Positions 1 through 37,316 of a DNA stretch of 37,316 nucleotides are shown one piece after another. This DNA comes from a virus. The notes beneath the pieces were generated by a model. The model was not told where the DNA came from, ran no database searches, and worked only from the letters and a program-made list of their open reading frames with translations. The DNA lies in IMG/VR virus record IMGVR_UViG_3300025108_000160, positions 1 through 37,316 of that record, one strand, 5' to 3'. Made by a program: the position numbers and the translations under genes. Each line of letters begins with the position of its first letter. The stretch's first letter is position 1.

Positions 1-170
1 ATATTCTCGCTTTAGAAGGCGACAACCCCGTCATTATTGACACTGAAGATGCTGACCACCTCAAGTACAAAGGTGAGCATCTTGTTCCTGTACTGGTTAA
101 TGCCGTGCAAGAGTTGACTGCTATGGTTAATGAGCTCAAGGCTGAAGTCGCTGCGCTTAAAAGTGCATAG
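1..170 (+). CDS. C-terminal end of a tail-fibre-like protein (partial, 5' end outside window)
   Basis: An open frame enters from the left edge (first full codon at base 3) and stops with TAG at 168-170, giving 55 residues. The end is a predicted amphipathic coiled coil (motifs HLVPVLVNAVQEL and ELKAEVAALKSA). This resembles the end of S74-type intramolecular chaperone domains, which cap and trim trimeric phage fibres and end in a 'LVPLLxxAxxEL' helix. The catalytic part of such a domain would lie upstream, outside the window. The fibre gene at the right edge lacks its C-terminus, so the two may be parts of one gene. The assignment rests on this short motif only. Confidence 0.6.
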   Translation, partial: ILALEGDNPVIIDTEDADHLKYKGEHLVPVLVNAVQELTAMVNELKAEVAALKSA

Positions 171-195
171 ACTTAAGTCATCTCGCTAAATCCCC

Positions 196-423
196 ATGTC
201 TACCGAAACACTTACTGCCGCAGAAATTGCTTCTAATTATTCTGCGGCTCTTGACAGCGTGACTCTGATCACTGAGTTAATGGCGCTTTCCTCGCGTGAT
301 GCTGATCAAGCAGCAACAGTCGCTCGCAATGTTGAGCACCTGGAGCTGATGGTTGCCAAGACCTATTGGAAAAAACAAGATCTTGCGCCTTTAAATGCCG
401 CAATTGAAGCAGGAAAAGCTTGA
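196..423 (+). CDS. Small hypothetical protein downstream of the fibre gene
   Basis: The 75-aa protein is mostly alpha-helical by composition, with an acidic N-terminal half and no cysteine, signal peptide or membrane segment. It starts with ATG 25 bp after the fibre-like stop and is followed 26 bp later by an intrinsic terminator, so it is probably the last gene of the tail operon. Small proteins in this position are sometimes fibre-assembly factors, but no motif shows that here. I do not recognise the family. Confidence 0.75.
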   Translation: MSTETLTAAEIASNYSAALDSVTLITELMALSSRDADQAATVARNVEHLELMVAKTYWKKQDLAPLNAAIEAGKA

Positions 424-449
424 TCAATTAGTAGCTGTTCTGTTATCAG

Positions 450-471
450 CCCCGTGTTACAGCGGGGTTTT
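450..471 (+). terminator. Intrinsic terminator after the tail operon
   Basis: CCCCG (450-454) pairs with CGGGG (463-467) across an 8-nt loop and is followed by TTTT (468-471). It lies between the 196-423 and 504-815 genes. The stem is short but all G-C. Confidence 0.7.
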
Positions 472-503
472 CCTACTACACTGTCAACACAAACTTTTTT
501 AGC

Positions 504-815
504 ATGGCAACTGTTTTTACCTGGGCTATTACTAATCTGGACCGCGAAACCGCTGACGGGTTTGTCTTTACTGCTCATTACACCGTGAGTGCGGCAGATG
601 ACGCCTATTCGTCTGGTGTTTACGGCAGTATCGGTTTTGAGCGTCCTGAAAACCTCGTTCCTTTTGCTGGTCTTACCGAAGAGATTGTGATTGGCTGGGT
701 GCAGGAAGCTATTGGCGGTGACGAGAAGGTTGCTGAAATCAAAGGAATTCTTCAAAAACAACTTGATGAGCAGCGCACACCAACCAAGGCTTCTGGCATG
801 CCATGGCCTTCCTAG
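504..815 (+). CDS. Conserved cyanophage-type hypothetical protein
   Basis: The 103-aa soluble protein opens MATVFTWAITNLDRE and contains the segment GSIGFERPENLVPF, followed by a helical tail ending in a Thr/Pro-rich stretch. I recognise it as a small family common in marine phages near the tail-fibre or virion-accessory region (I believe in the DUF7936 group, from memory). Its function is unknown. It has no signal peptide or membrane segment. Its 3' end overlaps the start of the next tiny membrane gene (803) by 13 bp. Confidence 0.8.
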   Translation: MATVFTWAITNLDRETADGFVFTAHYTVSAADDAYSSGVYGSIGFERPENLVPFAGLTEEIVIGWVQEAIGGDEKVAEIKGILQKQLDEQRTPTKASGMPWPS

Positions 816-892
816 TTATTGCGCTATGGGCAGGCGGGCTTTTCCTCGCCTACTGCCTTGTTTCCGCTAACGGACCTGGAGATTACTCATGA
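803..892 (+). CDS. 29-aa single-pass membrane peptide
   Basis: ATG at 803 lies inside the end of the previous gene, and the TGA at 890-892 overlaps the next ATG at 889 (ATGA). The product is one hydrophobic segment (about residues 2-21, AFLVIALWAGGLFLAYCLV) with a short polar tail. The overlaps at both ends and the absence of any other reading for this gap support a real gene. Small membrane peptides of this kind may affect lysis or the host envelope, but no function can be assigned. Confidence 0.6.
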   Translation: MAFLVIALWAGGLFLAYCLVSANGPGDYS

Positions 893-1077
893 AAAGACCC
901 GACCCAATGATCCCTAGCAAGCCTGGCGCGGAGGATATTGAAGTTCAAGCCAATAAACAGGCTTGGATTGAAGCTCTGTATAAATATGAGGGCCGGGACG
1001 ATAAGGACCATCCAATGCACGGTCTTTACACTGGCCTAATGAACAAGCATTACAACACGATGAGCATTGATGGCTAA
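889..1077 (+). CDS. Small charged hypothetical protein
   Basis: The 62-aa soluble protein is rich in charged residues, Tyr and Met, with a central helix (NKQAWIEALYKYEGRDD). Its start overlaps the upstream stop by ATGA, and its end overlaps the next ATG (1070) by 8 bp, so it sits in a chain of coupled genes. The family is not recognised. Confidence 0.75.
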   Translation: MKRPDPMIPSKPGAEDIEVQANKQAWIEALYKYEGRDDKDHPMHGLYTGLMNKHYNTMSIDG

Positions 1078-1198
1078 ACCCAGCGGTTCATCTGAGGTTG
1101 ATTTTGTCAAGGGCAAGCCCAAGAAAACACGTCAGGGTAATGGGAAGCATTCCAAACCGTCCCATGGGCGAAAGCCACTTAGAGGCCAAGGCAAGTAA
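1070..1198 (+). CDS. 42-aa highly basic small protein
   Basis: ATG at 1070 overlaps the previous gene by 8 bp and TAA is at 1196-1198. The product is Lys/Arg/Gly-rich with the motifs KGKPKKTRQGNGKHS and a C-terminal RGQGK. I recall very similar short basic proteins in T4-like cyanophages. Such charge suits nucleic-acid binding or packing in a virion, but that is inference. The stop lies inside the left arm of a hairpin in the leader of the next gene. Confidence 0.75.
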   Translation: MAKPSGSSEVDFVKGKPKKTRQGNGKHSKPSHGRKPLRGQGK

Positions 1199-1220
1199 GC
1201 TTTGAGTGGTTTTGCTTACT
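1194..1220 (+). promoter_or_regulatory. Leader hairpin before the beta-barrel gene
   Basis: AGTAAGC (1194-1200) and GCTTACT (1214-1220) form a perfect 7-bp inverted repeat with a 13-nt loop, ending 3 nt before the ATG at 1224. It would cover the ribosome-binding region of this gene. No U-run follows, so it is not a terminator. Confidence 0.45.
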
Positions 1221-1223
1221 CTC

Positions 1224-1583
1224 ATGATTAAGTCTTTTTCTTGCGCCGTTGCCGCTTTGGCTTTTGGCTCAGCTGCTGCTGTTGCTGGCCCCTACGTCAA
1301 CACTGAGGCTAACCTTGGCTGGTCTGGAACGGACTTCTCAGGCAGCGTTACTGATCTGCATTTGGGTTATGAGCACAGCGAAGGTGCTTACAATTTCTAT
1401 GTGCAGGGAGGTCCTGCAATTGTGCAGCCTGATGGTGGCGACTCCGACGTGGAATTTTCAGGCAAAATCGGTGGGTCGGTTGCCGCTAGCGAGAATTTCA
1501 GCTTTTACACCGAAATCTCTGGAATCACTGGCGACGATCAGAACTCCTACGGCGGCAAGCTTGGTGCTAAGTACAGTTTTTGA
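1224..1583 (+). CDS. Secreted outer-membrane beta-barrel-like protein
   Basis: The 119-aa product has a signal peptide (MIKSFSCAVAALAFGSAAAVA, cleavage near AVA-GP), then alternating polar/aromatic strands and a C-terminal aromatic residue (KLGAKYSF), typical of small eight-stranded porin-like barrels. ATG 1224 is preferred to an in-frame GTG at 1206 because it puts the signal peptide at the N-terminus. Close relatives are known to me from T4-like cyanophages and other marine phages. It could alter the host surface or superinfection, but this is unproven. It lies between a leader hairpin and a strong terminator, so it may be regulated as a single gene. Confidence 0.85.
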   Translation: MIKSFSCAVAALAFGSAAAVAGPYVNTEANLGWSGTDFSGSVTDLHLGYEHSEGAYNFYVQGGPAIVQPDGGDSDVEFSGKIGGSVAASENFSFYTEISGITGDDQNSYGGKLGAKYSF

Positions 1584-1623
1584 GCTAAAGTCCTAACGCC
1601 GGGCACGGCAAACACGGAGATGC

Positions 1624-1658
1624 ATTCCCTAGTAGCCTCACACTGCTAGGGAATTTTT
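1624..1658 (+). terminator. Strong intrinsic terminator abutting the next start codon
   Basis: ATTCCCTAGTAG (1624-1635) pairs with CTGCTAGGGAAT (1643-1654) over 12 positions with one G-T wobble, and T residues run to 1658. The ATG of the next gene begins at 1659, so its mRNA start region is fused to the terminator tail. Confidence 0.85.
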
Positions 1659-1895
1659 ATGCAAAAAGTTTTTAACACGCTTGCCGCCTTGTCGTTTGCA
1701 ATGTCTGGGGCGTTGGTAGGTGTAGGTTTCTACGCTGTCAGCAAGCTGCCAGAACTGAAACAACAAGCAATGGATGAGGCCAAGGCTCTTGTCGGTGAGC
1801 TAGTTTCTGGAGCGGTGACAGATGCAATGCCTGGGCAAGTCAAAGAGATGATCCCTGTATTGCCAACTGAAACCGGCCCTGCTTTACCTTTTTGA
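1659..1895 (+). CDS. Small membrane-anchored hypothetical protein
   Basis: The 78-aa product begins MQKVFNTLAALSFAMSG, with a hydrophobic segment at about residues 8-28, then a helical stretch and a Pro-rich end (GPALPF). It resembles a short N-terminally anchored protein seen in cyanomyovirus structural clusters, whose role is unknown. The ATG directly follows the U-tract of a terminator, so there is no room for a Shine-Dalgarno site outside the hairpin. The stop overlaps the next ATG (TGATG). Confidence 0.8.
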   Translation: MQKVFNTLAALSFAMSGALVGVGFYAVSKLPELKQQAMDEAKALVGELVSGAVTDAMPGQVKEMIPVLPTETGPALPF

Positions 1896-2125
1896 TGTCA
1901 GATCTGATCAACTCTCCGTCCCATTACAACCAAGGCCGCGTCGAAGCTATTGACGTTATTGAGGACTCAGTTAGGGACGCTGATGATGCTGTCAGCGGCT
2001 ACCTGCTGGGTCAGACGCTCAAGTACTTACTGAGGATGTGGCATAAGGGTGACGCGCTCCAGGACGCGGGCAAGGCTAGTTGGTACTTGGATCGTCTAAT
2101 TGCAAGATTGCAGGGTCATGCCTGA
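1895..2125 (+). CDS. DUF3310 family protein
   Basis: The 76-aa protein carries the DUF3310 pattern: an N-terminal SPSHYNQG, then EAIDVIED, then GQTLKYLLRMWHKG and a final KASWYLDRLI helix. The family is widespread in phages. It is sometimes labelled a nucleotide kinase, but no nucleotide-binding loop is visible here, so its role is open. ATG 1895 overlaps the previous TGA; a TTG one codon earlier is less likely. Confidence 0.88.
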   Translation: MSDLINSPSHYNQGRVEAIDVIEDSVRDADDAVSGYLLGQTLKYLLRMWHKGDALQDAGKASWYLDRLIARLQGHA

Positions 2126-2846
2126 AGTCCGCACTATTGGGATCAATTCTCCTGGGATCCCAGAGTTGCGGGTTTGGATGACGCCAGGGAGCACAGCGAT
2201 TCCAGAAGCACCGCCTGTCACGTTGCAGCTAGGCGTTCCAATCGTTCAAGTGCCTGGTTGTGTTGAGGCGAACCAAGACAACAGTAAGTCTGGAACGTTG
2301 ATCATTGATGATCCCAGAAGCGCCCAGACGTATTGCGATGGGACGATGCCAAGCTTTGATCCGCTGGATTACAGAGCTGAGGATTTAACTTTTACGCCTA
2401 ACGCTCAATTACCTTCTGTTGGTTCTCCTGAGGAGCCATTGCCTCCACCGTCGATCACGCTTCCACCGATTAAGCCGGTAACGAAGGAAGATAAAGACTT
2501 GCGCTGTCCTCCGCTTAGAGCAAAGGAGGTGGGTACGTTGGTCCAAGACGGTCAAAAGCGTATATCTGGTTATGAAGTGAAAGAGGATAAATGCGTGACA
2601 ATTTACGAAGAAGTGCCTTTAGGCGTTCAGGTTATTGCAGCGGTGCCAACTTTGCCGCAAGTAACTAAGACTGGTGGAATTGCGTTTGTTGCCACTTCAA
2701 TGGCTATTGCAACTCCATTCCTTATCAAGCTGGTCAAGCCAACGGTTAAGAAGGTGATGAAAAAGGTGCAGAAGATCCTTACTAAGAAGACTAAGGTTTT
2801 GTCTGTGTCTGAGCGCCAGAAAGCTCAGCGGGCATCACGGAAGTGA
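2118..2846 (+). CDS. Cyanophage virion-like protein, Pro-rich with C-terminal hydrophobic/basic region
   Basis: The 242-aa protein starts MPEVRTIGINSPGIPELRV. It has a Pro-rich middle (about residues 115-145), conserved Cys residues (PGCVEA, TYCDG, LRCPP, DKCVT), one hydrophobic helix (about 190-210) and a very basic tail. This layout matches a structural protein family of T4-like cyanophages that I recognise by N-terminus and domain order. ATG 2118 is chosen because those proteins begin there; it overlaps the DUF3310 gene by 8 bp. The 3' end overlaps the convergent minus-strand gene by 56 bp. Confidence 0.82.
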   Translation: MPEVRTIGINSPGIPELRVWMTPGSTAIPEAPPVTLQLGVPIVQVPGCVEANQDNSKSGTLIIDDPRSAQTYCDGTMPSFDPLDYRAEDLTFTPNAQLPSVGSPEEPLPPPSITLPPIKPVTKEDKDLRCPPLRAKEVGTLVQDGQKRISGYEVKEDKCVTIYEEVPLGVQVIAAVPTLPQVTKTGGIAFVATSMAIATPFLIKLVKPTVKKVMKKVQKILTKKTKVLSVSERQKAQRASRK

Positions 2847-3489
2847 TCTTGTGCTTATGGGGAAGGACTTGGCCTGGTTTAGGTCTGAGAATCACGTCAG
2901 CGCAGACCGAGTAGTAGGGAGAGCGCGGATGGAACTCAATGCCTTTCTGTTTTAACTCTCCACAGTTCTTGAGTCTTGCAATCTCAAAGTCAAGCCGTTT
3001 ATTGGCAAGATGTTGCTCTTGCAATGCGATTTGAGCGTCAGCAGCTTCTTTGCAGCGAGCCTGCAAACCTCCATCAAGAGGGATCGTTAATTGCAAGGCA
3101 AGCCCGCCTGACCAGTTGTGCGAATCTTTCTGGCCACTTCTTGTTGGCATTGAATAAAGGACGGATCCTGGATTATCCGGTAACCCATCGTCATCAAGAT
3201 CAGAAAGGTCATATACAGGCTCATCAAAATAAGCCTCGTACGGTAGCTGCCAGGATTGGGAACGATTGACATATGGGCTAAACGTCAGAGTTGGACCTTG
3301 GCATTGAATGCCGCCGCCGTAAGTGTTTTGTATGGCGTTACCGTTCATGATTTGCACGGCTTGATTTGTGACGCTTCCTGAGCTGGTTGCTGTTGGAGCG
3401 GCAGTAGCGGATACGCCTCCAATTGTTTCAGCGTTTACTGGAGCGAAAAGTATTACTGAGAGAAGACCGAGACAGTATCTGTAATGGAT
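2791..3489 (-). CDS. Secreted virion-like protein with no canonical start codon near its signal peptide
   Basis: The frame encodes a signal peptide (h-region CLGLLSVILFAPVNA) followed by AETIGGVSATA, CQGPTLTFSP, a DLDDDG calcium-like loop, and a helical region KRLDFEIARLKNCGEL. It matches a cyanomyovirus structural protein family. No ATG, GTG or TTG lies in frame close before the signal peptide. The nearest upstream are TTG and ATG (3624) deep inside the neighbouring gene. I placed the start at an ATC (3489) giving n-region HYRYC; this is a guess. An atypical start, coupling from the upstream gene (stop at 3453) or a sequence error are all possible. Confidence 0.7.
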   Translation of the reverse strand: MHYRYCLGLLSVILFAPVNAETIGGVSATAAPTATSSGSVTNQAVQIMNGNAIQNTYGGGIQCQGPTLTFSPYVNRSQSWQLPYEAYFDEPVYDLSDLDDDGLPDNPGSVLYSMPTRSGQKDSHNWSGGLALQLTIPLDGGLQARCKEAADAQIALQEQHLANKRLDFEIARLKNCGELKQKGIEFHPRSPYYSVCADVILRPKPGQVLPHKHKITSVMPAELSGAQTQTKP

Positions 3490-3851
3490 TCGACTTCTGT
3501 GGTGCGTTGAACTGTGGTTACGTTCGACAGTCCAGGACCGGAATAGGTTTCTACGAATTGGAATGCTGCTCCTGGTGTGACAAGTGTCCAATTGGGCTTC
3601 TGTCCTGTTTTGAGTGCCTTCCATGAATCAACAGTTGTTGTTCCTGGGGTCATGCTTGACCCTGAATGTTGAACGTTTTGACCAGATACAGAGTATTGCC
3701 AACCGGTGGCATAGTCTTCACTGACAATTGTCTCAGTGACTTTTGATTTGGTCTCAGTGTGAGAGGTCATGCTGCCACTGCTGAAATTTGGAACAACAGG
3801 GACAGCATTGGCGGTTGGAGCAAGCAGAAGCAAAAGCAGTAAGGCTCGCAT
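3453..3851 (-). CDS. Secreted cyanophage virion-like protein
   Basis: The 132-aa product has a signal peptide (MRALLLLLLLAPTANA) followed by VPVVPNFSSGSMTSHTE. The rest is Ser/Thr-rich and probably beta-structured, ending TDTVSVFSQ. It resembles a family found beside the neighbouring two secreted proteins in T4-like cyanophages. The start is the ATG at 3851, which overlaps the upstream stop (TGATG). A GTG just before is less likely. Its end overlaps the signal-peptide region of the downstream gene in another frame. Confidence 0.83.
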   Translation of the reverse strand: MRALLLLLLLAPTANAVPVVPNFSSGSMTSHTETKSKVTETIVSEDYATGWQYSVSGQNVQHSGSSMTPGTTTVDSWKALKTGQKPNWTLVTPGAAFQFVETYSGPGLSNVTTVQRTTEVESITDTVSVFSQ

Positions 3852-4339
3852 CACTTCACCGTGAGTTCAGTGACAAATTGACCAATGGCCAGGGTGTTTG
3901 CGCCTCCACCCGTAATCGTCATTGCCCCTGTGGGGCTAATGGTCCCGGCTAAGGTGCCGAGCGTCCCAGCAGCAGTGCTTTGGACACTGCCAAAGTTTGC
4001 AGCTGTTCCAGTCGTTACGGCTGAGGTTGGGACGACATCAGCTTGTGTGTATGACTGACTAAAGCTGAACGCAGCACCTGGCGTGTCCTGAGTGGCAGCA
4101 ATAGTTCCTGGAGTGTAAACACCGCTTGTAATAGTCCCTGCCGAGACAGTGTTTGCAGTGGTGCCATCTGTTGTATCGATGTTTGAACCACTAATGCTGA
4201 ATGTGCTGCCAATGCGTTCTGCGGTCGTCACCGCTCCACCAACCTGAAGCGAAATGGAGCTTTGGATTTTATGGCTGAGATCAGCGTGAGCTGCTGGAGC
4301 AAAACTCAACGCAATCGCTAAAAATGCTAGACGTTTCAT
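3851..4339 (-). CDS. Secreted Thr/Gly-rich cyanophage virion-like protein
   Basis: The 162-aa product has a signal peptide (MKRLAFLAIALSFAPAAHA) and then a low-charge Thr/Ser/Gly/Ala-rich body with repeated beta-type segments, ending TELTVK. Composition and ends match a family I recognise from cyanomyovirus structural clusters. Both ends overlap neighbours (ATGA with the upstream gene, TGATG with the downstream gene), so the four minus-strand genes form one operon. Its precise role is unknown. Confidence 0.83.
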   Translation of the reverse strand: MKRLAFLAIALSFAPAAHADLSHKIQSSISLQVGGAVTTAERIGSTFSISGSNIDTTDGTTANTVSAGTITSGVYTPGTIAATQDTPGAAFSFSQSYTQADVVPTSAVTTGTAANFGSVQSTAAGTLGTLAGTISPTGAMTITGGGANTLAIGQFVTELTVK

Positions 4340-4602
4340 TTCGTTGAAGGCGTCTTGGTAAGTGGTTCGATTTTAGGCGGTGTTTTCTTCTGTTGATTGG
4401 CGGTTTTACGTTCAATACCAAAGCTTGCCATTGCGCCAGTCAGAAGACTGGCCACAAAAGTATTGTCCATTTTCATCTGAGGGAAGAACCCTAAATAAGA
4501 AACGGTCAATAATGTTGCGCTCCAAACCAAAACAGCGCATTTGACAAGATCTGCAACTGAGACGCCTTCTTTCTCGTCGTGATTTTCCTGTGGGTCTGCC
4601 AT
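4336..4602 (-). CDS. Small two-helix membrane protein, holin-like
   Basis: ATG 4602 gives 88 aa starting MADPQENHDEKEG. There are two hydrophobic segments (about residues 19-38 and 46-62) and a basic, Pro/Lys-rich tail. Two helices with a charged tail fit a class II holin, and a peptidase gene lies 0.6 kb away on the other strand, but the family is also known to me only as a conserved cyanophage membrane protein. A TTG at 4617 could extend it. It is the first gene of the minus-strand operon and diverges from the gene at 4625. Confidence 0.75.
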   Translation of the reverse strand: MADPQENHDEKEGVSVADLVKCAVLVWSATLLTVSYLGFFPQMKMDNTFVASLLTGAMASFGIERKTANQQKKTPPKIEPLTKTPSTK

Positions 4603-4624
4603 GATGAATTGACGCAATTGGTCG

Positions 4625-4879
4625 ATGGTGGTTGAAGTCTTTGCTGCTGTTGCTGGAGCGTCGATCGGGGTTGCCGGTCTAGGGATTGTTGGCGCGAACC
4701 GTCAAAACCAAACAGGTCGTGATTCGCTGGTGAGGCTGACTTCAGCTGTTGATAATTTAGCCACCAGGATGGACGTTCTTCACTCTGACCTAAGGCTGAG
4801 AGATCAGGAGATTTTTGCTCGGATCAGTGAGCTAGAACGTTGTGTTGCACGGCTTGAGGGCCATAGCGATCGGAACTAG
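4625..4879 (+). CDS. N-anchored coiled-coil protein
   Basis: The 84-aa protein has a Gly/Ala-rich hydrophobic N-terminus (VFAAVAGASIGVAGLGIVG, residues 5-23) and a long coiled coil (about 38-80: DNLATRMDVLHSDLRLR...). It resembles a small cyanophage family beginning with the same hydrophobic pattern and a GRDSLxRLTxAVDNLA segment. Only 22 bp separate its ATG from that of the divergent gene, so both promoters must lie inside coding sequence. Function unknown. Confidence 0.8.
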   Translation: MVVEVFAAVAGASIGVAGLGIVGANRQNQTGRDSLVRLTSAVDNLATRMDVLHSDLRLRDQEIFARISELERCVARLEGHSDRN

Positions 4880-4903
4880 ACTTTCGTCAACAGCAAGAGC
4901 ATC

Positions 4904-5077
4904 ATGGTGTTTCTCGTTCGTCCGATCTTGTTCTCGTTTCTGAAGAGCAAGGCAGTTAAAAGGTTGATCGTTGACTTGTTGACGGCTTACGCCAAGACCA
5001 CGGACAACACTGTTGACGACCAAGTTGTCACATTTGTCGAGAAAAATCTATTCCCTGAGATCAGGGTCGAGCAATGA
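4904..5077 (+). CDS. 57-aa conserved small protein
   Basis: ATG 4904 to TGA 5077 encodes MVFLVRPILFSFLKSK, a hydrophobic/basic N-terminal helix, then KRLIVDLLTAYAKTTDN and an acidic end. I recall short cyanophage proteins with the same opening. Its stop overlaps the next start (ATGA at 5074-5077). It lies in a run of small membrane-active genes before the peptidase gene. Function unknown; a role in lysis is only suggested by context. Confidence 0.75.
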   Translation: MVFLVRPILFSFLKSKAVKRLIVDLLTAYAKTTDNTVDDQVVTFVEKNLFPEIRVEQ

Positions 5078-5232
5078 GACCTGATCCCGCTTGGGTGCTA
5101 GTTAGCGGGTTTTTTGTTTTGGGGACTCTGGTCGCTGTTGTCATTGGAGGCGGTGGGTTTCTATTCCTTAGCGGTTTTCACGCTGGGGCTTTGTCCAGAC
5201 CTGAATGCCCTAAACCTGCGTTGAGAAAATGA
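5074..5232 (+). CDS. 52-aa single-pass membrane protein
   Basis: ATG 5074 overlaps the upstream stop, and TGA 5230-5232 overlaps the peptidase ATG at 5229. The product has one long hydrophobic Gly-rich segment (about residues 7-34) and a Pro-rich, basic C-terminus with one Cys. One transmembrane helix next to an endolysin-like gene is compatible with a spanin or accessory holin, but there is no lipobox and no defining motif. Confidence 0.7.
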   Translation: MRPDPAWVLVSGFFVLGTLVAVVIGGGGFLFLSGFHAGALSRPECPKPALRK

Positions 5233-5939
5233 ATCGGTATTTCATGGCTTTAACACTGCTGCCTTTTTTCACTCACTTCAGACCGGGAAACCCCCATCAG
5301 CTAGCAGCGATTAAAGAGCTAGAAGATGCTTTGCCTGAGGAGCTACTGCGAGAGGACGTGGCTTGGTTTGAAGCTTGGAAGGAAAGCGGAATAGCGCAGC
5401 AAACCCATGTGCCCTACTTCCATCAGTTAGATAACAAAAGCGGCAGGGGTTATAGAGAATGCTTCAGCTCTTCTGCTGCGATGGTCGCTGCTTTTTATGG
5501 AAAGGTAAAAACAGATGATCAGTACAACAGGATTAGGGAACGGTTTGGCGACACAACAAGCATTGACGCTCAAGTTCGTGCGTTGAGAAGTTTGGGTTTA
5601 CATGCTGAATTTCGTCAAGACGGTGATGCAAGCTTGATTGAAGCTGAGTTGTCAGCAGGTCGTCCGGTCATTGTGGGCTGGCTTCATCACGGTGACATGA
5701 GTAGAGGCGAACCACCAATGTGCGACAGCTATGGTTGCGGCCATTACAGCGTTTTGGTGGGGTTCGATAAAGATGATTGGATTATGCACGACCCAAGAGG
5801 CTTGCCAGATATTGAGAAGGGACATCACTCAAGCCGTTATGGAGGAAAGAACGCAAAGGTGTCACGTCAAGCGTTCCAGATGCGTTGGGAAGCTGAGGGG
5901 CCTGGAACAGGCTGGCTCATTTTGGTTGATGATGAGTAA
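5229..5939 (+). CDS. C39-like papain-fold cysteine peptidase, possible endolysin
   Basis: The 236-aa protein has a hydrophobic N-terminus (residues 5-16), then a Peptidase_C39_2-like domain: VPYFHQ with Gln66 (oxyanion), ECFSSSAAM with Cys79 (nucleophile), GHYSVLVGF with His172 and MHDPRG with Asp188. All catalytic positions are present. Related proteins are common in cyanophages and are usually annotated as peptidase or cell-wall hydrolase. The neighbouring small membrane genes fit a lysis role, which is inference. It is translationally coupled to the upstream gene. Confidence 0.83.
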   Translation: MNRYFMALTLLPFFTHFRPGNPHQLAAIKELEDALPEELLREDVAWFEAWKESGIAQQTHVPYFHQLDNKSGRGYRECFSSSAAMVAAFYGKVKTDDQYNRIRERFGDTTSIDAQVRALRSLGLHAEFRQDGDASLIEAELSAGRPVIVGWLHHGDMSRGEPPMCDSYGCGHYSVLVGFDKDDWIMHDPRGLPDIEKGHHSSRYGGKNAKVSRQAFQMRWEAEGPGTGWLILVDDE

Positions 5940-5961
5940 GCTGGCGTTTTAACTGGCTTGT

Positions 5962-6483
5962 ATGGCGGTTTTGTGCGATTGGGAGATTAGGTCTCTTTGC
6001 GATAGCCATCAACTGGTTTGGCCTTTCGCTCCAGAATTATTGAACCCAGCAAGCTTGGACCTTCGCCTTGGTCATCGATTAATGATCGAGGTTTCAGACA
6101 AAAGAGAATTGATCGAAATTGATATATCGGACAGGACGGAAGAAGATCCTTATTACCTAGCGCCTAGTGAATTTGTACTAGCTGAGACGATTGAGACGTT
6201 TAATCTGCCTGATGACATCTCGGCTCAGTTCGTCTTGAAGTCAAGCCGCGCTAGGGAGGGGCTAAATCATTTGTTAGCTGGTTGGTGCGATCCAGGTTGG
6301 CACGGAAGCAAGCTGACGCTTGAATTGACTAATGAGCGCCGGTATCACGGCTTGCATCTGTATCCCAATCTGAAGATTGGCCAGATGGTGTTTCACAGGA
6401 TGAGCAACGTTCCAGACATTAGTTATGCGGTGACAGGCAATTACAACAACCATTTACGGGTCATGCCGTCTGTTGCTGCCTAA
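5962..6483 (+). CDS. dcd: dCTP deaminase-like enzyme (Dcd/dUTPase superfamily)
   Basis: The 173-aa protein has the trimeric Dcd/dUTPase fold signatures: NPASLDLRLG (28-37), KSSRAREG (93-100, matching the Ser/Arg pair of GRSSLAR), WCDPGW (108-113) and KLTLELTN with Glu121 at the catalytic position of dCTP deaminase. It should convert dCTP to dUTP, feeding dTTP synthesis, although a bifunctional or regulatory form cannot be excluded. It is the only nucleotide-metabolism gene in the window. No thymidylate synthase or ribonucleotide reductase is present. Its stop overlaps the next ATG (TAATG). Confidence 0.9.
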   Translation: MAVLCDWEIRSLCDSHQLVWPFAPELLNPASLDLRLGHRLMIEVSDKRELIEIDISDRTEEDPYYLAPSEFVLAETIETFNLPDDISAQFVLKSSRAREGLNHLLAGWCDPGWHGSKLTLELTNERRYHGLHLYPNLKIGQMVFHRMSNVPDISYAVTGNYNNHLRVMPSVAA

Positions 6484-6719
6484 TGGGTCTTTATTGGTTC
6501 TGGTCATATCTAATTGCCTTCTGGTCAACGGTCGTCGTCAATTGCGCCAAGCCGGTCAATTGGGATAACTGTTGGCCGCCACAGGAGTGGCTGGTTCCTA
6601 CGTTCCATGACTACATTCGGTCTAAGCGTCCTTACTCTGAGGAGCGCAAGATCTTGGAGTCTGTGGAGAGCAGTAATGGACGACATGCAATGGATGATCG
6701 CGGAACACACTCTCCATGA
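6483..6719 (+). CDS. Small Trp-rich membrane protein
   Basis: The 78-aa product opens MGLYWFWSYLIAFWSTVVV, one aromatic transmembrane segment, followed by NWDNCWPPQEWLVP and a charged helical end (PYSEERKILESVE). It resembles a small cyanophage protein found next to the following gene. Its stop lies 44 bp inside that gene. Function unknown. Confidence 0.75.
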   Translation: MGLYWFWSYLIAFWSTVVVNCAKPVNWDNCWPPQEWLVPTFHDYIRSKRPYSEERKILESVESSNGRHAMDDRGTHSP

Positions 6720-6891
6720 AGAGCTGATGATGGAAAAGTCAGTTCGATCTATTTACAACACTGAAGACATTGAAGAAGTCCAGGGCTTATGCGCTGCTTT
6801 AGTTAGGCAGAATTGGCATCAACGGAAGCTTTTGAGTCAAGCGGTGAGCAAAGTTGCCGAGATGGATGCTCAGCTTGCTTGTTTGGAATAA
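6676..6891 (+). CDS. 71-aa conserved helical protein
   Basis: ATG 6676 gives MDDMQWMIAEHTLHEELMM, then EDIEEVQGLCAALVRQN and a coiled-coil-like C-terminus. It is highly helical and acidic/Met-rich, and matches a short cyanophage family of unknown function. The frame is open further upstream, but that part overlaps the previous gene with poor composition, so the internal ATG is chosen. Its end overlaps the convergent 49-aa gene by 22 bp. Confidence 0.75.
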   Translation: MDDMQWMIAEHTLHEELMMEKSVRSIYNTEDIEEVQGLCAALVRQNWHQRKLLSQAVSKVAEMDAQLACLE

Positions 6892-7019
6892 AGGCGCAAC
6901 GCCTGTTCGTAAATCCAACGAGCTTGCCAGTCTTGAGCGTGGTAACGGGTCATTCCGTTGCACGTAATTTCCCAGACCCATTGGCCATTTTTTGAGACGC
7001 GTTTGAGAGTCGGTTCCAT
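6870..7019 (-). CDS. 49-aa small conserved-looking protein
   Basis: ATG 7019 to TGA 6870 encodes MEPTLKRVSKNGQWVWEI, then CNGMTRYHAQDWQARW and IYEQALRLYS. The regular protein-like composition, with several Trp and amphipathic segments, supports a gene. GAAGAG just upstream is a possible ribosome-binding site. It is the last gene of the minus-strand recombination module and converges on the plus-strand gene ending at 6891. Function unknown. Confidence 0.65.
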   Translation of the reverse strand: MEPTLKRVSKNGQWVWEITCNGMTRYHAQDWQARWIYEQALRLYSKQAS

Positions 7020-7166
7020 CTCTTCAAGTTAGATCGAAGAGCGGGGACTTACACGAAGCGGGCATAAGGTCATTGGCATACCTCACCAGCCCTTTCGGAC
7101 GATCCCTCGGCCCAGCGCGATGGTGGGTTCCCGACTTCACTACTGGTCCGCTTGATGCCCCAAGCA

Positions 7167-7457
7167 TCAGAAATCGATGCTGTTGTTTGCCTCCGGCTTG
7201 CGTGGCTTCTGATCGCTAATAGCAAGCAACAGATAATCGTTGCCAGCTTTGCTGACCCTAGGGCGAAGGCCAGCGCGTAGCTGAACGCATTGCTCCCCCT
7301 TGTCGTTTGTGGTTTTCGGAGCGTCTTTAATCCATGCACAGAGCTTGCGAAGCTCTTCAATAGAAACCTCAGAGGAAGCCCAATAGGCTCCTTCTGTTTT
7401 TTGGTCCTTGTTGCAGTTGAACCAAAGAGTGAAAGCGTCTTGTGGAAAATCAGCCAT
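7167..7457 (-). CDS. Hypothetical protein of the recombination module
   Basis: The 96-aa protein opens MADFPQDAFTLWFNCNKDQKTEGAYWASSE, which reads like a small OB-fold or decoration-type beta protein, with a middle helix (IEELRKLCAWIKDA) and a later LRAGLRPRVSKAGNDYLLLA segment. Single-strand DNA binding would suit the neighbours (annealing protein, resolvase), but I see no defining motif. AGGTAA lies 7 bp before the ATG. The 147-bp stretch downstream to 7019 holds no gene I can support. Confidence 0.75.
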   Translation of the reverse strand: MADFPQDAFTLWFNCNKDQKTEGAYWASSEVSIEELRKLCAWIKDAPKTTNDKGEQCVQLRAGLRPRVSKAGNDYLLLAISDQKPRKPEANNSIDF

Positions 7458-7458
7458 G

Positions 7459-7653
7459 TTACTTACCTGTGAAAAAACGAGAGATGATGATTTTGAGGGC
7501 TTGATTAGCGTTATAATCGCGCTGCCTCATAAAGTCGCGAAGCTTGTCGCCAAGGCTTTCGTCGAGACGAACTTGAAACAAGTTGTGAACACGTTTGTCG
7601 TCTTGAATAGCCTGTAGTTCAGAGCGAGTTTTTCGCTTGTTGTCTTCAGGCAT
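7459..7653 (-). CDS. Ribbon-helix-helix-like small protein
   Basis: From ATG 7653 the product is 64 aa: a basic N-terminus, then NLFQVRLDESLGDKLRDFM (strand-helix) and ANQALKIIISRFF (second helix), the pattern of Arc/CopG-type DNA-binding dimers. It could repress this operon or act as an accessory recombination factor. The ATG overlaps the stop of the annealing-protein gene by 8 bp, so it is coupled. A TTG at 7662 is an alternative start. Confidence 0.75.
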   Translation of the reverse strand: MPEDNKRKTRSELQAIQDDKRVHNLFQVRLDESLGDKLRDFMRQRDYNANQALKIIISRFFTGK

Positions 7654-8347
7654 TGACGGCAAACTTGATTAGATTGGCATTCATCCAGTCTTGGTGTTTT
7701 TTGCTCGTAAGAGCAGGAGCTACTTTAGCATCAGGTTTTAGATTAAAGTCCCGTCGAAAGCTTTCACAAAAGGACGCAAGGCCCTCCGGCGTTAGCTCTT
7801 TAATCAGGCCAAGACAGAGATTGCGATCGTTTTCAGAAAGAGGCTGATTGCCATCAACTACGCCCTGAATTTTTGCGGCAGGTTTGGCGGTTGGCGTTGG
7901 TTCTCCCCGGTGAGGGTTCTCAACTTCTTCGCGTGCCCATAACTGCCAAGCAAGGCCAAACTGCGCAGCGGCTGCGGTGCATAAGCATCTTCTATGAGAG
8001 TCCGTAAGGTCTCGTGCGCTGACTTTTTCGTAGGCAACCGCATTGTTGCGGTTGTCCATAATCGCTTGAGGGAAGTCAGGCGTTCGTTCACCATTAGGGC
8101 CGGTAAAATAGCCAACAACGTAAGCCGTGCCGTTTGGAGCTTTCCAGGCATGACTAGAGTCAACGTAATGAGCAAGGCAGAACTGCCAGCCTGGAGCGTG
8201 TTCATGCAACAGGTGCATAGTGCGGCACCAATTGACATAATCAGCCTTGTAATTGCCTGTTCCTTTTTGGCTTACGTCGTCGGTTGTGATGACGTTGCCA
8301 AGATTAGGAAAGGGCTGTAACGGTGATGATGGCGCAGGGTTGTTCAT
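7646..8347 (-). CDS. Sak3/DUF1071-like single-strand annealing protein
   Basis: From ATG 8347 the product is 233 aa. The central region has ADYVNWCRTMHLLHEHAPGW, an AIMDNRNNAV segment and then DSHRRCLCTAAAAQFGLAWQLWAREE, the pattern I associate with DUF1071 (Sak3-type) annealing proteins. These bind single-stranded DNA and anneal or recombine it, usually with a nuclease and a Holliday-junction resolvase, both present in this module. The C-terminal 80 residues are a separate helical part. ATG 8374 is an alternative start with a 71-bp overlap. Confidence 0.8.
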   Translation of the reverse strand: MNNPAPSSPLQPFPNLGNVITTDDVSQKGTGNYKADYVNWCRTMHLLHEHAPGWQFCLAHYVDSSHAWKAPNGTAYVVGYFTGPNGERTPDFPQAIMDNRNNAVAYEKVSARDLTDSHRRCLCTAAAAQFGLAWQLWAREEVENPHRGEPTPTAKPAAKIQGVVDGNQPLSENDRNLCLGLIKELTPEGLASFCESFRRDFNLKPDAKVAPALTSKKHQDWMNANLIKFAVNA

Positions 8348-8789
8348 TTTCGAGAGTGAAACGTCGGTGGGCATAAAGGCTTACAAATTGAGAATCGTCA
8401 TTGACAACGTTTGCAGTGTCGAGACTGTCAAATACAGCACGGCAAAGCTTGTCTAGGTCTCCAATCCTTTTAGAGCAGTGGGTAGGGGCTGATGCTTTTA
8501 AGCTGCCGTTTTTATTGAAATGTGATTTTGGGCGATCAAAAACGAAAGCAATGGAGGCAGACATCGGCTTGTCTACTATGGCATACCACCCATCAGGCAG
8601 TGACTCCTTTGCGGCTAAAGCAACAGTTTGCCGCCATGGCTTACAGCGTTTTGAAGACTCCAAAAGGATGCCTCTGCCAACGTGTCGCTTGCTGCCCTGT
8701 GGGGCTGGCTTGCCAAACACTACAAAGGTGAAACTGTTAATGAATTTGCCCCCAATTGCTTGGCCGTGGTTTTTGCTCGCGGAGAGCAA
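8304..8789 (-). CDS. rusA: RusA-like Holliday junction resolvase
   Basis: The frame (161 aa) begins with TTG at 8789 and reaches the RusA domain at FTFVVFGKPAPQGSKRHVG. It contains the acidic signature GDLDKLCRAVFDSL and VVNDDSQF, matching the metal-binding aspartates of RusA. The enzyme cuts four-way junctions formed during recombination or replication. No ATG exists before the first beta-strand, so TTG is the best start. It overlaps the upstream gene by 53 bp and the downstream gene by 44 bp. Confidence 0.86.
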   Translation of the reverse strand: MLSASKNHGQAIGGKFINSFTFVVFGKPAPQGSKRHVGRGILLESSKRCKPWRQTVALAAKESLPDGWYAIVDKPMSASIAFVFDRPKSHFNKNGSLKASAPTHCSKRIGDLDKLCRAVFDSLDTANVVNDDSQFVSLYAHRRFTLENEQPCAIITVTALS

Positions 8790-9048
8790 AGAAGCCTTGA
8801 AGCTCAGGGTAAGAGTTCATAACTTCTCTTGCTGCAAAAGCTCTGTGGTTGTTGTTGACTTTCAAGCCAAAATCTCCAGTTGAATGGCGCGTTTCCCAAC
8901 GCAAGGCTTCAAACAGGCCGTTGATGCTGTAACGGTTATGGCCAAGGCTTTTTAACTCAAGAGCCATTTCTGCAAGCTTGGGAATCAAGAAAGGATTTTG
9001 TTTCTTGCAAGCGTGCCATTGAAGTTCAAGCTTGCTAGGAACGGTCAT
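8737..9048 (-). CDS. Conserved phage hypothetical protein of the recombination module
   Basis: The 103-aa protein is basic, with NPFLIPKLAEMALELKSLGHNRYSINGLFEALRWET, then FGLKVNNNHRAFAAREVMNSYPEL. I recall phage proteins with the same 'INGLFEALRWE...NNNHRAxYAR' arrangement, typically near replication or resolvase genes, and consistent with a winged-helix DNA-binding role. Function not established. ATG 9048 overlaps the upstream stop by 14 bp. Confidence 0.78.
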   Translation of the reverse strand: MTVPSKLELQWHACKKQNPFLIPKLAEMALELKSLGHNRYSINGLFEALRWETRHSTGDFGLKVNNNHRAFAAREVMNSYPELQGFFALREQKPRPSNWGQIH

Positions 9049-9526
9049 CGTTTTTTGTCTCCTCGTAAATATTGCTTTTTAAGTTGTGGCTGTGACCCAT
9101 TGCTTCAATAACTCTCATGTTTGGCTCGCAGTCTTTGCCAAGCCCAATCGTGTCAAGGTAATCATTGTTTCCAAGAGGTATTGGGGAAAATTGATCATGC
9201 GACCAAGAGTCATGGTTTATTGGAAACAAGTCATCACTGCCAGAGGTTACATCGCCTTCAAAAGCAACATATCCTTGACCAGCTTCGCCAACAAAGTCAC
9301 TAGGGTCTGCCATCAAAGAAGGAGAGCCCCATTCCCAGTCTTGAAACTTATTGTCTTTGGTTTCAAGAAAGTCTTCAACGTTTTCTCCAAGCTCATCATC
9401 GTCGTCGAAGCCTGCTTGCAGGTTGTACTCATGAAATTTTTCTTTACTGACAACAATCTCGTCAATGACGACCTTGTATCTAAGAATAGTGACGAGAGAT
9501 TCTTGATCTGGAAAGTAAGAAGTCAC
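9035..9526 (-). CDS. Acidic hypothetical protein
   Basis: GTG 9526 overlaps the upstream TGA (GTGA) and gives 163 aa. It opens MTSYFPDQESLVTILRYKVVIDEIVV, followed by a strongly acidic middle (GFDDDDELGENVEDFLE) and a long polar, Asp/Ser/Gly-rich region. A TTG at 9565 would add 13 residues inside the upstream gene. The acidity recalls DNA-mimic or disordered partner proteins, but there is no motif to support a function. Confidence 0.75.
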   Translation of the reverse strand: MTSYFPDQESLVTILRYKVVIDEIVVSKEKFHEYNLQAGFDDDDELGENVEDFLETKDNKFQDWEWGSPSLMADPSDFVGEAGQGYVAFEGDVTSGSDDLFPINHDSWSHDQFSPIPLGNNDYLDTIGLGKDCEPNMRVIEAMGHSHNLKSNIYEETKNDDRS

Positions 9527-9759
9527 TTGAGAGCCTCGCAAGCTTTTTGAATGCCAGCGTTGCAATCGCGTTGAGTCATCTGGTCAAGAGTTGATGTCAT
9601 GCAATACCAGGCAGCGCCTGACAGCAGAGCAGCAAAGATGACACTGACGACAGGAGCCGAAATGCTTGATTGGCGAAACTTTTTGCGGTTGATCGGTGTT
9701 GGCTGCTTAATGCCATGGGGGAAAAGCAAATGGACGCTTGAGGAACGGTTGGAAGTCAT
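9523..9759 (-). CDS. Small single-pass membrane protein
   Basis: The 78-aa protein has a basic N-terminus (to residue about 30), one membrane segment (APVVSVIFAALLSGAAWYC, about 35-53) and a periplasm-like tail with two Cys (DCNAGIQKACEALK) that could form a disulfide. It is the first gene after the promoter at 9797-9825, with a 5' hairpin in its leader. Function unknown. Confidence 0.78.
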   Translation of the reverse strand: MTSNRSSSVHLLFPHGIKQPTPINRKKFRQSSISAPVVSVIFAALLSGAAWYCMTSTLDQMTQRDCNAGIQKACEALK

Positions 9760-9773
9760 TTTAGTTAAGTGGT

Positions 9774-9788
9774 GAGCGATCTCCGCTC
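9774..9788 (-). promoter_or_regulatory. 5'-terminal leader hairpin
   Basis: On the minus strand GAGCG pairs with CGCTC around the loop GAGAT (9788 to 9774). It begins about 9 nt after the -10 box, so it would lie at the very 5' end of the transcript. Hairpins with GAGA loops follow the promoters at 13272 and 14274 in the same way. Confidence 0.55.
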
Positions 9789-9796
9789 TTGAGAGA

Positions 9797-9825
9797 ATAA
9801 TGGCATACCATTAATTGATTGTCAA
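9797..9825 (-). promoter_or_regulatory. Sigma70-like promoter of the minus-strand operon
   Basis: On the minus strand a perfect -35 TTGACA (9825-9820) is followed by a 17-nt spacer and -10 CATTAT (9802-9797, 4 of 6). The -35 box overlaps the stop codon of the 40-aa gene. The palindrome at 9798-9813 covers the -10 and most of the spacer. Confidence 0.75.
9798..9813. promoter_or_regulatory. Palindromic operator TAATGG-CATA-CCATTA
   Basis: This is a perfect 6-bp inverted repeat with a 4-bp centre, placed on the -10 box and spacer of the operon promoter, where a bound repressor would block RNA polymerase. A near copy (AATGG-TCTA-CCATT) overlaps the promoter at 14274-14302. Confidence 0.6.
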
Positions 9826-9944
9826 CGCTTCTTCTGTTTCTTCTTTGGCTTTTGGTATGGATCGGCCTTTATGGCCTCGACCGTCTCTTTGTATCCGGGC
9901 GGCTCCTCAATCTGCCCTTGCTTCAAGATTTCGGTCCAGTTCAT
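9822..9944 (-). CDS. 40-aa small protein with poly-Lys tail
   Basis: ATG 9944 follows the nuclease stop directly (TAAATG) and TGA is at 9822-9824. The product is MNWTEILKQGQIEEPPGYKE, then a helix and a basic end (QKPKKKQKKR). Tight coupling and a sensible composition support it. It may be a nucleic-acid-binding accessory of the nuclease, but this is only positional. Confidence 0.65.
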   Translation of the reverse strand: MNWTEILKQGQIEEPPGYKETVEAIKADPYQKPKKKQKKR

Positions 9945-10583
9945 TTAGAAGTCAGGTTGCAGCGCGTCAAAGCGGGTCAAGGCTCCACGCCATGCCTCAA
10001 GGCATTCGTCAGGCTCTTGCTCGATCACCTTGCATTTCTCAGGACCAGAAACCACCGTGACGCACTGACTGACGTAAAGCTTGGGCCAGTGTTGATTGAT
10101 CATGGCCAAGTAGCCACCAAGCTGCTCGGTTGCCGCCTTGCGGCTTGAAACGGCGTTTTTCCTTGAAACGGTTTTCAGGTCTCCCAAGATCAAAAAGGTT
10201 GGATCGTCCGCGTAGCTAATCAAAAAATCAAGCGTGCCGCCAATTGAATGGGAGCTGTTGCGAAGGCATAAGGAATACTCGCTAGCCATCAGGTTGACGT
10301 TCTTAAACAGATCGTCCTCAAGCAGCGTCTCAACCCACGGTGACCATTTGTCGTCATAAATCTGCGGCTCGCCTCGCAAATGCTTGTCAAGGCAGTCGTG
10401 AATGGTCTGTCCCCTGATAGCCCAGCCATCGGGGCCGTGCTTGTACTTTTCAAACCCAGCGCGTTGCTGAGGCGTGATGTCTACGCCTGTAACGGTAGAA
10501 ACGGAGTGAGCCAGCCATTCACCCTTGTAAAAGTAAAGATGGCGCTTGCTGTCAAAGGACAGTTCAGGGATTGGATCTAGCAT
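9945..10583 (-). CDS. RecB-type PD-(D/E)XK nuclease (Cas4/exonuclease-like)
   Basis: The 212-aa protein carries the full RecB-nuclease motif set: GQTIH (His62), GGTLDFLI (Asp119), ILGDLKT (Asp135, Lys137) and QLGGY (Gln154, Tyr158). Such phage enzymes resect DNA ends for recombination by an annealing protein, here the Sak3-like protein in the same module. It is the first gene of the minus-strand run and diverges from the 10642 gene. Its promoter overlaps an opposed one. Confidence 0.85.
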   Translation of the reverse strand: MLDPIPELSFDSKRHLYFYKGEWLAHSVSTVTGVDITPQQRAGFEKYKHGPDGWAIRGQTIHDCLDKHLRGEPQIYDDKWSPWVETLLEDDLFKNVNLMASEYSLCLRNSSHSIGGTLDFLISYADDPTFLILGDLKTVSRKNAVSSRKAATEQLGGYLAMINQHWPKLYVSQCVTVVSGPEKCKVIEQEPDECLEAWRGALTRFDALQPDF

Positions 10584-10589
10584 GGTTAC

Positions 10590-10618
10590 TTGCGTGCTCG
10601 GTCAATATGCACCATATT
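10590..10618 (+). promoter_or_regulatory. Candidate rightward promoter of the replication module
   Basis: TTGCGT (10590-10595), a 17-nt spacer and CATATT (10613-10618). The -10 is the right arm of the palindrome AATATG-CAC-CATATT. It would start transcription about 15 nt before the ATG at 10642. Confidence 0.5.
10604..10618. promoter_or_regulatory. Palindrome shared by opposed -10 boxes
   Basis: AATATG and CATATT are perfect 6-bp inverted arms around CAC. Each arm is the -10 of one of two opposed promoters. A regulator bound here could block both, or polymerase at one would exclude the other. Confidence 0.55.
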
Positions 10619-10632
10619 CAGACCTGAATCAA
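10604..10632 (-). promoter_or_regulatory. Candidate leftward promoter of the nuclease gene
   Basis: On the minus strand TTGATT (10632-10627), a 17-nt spacer and CATATT (10609-10604). The -10 is the left arm of the same palindrome as the rightward promoter, so the two overlap almost completely. Confidence 0.55.
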
Positions 10633-10641
10633 CCCCAGAAC

Positions 10642-10806
10642 ATGCCAGAAACAGATTTGTTCCAAGATGTCCGCGTTCAAATTGATCCGAGAGTCATTGC
10701 AGAGGTTGACCGAAAGAAGCCAATTGGCGTCTCCCGCACTGGTTGGGTAAATCTTCTTTTACAGCGTGCCATTGCCCAAGAGCCTGAGCCTTTGGCCCGT
10801 GACTGA
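10642..10806 (+). CDS. 54-aa ribbon-helix-helix-like protein
   Basis: ATG 10642 gives MPETDLFQDVRVQIDPRVIAE, a strand followed by a helix, then a Gly-containing turn and SRTGWVNLLLQRAIAQ, as in small Arc/CopG-type DNA-binding dimers. The long upstream open frame runs through the divergent promoter and is ignored. Being the first gene beyond the opposed promoters, it is a natural candidate to bind their palindrome. It overlaps the next gene (GTG 10799). Confidence 0.7.
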   Translation: MPETDLFQDVRVQIDPRVIAEVDRKKPIGVSRTGWVNLLLQRAIAQEPEPLARD

Positions 10807-11224
10807 TCTAAACCAAGAGCAACGGGCCTATGACTTGCTCCAATGGGTGCCCTATAGCTTGCCCAGCTTCTTTGACGATGACTTAGCAGTCATTGGTTAT
10901 TACACAGAGATTCAAGCTCAAAAGTCAGACGCAGCCCTCAAGGCTTGGGATGATGACCATTCTTTCGTTAGTAGTTCTGAGCTAACAGCGTTCAAAGAGC
11001 TAGAACGCCTAGGCGTCTATTCAAATTCAGATTTCTATTCCCCTTCAAAAGCAAAAGATGGAGCCTATTCCGAACAGCTCAAAACCCGCGCTCCAAGAGT
11101 CATTAACAGCTCTAGCCCTCCACGCCGAGAAAGTAATCCAAGCGGAGAGGGAACGGGACTGGATGCCTCTCATGCGAAACAAAGCTTTCGAGCTAGGCGC
11201 CCACGACGACGCACGCGATCCTGA
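10799..11224 (+). CDS. Hypothetical protein, long 3' overlap with the ATPase gene
   Basis: GTG 10799 overlaps the previous gene by 8 bp. The first ~90 residues look like a real protein (QRAYDLLQWVPYSLPSFFDDDLAVIGYY and a helical middle). The last ~55, which overlap the ATPase gene, are Ser/Arg/Pro-rich and look like an out-of-frame reading (ending RRPRRRTRS). The functional protein may stop making sense near 11058, so a lost stop or a frameshift is possible. The family is not recognised. Confidence 0.6.
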   Translation: MTDLNQEQRAYDLLQWVPYSLPSFFDDDLAVIGYYTEIQAQKSDAALKAWDDDHSFVSSSELTAFKELERLGVYSNSDFYSPSKAKDGAYSEQLKTRAPRVINSSSPPRRESNPSGEGTGLDASHAKQSFRARRPRRRTRS

Positions 11225-12668
11225 ACTCCAAGCCTATTTGGACGCAGCAGAACGCAGGCTTCACAAAGGCAAGGTTTACCGCGCAGGCGAAAAGCTCCAG
11301 GCCACCGAGTCTGTTTTCCTGCTTGACGGCATGATAAAAATGTGCGAGTCAAATGTCATCATTGGTCAGCCCAAGGTGGGCAAGAGTTCATTCTCAACGG
11401 GTTTAATCGCAGCTCTCCGCGATAAGCAACCGCAATTTCTTGGCCGTGATCTGTCGACTCCTGGTGAGCGGATGCCCGTTCTCGTTTTTGGTACTGATCA
11501 AAGCGAAGGTGATTGGCTGCATCTTCTGCATCGTGAAGAGCTTGTGGCGGAAGATCAAACGCTTAAGAACGATTCGATCGATTTCTTTTGCTCAATGGAA
11601 ACGGGCGAACAGTACAACTTCACAAAGGATGGATTACGCCGCATGAGAGAGGAGATCGAAAAGCATCAGTTTCCGCTGGTCATTATCGATTCACTCAGCT
11701 CAATGATGGAGCCGACCGGCATTGAGGAAAACACATCACGCTATGCCCAACCGATTAGATCCGCAATCAGTCAGCTGCGAAAAACCGGAGCCACGCTTTT
11801 GGTCATTCATCACTCAGTCAAAAGGCCAACGACTTGGGATTGGATCACCGAATGCAGAGGCAGCAGCTCAATCAGTTCTGTCTTCTCTTGGGGTGTCCTT
11901 ATGCGTTGGGTGGCGCAAGAGGAGGACGGTTTGGCTCGTACAGATAAACGGGTTGGATTTGCAGGCAAGGGACGAGGCGCTAACGAATCAGGCGGAGTTA
12001 TGGGCCAATACCTGCCAGAGGGCGGTTGGACCTATCTCGACCTGCTGGAGGCAGCGCAAAAGGTTGAACGAGCAGGTAGCCGCATCATGGAGCTAGGAGG
12101 CGTTCGAGCAAGCGTCTTTGATTACTTGACGATGCGAACTGCTCTAAAAGCTGACGTGTCTCCTGAGGAGGTTGCAACCGAGCTGAATAAGCAAATGGGT
12201 CACATCTCCAGGGAGTTGCGTTCGCTCAAAGCGAAGGGTTTAGCGGAGGTTGCCAGAGAGGAAGACACGGGCTCAAGACCACGGAAATTTTGGATGGCAA
12301 GCCCTGCTGCGATGGAATGGTCCCTGGGGGGCTCAGAAGTTGGATTTTCTGGATCTCTTGGATCTAATCCCATTAAATCCATTAAATCCAATAAATCTAA
12401 CTCTCAGGACAGTACAGCCGAACTACTGGCTGAACCATTAGATCCAACTCCTGCCGCAATAGATCCAAAGACTCCGGTCGAGATCTTTAGAGGCGGTTTC
12501 TGGGCTAACGGCTACGTTGTTCGAGACGGAATGAACCCGGACAAGATCACCGTTGAGAAGCTGGGCAGCCCTGCTGTCACGATCAGCAACCTTCGACTTG
12601 ATCTTGACGTTCGCCCTTGCCAAGCAGTCTCAGAGCTGGCTAAATCCCTTGGTCCTTTTGATTTCTAA
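11058..12668 (+). CDS. RecA-fold replication ATPase (RepA/AAA_25-like helicase)
   Basis: The 536-aa protein has Walker A GQPKVGKSS (103-111), Walker B LVIIDSLSS (Asp211), a LVIHHSVK segment (248-255) and RGSSSISS (267-274), the pattern of hexameric RepA-type helicases and AAA_25 ATPases. The C-terminal third has a winged-helix-like part (EVATELNKQMGHISRELRSLKAKGL) and a low-complexity linker with (I/N)KS repeats. It is the best candidate for the replicative helicase or helicase loader. No DNA polymerase or primase is visible. Its gene contains iteron-like repeats (12342-12396). Confidence 0.86.
   Translation: MEPIPNSSKPALQESLTALALHAEKVIQAERERDWMPLMRNKAFELGAHDDARDPELQAYLDAAERRLHKGKVYRAGEKLQATESVFLLDGMIKMCESNVIIGQPKVGKSSFSTGLIAALRDKQPQFLGRDLSTPGERMPVLVFGTDQSEGDWLHLLHREELVAEDQTLKNDSIDFFCSMETGEQYNFTKDGLRRMREEIEKHQFPLVIIDSLSSMMEPTGIEENTSRYAQPIRSAISQLRKTGATLLVIHHSVKRPTTWDWITECRGSSSISSVFSWGVLMRWVAQEEDGLARTDKRVGFAGKGRGANESGGVMGQYLPEGGWTYLDLLEAAQKVERAGSRIMELGGVRASVFDYLTMRTALKADVSPEEVATELNKQMGHISRELRSLKAKGLAEVAREEDTGSRPRKFWMASPAAMEWSLGGSEVGFSGSLGSNPIKSIKSNKSNSQDSTAELLAEPLDPTPAAIDPKTPVEIFRGGFWANGYVVRDGMNPDKITVEKLGSPAVTISNLRLDLDVRPCQAVSELAKSLGPFDF
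12342..12396 (+). repeat. 9-bp periodic repeats inside the ATPase gene, possible replication origin
   Basis: Three units starting GGAT (12342, 12351, 12360) are followed by CCATTAAAT (12370), CCATTAAAT (12379) and CCAATAAAT (12388). Further AGATCCAA copies lie near 12440 and 12461. The stretch is A+T-rich and codes for a flexible linker. Phage lambda has its origin as iterons inside the O initiator gene, which is the precedent for reading this as an origin. Confidence 0.45.
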
Positions 12669-12982
12669 TGTCTAAAACTCACGAACTTACCCGCGTCACT
12701 GTTCGCCTGTCAGATGAAGAGCTTGAAGCCTTAGACGCGCAAGCGCATAAACGTCGGATGCCTCGCTCAGCTTTGATCAAAGAAGCAATTGCCTCTGTTG
12801 TCAGTCCACCAACCAAGAAATCAATCAAGCCTTCCGTCCATCTGGATTCAGGCAGAAACACGATTGATCAAGCTGTTTTAGCTGTGACCAGAATGTTTCC
12901 AGACATCGCACGTCACCGCGTTGAACCGATCGTTTGTACGGTCATTTGTGCGATGGCTGCTAACAAAAAAAAGAAGGCTTGA
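12668..12982 (+). CDS. Ribbon-helix-helix (CopG-like) DNA-binding protein
   Basis: The 104-aa protein has an N-terminal RHH domain (TRVTVRLSDEELEALDAQAHKRRMPRSALIKEAI, about residues 8-42) and a C-terminal helical domain (IDQAVLAVTRMFPDIA) ending in a poly-Lys tail. It is probably a transcriptional regulator or plasmid-type partition/copy-control relative. The ATG overlaps the ATPase stop (TAATG). Confidence 0.83.
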   Translation: MSKTHELTRVTVRLSDEELEALDAQAHKRRMPRSALIKEAIASVVSPPTKKSIKPSVHLDSGRNTIDQAVLAVTRMFPDIARHRVEPIVCTVICAMAANKKKKA

Positions 12983-12995
12983 TCCTTGCTCTTAA

Positions 12996-13115
12996 ATGGC
13001 TAGGCTGGCAAAGCCAATTCAAACTTGGCTTGTCCTCCGTTGCTTGAAGTGCCAGCGGCAAGGGGTTTGGCGCGTGAGCCTTGCTCCAGCACTTCGCCTA
13101 ATTACTGAACAATGA
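12996..13115 (+). CDS. 39-aa CxxC small protein
   Basis: ATG 12996 runs to TGA 13113-13115, which overlaps the next ATG (13112, ATGA). The sequence LRCLKCQRQGVWRV carries one Cys-x2-Cys knuckle like half a zinc ribbon. It would need a second ligand pair from another subunit. The overlap and motif support it as a gene. Confidence 0.6.
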   Translation: MARLAKPIQTWLVLRCLKCQRQGVWRVSLAPALRLITEQ

Positions 13116-13297
13116 CTTCAACGACCCGCACCTTGGACGACGGCACCGTGGAAATCGTCGTTACTGACGCTGAAAGCGGCCTAACTGAGCTGGGCTGGGT
13201 GTCGTCTATGCACCTCACTGAGACCAAGATCAATCAGCTAAAAGCTGTCATCGCTCGCAAGAGCAAGTCACTTGACGGTGGTATGCCATCAAGGTAA
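13112..13297 (+). CDS. Small hypothetical protein
   Basis: The 61-aa protein is acidic in the first half (LDDGTVEIVVTDAESGL, beta-rich) and basic helical in the second (TKINQLKAVIARKSK). The last codons contain a promoter -35 box and spacer (13272-13294). The family is not recognised. Confidence 0.7.
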   Translation: MTSTTRTLDDGTVEIVVTDAESGLTELGWVSSMHLTETKINQLKAVIARKSKSLDGGMPSR

Positions 13298-13300
13298 TAT
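13272..13300 (+). promoter_or_regulatory. Sigma70-like promoter with GGTATGCC spacer
   Basis: TTGACG (13272-13277), a 17-nt spacer containing TGGTATGCCAT, and TAATAT (13295-13300). The spacer word is the same as on the minus strand of the 9798-9813 operator. It drives the 13337 gene and those after it. Confidence 0.65.
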
Positions 13301-13306
13301 CTGATT

Positions 13307-13320
13307 GCCCGGAGACGGGT
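13307..13320 (+). promoter_or_regulatory. 5'-terminal GAGA-loop hairpin
   Basis: CCCG (13308-13311) pairs with CGGG (13316-13319) around a GAGA (GNRA) tetraloop, plus a G-T outer pair. It starts about 7 nt after the -10 box, that is, at the expected transcript start. Confidence 0.55.
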
Positions 13321-13336
13321 TCACTGAGTTTTTCTA

Positions 13337-13543
13337 ATGACAACTTTCACTTGCTTAGCTGCCATTCTGTTGGCAGTCTTGACAGTCCCTGTTCTGTTGC
13401 TTTTATACGCAACAGAGTCAAGAACTGCACGCATCAAGCGTATGCGCTCTAATGGCTACACATGGAAGGCCATTGGTGCCCGCTATGGCGTCACTGAATC
13501 GACCCCACGCAAATGGCTAACTACGGCTGCGGCAAAGGCATGA
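13337..13543 (+). CDS. Membrane-anchored helix-turn-helix protein
   Basis: The 68-aa protein has one N-terminal transmembrane segment (CLAAILLAVLTVPVLLLLYA, residues 6-25), a basic linker (SRTARIKRMRSN) and a resolvase/Hin-like helix-turn-helix (TWKAIGARYGVTESTPRKWL, about 42-61). DNA binding tied to the membrane could tether phage DNA or sense envelope state; this is inference. It is the first gene after a promoter. Its stop overlaps the next ATG. Confidence 0.75.
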   Translation: MTTFTCLAAILLAVLTVPVLLLLYATESRTARIKRMRSNGYTWKAIGARYGVTESTPRKWLTTAAAKA

Positions 13544-13677
13544 ATGAAGAAAACCTGCTTGCCATGCGTCGTCGTGTTCTAGAGCTAGACGCCAACCCAG
13601 ACATCAAGCCAACAACCCTTGAGAAAGCTTTTCTTGAGGCTTACAGAGAACGCAAAAAAGGAGGCTATGGCCGTTAA
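13540..13677 (+). CDS. 45-aa helical small protein
   Basis: ATG 13540 overlaps the previous stop (ATGA) and TAA is at 13675-13677. The product MNEENLLAMRRRVLELDANP plus a second helix (LEKAFLEAYRERKK) looks like a two-helix hairpin. Its last codons carry the Shine-Dalgarno site AAGGAGG for the next gene, which it overlaps by 11 bp. Function unknown. Confidence 0.65.
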   Translation: MNEENLLAMRRRVLELDANPDIKPTTLEKAFLEAYRERKKGGYGR

Positions 13678-13933
13678 GACTCTCTACCCTCACCCACCCT
13701 GTCCAGAGTGCGGTCAGGATGAAACAAAAGCCGTAAGGACTTTCTACACACCTAATAGCAAGATCGTTAGATACAGAAAATGCAAGCTGTGCGGTAAAAC
13801 TTTTTACAGCTTGCAGTCTTGTGAAGAAGTCATCAACCCAGCTGAACACAAAGTCGTTCTTGGCAATTGGCGAACAAATGGGAGCCAGATCAAAATTGTC
13901 AAAGCTGGAACCAATCAACCTGTTGATCTCTGA
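13667..13933 (+). CDS. Zinc-ribbon protein
   Basis: ATG 13667, preceded by a strong AAAGGAGG, gives 88 aa with two Cys-x2-Cys knuckles, CPEC (12-15) and CKLC (39-42), separated by 23 residues with basic beta-strand sequence. This is a classic zinc ribbon such as in NrdR or transposase N-termini. A DNA- or RNA-binding regulator is likely. Starting earlier (13619) would add unlike sequence and is rejected. Confidence 0.8.
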   Translation: MAVKTLYPHPPCPECGQDETKAVRTFYTPNSKIVRYRKCKLCGKTFYSLQSCEEVINPAEHKVVLGNWRTNGSQIKIVKAGTNQPVDL

Positions 13934-13935
13934 TC

Positions 13936-14265
13936 ATGCTCAAGCCCAAAAGCTTTCACGTCCCTGGTGCTTTGCTCATTGAGCAGCATGTCGTTAGAGA
14001 GGGGCCAAGTCCGTACTTTGTCGCTTGGAAGCCGCACACCTCTCAGATGTTTTACGACCGCAAAGAAATGATGCGTTGGATCAAATGGCCCAAGGGAACG
14101 CCAACCCGTGAGGCCATTGACGCGTTTCTGGACGGCTTGGAGGCGCCTAAGGAGTTAGTCCCGTCGCCTCTTGACATGGAGGAGATCAAACGCAAAGGCT
14201 TTGGCCCTGAAGCTCACACCTTGGACGATTCTGACCCCAACAGTCAAACGCGAACGGTGATCTGA
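13936..14265 (+). CDS. Hypothetical protein
   Basis: The 109-aa soluble protein has HVVREGPSPYFVAWKPHTSQMFYDRKEMMRWIKWPKGTPT, a compact beta-hairpin plus helix unit, and a disordered acidic tail. The ATG is 2 bp after the zinc-ribbon stop. Its 3' end is followed within 9 bp by the next promoter. I do not recognise the family. Confidence 0.78.
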   Translation: MLKPKSFHVPGALLIEQHVVREGPSPYFVAWKPHTSQMFYDRKEMMRWIKWPKGTPTREAIDAFLDGLEAPKELVPSPLDMEEIKRKGFGPEAHTLDDSDPNSQTRTVI

Positions 14266-14273
14266 CCAGGCAC

Positions 14274-14302
14274 TTGCCAAACCTTGATCAATGGTCTACC
14301 AT
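14274..14302 (+). promoter_or_regulatory. Candidate promoter with overlapping operator
   Basis: TTGCCA (14274-14279, 5 of 6), a 17-nt spacer and TACCAT (14297-14302, 4 of 6). The palindrome at 14290-14303 covers the -10 and the spacer end. Confidence 0.55.
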
Positions 14303-14303
14303 T
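14290..14303. promoter_or_regulatory. Operator-like palindrome AATGG-TCTA-CCATT
   Basis: Perfect 5-bp arms with a 4-bp centre. The arms are the same as in the 9798-9813 site, and the position over the -10 box is the same. Confidence 0.55.
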
Positions 14304-14310
14304 AATGCAA

Positions 14311-14322
14311 GCCCGAGAGGGC
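14311..14322 (+). promoter_or_regulatory. 5'-terminal GAGA-loop hairpin
   Basis: GCCC and GGGC pair around a GAGA tetraloop, starting 9 nt after the -10 box. This is the third promoter in the window followed by such a hairpin. Confidence 0.5.
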
Positions 14323-14336
14323 ACCGCTTAAAAACA

Positions 14337-14543
14337 ATGGACTTTCACGAAAGCTCACTACTTGCTTACGAAGCTCGCCAACGCTTAGAAGACGCTCAAC
14401 CTATCCCAACCGTTGAACCCACCTTCTTTGTGATCACAGCAGCCTGGTCTGAGTGGGCACTTGACCGTGATCAACTCAAAGAGTTAACCGATGACGCCAT
14501 CCTTGATGGCCTGGCTTACACAATCGAAACCTGCCCCTTCTAA
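14337..14543 (+). CDS. Small hypothetical protein
   Basis: ATG 14337 gives 68 aa: a helical start (FHESSLLAYEARQRLEDAQP), a short strand (TFFVITAAWSEWALD) and an acidic helix. The frame is open from 14274, but that stretch holds a promoter and operator, so the later ATG is chosen. Function unknown. Confidence 0.7.
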   Translation: MDFHESSLLAYEARQRLEDAQPIPTVEPTFFVITAAWSEWALDRDQLKELTDDAILDGLAYTIETCPF

Positions 14544-14545
14544 GC

Positions 14546-14740
14546 ATGGCTCACCTCAATCACGGCATATCAGGCGTTGAAGGCATCCTTTGTCCAGGTC
14601 GCGGAGCAAAAAGCATTGGTCAATATGGAATGACTGACGGCAACTCTGGAATGACTATTAGGCAAGCCAGGCGCATGGTCGAAAAACTCAAAATTAAAGA
14701 TCCAAAACCTACCCGTAAGCCAGCCAACGGCTTTGGCTAA
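14546..14740 (+). CDS. Small basic hypothetical protein
   Basis: The 64-aa protein is Gly-rich at the start (HGISGVEGILCPGRGAKSIGQYGM) with a basic helix (IRQARRMVEKLKIKDPKP) and a disordered end. The ATG lies 2 bp after the previous stop. Function unknown. Confidence 0.7.
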   Translation: MAHLNHGISGVEGILCPGRGAKSIGQYGMTDGNSGMTIRQARRMVEKLKIKDPKPTRKPANGFG

Positions 14741-14745
14741 ACACT

Positions 14746-14855
14746 TGCCGGGAAGCCCGACGCCGTATCCCCATCCGGCTGAAAGCTATACAAAACCTTG
14801 AACAGGTGACAAAGGAAAAGCAGGGCGCGTTAGTGGCGCGATCCATCTCCCGGCA
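14746..14855 (+). ncRNA. Possible structured RNA or leader element in a non-coding gap
   Basis: The gap 14741-14869 has no supportable gene. TGCCGGGA (14746-14753) and TCCCGGCA (14848-14855) are perfectly complementary and would close a ~110-nt domain holding smaller candidate stems (GCCG/CGGC, CCTT/AAGG, CGCG/CGCG). The left arm can instead form CGGG-AAG-CCCG locally, so two exclusive folds are possible. It sits 14 nt before the 14870 gene. No known riboswitch is recognised. Confidence 0.4.
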
Positions 14856-14869
14856 TCACACTTTCCAAA

Positions 14870-15040
14870 ATGAAACGCAAAAAACCTAGCTTCATCCCAG
14901 CCACATCTTTCCGAGTAACCAAGCTCAAGCCCAATGGCCCTAAAAATGGTCAGTCAACTGAGGCTTGGGAACGAGGTAAAGCCAAGGCAGACGAAAAATG
15001 GGATAAAACTCGCGAAAAGAATTTCAACAAGCTTCTCTAG
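14870..15040 (+). CDS. 56-aa basic protein
   Basis: ATG 14870 to TAG 15040 encodes MKRKKPSFIPATSFRVTKLK, then a long charged helix (EAWERGKAKADEKWDKTRE). It is strongly basic. Its stop overlaps the GTG of the next gene (TAGTG). It is probably nucleic-acid binding by composition, but the family is not recognised. Confidence 0.7.
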   Translation: MKRKKPSFIPATSFRVTKLKPNGPKNGQSTEAWERGKAKADEKWDKTREKNFNKLL

Positions 15041-15294
15041 TGAAACCGTGGAATCTCTCGACACCAAGCTCCGCCTCCTCCAAAATGCTAACGACCTTAG
15101 AGCCTTCAAACTCCATGAACAAAGGATCGCCAAGCTCTATTCCCAATGCCAAAATCTCGACAGAACCAGATGGATCGCTCAGAATCCGCATTGGGAACAT
15201 TGAAGGCTTCTGTCCCTCTCACCTCTTCGCCGTCCGTAAAATCCATCAGCTCCAACGCGCTTGGCTCATCGCTCAAGGCGAAACACCCCTATAA
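15040..15294 (+). CDS. Hypothetical protein upstream of the terminase (start uncertain)
   Basis: GTG 15040 gives 84 aa. The first ~40 residues are Ser/Pro-rich and low in information. The end is convincing: EPDGSLRIRIGNIEGFCPSH then a helix with AVRKIHQLQRAWLIAQGE. An internal ATG at 15115 is an alternative start. Another frame (to 15203) also reads like helical protein here, so a frameshift or overlapping gene cannot be excluded. Confidence 0.6.
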   Translation: MKPWNLSTPSSASSKMLTTLEPSNSMNKGSPSSIPNAKISTEPDGSLRIRIGNIEGFCPSHLFAVRKIHQLQRAWLIAQGETPL

Positions 15295-15313
15295 CCTTTG
15301 CTAACCTCACGGC

Positions 15314-15637
15314 ATGGGTAAGAAGTCCACAAACCTACAGATTCAAGAGCGTGTCAATACTGTCTATCAGTTATTGATCAAGTCCTATTCGCGTTTTGAA
15401 ATCGTTCAATACGCCTCAGAAAAGTGGGACGTAGGAGATAGGCAAGCTGATGAATATTTGGCAAGGGCAAGGCAGCTCATCGCTAAAGATTCAGAGATCG
15501 AGCGCCCTGAATGGTTAGCCGCTGCAATTGCACGCCTTGTGGAATATGAAAAGCGTGCAGGCCGTGAGGAGAATCTGCAAGTGGCAATCAAGGCTTTAGA
15601 GACGCAAGCCAAGCTCTTGCGCTTTGATCTCAACTGA
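15314..15637 (+). CDS. terS: Terminase small subunit
   Basis: The 107-aa protein is placed directly before the large terminase and overlaps it by TGATG. It is all-helical: an N-terminal helix-turn-helix-like part (VYQLLIKSYSRFEIVQYASEKWDVGDRQADEYLARA) and a C-terminal oligomerisation helix (EENLQVAIKALETQAKLL). TerS binds the packaging site on phage DNA and loads TerL. Identification rests on size, position and helix pattern. Confidence 0.82.
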   Translation: MGKKSTNLQIQERVNTVYQLLIKSYSRFEIVQYASEKWDVGDRQADEYLARARQLIAKDSEIERPEWLAAAIARLVEYEKRAGREENLQVAIKALETQAKLLRFDLN

Positions 15638-16983
15638 TGTCATTGCTTACCGGTCTTTGTGAACCGACCAAGCTTCTGGCCTTTGCTCAACCGCCAGATC
15701 AAAAGACCACAACCGACATTCTGAATCGAATCAGGGAAGACCTTCACCCTGGTCAACGTCAATTTGTTGACGATCAAAGCACTGAGATTATTGGCGTTTC
15801 TGCTGGCTATGGAGCAGGCAAGACCCGTGCTCTTTGTGCAAAGGCTGTGTTTATGGCCGCTGCTAATCAAGGCTTCACAGGCTGCATAATGGAGCCAACC
15901 GGGCCTTTAATACGCGATATTTGGCAGACAGATTTTGACAATTTTTTAGAAGAATACGAAATCCCTTATACATTTCGGGCTTCTCCGCTTCCTGAATACA
16001 CTCTTCACTTAGAGAAAGACACCAAGCTTCTTTGCCGCAGTTTTGAAAATTGGCAACGAATTATCGGCTCAAATTTTTCCCATGTTCTTGCTGATGAGGT
16101 GGACGTCGTTTCGCCTGGTATTGCAAGCAAGGCGTTCCCCAAGATCCTTGGTCGTTTGCGTGCTGGCAACGTGCGGCAGTTTGCGGCTGTGTCAACGCCT
16201 GAGGGTTTCCGTTGGATGTGGAACACGTTTGGCACAGAGGACGCGCAGAAACGCCCTGATCGCAAACTTATTAGGATGCGTTCGGCAGATAACCCACACC
16301 TGCCCCAAGACTTCATCGAGCGGCTGCAAGCCAACTACGACCCAAGCCTGTTGCAGGCTTATCTAGAAGGCCAGTTCTGCAATCTCACGACCGGTCAGGT
16401 TTATGACCGCTTCGACCGAGCAAAGCACGTAATCACAGATATCCCCAATGTTGAAGATGAGCCTCTCCGAATAGGCGTTGACTTCAATATTGGAAACATG
16501 TCAGCCGTAATTGCTGTTCGTCTTGGCAATCAACTATTGCTGATCGATGAGGTCAGCGGTGCCCATGACACCGACGCACTGGCTCAAGAAATACGACGAC
16601 GTTTTCCCGACCGTCGCATCTATGCCTACCCTGACGCATCAGGCGGTAACCGCAGCACGAACGCCAGCCAAACCGATATTCAAATCCTGGAGTCCTATGG
16701 CTTCACCAATCAATCGCCACGATCAAATCCTGCCATTCGCGATAGGGTTTCTGCTGTTCAAGCTCTGTTGGAAAACGGGAAAGGCGAAGTAAGGCTTCAA
16801 GTCGCGGCCAACTGCAAGCGAACGATTGAATGCTTAGAGCTGCAAAGTTATACAGAGAAAGGCGATCCAGACAAAGACGCTGGTTATGACCACATGAATG
16901 ATGGGCTTGGCTATTTAGTGTGGCGCGAATTTAATCCTCTTTATGCGCGTGCTGGTCGAGGCACTGGCATTAGGCTTTACTAA
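15637..16983 (+). CDS. terL: Terminase large subunit (packaging ATPase/nuclease)
   Basis: The 448-aa protein has Walker A SAGYGAGKT (55-63), Walker B HVLADE (Asp153-Glu154) and coupling motif STPEG (186-190). The RNase H-like nuclease acidic residues sit in GVDFN (Asp282), YPDASG (Asp333) and DHMNDGLGY (Asp422). It drives DNA into proheads and cuts concatemers. All key residues are intact and the length is typical. It starts one base into the small-subunit stop codon. Confidence 0.96.
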   Translation: MSLLTGLCEPTKLLAFAQPPDQKTTTDILNRIREDLHPGQRQFVDDQSTEIIGVSAGYGAGKTRALCAKAVFMAAANQGFTGCIMEPTGPLIRDIWQTDFDNFLEEYEIPYTFRASPLPEYTLHLEKDTKLLCRSFENWQRIIGSNFSHVLADEVDVVSPGIASKAFPKILGRLRAGNVRQFAAVSTPEGFRWMWNTFGTEDAQKRPDRKLIRMRSADNPHLPQDFIERLQANYDPSLLQAYLEGQFCNLTTGQVYDRFDRAKHVITDIPNVEDEPLRIGVDFNIGNMSAVIAVRLGNQLLLIDEVSGAHDTDALAQEIRRRFPDRRIYAYPDASGGNRSTNASQTDIQILESYGFTNQSPRSNPAIRDRVSAVQALLENGKGEVRLQVAANCKRTIECLELQSYTEKGDPDKDAGYDHMNDGLGYLVWREFNPLYARAGRGTGIRLY

Positions 16984-17010
16984 ACTCAAGGGATTAGGCG
17001 GGGTTTTAAC

Positions 17011-18453
17011 GTGTATTCAGGTTTTTCGGGTGGCAGGCAGCGGGTTGGCAGCGTTACTCGCGTCAACGACCCGAACACGGCTTGGGTAAACATGGAGCCT
17101 CACTGGGAGCTGATTGAAGCTCTTTTGCAGGGCACTTACGGAATTAGGAAGAAGCATCGAAAATACTTGCCGCAAGAACCTAGAGAGCTTGATGAGTCAT
17201 ACGACAACAGGTTAATTCGTTCAACGTTGGCCCCGTATTACGTCAGGCTCGAACGGATGCTGGCGGGCATGTTGACCCGTAAGCCCGTCAGGTTGACAGA
17301 CGTGAGCGATCTGATCACAGAGCAGCTTTTTGACGTTGATCTTCAAGGCAACGATCTAAACGTCTGGACCTATGACACAGCCAGGAAGTGCATCAGATAT
17401 GGACATGTTGGCGTTCTTGTTGACGCTCCTCAGGCAGGGTCAAACGGTCGGCCTTATTGGGCAACCTATACACCTCGCGACATTCTTGGGTTCAAGCAAG
17501 AGTTGACCGACGGGCAGCAGAAGTTGACTCAACTTCGTCTGATGGAAAAGATTCTTGTTCCCGATGGTGACTACGGCGAGAAAGAAGTCGAGCAAGTTCG
17601 CGTCTTAACTCCAGGCGCATTTGAGATTCATCAGAAAGATCAAAAAGGTGATTTCCGCGTCATTGACGAAGGCACAACCAGTCTTGATGAGATCCCGTTT
17701 TCTGTTGCTTATTCCAACCGCGTCAACGTGATGGAGTCGCGGCCACCAATGGCCGACATTGCAGAGCTAAACCTGAAGGCTTATCAGGTTCAATCTGATC
17801 TCGACAATCAGCTGCACCTGAGTGCTGTTCCTTTGTTGGCCTTTTATGGATTCCCGCAATCATCGGAAGAGGTAAGCGCCGGACCTGGGGAAGCGATTGC
17901 ATTCCCAGCCGAGGGCCGCGCTGAATACATCTCTCCTCCTAGCCACGCATTTGGATCACAGTTTCAACGGCTTGAACAGATTGCAGCGCAGATCAACGAG
18001 CTAGGGCTTGCCGCAGTCCTGGGTCAAAAGCTTTCAGCTGAGACAGCCGAGGCCAAGCGCATTGACCGCAGCCAAGGCGATTCCACAATGATGGTGATCG
18101 CCCAGCAGATGCAGGACATGATCGACAACTCTCTAAGATTCCATGCGGCCTATTTGCAAGAACCTCAAGCTGGCAGCAGTTTTGTTAACCGTGATTTCTT
18201 AGCTGCACGTTTGGAGCCAACAGAGATTCAATCACTGTTGCAGCTTTATACAGCAGGAACGATCACGCAAAACACGTTGCTAAACCAGTTAGAAGCTGGA
18301 GAGGTTCTTGGTGATGAATTTGACGTTGAGGAAGAGCTAGAGGCCACGCAGGTCGGCGGCTTGATTGAGATGGATCAACCAACGTCACCGACTAACCCTG
18401 TGATCCCTGAAGAGTCAGCTGAGCCTGAAGATCAACCTGAGATCCCTAGCTGA
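17011..18453 (+). CDS. Portal protein (DUF4055-like)
   Basis: The 480-aa protein matches the DUF4055 portal layout: WVNMEPHWELIEALLQGTYG near the N-terminus, a wing region (YTPRDILGFKQE), EIPFSVAYSNR, a long stem/crown helix (FQRLEQIAAQINELG) and an acidic, Pro-rich tail. It forms the dodecameric DNA gate and sits between terminase and head genes as expected. It starts with GTG at 17011; no better start is seen. Confidence 0.9.
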   Translation: MYSGFSGGRQRVGSVTRVNDPNTAWVNMEPHWELIEALLQGTYGIRKKHRKYLPQEPRELDESYDNRLIRSTLAPYYVRLERMLAGMLTRKPVRLTDVSDLITEQLFDVDLQGNDLNVWTYDTARKCIRYGHVGVLVDAPQAGSNGRPYWATYTPRDILGFKQELTDGQQKLTQLRLMEKILVPDGDYGEKEVEQVRVLTPGAFEIHQKDQKGDFRVIDEGTTSLDEIPFSVAYSNRVNVMESRPPMADIAELNLKAYQVQSDLDNQLHLSAVPLLAFYGFPQSSEEVSAGPGEAIAFPAEGRAEYISPPSHAFGSQFQRLEQIAAQINELGLAAVLGQKLSAETAEAKRIDRSQGDSTMMVIAQQMQDMIDNSLRFHAAYLQEPQAGSSFVNRDFLAARLEPTEIQSLLQLYTAGTITQNTLLNQLEAGEVLGDEFDVEEELEATQVGGLIEMDQPTSPTNPVIPEESAEPEDQPEIPS

Positions 18454-18743
18454 TGTTTTGGAACAGACCCGCACGAAAGCAGCCAGAGCCTGAGCCTGAA
18501 TCAAGGCAGCAGATTCTTTACTACGCGCAGACACCATTAAAGGGTGATCTGTTTGCTGTCATCCGCGTGACTTGGCATGAAAAAGGAATGCCTATCGGTG
18601 TTGTTGAATCGCAGTTAAGAGAAGACGATGAAGATGCTATGCCTGAGTTTGGTCAGCTTGTAGGGGAAGCCTTAAGAGGTGGCGCAGACGTTTCAATCAT
18701 TTGCGGCGAACCTCCTGAAGCTGTAGGAATTGAAGAGCCATGA
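18453..18743 (+). CDS. Small hypothetical protein between portal and MuF gene
   Basis: The 96-aa protein has a polar Pro/Glu N-terminus, a beta-sheet middle (GDLFAVIRVTWHEKGMPIGVVES) and an acidic end. The start overlaps the portal stop (TGATG) and the end overlaps the next ATG (ATGA), so it is coupled to head assembly genes. Family not recognised. Confidence 0.8.
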   Translation: MFWNRPARKQPEPEPESRQQILYYAQTPLKGDLFAVIRVTWHEKGMPIGVVESQLREDDEDAMPEFGQLVGEALRGGADVSIICGEPPEAVGIEEP

Positions 18744-19942
18744 CAACACCAGCGGAGCTGTATCGGAATGCAATCGATCTCAACCGCTTTAGCAACAGCG
18801 TGGCGAAGCGAATTGCCCGCACATATAACGATCTTATTTTGGATGCTGTTGATCAGCTCCGTGGGATTGATGAGCTTGCGGCTCCTGTCAAAGCTGCACG
18901 GCTTCGGGCGATCCTTGCGCAACTGAAAGGGTCACTTGATAACTGGGCAGAGGCCAGCACGTTGCTTGCGGTTGAAGAGCTGCAAGGTCTCGCCGTATTG
19001 CAAAGCAAATTTGTCACGAGTGAGCTGGCCAAGGCATTGCCTGTTGAGCTAGCGAATCAGATTAGAAGCGTGCAGATCAGTCCGCAGTTTGCTCAAGCGG
19101 TGGCAACTATTGACCCGACTGCTTTGAATGTTGTTACGTTAAGTGACGACCTTCAAGCAGCGGTTGCGGGGGCTCCTCAAGCGTTTCGTTTGACGGCGGC
19201 GCAAGGTTCAGTTATTACGTTGCCAAATGGCAAGGTAATCGAAAAATCGTTTAGAGGCTTGGCAGAATCTCAAGCTGACCTGTTCAGCATGACGGTCAGA
19301 AATGGATTGTTAACGGGTGAATCAACGGATAAGTTGGCGCGTCGTTTAAAAGGTCGCCTGCAGTTTGGTCAGCCAGCTATGAGTTTGCGTCAGATGGCTC
19401 AAGCTGGTGGTGAAGTCACAGCCGTGGCAAATCATCAGGTGATGGCTTTGATGCGAACCAGCATCAATCAGGTAGCAAACGCCTCAAGCCAGCAGGTTTA
19501 TGAGGCCAATCAAGATGTGACCAAAAAATACAGGTATGTGGCCACGTTGGACAGCAGAACTTCGCCCATCTGTAGATCACTGGACGGTCAAGAGTTTGTC
19601 TACGGCAAAGGCCCGGTGCCGCCATTGCATTTCAATTGCAGATCGACCACGGTTCCCGTTGTTGATTACAAGGGTCTGGGTTTTGATCCGCCACCGCCAA
19701 GCAAGCGCAGCAGTCGCAATGGGTTGGTGCCATCAGATCAAACTTACGGTCAATGGCTTGAGAACCAATCCAAGGCTGTAAAGGATGACGTGCTGGGTGC
19801 GTCAAAGGTTCCTTACTTTGAAAGCCTTGTTAAAAAGGTTGGCCCAACTAAGGCGATCAGGAAGTTCGTCTCTCAAGACGGGTCAGAGCTAACCTTGGCT
19901 CAGTTACGCCGTCGTTATCCCGATGTCAAAACTGCACAGTAA
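18740..19942 (+). CDS. MuF-like head morphogenesis protein
   Basis: The 400-aa protein is helical in the first half. The second half has the MuF (SPP1 gp7) signature TSPICRSLDGQEF and PPLHFNCRST (about residues 273-302), two Cys plus His suggesting metal binding. Members are minor capsid proteins that travel with the portal and may enter the host with DNA. The position after the portal agrees. The C-terminus is a short helical extension. Confidence 0.9.
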   Translation: MTTPAELYRNAIDLNRFSNSVAKRIARTYNDLILDAVDQLRGIDELAAPVKAARLRAILAQLKGSLDNWAEASTLLAVEELQGLAVLQSKFVTSELAKALPVELANQIRSVQISPQFAQAVATIDPTALNVVTLSDDLQAAVAGAPQAFRLTAAQGSVITLPNGKVIEKSFRGLAESQADLFSMTVRNGLLTGESTDKLARRLKGRLQFGQPAMSLRQMAQAGGEVTAVANHQVMALMRTSINQVANASSQQVYEANQDVTKKYRYVATLDSRTSPICRSLDGQEFVYGKGPVPPLHFNCRSTTVPVVDYKGLGFDPPPPSKRSSRNGLVPSDQTYGQWLENQSKAVKDDVLGASKVPYFESLVKKVGPTKAIRKFVSQDGSELTLAQLRRRYPDVKTAQ

Positions 19943-20048
19943 ATTCAAGCTCACGGTTCAAGAGGAGGCTGCACCAGCGTCCTGCCCACCTAAGAAGCCT
20001 GCGGCTAAAGCTAAGGCTGACAAAAAGCAAGCAAAAGAGGAAGGTTGA
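19923..20048 (+). CDS. 41-aa Lys/Ala-rich small protein
   Basis: ATG 19923 lies 20 bp inside the end of the MuF gene, and TGA 20046-20048 overlaps the next ATG (20048). The product has a Pro/Lys/Ala-rich histone-like tail (PKKPAAKAKADKKQ). Its charge suggests DNA association in the head, which is inference. Confidence 0.6.
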   Translation: MSKLHSKFKLTVQEEAAPASCPPKKPAAKAKADKKQAKEEG

Positions 20049-20122
20049 TGCCAGGTAAAAACTACGGCCCCAAAAAACCTCAGAAGCCCATGGGCAAGAA
20101 AAAAGGAGGCAAGAAAAAGTGA
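20048..20122 (+). CDS. 24-aa Lys/Gly-rich peptide
   Basis: ATG 20048 (coupled, TGATG) to TGA 20122 encodes MPGKNYGPKKPQKPMGKKKG plus Lys residues. A strong AAAGGAGG inside its 3' end serves the next gene. It may be a real basic peptide or a coupling relay; evidence is limited to overlaps. Confidence 0.45.
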   Translation: MPGKNYGPKKPQKPMGKKKGGKKK

Positions 20123-20343
20123 AAAAAGGTTCTCGCGTTAGTTGGGTTTATCAAGGCAAACGAACCTTTGGCGTTGTCACCGGCAGCGGTGGCAAGCGTG
20201 CCTCAGTCAAAGGACCGTCTGGCGGCACCATCACCAGAGTTGGAACTGACAAAGATCCGGTTGTTCGGGTCAAATCAGAGAGCACCGGTAACCCTGTTCT
20301 CAAGCGTCGCTCACAATTAAAAGCAGCGCCTAAAGGGAAGTGA
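20119..20343 (+). CDS. DUF2945-like (tudor-like HVA1) small protein
   Basis: GTG 20119 (GTGA overlap, strong Shine-Dalgarno AAAGGAGG) gives 74 basic residues: KGSRVSWVYQGKRTFGVVTGS, a Gly-rich loop and VVRVKSESTGNPVLKRRSQLK. This matches the small beta-barrel pattern of DUF2945. Its role in the virion or cell is unknown. Confidence 0.75.
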   Translation: MKKGSRVSWVYQGKRTFGVVTGSGGKRASVKGPSGGTITRVGTDKDPVVRVKSESTGNPVLKRRSQLKAAPKGK

Positions 20344-20618
20344 CAATCAAGCGCGGTGGCCACACGTTCGAGGGCTATGACAAGCCAATCCGCACGCCAA
20401 GCCATTCGAGCGGCAAGTCACACGCTGTTGTTGTCAACGTTAAAGGTAGCCCGAAGCTTATACGTTTCGGGATGCAAGGCGCTAAAACCAAGCCACCAAG
20501 CAAAAACGAATCAGCAGCCGATAAAGCAAAACGTGCATCCTTCAAGGCCCGCCACGCAAAGAACATCGCGAAGGGAAAAACATCTGCCGCATATTGGGCA
20601 GACAAAGTAAAGTGGTGA
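20340..20618 (+). CDS. Conserved basic phage protein
   Basis: GTG 20340 overlaps the previous stop. The 92-aa protein has a beta N-terminal half (KSHAVVVNVKGSPKLIRFG) and a C-terminal motif FKARHAKNIAKGK followed by SAAYWADKVKW, which I recognise from many phage head clusters (DUF unknown). It is strongly basic. Probably a virion or head-associated DNA-binding protein, but the role is not established. Confidence 0.78.
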   Translation: MTIKRGGHTFEGYDKPIRTPSHSSGKSHAVVVNVKGSPKLIRFGMQGAKTKPPSKNESAADKAKRASFKARHAKNIAKGKTSAAYWADKVKW

Positions 20619-20624
20619 TGCAAT

Positions 20625-20639
20625 TTAGCCTGTGGCTAA
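20625..20639 (+). promoter_or_regulatory. TGT-loop hairpin before the scaffold gene
   Basis: TTAGCC and GGCTAA pair perfectly around a TGT triloop, ending 3 nt before the ATG at 20643. There is no U-run, so it is more likely an mRNA stability or translation element than a terminator. Confidence 0.45.
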
Positions 20640-20642
20640 TTC

Positions 20643-21314
20643 ATGTCTGAAGAACAAACTGCTCCTGTGGAGCAATCTGTTGACACCAGCAAACTACAAG
20701 CAGAACTCGAAGCGATGCGGCGTAAAAACGCTGAATTGATTGATGAGTACAAAAAAGCAAAAGCTCAAGCCAAAGCCATTCCCGAGGGCGTTGATGTTCA
20801 AGAGTTATTGGACTTCAAGCAAAAGGCGGTTCAAGCAGATCTGGAGCAACAAGGCAAATACGGGGAAGCTCGCCAAGCTTTGGAGCAGCAGTTCCGTGAG
20901 GCGTCGGCGGAAAAAGACAAGCGCATCTCAGAGTTAGAAGCTCGTGTGAGAGAGCTTGAACTAATCACGCCTGCGATTAGCGCCCTTGCTGACGTTGTTC
21001 ATGATCCTGATCTGATCTTAAAAACCAAGCTCACCAGTGATCAAATTGAGCGTGATTCTGACGGCACAGTTGTTGTCGTTGACGGTTATCAGCGCACACC
21101 TGTTAGCGAATGGGCTAAGACTTTGCCTGCATGGATGCAAAAGCAGCCCAAGCCTCAAGGCAGTGGCGCACCTGCTGGCCGCACTTCTGGGGACTCAGTT
21201 ATTGGAGTCAAGAATCCATTTACGGCTGAATCTTTCAACTTGACAGAGCAATCACGTTTGTTCAAAACCGATCGTGATTTGTATGAAAGGTTGAAAACAG
21301 CGGCTAACCGTTAA
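20643..21314 (+). CDS. Head scaffolding protein
   Basis: The 223-aa protein is charged and coiled-coil rich (about residues 15-110, EAMRRKNAELIDEYKKAKAQ and repeated Glu/Lys/Gln heptads), with a Pro/Gly-rich linker and a short C-terminal helix (FKTDRDLYERLKTAA) that would bind the shell. It lies directly before the major capsid gene, the usual place for scaffolds. No protease motif is seen. Confidence 0.83.
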   Translation: MSEEQTAPVEQSVDTSKLQAELEAMRRKNAELIDEYKKAKAQAKAIPEGVDVQELLDFKQKAVQADLEQQGKYGEARQALEQQFREASAEKDKRISELEARVRELELITPAISALADVVHDPDLILKTKLTSDQIERDSDGTVVVVDGYQRTPVSEWAKTLPAWMQKQPKPQGSGAPAGRTSGDSVIGVKNPFTAESFNLTEQSRLFKTDRDLYERLKTAANR

Positions 21315-21348
21315 CATGTGAGCTAATGGCAAGGCTGTGCTGAGCCGT

Positions 21349-21361
21349 TGGGCTGTGCCCA
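21349..21361 (+). promoter_or_regulatory. TGT-loop hairpin in the capsid gene leader
   Basis: TGGGC and GCCCA pair around a TGT triloop about 28 nt before the ATG at 21389. It matches in design the hairpin before the scaffold gene. Confidence 0.4.
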
Positions 21362-21388
21362 CACCGTAAACATTCTCTTTTTTGACAG

Positions 21389-22417
21389 ATGGCAACTCTA
21401 AGGAGTGACATCATCATCCCTGAGGTATTTACGCCTTACGTCATTGAGCAAACAACTCAGCGTGATGCCTTCTTGGCTAGCGGTGTGGTTCAGCCAATGG
21501 CGGAGCTAAATGCAGCAGAAGGTGGTGGTGATTTTATCAACGTACCTTTTTACGCCGCAAACCTGAGCGGTGACTTTGAAGTTCTGTCCGACAGTTCTTC
21601 ACTGACTCCAGGCAAGATCACAGCCGACAAGCAAGTTGGCGTGGTTCTGCATCGTGGTCGCGCTTTTGAATCTCGTGACCTTGCAGCTCTTGCTGCTGGT
21701 TCTGATCCAATGGCCGCTATCGGTGCCAAAATTGCTGATTACATTGCCAACCAACGCCAGAAGGATCTCCTTTCCTGCTTGGCTGGTGTTTTCGGCACTG
21801 TTCACACGACCAGCTCATCCGCTGCGTTCTTCCCTCTCACTATTGACGGTGAATCAGGAGACACGCCAACAGCTTTGAGCCCTCGCCACGTTGCAGAAGC
21901 TAAGGCTCTGCTTGGTGATCAAGGCGAAAAGTTGACAGCCATTTGTATGCACAGCAAGGTTTATTACGACCTTGTGGAGCGTCGCGCTGTTGATTACGTC
22001 TTAGCGACTGACTCCAACGGCGGCAGTGCTACTGCTTCCGGCGGTTCAATTGCTGGAGCCTTTGGAAGCCCTACCGTTCCGACCTTCATGGGTCTGCGCG
22101 TGATTGTTTCCGATGATGTGAACACCAACGGCAGTGGTTCTTCTACTGAATACGCCACCTACTTCTTTACTGAAGGGGCCATCGGTTCAGGCGAACAGCT
22201 CGGACTTCAGACTGAAACTGACCGGGACATCCTGGCCAAGTCTGATGCCATGTCAATTGACCTTCACTATTGCTACCACCCAATCGGTGCAAAGTGGGCA
22301 GTGACCGACGCGAACCCAACACGGGCTCAACTCCAAACTGTTGGCAATTGGTCGAAAGTTTACGAGACTAAAAACCTCGGAATCGTTCGGGCAACTAACG
22401 TTTCTAATATGGATTGA
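21389..22417 (+). CDS. Major capsid protein (HK97 fold)
   Basis: The 342-aa protein opens MATLRSDIIIPEVFTPYVIE, with FINVPFYAANLSGDFEVLSDSS, a helical spine region (MAAIGAKIADYIANQRQKDLL), a P-domain (ICMHSKVYYDLVER) and an end DANPTRAQL. This is the common coat-protein family of marine siphoviruses and podoviruses with the HK97 fold. Position after the scaffold and before connectors agrees. A 74-bp leader with a hairpin precedes it. Confidence 0.92.
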   Translation: MATLRSDIIIPEVFTPYVIEQTTQRDAFLASGVVQPMAELNAAEGGGDFINVPFYAANLSGDFEVLSDSSSLTPGKITADKQVGVVLHRGRAFESRDLAALAAGSDPMAAIGAKIADYIANQRQKDLLSCLAGVFGTVHTTSSSAAFFPLTIDGESGDTPTALSPRHVAEAKALLGDQGEKLTAICMHSKVYYDLVERRAVDYVLATDSNGGSATASGGSIAGAFGSPTVPTFMGLRVIVSDDVNTNGSGSSTEYATYFFTEGAIGSGEQLGLQTETDRDILAKSDAMSIDLHYCYHPIGAKWAVTDANPTRAQLQTVGNWSKVYETKNLGIVRATNVSNMD

Positions 22418-22432
22418 TCGAGGTAACTAACC

Positions 22433-22798
22433 ATGGCATCCATTTTTGAGGCAACAGCGGGCAAACTTATTGGCCCAACAACTGGCGGCACTGTTACTCA
22501 GGCCACTAGTAAAGCAACAGGCGTGACTCTGAACGCCGCTTCAGGCCAAATCACTTTGGACGACGCTGCTTTGGCGGCTGCTGCTGAGGTGACCTTTGCT
22601 GTCACAAACAGCGAAGTTGCAGCTACTGACGTTGTTGTGGTCAACCACAGCTCCGCCGGAACTGCTGGCGCTTATCTCGTTCAAGCCAACACAATCGCTG
22701 CTGGCTCGTTCGCGATCACGGTTGCAAACCTGTCCGCAGGTTCATTGGGAGAAGCAATCGTTGTTTCTTTCGTAGCTCTGAAGGGCGCAAGCTCCTGA
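22433..22798 (+). CDS. Head decoration-like small beta protein
   Basis: The 121-aa protein is Ala/Thr/Val-rich and beta-structured with SKATGVTLNAASGQITL, EVTFAVTNSEVAATDVVVV and SLGEAIVVSFVALKG. I recognise this as a phage structural family with a jelly-roll-like repeat; its position after the capsid gene fits a decoration protein. AGGT lies 8 bp before the ATG. Role inferred from context. Confidence 0.75.
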   Translation: MASIFEATAGKLIGPTTGGTVTQATSKATGVTLNAASGQITLDDAALAAAAEVTFAVTNSEVAATDVVVVNHSSAGTAGAYLVQANTIAAGSFAITVANLSAGSLGEAIVVSFVALKGASS

Positions 22799-22974
22799 TG
22801 GGTTTGTTCGCTTTCCGGCGAGCAAAAGAACGTGAGGCTGCTGTTACGGCGGCGGCCTCCGCTTCTAAAAAGCCCGCAATTAAGAAATCAACCGTAAAGG
22901 CCGATGGCAGTAACGATCACAGCAACGGCAGGCAGCGCAAGCGCAAACAGTTACCTGACATTGGCGGAAGCTGA
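22798..22974 (+). CDS. 58-aa basic protein overlapping the adaptor gene
   Basis: ATG 22798 overlaps the previous stop (TGATG) and the frame runs to TGA 22974, 71 bp into the next gene. It opens MGLFAFRRAKEREAAVTAAA, then a Lys-rich, disordered region (QRKRKQLPD). The overlap half may be accidental, but the start signal is good. Confidence 0.55.
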   Translation: MGLFAFRRAKEREAAVTAAASASKKPAIKKSTVKADGSNDHSNGRQRKRKQLPDIGGS

Positions 22975-23464
22975 CGCTTTAGTTGAAGGCATGGTCGAAA
23001 GCACCGACGTTGCTAAGTGGACAACGGGCAACGATGACACACGCAACCGCGCTCTTGTTACAGCAGCACAGCGACTTGATCGCGAAAGATTCCTAGGCGC
23101 ACGGGCAACGGATACGCAGGCATTGCAGTGGCCGCGTACTGGCGTTCGTAAGCCTGACACCTACGTCAATACATATGCAACGGGCTTTCCGTTTCGCATT
23201 TCTGACGATTACTTCACCGATACAGAGATTCCTGATCAGATCCAACGGGCTCAGCTTGAGCTGGCGGTCTACTTAAAGAACAACGTTGACGGCATTGGCC
23301 TGAGCGGTCTTGAGGATTACAAGAGCGTCAGCATTGGCAGTCTTAGCGTCACGCCTGACAAGTTTGGAGCTGTTGGCGCTGATCGCATCCCTCCAATGGT
23401 TGAGCGTTACTTGACAGGACTTAGAATTAGCGGACCAGGCAACATCGCTATCAAACGGAGCTAA
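22904..23464 (+). CDS. Head-tail adaptor (DnaT_2-family label)
   Basis: The 186-aa protein has ANSYLTLAEADALVEG at the N-terminus, helices with LVTAAQRLDRERFLG, a QALQWPRTGV motif and PDQIQRAQLELAVYL. This matches the phage family often misnamed 'DnaT-like', which is an adaptor of the head-tail connector by position and fold. The gene order (capsid, decoration, adaptor) supports this. Confidence 0.82.
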   Translation: MAVTITATAGSASANSYLTLAEADALVEGMVESTDVAKWTTGNDDTRNRALVTAAQRLDRERFLGARATDTQALQWPRTGVRKPDTYVNTYATGFPFRISDDYFTDTEIPDQIQRAQLELAVYLKNNVDGIGLSGLEDYKSVSIGSLSVTPDKFGAVGADRIPPMVERYLTGLRISGPGNIAIKRS

Positions 23465-23466
23465 GC

Positions 23467-23694
23467 ATGGGCTATTCCTATCCAGGCGCTGAATTTATAG
23501 ACGACACGGCGGCCCACACTGGACGTTTTGGAAAAGTTGTAGCCCTTGAAGATTCCGTGATTGCCACTTTGGTGGCTGAAGACATTACGGGCAACACTCT
23601 TTCTTCAATTCCTATTAGTGGTTCCGCTGAGATTTGTGGGGTAATCACAAGCGTCACTCTTGCTAGTGGCACCGTTATCGCTTACAGGCTCTGA
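23467..23694 (+). CDS. Small beta-rich protein, first of a tandem paralogous pair
   Basis: The 75-aa protein has the core DDTAAHTGRFGKV, TLVAEDITGNTLSS, then GVITSVTLASGTVIAYRL. It closely parallels the next gene, so the two come from duplication. Compact beta strands suggest a virion decoration or fibre-like role, which is inference. Confidence 0.8.
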   Translation: MGYSYPGAEFIDDTAAHTGRFGKVVALEDSVIATLVAEDITGNTLSSIPISGSAEICGVITSVTLASGTVIAYRL

Positions 23695-23696
23695 TC

Positions 23697-23954
23697 ATGG
23701 CAAAAGGTTTTGGGCAGGGCGACATTGGGATTGACTACACGCTTGGGGCCGAGGTCATTACTGACACGGCGGCTCACACTGGTCGATTCAAACATATTGA
23801 TTTTTACGAAAACACGCATATCACGACGCTGGTTAGCGAGAACTACACAGGCAATTCTTTGGACGGTGAAGCCATGCCAGCGGGTTTCCATCTTGTTGGA
23901 GTGTTTACCAGTATTCAGCTCCAAAACGGGGCGTGCATCGCTTATCGCATCTAA
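23697..23954 (+). CDS. Small beta-rich protein, second of a tandem paralogous pair
   Basis: The 85-aa protein shares TDTAAHTGRF, TLVSENYTGNSLDG and GVFTSIQLQNGACIAYRI with the previous gene, plus a short N-terminal extension. It lies within the connector genes and overlaps the next start (TAATG). Virion component by context; function unknown. Confidence 0.8.
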   Translation: MAKGFGQGDIGIDYTLGAEVITDTAAHTGRFKHIDFYENTHITTLVSENYTGNSLDGEAMPAGFHLVGVFTSIQLQNGACIAYRI

Positions 23955-24310
23955 TGGCACTTGCTAGCTCGCTAAAAAAAGTCGCTGACAAGGTCATTGC
24001 CAAGTTTGGCGGCGAAGTGATCATTCGTTACGTTTCAGCGGGCGCTTACAACGCGACCACTGGTGCAATTGCTGAAACAACTAGCGATACGGAAGTCAGA
24101 GGCGTTCTTGAGGGCGTTAGCGTTCGTGAGGTCAATGAGCTGGTTCAAGCTGGTGACAAACGTTTAACTGTTGCGTCTAAAGAGCTGCCGTCAGCTCCTG
24201 AAACGAAGGATCGAGCTGTGATTGGCAGCGTTGTGCATCAGATTGTTAGCGTCAACACGATTGAGCAGGACAACGAAGCGATCACCTACGAATTGATTTT
24301 GAGGGCCTGA
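23954..24310 (+). CDS. Head-closure (head-tail connector) protein
   Basis: From ATG 23954 (TAATG overlap) the product is 118 aa, with FGGEVIIRYVSAGAYNATTGAI, then EVRGVLEGV and a final VNTIEQDNEAITYELILRA. This beta-barrel plan matches phage head-completion proteins of the gp16/HK97 gp7 type that lie between adaptor and gp10-like genes. An upstream start at 23933 is rejected as overlap. Confidence 0.78.
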   Translation: MALASSLKKVADKVIAKFGGEVIIRYVSAGAYNATTGAIAETTSDTEVRGVLEGVSVREVNELVQAGDKRLTVASKELPSAPETKDRAVIGSVVHQIVSVNTIEQDNEAITYELILRA

Positions 24311-24312
24311 CC

Positions 24313-24663
24313 ATGACGCGCAACATCAAGCTTGGTGAAATTGGCAATTTCATGGGCGAGCAGGTCCAAGAGCTTGTCAAGATCACGACGCTTGAATGGG
24401 AAGCCCGAGTCAAAGAGCAAACACCAGTTGAAACAGGAAGGCTTAGGAATGCTTGGCAGAGCAAAGTCGAGCCCTACGAAGGAGTGGTGAGCAACAATGT
24501 TGAATACGCTGAACCGGTTTGTTTTGGCAACAACTTGCCTTCGTCTTGGGAGGGGCAGTTCAGGACAAGACAAGGAACAGTTGCCGGTTTTCCTGAGCTG
24601 ATCGGGAAAGAGCTTGAATCTTGGACCAAGCAGCAGTATGAACGCATTAAAAGGAGAGATTAA
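24313..24663 (+). CDS. HK97 gp10-like tail-completion protein
   Basis: The 116-aa protein contains the family hallmark KEQTPVETGRLRNAW (36-50 approx.), then NNVEYAEPV, and a basic helical C-terminus. Gp10-like proteins form the neck or tail-completion ring. Its position between the connector and tail terminator fits. Its last codons contain the Shine-Dalgarno AAGGAGA for the next gene. Confidence 0.85.
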   Translation: MTRNIKLGEIGNFMGEQVQELVKITTLEWEARVKEQTPVETGRLRNAWQSKVEPYEGVVSNNVEYAEPVCFGNNLPSSWEGQFRTRQGTVAGFPELIGKELESWTKQQYERIKRRD

Positions 24664-25088
24664 TGGCCGCCGCAGATCTGAACGCAGTTAGAGCCGTTAT
24701 TGAGGGCAGGCTGGCCACTGAGCTTGCCAACTCTCCGGCGATTCCAGTTGTGTTTCACAACATGGCCTATGAACCAACCCCAAATTCATCATGGGTTCAA
24801 TGCCTTGTCAGCTTTGGCTCTAATGAATATCTAAGCTTTGGCGGAACTACTGCTTCGGATAATCGAATTGTTGGCTTATTACTGATCAACATCTTTTCAG
24901 CAAAAGGCGTTGGTCCTGGCGCTAACTACACGATCGGCAAACGTGTTCGTGACCTTTACAATAGAGTCAACGTGTCGGGGGTTTACTTCGATGCAGCAAC
25001 AGGTCCAGAGGTACTGGGTTCACCAGCTCCCGAGGGCTACTTTCAAACTCAGGTCCGTGTGACCTTTGAATCCATCGAGGAACTCTGA
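24663..25088 (+). CDS. Tail terminator (DUF4128-like)
   Basis: The 141-aa protein has an N-terminal helix (LNAVRAVIEGRLATEL), WVQCLVSFGSN, GLLLINIFSAKGVG, KRVRDLYN and FQTQVRVTFESIEEL, as in tail-terminator proteins of the DUF4128 group, which cap the tail tube beneath the head. Strong AAGGAGA before ATG (TAATG). Confidence 0.83.
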   Translation: MAAADLNAVRAVIEGRLATELANSPAIPVVFHNMAYEPTPNSSWVQCLVSFGSNEYLSFGGTTASDNRIVGLLLINIFSAKGVGPGANYTIGKRVRDLYNRVNVSGVYFDAATGPEVLGSPAPEGYFQTQVRVTFESIEEL

Positions 25089-25090
25089 CC

Positions 25091-25540
25091 ATGGCTTTTT
25101 ATCGCGGTGAACAAGGCAACGTCCTTTTCAAGCATGACTCTGGCGACACTCTGACTGTTGTGACAGCAGTGCGGTCGTGGTCTTTGACTATCGACAAAGA
25201 GTCGCTTGAAGTCACAAAAATGGGAGACACCTTCCGCGATCGAGTTGGTGGCCTGATTGGCGGTAGCGGCAGCATTGAAGTCTTTTACGAAAAGACTGCG
25301 GCGGGTGATGGCAAAGGCGATTTAATCCGTGAAATCTTGACAACCCCAGCCACGGAATCAACTGTTGCGGGCGCGGAGCTTTACACCTACGACGCAGGAA
25401 GCCAAGCAGCCACAAGCGAAAAGCTTGCATTTAACCTGCTGATTACATCGTCTGAGTTCAGTGCTAGCGTTGGCGAGCTGCAAGTCGTGACCTTTAACTT
25501 TGAAACTAAAGGCGCAATAGCTCTCACCACTGTTTCTTGA
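25091..25540 (+). CDS. Major tail tube protein
   Basis: The 149-aa protein has the tail-tube beta-sandwich pattern: VRSWSLTIDKESLEVTKMGD, DRVGGLIGGSGSIEVFYE and a C-terminal NFETKGAIAL. It lies between the tail terminator and the tail assembly chaperone, the invariant place of the tube gene. Two further genes (33588, 34019) share its domain signature. Confidence 0.87.
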   Translation: MAFYRGEQGNVLFKHDSGDTLTVVTAVRSWSLTIDKESLEVTKMGDTFRDRVGGLIGGSGSIEVFYEKTAAGDGKGDLIREILTTPATESTVAGAELYTYDAGSQAATSEKLAFNLLITSSEFSASVGELQVVTFNFETKGAIALTTVS

Positions 25541-25548
25541 TCTAATTT

Positions 25549-25908
25549 ATGGCCGCTTCAAATCAGCGTACTGTTGATCTGCTTACTGGCGCTTTTGACC
25601 TTAGTCAAAGGCGTAAGTTTGTTGTCAATAATGCGGACGGCGAACCTATTCTTGACTTGTATTTCAAGCCAATTACAAGGGCTGACCGTAAACGCGCTCA
25701 ATCTGTTGCCAACAGCGAAGAGGCTTTAGACATCAGCACTCAGATGCTGTGCCAAAAAGCAGAGCTAAAAGATGGCGTCAAGGCTTTTGCTGCCGCTGAT
25801 GCCGCCAAGCTGCAACGTGAATTGCCTGAGAACGTCCTTAACGATCTTGAGCTTTTTTTGTTTGGCGTTGGAGAAGAGGCGGAGCTTGAGGAAGCAAAAA
25901 ACGACTAA
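25549..25908 (+). CDS. Tail assembly chaperone, short form (gpG-like)
   Basis: The 119-aa protein opens MAASNQRTVDLLTGAFDLSQ and is helical and acidic, ending EEAELEEAKND. It precedes the tape measure and its last codons hold the slippery heptamer A AAA AAC. In lambda-type phages such proteins bind and solubilise the tape measure and recruit tube subunits. The long frameshift form is listed separately. Confidence 0.88.
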   Translation: MAASNQRTVDLLTGAFDLSQRRKFVVNNADGEPILDLYFKPITRADRKRAQSVANSEEALDISTQMLCQKAELKDGVKAFAAADAAKLQRELPENVLNDLELFLFGVGEEAELEEAKND

Positions 25909-26084
25909 AGCAGGACAGTTGGCTCAATTTTGAGTTTTTTCTGGCCTGCGAGCTTGGCATGACAGTGAGCAAGCTTCGCACAGAGTTATCTGATGCGGAG
26001 CTTGTTCATTTTGCTGCGTACTATCAGTTGAAGGGAGAAGAGGAGAAAAAGGCAATGGATCGCGCCAAGGCAAGACGGCGGTAA
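25549..26084 (+). CDS. Tail assembly chaperone, -1 frameshift form (gpGT-like)
   Basis: At A AAA AAC (25896-25902, in phase with the 0 frame) a -1 shift continues reading in an open frame to TAA 26082-26084, giving about 178 aa. The added part (CGA, CTA, AAG ...) encodes WLNFEFFLACELGMTVSKL and ELVHFAAYYQLKG, the typical T domain. The extension has no sensible start of its own. No test of a downstream pseudoknot was possible. Confidence 0.85.
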
Positions 26085-26108
26085 GATTAGGGCATTGCTT
26101 AGGTAGCC

Positions 26109-28286
26109 GTGGCAGTATCCAACGTTGAGTTAAGGGTCAATGGCGGCAATGCTGTTCGCGAACTCAACAGAGTCAACGGGGCAACAAGCAAGCTGACGAA
26201 CACAGTCAAACAGCTAGCAGGGGCTTTCGCTGGTGTTCAAGCCTTTAAGTTTATTTTTACCAAAACAGCTGAACTTGAGAAGCAAAGAAAAAGCTTGCAA
26301 GTTTTAACCGGGTCGTTAAAAGAAGCGAGCAAGACCATTAAAGAATTGCAGCAGTTTGCCGCTGTAACTCCCTTTACAAGTGCTGATTTAATTGATACGG
26401 CTAAACGGCTAAAAGCGTTTGGAGTAGAAACGGGCAAGATTGTTGACACTACAAAACGATTGGGTGACGTGGCAGGCGCAACAGGCGCTGAGCTTAACGG
26501 AATTGCTACGGCTTACGGACAAATTCAGGCAAAAGGAAAATTACAGACAGAGGAGCTTTTGCAGCTTCAAGAGCGAGGGATTGACATAGCCAGCACGCTC
26601 AAAAAAGAATACAACCTAACCGGAGAAGAATTTAGCAAAGCATTGCAAAAAGGCCAAATCAGCGCAGAAGCAGTTGAGTTTGCGCTTAAGGAGCTTACAA
26701 GCACTGGCGGGCAGTATGCGAACGGTGCTATCTCTCAATCAGGCACGTTGTCTGGGAAGCTGAGCACATTGCAAGACAATGTTGAAACTCTTGCGAGAAC
26801 TCTTGGGTCGGTTTTGTCCCCAGTGTTAAAAGGAATTTTTGATCAGGCCAATCAAGTCTTAAGCGCCTTAAACAAGTCCTTAGCGGCTGGAAGAGGAGCA
26901 TCTTTTAATCGTCAGATTGGGGCGATTGGAGCAAAGATAACGTTTGGCCTTACCAGTCAATCAGTTGATGACATTGAAAAGGTGTTAAGTCAGCTGTCTT
27001 CTCAGAAAAACAAAACTGGGATACAGCAAAACATTACCGCTTTGAATCAGCTTAGTAATGCTCTTAAACGAATTGGGGCAAGCGATCCAAACGCAGGGAG
27101 AGCAGAGGAATTGCAAGGAAGGATTATGCGTCGGCAGCGTGAAGAGTCTGCCGCATTAAAGAAGGTGCCAGCAACTCCATTTCTTGGAGCGGTAAAAATT
27201 CCTGAATTACTTGGTGGTAACGGTGGAGGAAAAGGAACAGGAAGAGGTCGCGCCGGACAAGGCAGGGTTGACGCAACAAAAGAGCTGCTTGCGTTACAAG
27301 AAAAGCTAACTTTTAGCATTGACACAATTGGCGAAAGAGAACGATTAATCCTTGAGCATAAAATTGCTCAGCAAAAAATAGCAGAACAAAATTTGCTGCC
27401 AAATGAAAAGAAAATTGCTTTTCTCCAGGCAGAGCAAAGCCACATGGAAAGCATTATTGCTCTTGAAGAAAGACAGACTAAGGAGCAAGAAAAAAGAGCC
27501 AAGAAAACAAGGGACACCTTTGACAAGGCGATGAAAGACGAAGCCGACAGGGCGCAAAAGCAAAAGGAGGCTGACCCTGGCTTCCAAATGCAAAAGCAAT
27601 TTGAAGAGCTGATTAAGCTTGAAAATCAAGTTGCGGCAGGGGCGACCGCTATTGGAAACGCATTCAGCAATGCTTTTGTTGGCGTTATCTCTGGGGCTAA
27701 ATCAGCGCAGGAAGGCTTGGCTGAAATGATGCAATCGGTGGCCAAGCATTTCCTTGATATGGCCGCAAAGATTATTGCTCAACAGATTGCGATGATCTTG
27801 TACGGCACGATCATGAAGGCGTTGGGCGTCTCAATGCCGGGCGGTAGTGGATTTAATCCAGGAGTCCCAAGTATTACCGGGAATAACCTTAGCGATTTTG
27901 GCGGCGGCACACCTTTCTTCGCTGAAGGCGGTTACGTCACCGGCCCAACCAATGCCGTAGTAGGAGAAGGCGGCGAACCTGAATACATCATCCCTGAATC
28001 AAAGATGCGCGAAAGCATGGGGCGTTATTCCAGAGGATCACGCGGATCTTCTGTCATCCCGGCAGAAGGTGGCGGTGCTGCTGGGACGGAAGGCGGTGCT
28101 GCAACAGCTGCTCCAATTGATGTCCGCTATACCGTGGAACGTATCAATTCAGTGGACTACGTAACCGCAGATCAGTTCCAAAGTGGAATGAAGAGAGCAG
28201 CAGCAGAAGGCGCACAACGTGGTCAACAACTAACGTTGAGCAGGCTTCAACAGTCACCCGCAACTCGTAGGAGGATTGGAATGTGA
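26109..28286 (+). CDS. Tail tape measure protein
   Basis: The 725-aa protein starts at GTG with MAVSNVELRVNGGNAVRELN and contains the tape-measure N-terminal domain (LKAFGVETGKIVDTTKRLGD, ERGIDIASTLKKEYNLTGEE), long charged coiled coils and two hydrophobic patches (about residues 550-575). The C-terminus has FFAEGGYVTGPTNAVVGEGG, a common tape-measure end. By the usual ~0.15 nm per residue, tail length would be about 110 nm, which is siphovirus-like. Confidence 0.93.
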   Translation: MAVSNVELRVNGGNAVRELNRVNGATSKLTNTVKQLAGAFAGVQAFKFIFTKTAELEKQRKSLQVLTGSLKEASKTIKELQQFAAVTPFTSADLIDTAKRLKAFGVETGKIVDTTKRLGDVAGATGAELNGIATAYGQIQAKGKLQTEELLQLQERGIDIASTLKKEYNLTGEEFSKALQKGQISAEAVEFALKELTSTGGQYANGAISQSGTLSGKLSTLQDNVETLARTLGSVLSPVLKGIFDQANQVLSALNKSLAAGRGASFNRQIGAIGAKITFGLTSQSVDDIEKVLSQLSSQKNKTGIQQNITALNQLSNALKRIGASDPNAGRAEELQGRIMRRQREESAALKKVPATPFLGAVKIPELLGGNGGGKGTGRGRAGQGRVDATKELLALQEKLTFSIDTIGERERLILEHKIAQQKIAEQNLLPNEKKIAFLQAEQSHMESIIALEERQTKEQEKRAKKTRDTFDKAMKDEADRAQKQKEADPGFQMQKQFEELIKLENQVAAGATAIGNAFSNAFVGVISGAKSAQEGLAEMMQSVAKHFLDMAAKIIAQQIAMILYGTIMKALGVSMPGGSGFNPGVPSITGNNLSDFGGGTPFFAEGGYVTGPTNAVVGEGGEPEYIIPESKMRESMGRYSRGSRGSSVIPAEGGGAAGTEGGAATAAPIDVRYTVERINSVDYVTADQFQSGMKRAAAEGAQRGQQLTLSRLQQSPATRRRIGM

Positions 28287-28753
28287 CGACACTTGCAGTT
28301 GGCAACTACTTGACTTTTAAGAATCCAAGCCAAACAGTGGTCTATAGATTCCAGAATTTTCACATTGGTGAGACTTCGGTCTATAACAGTTTCAACTTCA
28401 GTTTTTTGCCGTTCGGCTTCTCTGGCGTGAGTGTCAACAGAACAGGCGATAACACTTCTGCATCGCTTGTTTTTCCTAACAACGAACTCAGCAGAGCATG
28501 GGCTTTGCAGGCAGTTACTGACCGCTGGCTGGCCGTGGTGAAGGTAATGAACCTTGATCCAGATGACCGCACGGCTGGAACGATGATGCACCAGTACGTT
28601 GGCCAGGTAGCAGGAGGCAGCTGGGACGATGCAACGTTGAATCTTGAGGTAAACACGATTTTGGATGCTGTAGGGTCTGACGTTCCACTGCGCCGCCTGA
28701 CGCAAAACCTTATTGGTAACATTCCAGTCTCAAGCAATGTCCGATTGCGTTGA
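28283..28753 (+). CDS. Distal minor tail protein
   Basis: GTG 28283 (GTGA overlap) gives 156 aa: NYLTFKNPSQTVVYRFQNFHIGE, GFSGVSVNRTGDNTSASLVF and a C-terminal beta region ending PVSSNVRLR. It lies between the tape measure and the NlpC-like gene, the place of lambda gpM/gpL-type tail-tip proteins. Role from position; the family is not named with certainty. Confidence 0.75.
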   Translation: MTTLAVGNYLTFKNPSQTVVYRFQNFHIGETSVYNSFNFSFLPFGFSGVSVNRTGDNTSASLVFPNNELSRAWALQAVTDRWLAVVKVMNLDPDDRTAGTMMHQYVGQVAGGSWDDATLNLEVNTILDAVGSDVPLRRLTQNLIGNIPVSSNVRLR

Positions 28754-29105
28754 CCTAATCGGGCTTCGCTACCGCTTAGGAGCTGACGGCAGCAACGGTG
28801 AGATTGACTGCATCCACCTTGTCTTCAAGGTCTTGGAACGGTGCGGTATAGACGCGCCACCGTTTAATCATGATTGGTATAGCTCAAGCAAGACAAAGGT
28901 CTGCCGTGATCTTTTGCGATGGGGTTACCGAGTGGATCAACCAACGTATGATGGGGATGTGCTCCTGATAAAGGAAGACGCTTGGATTTTCGCAGTCACA
29001 TGGCAAACCGGGATTCTCTACATCAACAGACAGCTGGGCGCAGTGACGTGGGCACCGGCATCCAGCTTTATGAAATCCCACTGCTTCCGTACGAAAAGCA
29101 GTTAA
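28737..29105 (+). CDS. NlpC/P60-like tail assembly protein, His not apparent
   Basis: ATG 28737 gives 122 aa. It has IGLRYRLGADGSNGEIDCIHLVF with the Cys nucleophile (DCIH) at about residue 28, and a later TGILYINRQLGAVTWAP typical of the family end. The usual catalytic His before the second motif is replaced by hydrophobic residues (WIFAVTW), so it may be inactive. Lambda gpK-type proteins of this fold sit at the tail tip and may open the cell wall. Confidence 0.72.
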   Translation: MSDCVDLIGLRYRLGADGSNGEIDCIHLVFKVLERCGIDAPPFNHDWYSSSKTKVCRDLLRWGYRVDQPTYDGDVLLIKEDAWIFAVTWQTGILYINRQLGAVTWAPASSFMKSHCFRTKSS

Positions 29106-32100
29106 TAGATATTCTTGATTGGAATGAAGAAGATTATAAACGTTTTGCATATTTAGCCGCAAAGAGGGGACAGGTTAGACCGGCTGCGTATGCGCACGTT
29201 CCAGATATCAATGCCGGACCAGCATTGGTCCCGATTGTAGTTAGTCTTGTTGTAGGCGTAATCTCTACCGCCGCTTCAATGCTTTTAGCGCCAAAACCAA
29301 AAGCTCTAAGCGCAAACGAAGGTCCAGATAACAGAGTTAGTCGTCGTCGTCTTGGTGGTCGTTCTGGGCAAACTCGCTTTAGTCCAACAACTGGCTTTGA
29401 TACACAAGCCGAATTGGCAGATTATGCAAGTCCAATCCCTATCCTTTTTGGTCAATACACTGGAGCGACTGGCGGGATCGTTGCCTCACCTAGTTTGGTG
29501 TGGTCTCGTGCGTTTTCTCTCGGGTCACAGCAAGCGGTCAAGTTGTTGTTTGTGCTTGGGGAGCAAGGTCTAGGGGAAGGAGTTGACAGGCCAGAACTAA
29601 ACGGAATTTTCCTTGGCAATGGCTCGCTAGACGCTTCGTATGATCATTTATTTGCTTTTTACTGGAAAAGGAATAGCAATAGCTTTTCACGAATTAAAGC
29701 AAGAAACCTTGCCTATGGTTCAAGAGGAACATTGTCTTCGGGAGACATAGAAAACAATGACGATATTTTTCTTTGCCCAACAGTTCGAGGGTTAGCAGAC
29801 ACTGGTTTTTCTGGAGCGTATAGCCCATCGTCTAACACTCAGTTTGGCGTTCACTCAGCAATTCCAAACGCTACGAACTATCGAGTGAACTGGCGTGTGA
29901 TTTCAATCCCAAGCCTTGAAGATCAAGAAGATGACCCTAAGAATCGACAGCTGCTTGAAAGGATTAAAATTGCGGGTGATTACGGGCTTTCTAAAGGCAA
30001 GGTCAGGCGCCAAGGTCAAAAAGGTATTGGCCGTAATTATGGTCGCCGCATGGGCATCACCCATTTGAACGGTGTCCCAGTTTCTGACAATGGCTCTACG
30101 CCTACGGAAGTACGATTTGCCAATGTCGGAGATATAGCCAATTTCACAATCGCGCCAGGGGAGATACCCTCAAATCTTTATAACTCTGGCGGATATGTAC
30201 TTAGCGTTGATGATATTAATTCAGCTATTACAGCGTCACGGAGGAGCGCAGACGAGGCGCTTCAAATAGGCGAAACGATAGTTATTGGGCGCACTGTCTG
30301 GGTTGTTCAATCAAGATCTTTGCCTATCTGGACGGAAGGCAGCCGTCAAGAAATAGATCTTCGTTGTGTTGAGACGTTTGGCACTGGTGTTGGCGCTTCT
30401 ATTGGGTTAATCAGCGAGCGCATGATCCAAAGAGGAGTTTATAACGATGACAATGGATCGACTAACGCTAGAAATGCCTTAAATATGGTTGCTGGCGCAG
30501 GCTTTTACCCGTTACTAAAAGCTAGCTTTGCCGTTGTAAGAAACACAAGAGCTTGTGACGTGACAGAGATTGGCATCAGATCTCAAGTATGGAACCGCGC
30601 CAATGGCCTTGCAAATTTCGCAACAATTCCAACACCTTCTGAGTTAATTGAATCCGAACGCGACAGAATTAAACTTGAAGTTGGCACAATGTCTCTTTAT
30701 CTCAAGCGAACATCTGTTTGGACGATATTTTTGCGGCCTGCTGGAACGGATGAAAACGGAACTGAATTTCAATGGCAGCCATTGACTGAGCAGTTTTGTG
30801 TCACCGGAGAAACTCCGCAAGATCAGTACAATTACATTCGATTAAAACATCCGCAGCAAAGACAGTACGAATATAAATTTGTGCCAAAGAGCGGAGCTGA
30901 TGTTGCGCGTCACACTCCCGACGATGCTCAATTCATACGCTTGAACGCAAAAACAGATCAACTTGTGGGCGGAAATTACGAAACAGCGTATGGCGTTTTT
31001 GAGGTCAGCACTACGGGTGAATTTGTTACAGCTGGAGCTATAACCTACAACCCAGAAATGGCAACGAATCCGATTATTAGTGATGGAATTACTGATTATC
31101 TGGTGCCCGATGCTGTCGAGGTAGAGACGTATCTTCCTGATGAAGAAGATAATAACGTGCGGGCCGAAACGGTTCGCTTACACGACTACCTTCCTACTGG
31201 CGTAACGGTTGGCAGAAAAGCTGCAACTATGTTTGAGCTGTTCGGTCAGGCTAGTTATATGGGTAAAACTGGCTCGGCAAGGCGTACAGCAGACCTTGGG
31301 GATGGTCGTGTAATAACAATTGAATTTAATGGAGTTGTAGACGCTACTTTCCCAGTCAATCATCCTTATTTTCCTGGTTACAGGGCTTGGAATTTTACTA
31401 GTATTAATGTTGTTGAAAGCAGTGGCGGGTTTAATACGCTCCAGATTTTTAATCTTGGAATTGCTGTTAGTGCGGGAAATCCAAGAGCAGCACCCTATGG
31501 ACTAACAACTTGTGGCGTCCGGTTACGTGTTGAATCTACAAGTGATGTTCAGCCTATAGGTCGATCATCAGCGTTAGAGTATGAGATCTTAGGTGACCAA
31601 CAGCTTTATCCTGTTGGTCACACTGAAGTGGCAGAGTTTGTTTCAACAAGTAATACAGGAGCCACGGCAACTATAATAGCAAGAGGCGTTATTACGACCA
31701 GACCAGATTACAATTTAGAATTTTTCCCAGGGCAAACTAAAGCCTGGGACGTTACTTATGAAGTTGATCCTAATCGTAGCTATGGGACTTGGACTTTCGC
31801 AGCACTAATTGAAAAGAATGTTTCGGTTAGCTCAAACAATCCGTTTAGGGAGCCAGGGTCTACTGTTGGCGTGTTGCTAAGAGTTCTATCTCTTACAAAA
31901 GTAGTGGTCCCGCCTGGTTTCTCAGGAGATCGAGTGTTTGAAGAGAACAGTCAAATCAACGATCTTAGTCTTTATGGCGATCTTTTGAGCAAGTCAAACG
32001 ATTCATCACCAGAGCACGAAATTACTTACGTTAACGAAAGCGTTGAAAATGACAACGTGCCGAACTATAGCAACTTAACAATTTGCGGCTTGGTGCTAAA

Positions 32101-33211
32101 GTCTTCTCGCAATTTTTCGAGTCTTGACCAGCTTCGTGTTTGGCTAGCTGATGGTATTTCAGTCAAGAAATTCCAAGCAGACGCGCCATCTCCTGTCGGC
32201 CCAAGCAACAAATTCACAGATCTTGTGTATTACTTGCTAACCGACAAGACTGCTGGCGCGGGAGGCGTTGTGTCTGACCAGTTGATCAGAACAGAAGACT
32301 TTCCCGCTACTTCACAGTTTTTAAAAGCTAATAAGCTGTTCTTCGATGGAGCGATTGACGCCCCGACAAATCTCCGGCAGTTTATTTCTGACACAGCGCC
32401 GTTTTTCCTTTGCAATTTTGTTATCAGTGATGGAAAATTCAGCTTGGTTCCTGCACTGCCTACGGATCTGAATGGCAACATCACTCAGCAACCCGTAGCG
32501 ATCCAGGCGTTATTTACCTCTGGCAACATTATTGAGGATTCGTTCAGCGTTGAATACCTGAGCTCGGAAGAGCGCAAAGATTTCCAAGCTGTGATGCGTT
32601 ATCGCCAAGAGCAAAAGAATCAATTACCAGAAGAGAAAACGCTTGTCGTTCGATTTGCGGAGTCAGGAAGTAATCAGCATCCAATTGAGCCGTTTGACCT
32701 AACGCAGTTCTGCACAAGTCGTGACCATGCCTTCTTGGTAGCGAAGTTCTTTTTAAGTCTTCGTCGCCGGGTGACGCATACCGTGAAGTTCCGCACCAGC
32801 CCCTTTGGGATCTCGTTGGCTCCAGGTGATTTTATCCGTGTCGTCACGGAAGCCAGCCCGTACCAGTCAGCTAGAAACGGAACGATTAGCGCAGACGGCA
32901 CAATCGTTTCAGCCACTGCGATCACCGATGGAACGTATTCAATCGTGTTCTTTAGGTCAGACGATGACGATGTAACTCCTGCCACGATGACGGTCGCGGA
33001 TGGCAAAGCAGTTGAGCCTACGCTTTATGACTCTCTGTTTACGATTTCAGAGGCATCCGTTTCGTCTAATGTGTATATGGTCGAACAGCTGACACTGGCA
33101 GAGGATGGAATGGTTGACGTTGTGGCAACTGAGTTCCCGACAACTAGCACTTTCAACAGCTTGATAGCCCAAGATGTATTGACTGACAGCGCGTTTACCA
33201 CTGAGGGCTAA
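29048..33211 (+). CDS. Central tail hub / host-specificity protein (gpJ-like)
   Basis: The frame encodes about 1387 aa, by far the largest gene. An N-terminal part (IQLYEIPLLPYEKQLIDILDW) is followed by a hydrophobic stretch (VVSLVVGVISTAASML), a TipJ-like domain with YASPIPILFGQYTG, and many beta-rich and fibronectin-like segments. gpJ-type hubs close the tail tip and bind the host receptor. GTG 29048 limits overlap with the NlpC-like gene; ATG 29000 is an alternative. Confidence 0.86.
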   Translation: MGTGIQLYEIPLLPYEKQLIDILDWNEEDYKRFAYLAAKRGQVRPAAYAHVPDINAGPALVPIVVSLVVGVISTAASMLLAPKPKALSANEGPDNRVSRRRLGGRSGQTRFSPTTGFDTQAELADYASPIPILFGQYTGATGGIVASPSLVWSRAFSLGSQQAVKLLFVLGEQGLGEGVDRPELNGIFLGNGSLDASYDHLFAFYWKRNSNSFSRIKARNLAYGSRGTLSSGDIENNDDIFLCPTVRGLADTGFSGAYSPSSNTQFGVHSAIPNATNYRVNWRVISIPSLEDQEDDPKNRQLLERIKIAGDYGLSKGKVRRQGQKGIGRNYGRRMGITHLNGVPVSDNGSTPTEVRFANVGDIANFTIAPGEIPSNLYNSGGYVLSVDDINSAITASRRSADEALQIGETIVIGRTVWVVQSRSLPIWTEGSRQEIDLRCVETFGTGVGASIGLISERMIQRGVYNDDNGSTNARNALNMVAGAGFYPLLKASFAVVRNTRACDVTEIGIRSQVWNRANGLANFATIPTPSELIESERDRIKLEVGTMSLYLKRTSVWTIFLRPAGTDENGTEFQWQPLTEQFCVTGETPQDQYNYIRLKHPQQRQYEYKFVPKSGADVARHTPDDAQFIRLNAKTDQLVGGNYETAYGVFEVSTTGEFVTAGAITYNPEMATNPIISDGITDYLVPDAVEVETYLPDEEDNNVRAETVRLHDYLPTGVTVGRKAATMFELFGQASYMGKTGSARRTADLGDGRVITIEFNGVVDATFPVNHPYFPGYRAWNFTSINVVESSGGFNTLQIFNLGIAVSAGNPRAAPYGLTTCGVRLRVESTSDVQPIGRSSALEYEILGDQQLYPVGHTEVAEFVSTSNTGATATIIARGVITTRPDYNLEFFPGQTKAWDVTYEVDPNRSYGTWTFAALIEKNVSVSSNNPFREPGSTVGVLLRVLSLTKVVVPPGFSGDRVFEENSQINDLSLYGDLLSKSNDSSPEHEITYVNESVENDNVPNYSNLTICGLVLKSSRNFSSLDQLRVWLADGISVKKFQADAPSPVGPSNKFTDLVYYLLTDKTAGAGGVVSDQLIRTEDFPATSQFLKANKLFFDGAIDAPTNLRQFISDTAPFFLCNFVISDGKFSLVPALPTDLNGNITQQPVAIQALFTSGNIIEDSFSVEYLSSEERKDFQAVMRYRQEQKNQLPEEKTLVVRFAESGSNQHPIEPFDLTQFCTSRDHAFLVAKFFLSLRRRVTHTVKFRTSPFGISLAPGDFIRVVTEASPYQSARNGTISADGTIVSATAITDGTYSIVFFRSDDDDVTPATMTVADGKAVEPTLYDSLFTISEASVSSNVYMVEQLTLAEDGMVDVVATEFPTTSTFNSLIAQDVLTDSAFTTEG

Positions 33212-33213
33212 CA

Positions 33214-33588
33214 ATGGCATTTCCTTCTCTTACCCCAACAAGCCGTCAATTTGAAACGGGCAATTACCCGGTCAAGACGTTCAAGTCTCAATCCGGCGCT
33301 GAGGTTCGGATTTTGTATGGCAGCCAAAGAACCGACATGAAGTTGAGTCTTAGTTACTCAAACGTGAGCGATGCAAACACGGAACTGTTTATTGATCACT
33401 TTGACGAGACCAAGGGCACGTTTTCAGTTTTTGATTTGCCATCTGAGGCATTGGCAGGCTGGAGCGGTAACAGTGACGCTCTAGATGCTTCAGGGTCTAA
33501 CGAATGGCGATACGAGGCTCCTCCACAGGTTTCCAGTGTGCGACCTGGGGTTAGCACTGTTACAGTGGCCCTAGTTGGTGTCTTCTGA
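33214..33588 (+). CDS. Distal minor tail protein
   Basis: The 124-aa protein opens MAFPSLTPTSRQFETGNYPVKTFKSQSG, then VRILYGSQRTDMKLSLSYSNV and FIDHFDETKGTFSVFDLP. I recognise the 'FPSLxPTxRxFxxGxyP' type of small tail protein from cyanophages and marine siphoviruses (phage tail minor protein). Its stop overlaps the next ATG. Confidence 0.78.
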   Translation: MAFPSLTPTSRQFETGNYPVKTFKSQSGAEVRILYGSQRTDMKLSLSYSNVSDANTELFIDHFDETKGTFSVFDLPSEALAGWSGNSDALDASGSNEWRYEAPPQVSSVRPGVSTVTVALVGVF

Positions 33589-34022
33589 TGGCAAAGGTTT
33601 ACACCGGCAGAGATGGCGTAATGCAGCTGGCAGGTGTGACCCTTGCTAAGGTCTCAAGTTTTTCGCTGCAATCTGACTTAGAGACGCTAGAAACAACAAC
33701 CTTAAGCGAGAACATTCGCACTTATAGCCCTGGCATTCTTGGCTATTCAGGCAGTGCAAACCTGTTGTATTACAAAGACGACAGCAATGCAATTAACACC
33801 GCAAACTTGCTGAACAAGTTAATAAAAACAGGTACTGATGGGATCAGTTCTAGCGATACCGTTGAGCTAACATTTCGCTGGGTTGATGGAGCGGACAACA
33901 ATGATATCAAGTTAACTGCATACATAACAAGCGCAACAATCGGGGCTAGCACTGGCGAAATCGTAAGCGTCAGTATTTCCTTTGTTGGTACGGGCGCACT
34001 GTCAACCGCAACAATCTCATGA
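33588..34022 (+). CDS. Tail-tube-like paralogue, shorter
   Basis: The 144-aa protein has SSFSLQSDLETLETTTLSENI, then SGSANLLYYKDD and SFVGTGAL, the same order and spacing as the tube gene at 25091 (SLTIDKESLEVTKMGDTF, SGSIEVFYE). It probably forms part of the tail tip or an extra ring. It overlaps the next gene by ATGA. Confidence 0.76.
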   Translation: MAKVYTGRDGVMQLAGVTLAKVSSFSLQSDLETLETTTLSENIRTYSPGILGYSGSANLLYYKDDSNAINTANLLNKLIKTGTDGISSSDTVELTFRWVDGADNNDIKLTAYITSATIGASTGEIVSVSISFVGTGALSTATIS

Positions 34023-34888
34023 CTGTTTACCTTGGCACCTTTGGGAAGGTAGAGCTAGAGCGTCAGTTTGGCGGAAGTGAGCTCAACTCTGTTATTAACA
34101 CCAGTGATGTAAACGCTTCAGCTAAAAGGTTTAGTTTTGATTTTGAGCACGGTCAGCTATTGACTGGCGATCAAGTTGAAATCCTAAGCACTGACGGTAG
34201 CGCCCTTGATTTTATCTCTGGGTATTCAGAAACCGGTGTTAAAAAATTTATTTATGTTGACGATTTAGGCGGCATTCGTCTTTACGACACCTTTGCTAAT
34301 GCTGTTAATGGTGGACCGGCAAATGCGATTGCGCTTGCCACTCCTGGCAATGACATTCCGATTAAGGTTTTTGTTGAGAACGCGTCCTTCCGTTTATTAG
34401 CTCAGTGCAATGGCTTTGAGCTGAATACGGAAAGAGAAACTGTAGACACAACAACGCTTTCTGATGAGTTTAGGAGCCGGGTGAATAGTTTGATGTCTGG
34501 TTCTGGTCGGATGTCTGGCTTTTGGGAATACACAGGCGACACTGCAAACGAGTTGCCGCATTATTTGCTTGAGCTTTCTTTGCGTACCAGGGTGGGCAGT
34601 CAATTCAAGGGTCGTTTCTACCTAAAAACGAACGCCTATAACCCGAGTGGCGTTGCAGCTCGTTCTGGCGATGAGATCTGGTACGAATTTACTGGTGTTT
34701 TGACGGCCTGTGCTGTGCAGTTCACACCATCGTCTGTCGTGGAAATAACGGCTGATTTTATTACGACTGGTCCTATTGAGATCAAGATGGATGTTCTTGT
34801 TCCAGGCGCGATCGTTCAGGAGAATACAGATGACATACTCTTGGATCAGGATGCTGCAGCTAAGCTGTTGCTAGAGACCGACCAGTAA
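34019..34888 (+). CDS. Two-domain tail-tube-like protein
   Basis: The 289-aa protein has an N-terminal beta domain (KRFSFDFEHGQLLTGDQVEIL) and a second half with GFELNTERETVDTTTLSDEF and SGSGRMSGFWEY, repeating the tube signature. It resembles a fusion of a unique domain to a tube-like domain and may join the hub to side fibres. Its role comes from similarity and position. Confidence 0.74.
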   Translation: MTVYLGTFGKVELERQFGGSELNSVINTSDVNASAKRFSFDFEHGQLLTGDQVEILSTDGSALDFISGYSETGVKKFIYVDDLGGIRLYDTFANAVNGGPANAIALATPGNDIPIKVFVENASFRLLAQCNGFELNTERETVDTTTLSDEFRSRVNSLMSGSGRMSGFWEYTGDTANELPHYLLELSLRTRVGSQFKGRFYLKTNAYNPSGVAARSGDEIWYEFTGVLTACAVQFTPSSVVEITADFITTGPIEIKMDVLVPGAIVQENTDDILLDQDAAAKLLLETDQ

Positions 34889-34909
34889 CCCGAGGGGGAT
34901 TGACCGCCA

Positions 34910-37316
34910 ATGGCTGACCTAAAGATTTCCCAGTTGGCAGCTTTGGCAGGTGCCAATCTTGCCACTGCTGATGAGTTGGCAATTGTTGACAGCAGCGCCA
35001 GTGAAACCAAGAAAATCACGGTTACAGACTTGGTGGGGAATGCCACCACGTTGATTGCTGATGCCACGATTCCTGGGGCAAAGATTCTTTTTGGCGCCGG
35101 GGATATTGCTGGAGCGTCGATTGCAGATGGTGGCATTAACACTGCAAAAGTGGCTGATGACGCGATTACAGCAGCAAAGCTAGGGAACGAATCAACTGTC
35201 GATCTAGTTACGACGTTGCCAGGTGCTGGTGCGTTTACCGGTCAAATCGCATTAGATACAGACGACAACAAAATCTATATCTGGGACGGTTCAGCGTGGC
35301 AATCCGTTAAAGGCGCTGGCTCTGTCAACGTTGTTAATGGCAACACGACTGGCATTCTCAACATCACCGTTACCACTGTTGGCGACACGGTAACGATCAC
35401 GCCTTCTTTCGATAACACGACTGCTGCCGCTCAGTTTTTAGGCGGCCCTACTGGTGGAACTGGAGTAGTTGGCTATAGGGCTATTGTCGGCACTGACCTT
35501 CCAACGCCAACCACAAGCGTAAAAGGCGCTGTGATCGTCAATGGCGAAGGTCTTCGCATGGACGGAGACACGATTGAGGTCGATAACGATGTCACGGCAA
35601 ACAGCAGCACCTATCAGGCTGTCCAATTTGATTCAAAGGGTTTAATTACAGCTGGCCGAGACATTACAGCTGCTGACTTGCCTGCTGCTACTTCTGGTGC
35701 GGTAGGTGCAATCAAGCCTGGCACAGGTTTGACAATGGGCGCAGCTGGTGCGTTGAACCACACCAATGCGTTAACGGGAGCAACTGCAACCAAGGTCACG
35801 TTTGACGCTCAGGGGCACATTTCGTCAAGCTCTGCGTTGATTGCAGCAGACATCCCTGACCTTGATACAGCAAAGATTACAACCGGAACTTTTGCCACCG
35901 ATCGGATTGCTGATAATGCAATCACAGGCGCAAAGATTGGCGATAAAGCAACTGCAACGATTGCAAGCACCACTCCTAATGGTGGTGAGTTCATTGGTCA
36001 GTATCACTTCAACTCACTAAACCGTGAACTGTTCCTTTGGGACGGTAACGTTTGGCAGCCAATTGGTATCAGTGTTGGCGAGATTGTTCTTTCTGGAACG
36101 TTTGACGCGTCAGCTGGTGGCGGCACCGGCTTGGTGGATTCTGTTACGTCTGAAGGAACAGCTGTTGGCCTTGTTGTTGGTCAAGCGTTACCAGCCGCAG
36201 CTGAGACCAATAAAAACTATTACTTGGTTGTTTCACAGCCTGGAACGATTTCATCGGGCAACGCTCCAAACGTTGCACTTGCACCGCCTGATTTCCTTTT
36301 GTCGAATGGTGGCGCTTGGACCAAGATTGACGTTTCTGACACGGTTGTTGCTCAACAGGCTTCCAACGTTTCGTTTACGCCTGCTGGTGGTTTAAGCGCC
36401 AACAACGTTCAGACTGCACTTGAAGAGCTTGACACTGAAAAGATTGGTGCAGCTAGTCCAACGTTCACAGGTGACGTCACGATTAGCACTGGTGGAACGC
36501 TGATCCTTGAAGGCGCTACAGCGAACGCCTTTGAGACGACGCTGACTGTTACCGATCCAACGGCTGATCGAACAATTACGTTCCCCAATGTGACCGGCAG
36601 TGTTGTAACGACTGGGGATACTGGAACGGTTACAAGCCTGATGATCACCGATGGAGCGATCGTTGATGCGGATATTAACGCTAATGCAGAAATTGCTGTT
36701 AGCAAGTTAGTTGATGGCGCTGCACGTCAACTGCTTCAGACTGATGCTGCTGGTACGGGTGTCGAATGGACTAGCAATGTTGATATTCCTGGAACGCTTG
36801 ATGTTACAGGTGCCGCAACTCTTGACAGCACTTTGGTTGTTACTAGCAATGCAAATGCTGCAAGTTTCATCCCTACGGGTAGTTCAGTACCTACAAATGG
36901 GGTCTATTTACCTGCGGCGAATACCTTAGCTTTTGCCACTAATACTTCCGAGCGTATTCGTATCGGGGCCAGTGGTCAGATTGGGCTTGCTGGTGCAAAC
37001 TACGGCACGAGTGGTCAGGTGCTTACTAGCGGAGGTTCCGGCGCTGTTCCAACTTGGACCACTCCAGCCGCAGGCAGTCCAGACAGCATTTCTGAAGGCA
37101 ATACCAGTGCGGAAGTAATTGACACTGGTACGGATGGTCGTTTTGTTGTCACGACAGAAGGCAGCGAGGCGCTACGAGTCGACAGCTCGGGCAGGCTCTT
37201 AGTTGGTCAGACATCTGCCGCTGGAGACACTGGAACTTTCGGTCATGTTCTTATTAACGGAACCTCTGGAAATGCAAACGGTGCAATTGCATTACACCGC
37301 AACACTGCATCTCCCA
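34910..37316 (+). CDS. Side tail fibre (partial, 3' end outside window)
   Basis: ATG 34910 opens MADLKISQLAALAGANLATADEL and the frame remains open for 802 codons to the edge. It is Ala/Thr/Gly/Asp-rich and beta-repetitive, with repeated segments such as DDAITAAKLG, DNAITGAKIG and SPTFTGDVTISTGGTL, and TSERIRIGASGQIGLAG near the end. This is a typical phage fibre shaft leading to a chaperone or receptor-binding tip that is cut off here. Its phase is compatible with the fragment at 1-170. Confidence 0.9.
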   Translation, partial: MADLKISQLAALAGANLATADELAIVDSSASETKKITVTDLVGNATTLIADATIPGAKILFGAGDIAGASIADGGINTAKVADDAITAAKLGNESTVDLVTTLPGAGAFTGQIALDTDDNKIYIWDGSAWQSVKGAGSVNVVNGNTTGILNITVTTVGDTVTITPSFDNTTAAAQFLGGPTGGTGVVGYRAIVGTDLPTPTTSVKGAVIVNGEGLRMDGDTIEVDNDVTANSSTYQAVQFDSKGLITAGRDITAADLPAATSGAVGAIKPGTGLTMGAAGALNHTNALTGATATKVTFDAQGHISSSSALIAADIPDLDTAKITTGTFATDRIADNAITGAKIGDKATATIASTTPNGGEFIGQYHFNSLNRELFLWDGNVWQPIGISVGEIVLSGTFDASAGGGTGLVDSVTSEGTAVGLVVGQALPAAAETNKNYYLVVSQPGTISSGNAPNVALAPPDFLLSNGGAWTKIDVSDTVVAQQASNVSFTPAGGLSANNVQTALEELDTEKIGAASPTFTGDVTISTGGTLILEGATANAFETTLTVTDPTADRTITFPNVTGSVVTTGDTGTVTSLMITDGAIVDADINANAEIAVSKLVDGAARQLLQTDAAGTGVEWTSNVDIPGTLDVTGAATLDSTLVVTSNANAASFIPTGSSVPTNGVYLPAANTLAFATNTSERIRIGASGQIGLAGANYGTSGQVLTSGGSGAVPTWTTPAAGSPDSISEGNTSAEVIDTGTDGRFVVTTEGSEALRVDSSGRLLVGQTSAAGDTGTFGHVLINGTSGNANGAIALHRNTASP

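Follow-up and report, generated by a model that had tools for sequence, protein, structure and literature searches.

Three composite promoters in the window

The stretch of DNA analysed here (the window, 37,316 nt; IMG/VR record IMGVR_UViG_3300025108_000160) is that of a cyanosiphophage, and no direct DNA match to it was found among isolated phages. It carries three sites, a, b and c, at which a promoter with a 17-bp spacer, an operator and a 5' hairpin are combined. These had been proposed in a first-pass annotation, and a check of the sequence confirmed all three at the coordinates given below.

Site a lies on the minus strand and comprises the promoter TTGACA-17-CATTAT (9797..9825), the operator TGGTATGCCA overlapping its -10 (9801..9810) and the hairpin GAGCG-GAGAT-CGCTC (9774..9788). 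The promoter is conserved in the related records L002, L003, L004, L027 and L031. Among relatives, the outer TAA/TTA arms of the operator are variable, and the hairpin keeps its stem with T, C or A as the fifth loop base; in L003 and L031, GAGCG-CAAAGC-CGCTC takes its place. On the same strand, the site is followed by a 78-aa gene (9523..9759) heading a leftward operon, which includes a Sak-like ssDNA annealing protein (7646-8374) and a ribbon-helix-helix-like protein of 64 aa with a Q-x-R strand, FQVRLD (7459..7653). A further copy of TGGTATGCCA at 8579-8588 falls within a conserved coding sequence, where it reads as the codons W-Y-A, and was discounted as an operator.

Sites b and c lie on the plus strand. 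Site b consists of TTGACG-17-TAATAT (13272..13300), the operator TGGTATGCCA 1 bp past the -35 (13279..13288) and the hairpin CCCG-GAGA-CGGG (13308..13319), ahead of a gene (13337..13543) whose 68-aa product has a hydrophobic N-terminus and a weak HTH_23 match. At site c, the promoter TTGCCA-17-TACCAT (14274..14302), with the operator TGGTCTACCA over its -10 (14292..14301), and the hairpin GCCC-GAGA-GGGC (14311..14322) also precede a 68-aa gene (14337..14543). In L002 the stem of the latter hairpin shows a compensatory change (GCCA-GAGA-TGGC), and a different small gene stands directly behind the same site c hairpin in L002, L014, L037 and L039, with extra genes behind the site in L002 and L014. 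Conservation in relatives, proposed earlier as a check, was found for sites a and c, which are kept in near relatives, but not for site b, which occurs only in the window and L002; its cassette and gene are absent from the same place in L003, L004, L014 and L017. The operator lies over the -10 at a and c as first described; at b it adjoins the -35, and the GAGA-containing loop is a closed GNRA tetraloop at b and c but only part of a pentaloop at a.

Taken singly, the motifs are at chance level in the window: promoter-like matches alone numbered 7 against 7.3 in shuffles (positions 7000-17000), and AATGG-N4-CCATT with up to 2 mismatches numbered 17 against 17.2. However, a scan for a promoter with a GNRA-loop hairpin at +1, which ignored the operator, returned exactly sites a, b and c and 0.0 per shuffle, so that chance was rejected as the origin of the sites. 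The exact AATGG-N4-CCATT, originally taken as the operator, is present at a and c only; comparison of relatives replaces it with a conserved core, TGG(T/C)AT(A/G)CCA, a 10-bp near-palindrome (TGGTATGCCA, or TGGTCTACCA at site c).

A recurrent unit in front of unrelated genes

The phenomenon is larger than first described, as it is real and recurrent beyond the window in IMG/VR. The repeated composite consists of a sigma-70 promoter, the operator, a hairpin whose loop is GAGA (GNRA) and an A/C-rich leader without a Shine-Dalgarno sequence. The same operator was recovered in 138 distinct promoter contexts, where its offset from the -35 is bimodal (0-3 and 7-12 bp), so that it either adjoins the -35 or covers the -10. 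A second operator lies 10-11 bp away in 19 of the 138 promoters, where about 2 would be expected. Placement at either position, or at both with one helical turn between them as in these 19 promoters, is as expected for the binding sites of a putative repressor. Together, the number of contexts, the repressor-type positions and the tandem sites make the earlier proposal of one shared regulator well supported by comparison, although the protein itself is predicted. A strict operator-promoter pattern gave only 6 matches in 84,980 cellular genomes, which is chance level, and none was cyanobacterial; a host origin of the cassette was therefore rejected. A typical cassette had no DNA match in isolated phages, and a search of these with the b-c region gave no relevant match.

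The 89 open reading frames downstream of the cassettes fall into about 39 families. Most targets in relatives are small accessory genes without a known function, and the leftward recombination operon is also among them; the control of 'middle genes' originally proposed is not evident from these targets. The cassettes often head one-gene modules, in arrays in L057, L111 and L159, and the gene is followed by its own terminator in L014, L051, L054, L111 and L159, though not for the listed cassettes in L057, L100, L112 or the window. One gene family can be found behind different cassettes and one cassette before different genes; comparison shows promoter, operator and predicted 5' hairpin being inherited and shuffled together before many different small genes. 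That uncultivated marine viruses of cyanobacteria place the same control unit before dozens of unrelated genes suggests a single viral protein as the switch for all of them, and a hairpin serving to protect or mark their messages. Operator and hairpin are nevertheless separable, since many leftward-operon promoters of other clades carry the operator but no GNRA hairpin.

GAGA was part of the query in two of the scans behind the larger set, and loop frequencies are therefore to be read from the 49 distinct sites chosen by promoter and operator only. A GNRA-loop hairpin was present in 43 of these (0.4% in shuffles), with the loop GAGA in 28, GGGA in 10, GAGAT in 4 and GAAA in 1. Conversely, 86 of 88 sites chosen by GAGA only could close it as a tetra- or pentaloop with at least 3 pairs. 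The stems covary strongly (score 0.777 versus 0.241 in shuffles, reached in 0/500), and all four pairs have been altered on both sides, which supports the view that the predicted hairpins are real RNA elements, as had been supposed. The hairpin starts at about +1 to +5; if transcription begins 7 nt past the -10, 77 of the 89 transcripts would have 0-4 unpaired 5' nucleotides. The stems are followed by ACAC, ACAA, ACCG and similar bases with no TTTT, and none of the window's three hairpins appears in the list of terminators; a role as terminator was rejected, given the absence of a U run. No known RNA family from Rfam 15 matched the window sites, and in five loci that bear the cassette no match exceeded the gathering score.

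The putative repressor and possible roles of the hairpin

The first-pass annotation had named three proteins as possible ribbon-helix-helix regulators; this class is supported, and the 7459-7653 protein is the best candidate for the predicted shared repressor because it co-occurs with the operator, is encoded within the operon that follows site a and is predicted to have a fold of this kind. In a sample drawn from one lineage, in which complete records were few and some contigs incomplete, its family was present in every operator-bearing record in which the leftward operon was covered, including the isolate S-CBS3 (gp32), and was not found in the operator-free S-CBS1, KBS-S-2A, S-H1 and P-HS2. 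In L019, L022 and L023 the family is accompanied by a variant site, GGGTATACCC. Q27 and R29, conserved alternating polar residues of the strand, are invariant in 38 sequences, and the structural model, which is weak (pLDDT 69), shows FQVRLD as an extended stretch followed by two helices. Ribbon-helix-helix folds were the top matches to this alignment-based model, the best being CopG with Z 5.3 and an rmsd of 2.0 across 42 residues, at Foldseek E >1 and a VIA Z <8; Pfam models gave no match. Alternatively, the operator might be read by a second ribbon-helix-helix protein (12668..12982, plus strand), which exceeds the Pfam RHH_1 cut-off, by a third small candidate DNA-binding protein of that type (10642..10806, plus strand), by the helix-turn-helix protein behind site b or by a host factor. 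Both the 12668 and the 10642 family occur widely among these phages, and the site b gene stands behind the operator in several clades. However, the 12668 family was not found in the operator-bearing S-CBS3, the 10642 family was not found in the 45-kb record L045 and yet occurs in the operator-free S-CBS1, and the site b family was not found in L004 or L031, both of which keep the operator. These patterns contradict any of the three proteins as sole regulator, and we regard a regulator other than the 7459-7653 protein as unlikely, if the least so of the alternatives considered.

For the hairpin, protection of the 5' end of the message is the favoured role, and a contribution to mRNA stability is plausible, given the 0-4 unpaired 5' nucleotides expected in most cases. 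Hairpins at the 5' end are known to hinder RppH and can make an mRNA more stable (PMC3997798). A purely stabilising role leaves the dominance of GAGA and GGGA over other stable loops unexplained. The hairpin could instead be a recognition tag, whose loop would be contacted by an RNA or by a protein of phage or host, so as to control translation or transcription elongation in the manner of lambda boxB. The nut site of lambda combines boxB, a 5-bp stem with a pentaloop of GNRA-like fold, with an adjoining boxA and the arginine-rich protein N. A tag would account for stems that vary freely around a loop that stays GAGA or GGGA, the lambda loops are likewise GNRA-like, and some leaders hold a second, terminator-like hairpin before the ATG. 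On the other hand, the cassette loops are mostly tetraloops with some pentaloops, other hairpins occupy the same place in some orthologous leaders (CCGGG-GCGGA-CCCGG, GAGCG-CAAAGC-CGCTC), and antitermination would make little sense in the several one-gene units that are closed by a terminator of their own; we consider a tag doubtful. With a tag, the regulon would be addressed through DNA and RNA alike. Replacement of the Shine-Dalgarno signal, for instance by holding the start region open, would fit leaders that are 75% A+C from hairpin to ATG, with a start-region median unpaired probability of 0.77 and a Shine-Dalgarno-like motif in only 1 of 89; but the motif is also missing from most of the window's other genes (present in 8 of 36 checked) and the distance from hairpin to ATG ranges from 4 to 31 nt, so that a mainly translational role seems quite improbable. 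That the cassettes are merely inherited and recombined DNA repeats, with a hairpin devoid of function, would agree with the exchange of cassettes and gene families; copying alone is insufficient, since pairing persists while the stems diverge to many unrelated sequences, and this explanation is scarcely credible.

The reading that we prefer, with a probability of roughly 55% for the explanation as a whole, is a portable cassette governed by a ribbon-helix-helix repressor, likely the 7459-7653 protein, and carrying a hairpin that protects the 5' end. The repressor would bind the operator beside the -35 or over the -10 and block RNA polymerase, and would limit its own synthesis, being encoded in the operon behind site a. 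When host RNA polymerase transcribes the unit, the message would open with a stable closed hairpin, which may slow 5'-end-dependent decay (RppH and RNase E entry), followed by an open A/C-rich leader that would leave the start codon free. The cassette would thus be a plug-in expression unit letting new genes join one phage regulon. A doubly addressed version, in which the self-limiting repressor reads the operator and a specific RNA-binding factor reads the 5' GNRA tag (GAGA or GGGA), is distinctly doubtful; if true, any gene landing behind the cassette would gain both transcriptional and post-transcriptional control. As little is known of gene-expression control in marine cyanosiphophages, the shared operator and hairpin offer a means of assigning dozens of uncharacterised small genes to one regulon, of naming a candidate repressor and of explaining how accessory genes can be swapped under continued phage control. 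The near-fixed loop on a free stem provides a clean natural test of message protection or marking in Synechococcus, and the cassette is testable in culture because the isolate S-CBS3, which infects Synechococcus CB0202, carries the same operator, at about 28943 and 26142.

Relation to known phage elements

The closest known kinds are morons and the PeSL (promoter-early stem-loop) cassettes of T4-like phages, the latter reportedly described by Arbiol in 2010 and Comeau in 2014. PeSLs (PMC4503421) are likewise described as repeated cassettes of a host-type promoter and a stem-loop, lying in regions of gene shuffling next to different small genes, and here too a sigma-70 promoter and a stem-loop are coupled within an intergenic cassette that recurs. 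However, the PeSL stem-loop is described as a transcription terminator, whereas the cyanophage hairpin is not a terminator, having no U run and opening the message, and a shared operator such as that of the cyanophage cassette is not known for PeSLs. Morons, autonomous single-gene insertions reported in the cyanosiphovirus P-SS2 (PMC2784084), resemble the cassettes in that a small gene, under a promoter of its own and sometimes with a terminator, is inserted between conserved genes; site b heads such a single gene, lacking at that place in the close relatives L003, L004, L014 and L017. They differ in that many cyanophage units share one operator and one 5' hairpin and would form a common regulon.

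The SAS/ESAS elements of Cluster K mycobacteriophages, of unknown function (PMC3203893), are also short and conserved, in some cases with inverted repeats, and mark where a subset of non-structural genes begins. Their sequence is unrelated, and the SAS has GGGATAGGAGCCC at the translation start, whereas the cassette leaders between hairpin and ATG are A/C-rich and nearly devoid of purine-rich Shine-Dalgarno-like motifs, and the cyanophage unit has a recognisable promoter, operator and RNA hairpin. Cluster A mycobacteriophages also repeat the site of one phage repressor genome-wide, but their stoperators are asymmetric, also act on elongation and have no known 5' hairpin (PMC6550527, PMC9283540). 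Compared with Arc, Mnt and CopG, the 7459 family differs in having no Pfam match; it resembles them in small size, predicted ribbon-helix-helix fold and alternating polar strand residues, and the cyanophage operators, in tandem one turn apart over the promoter, are arranged in a similar way.

Three promoter-hairpin cassettes in a cyanophage contig

The window is a virus contig of 37,316 bp whose major head protein shares 82% identity with that of KBS-S-2A, a phage of Synechococcus WH7803, and whose helicase is similar to those of Synechococcus phages S-CBS1 and S-CBS3; together, these similarities identify it as a marine cyanosiphophage. A DNA-level search with the window returned no close isolate.

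The promoters, palindromes and hairpins described in the first-pass annotation were all located: site a (minus-strand promoter 9825-9797, hairpin 9788-9774), site b (promoter 13272-13300, hairpin 13308-13319) and site c (plus-strand promoter 14274-14302, hairpin 14311-14322). Taken singly, promoters and palindromes occur at chance frequency. A scan for a promoter with a GNRA-loop hairpin at about +1, ignoring the operator, recovered exactly a, b and c, compared with 0.0 per shuffle in the same scan of shuffled sequences; the combination is not at chance level. Another operator candidate, TGGTATGCCA at 8579-8588, was rejected as a look-alike inside conserved coding sequence (W-Y-A codons). Upstream of the ATG at 14870, the long complementary ends of 14750-14857 (TTGCCGGGA...TCCCGGCA) suggest a structured leader, for which an Rfam search gave no match.

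Conservation and proposed role of the hairpin

The helicase is encoded by 30 contigs. Site a is conserved in five contigs (L002, L003, L004, L027 and L031) and site c in nine. At site a, the operator core TGGTATGCCA is invariant with variable outer arms, and the stem GAGCG/CGCTC is preserved around a loop of GAGAT, GAGAA or GAGAC (CAAAGC in L003 and L031). Site c carries the operator TGGTCTACCA, and in L002 one pair of its stem has changed from C-G to A-T, with both sides altered. Different small genes follow hairpin c in L002, L014, L037 and L039, with a terminator next in L002 and L014. Site b and its gene were found in the window and L002, and were absent from the same place in L003, L004, L014 and L017.

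The architecture was found again in many IMG/VR contigs, and 138 distinct promoter-plus-operator sites were gathered. As two of the scans behind this set required GAGA, the unbiased hairpin figure comes from the scan by promoter and operator only, in which 43 of 49 distinct sites carried a GNRA-loop hairpin (GAGA 28, GGGA 10, GAGAT 4, GAAA 1) versus 0.4% of shuffled leaders; three further sites had another hairpin at this position. Of the 88 leaders picked up by the GAGA requirement alone, 86 have three or more closing pairs. For 39 distinct 14-mers, the covariation score was 0.777 versus 0.241 in shuffles, and it dropped once pairing partners were slid. The hairpin is a selected RNA structure whose loop hardly varies and whose stem is free to change. 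In cellular genomes, the strict operator-promoter pattern gave six matches, which is chance level, and none in cyanobacteria.

With transcription assumed to start 7 nt after the -10, 0-4 unpaired bases precede the hairpin in 77 of 89 messages. Hairpin formation is predicted in these 89 leaders with a median pair probability of 0.94, and the remaining leader is A/C-rich and open, with a Shine-Dalgarno-like motif in one. RppH is impeded by 5' hairpins, which can stabilise mRNA (PMC3997798). Given this precedent and the near-terminal position of the predicted hairpins, we favour 5' end protection as their role. A loop that so rarely departs from GAGA/GGGA may also point to a binding factor.

The cassette appears to work in the manner of a moron with a promoter-stem-loop cassette. 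The stem-loop of a PeSL is a terminator. This is also how the definition in PMC4503421 describes it, whereas the stem-loop here is not a terminator, and the cassette is thus not a PeSL as defined there; it also differs from the SAS/ESAS of Cluster K (PMC3203893). A non-exhaustive literature search found no paper describing this cassette; the composite and its conservation are established here at the sequence level.

The operator and its candidate repressor

In the 138-site set, the operator sits at one of two distances downstream of the -35, 0-3 bp or 7-12 bp, and is therefore more than a part of the promoter. Both positions are filled in 19 promoters (about 2 expected) with a spacing of 10 or 11 bp, consistent with cooperative repressor binding on one helix face. 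The operator would probably mediate repression.

Three proteins had been proposed as regulators, and co-occurrence with the operator supports the one encoded at 7459-7653. Its family is present in all operator-bearing records with the leftward operon covered, S-CBS3 included, and was not found in operator-free S-CBS1, KBS-S-2A, S-H1 and P-HS2. The other two show presence/absence mismatches: the 12668-12982 family was not found in S-CBS3, and the 10642-10806 family is present in S-CBS1 but was not detected in L045, a 45-kb record. As the 7459 gene lies downstream of site a on the same strand, its product would regulate its own operon from that site. The strand of this family has an invariant Q-x-R, and an AlphaFold2 model from alignment A3, of modest quality (pLDDT 69), best matched ribbon-helix-helix repressors, with CopG at the top (Z 5.3, rmsd 2.0, 42 residues). 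We infer that the repressor is probably the 7459 family. In L019, L022 and L023, a variant palindrome, GGGTATACCC, occupies the same promoter upstream of the site-a gene, and the homologue strand reads FQCRLD rather than FQVRLD in L019 and L023, which hints at co-evolution.

The isolate S-CBS3 bears two operator promoters and offers a cultivable test system. Both, on its minus strand at 28943 and 26142, carry other 5' hairpins, e.g., CCGGG-GCAG-CCCGG.

Genes behind the cassette

The 89 ORFs downstream of cassettes fall into 39 families, an approximate number because the proteins are short, and a single family can stand behind several different hairpins. Several contigs, including L057, L111, L130, L158 and L159, contain 2-4 consecutive single-gene units, with terminators between some of them. 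In a subset of cassettes (L002 8263-8290; L111 reverse strand 6637; L045 around 6390; L097; L044), particularly upstream of gene family MKILSSTG, the stretch from the GAGA hairpin to the ATG holds a second, terminator-like hairpin, which resembles an attenuator and in some cases has a short U run. Homologues of the site-b gene in L016 (about 6913-7070) and L007 (about 6930-7050) have long, GC-rich, apparently structured leaders in place of the short hairpin, with the same operator upstream.
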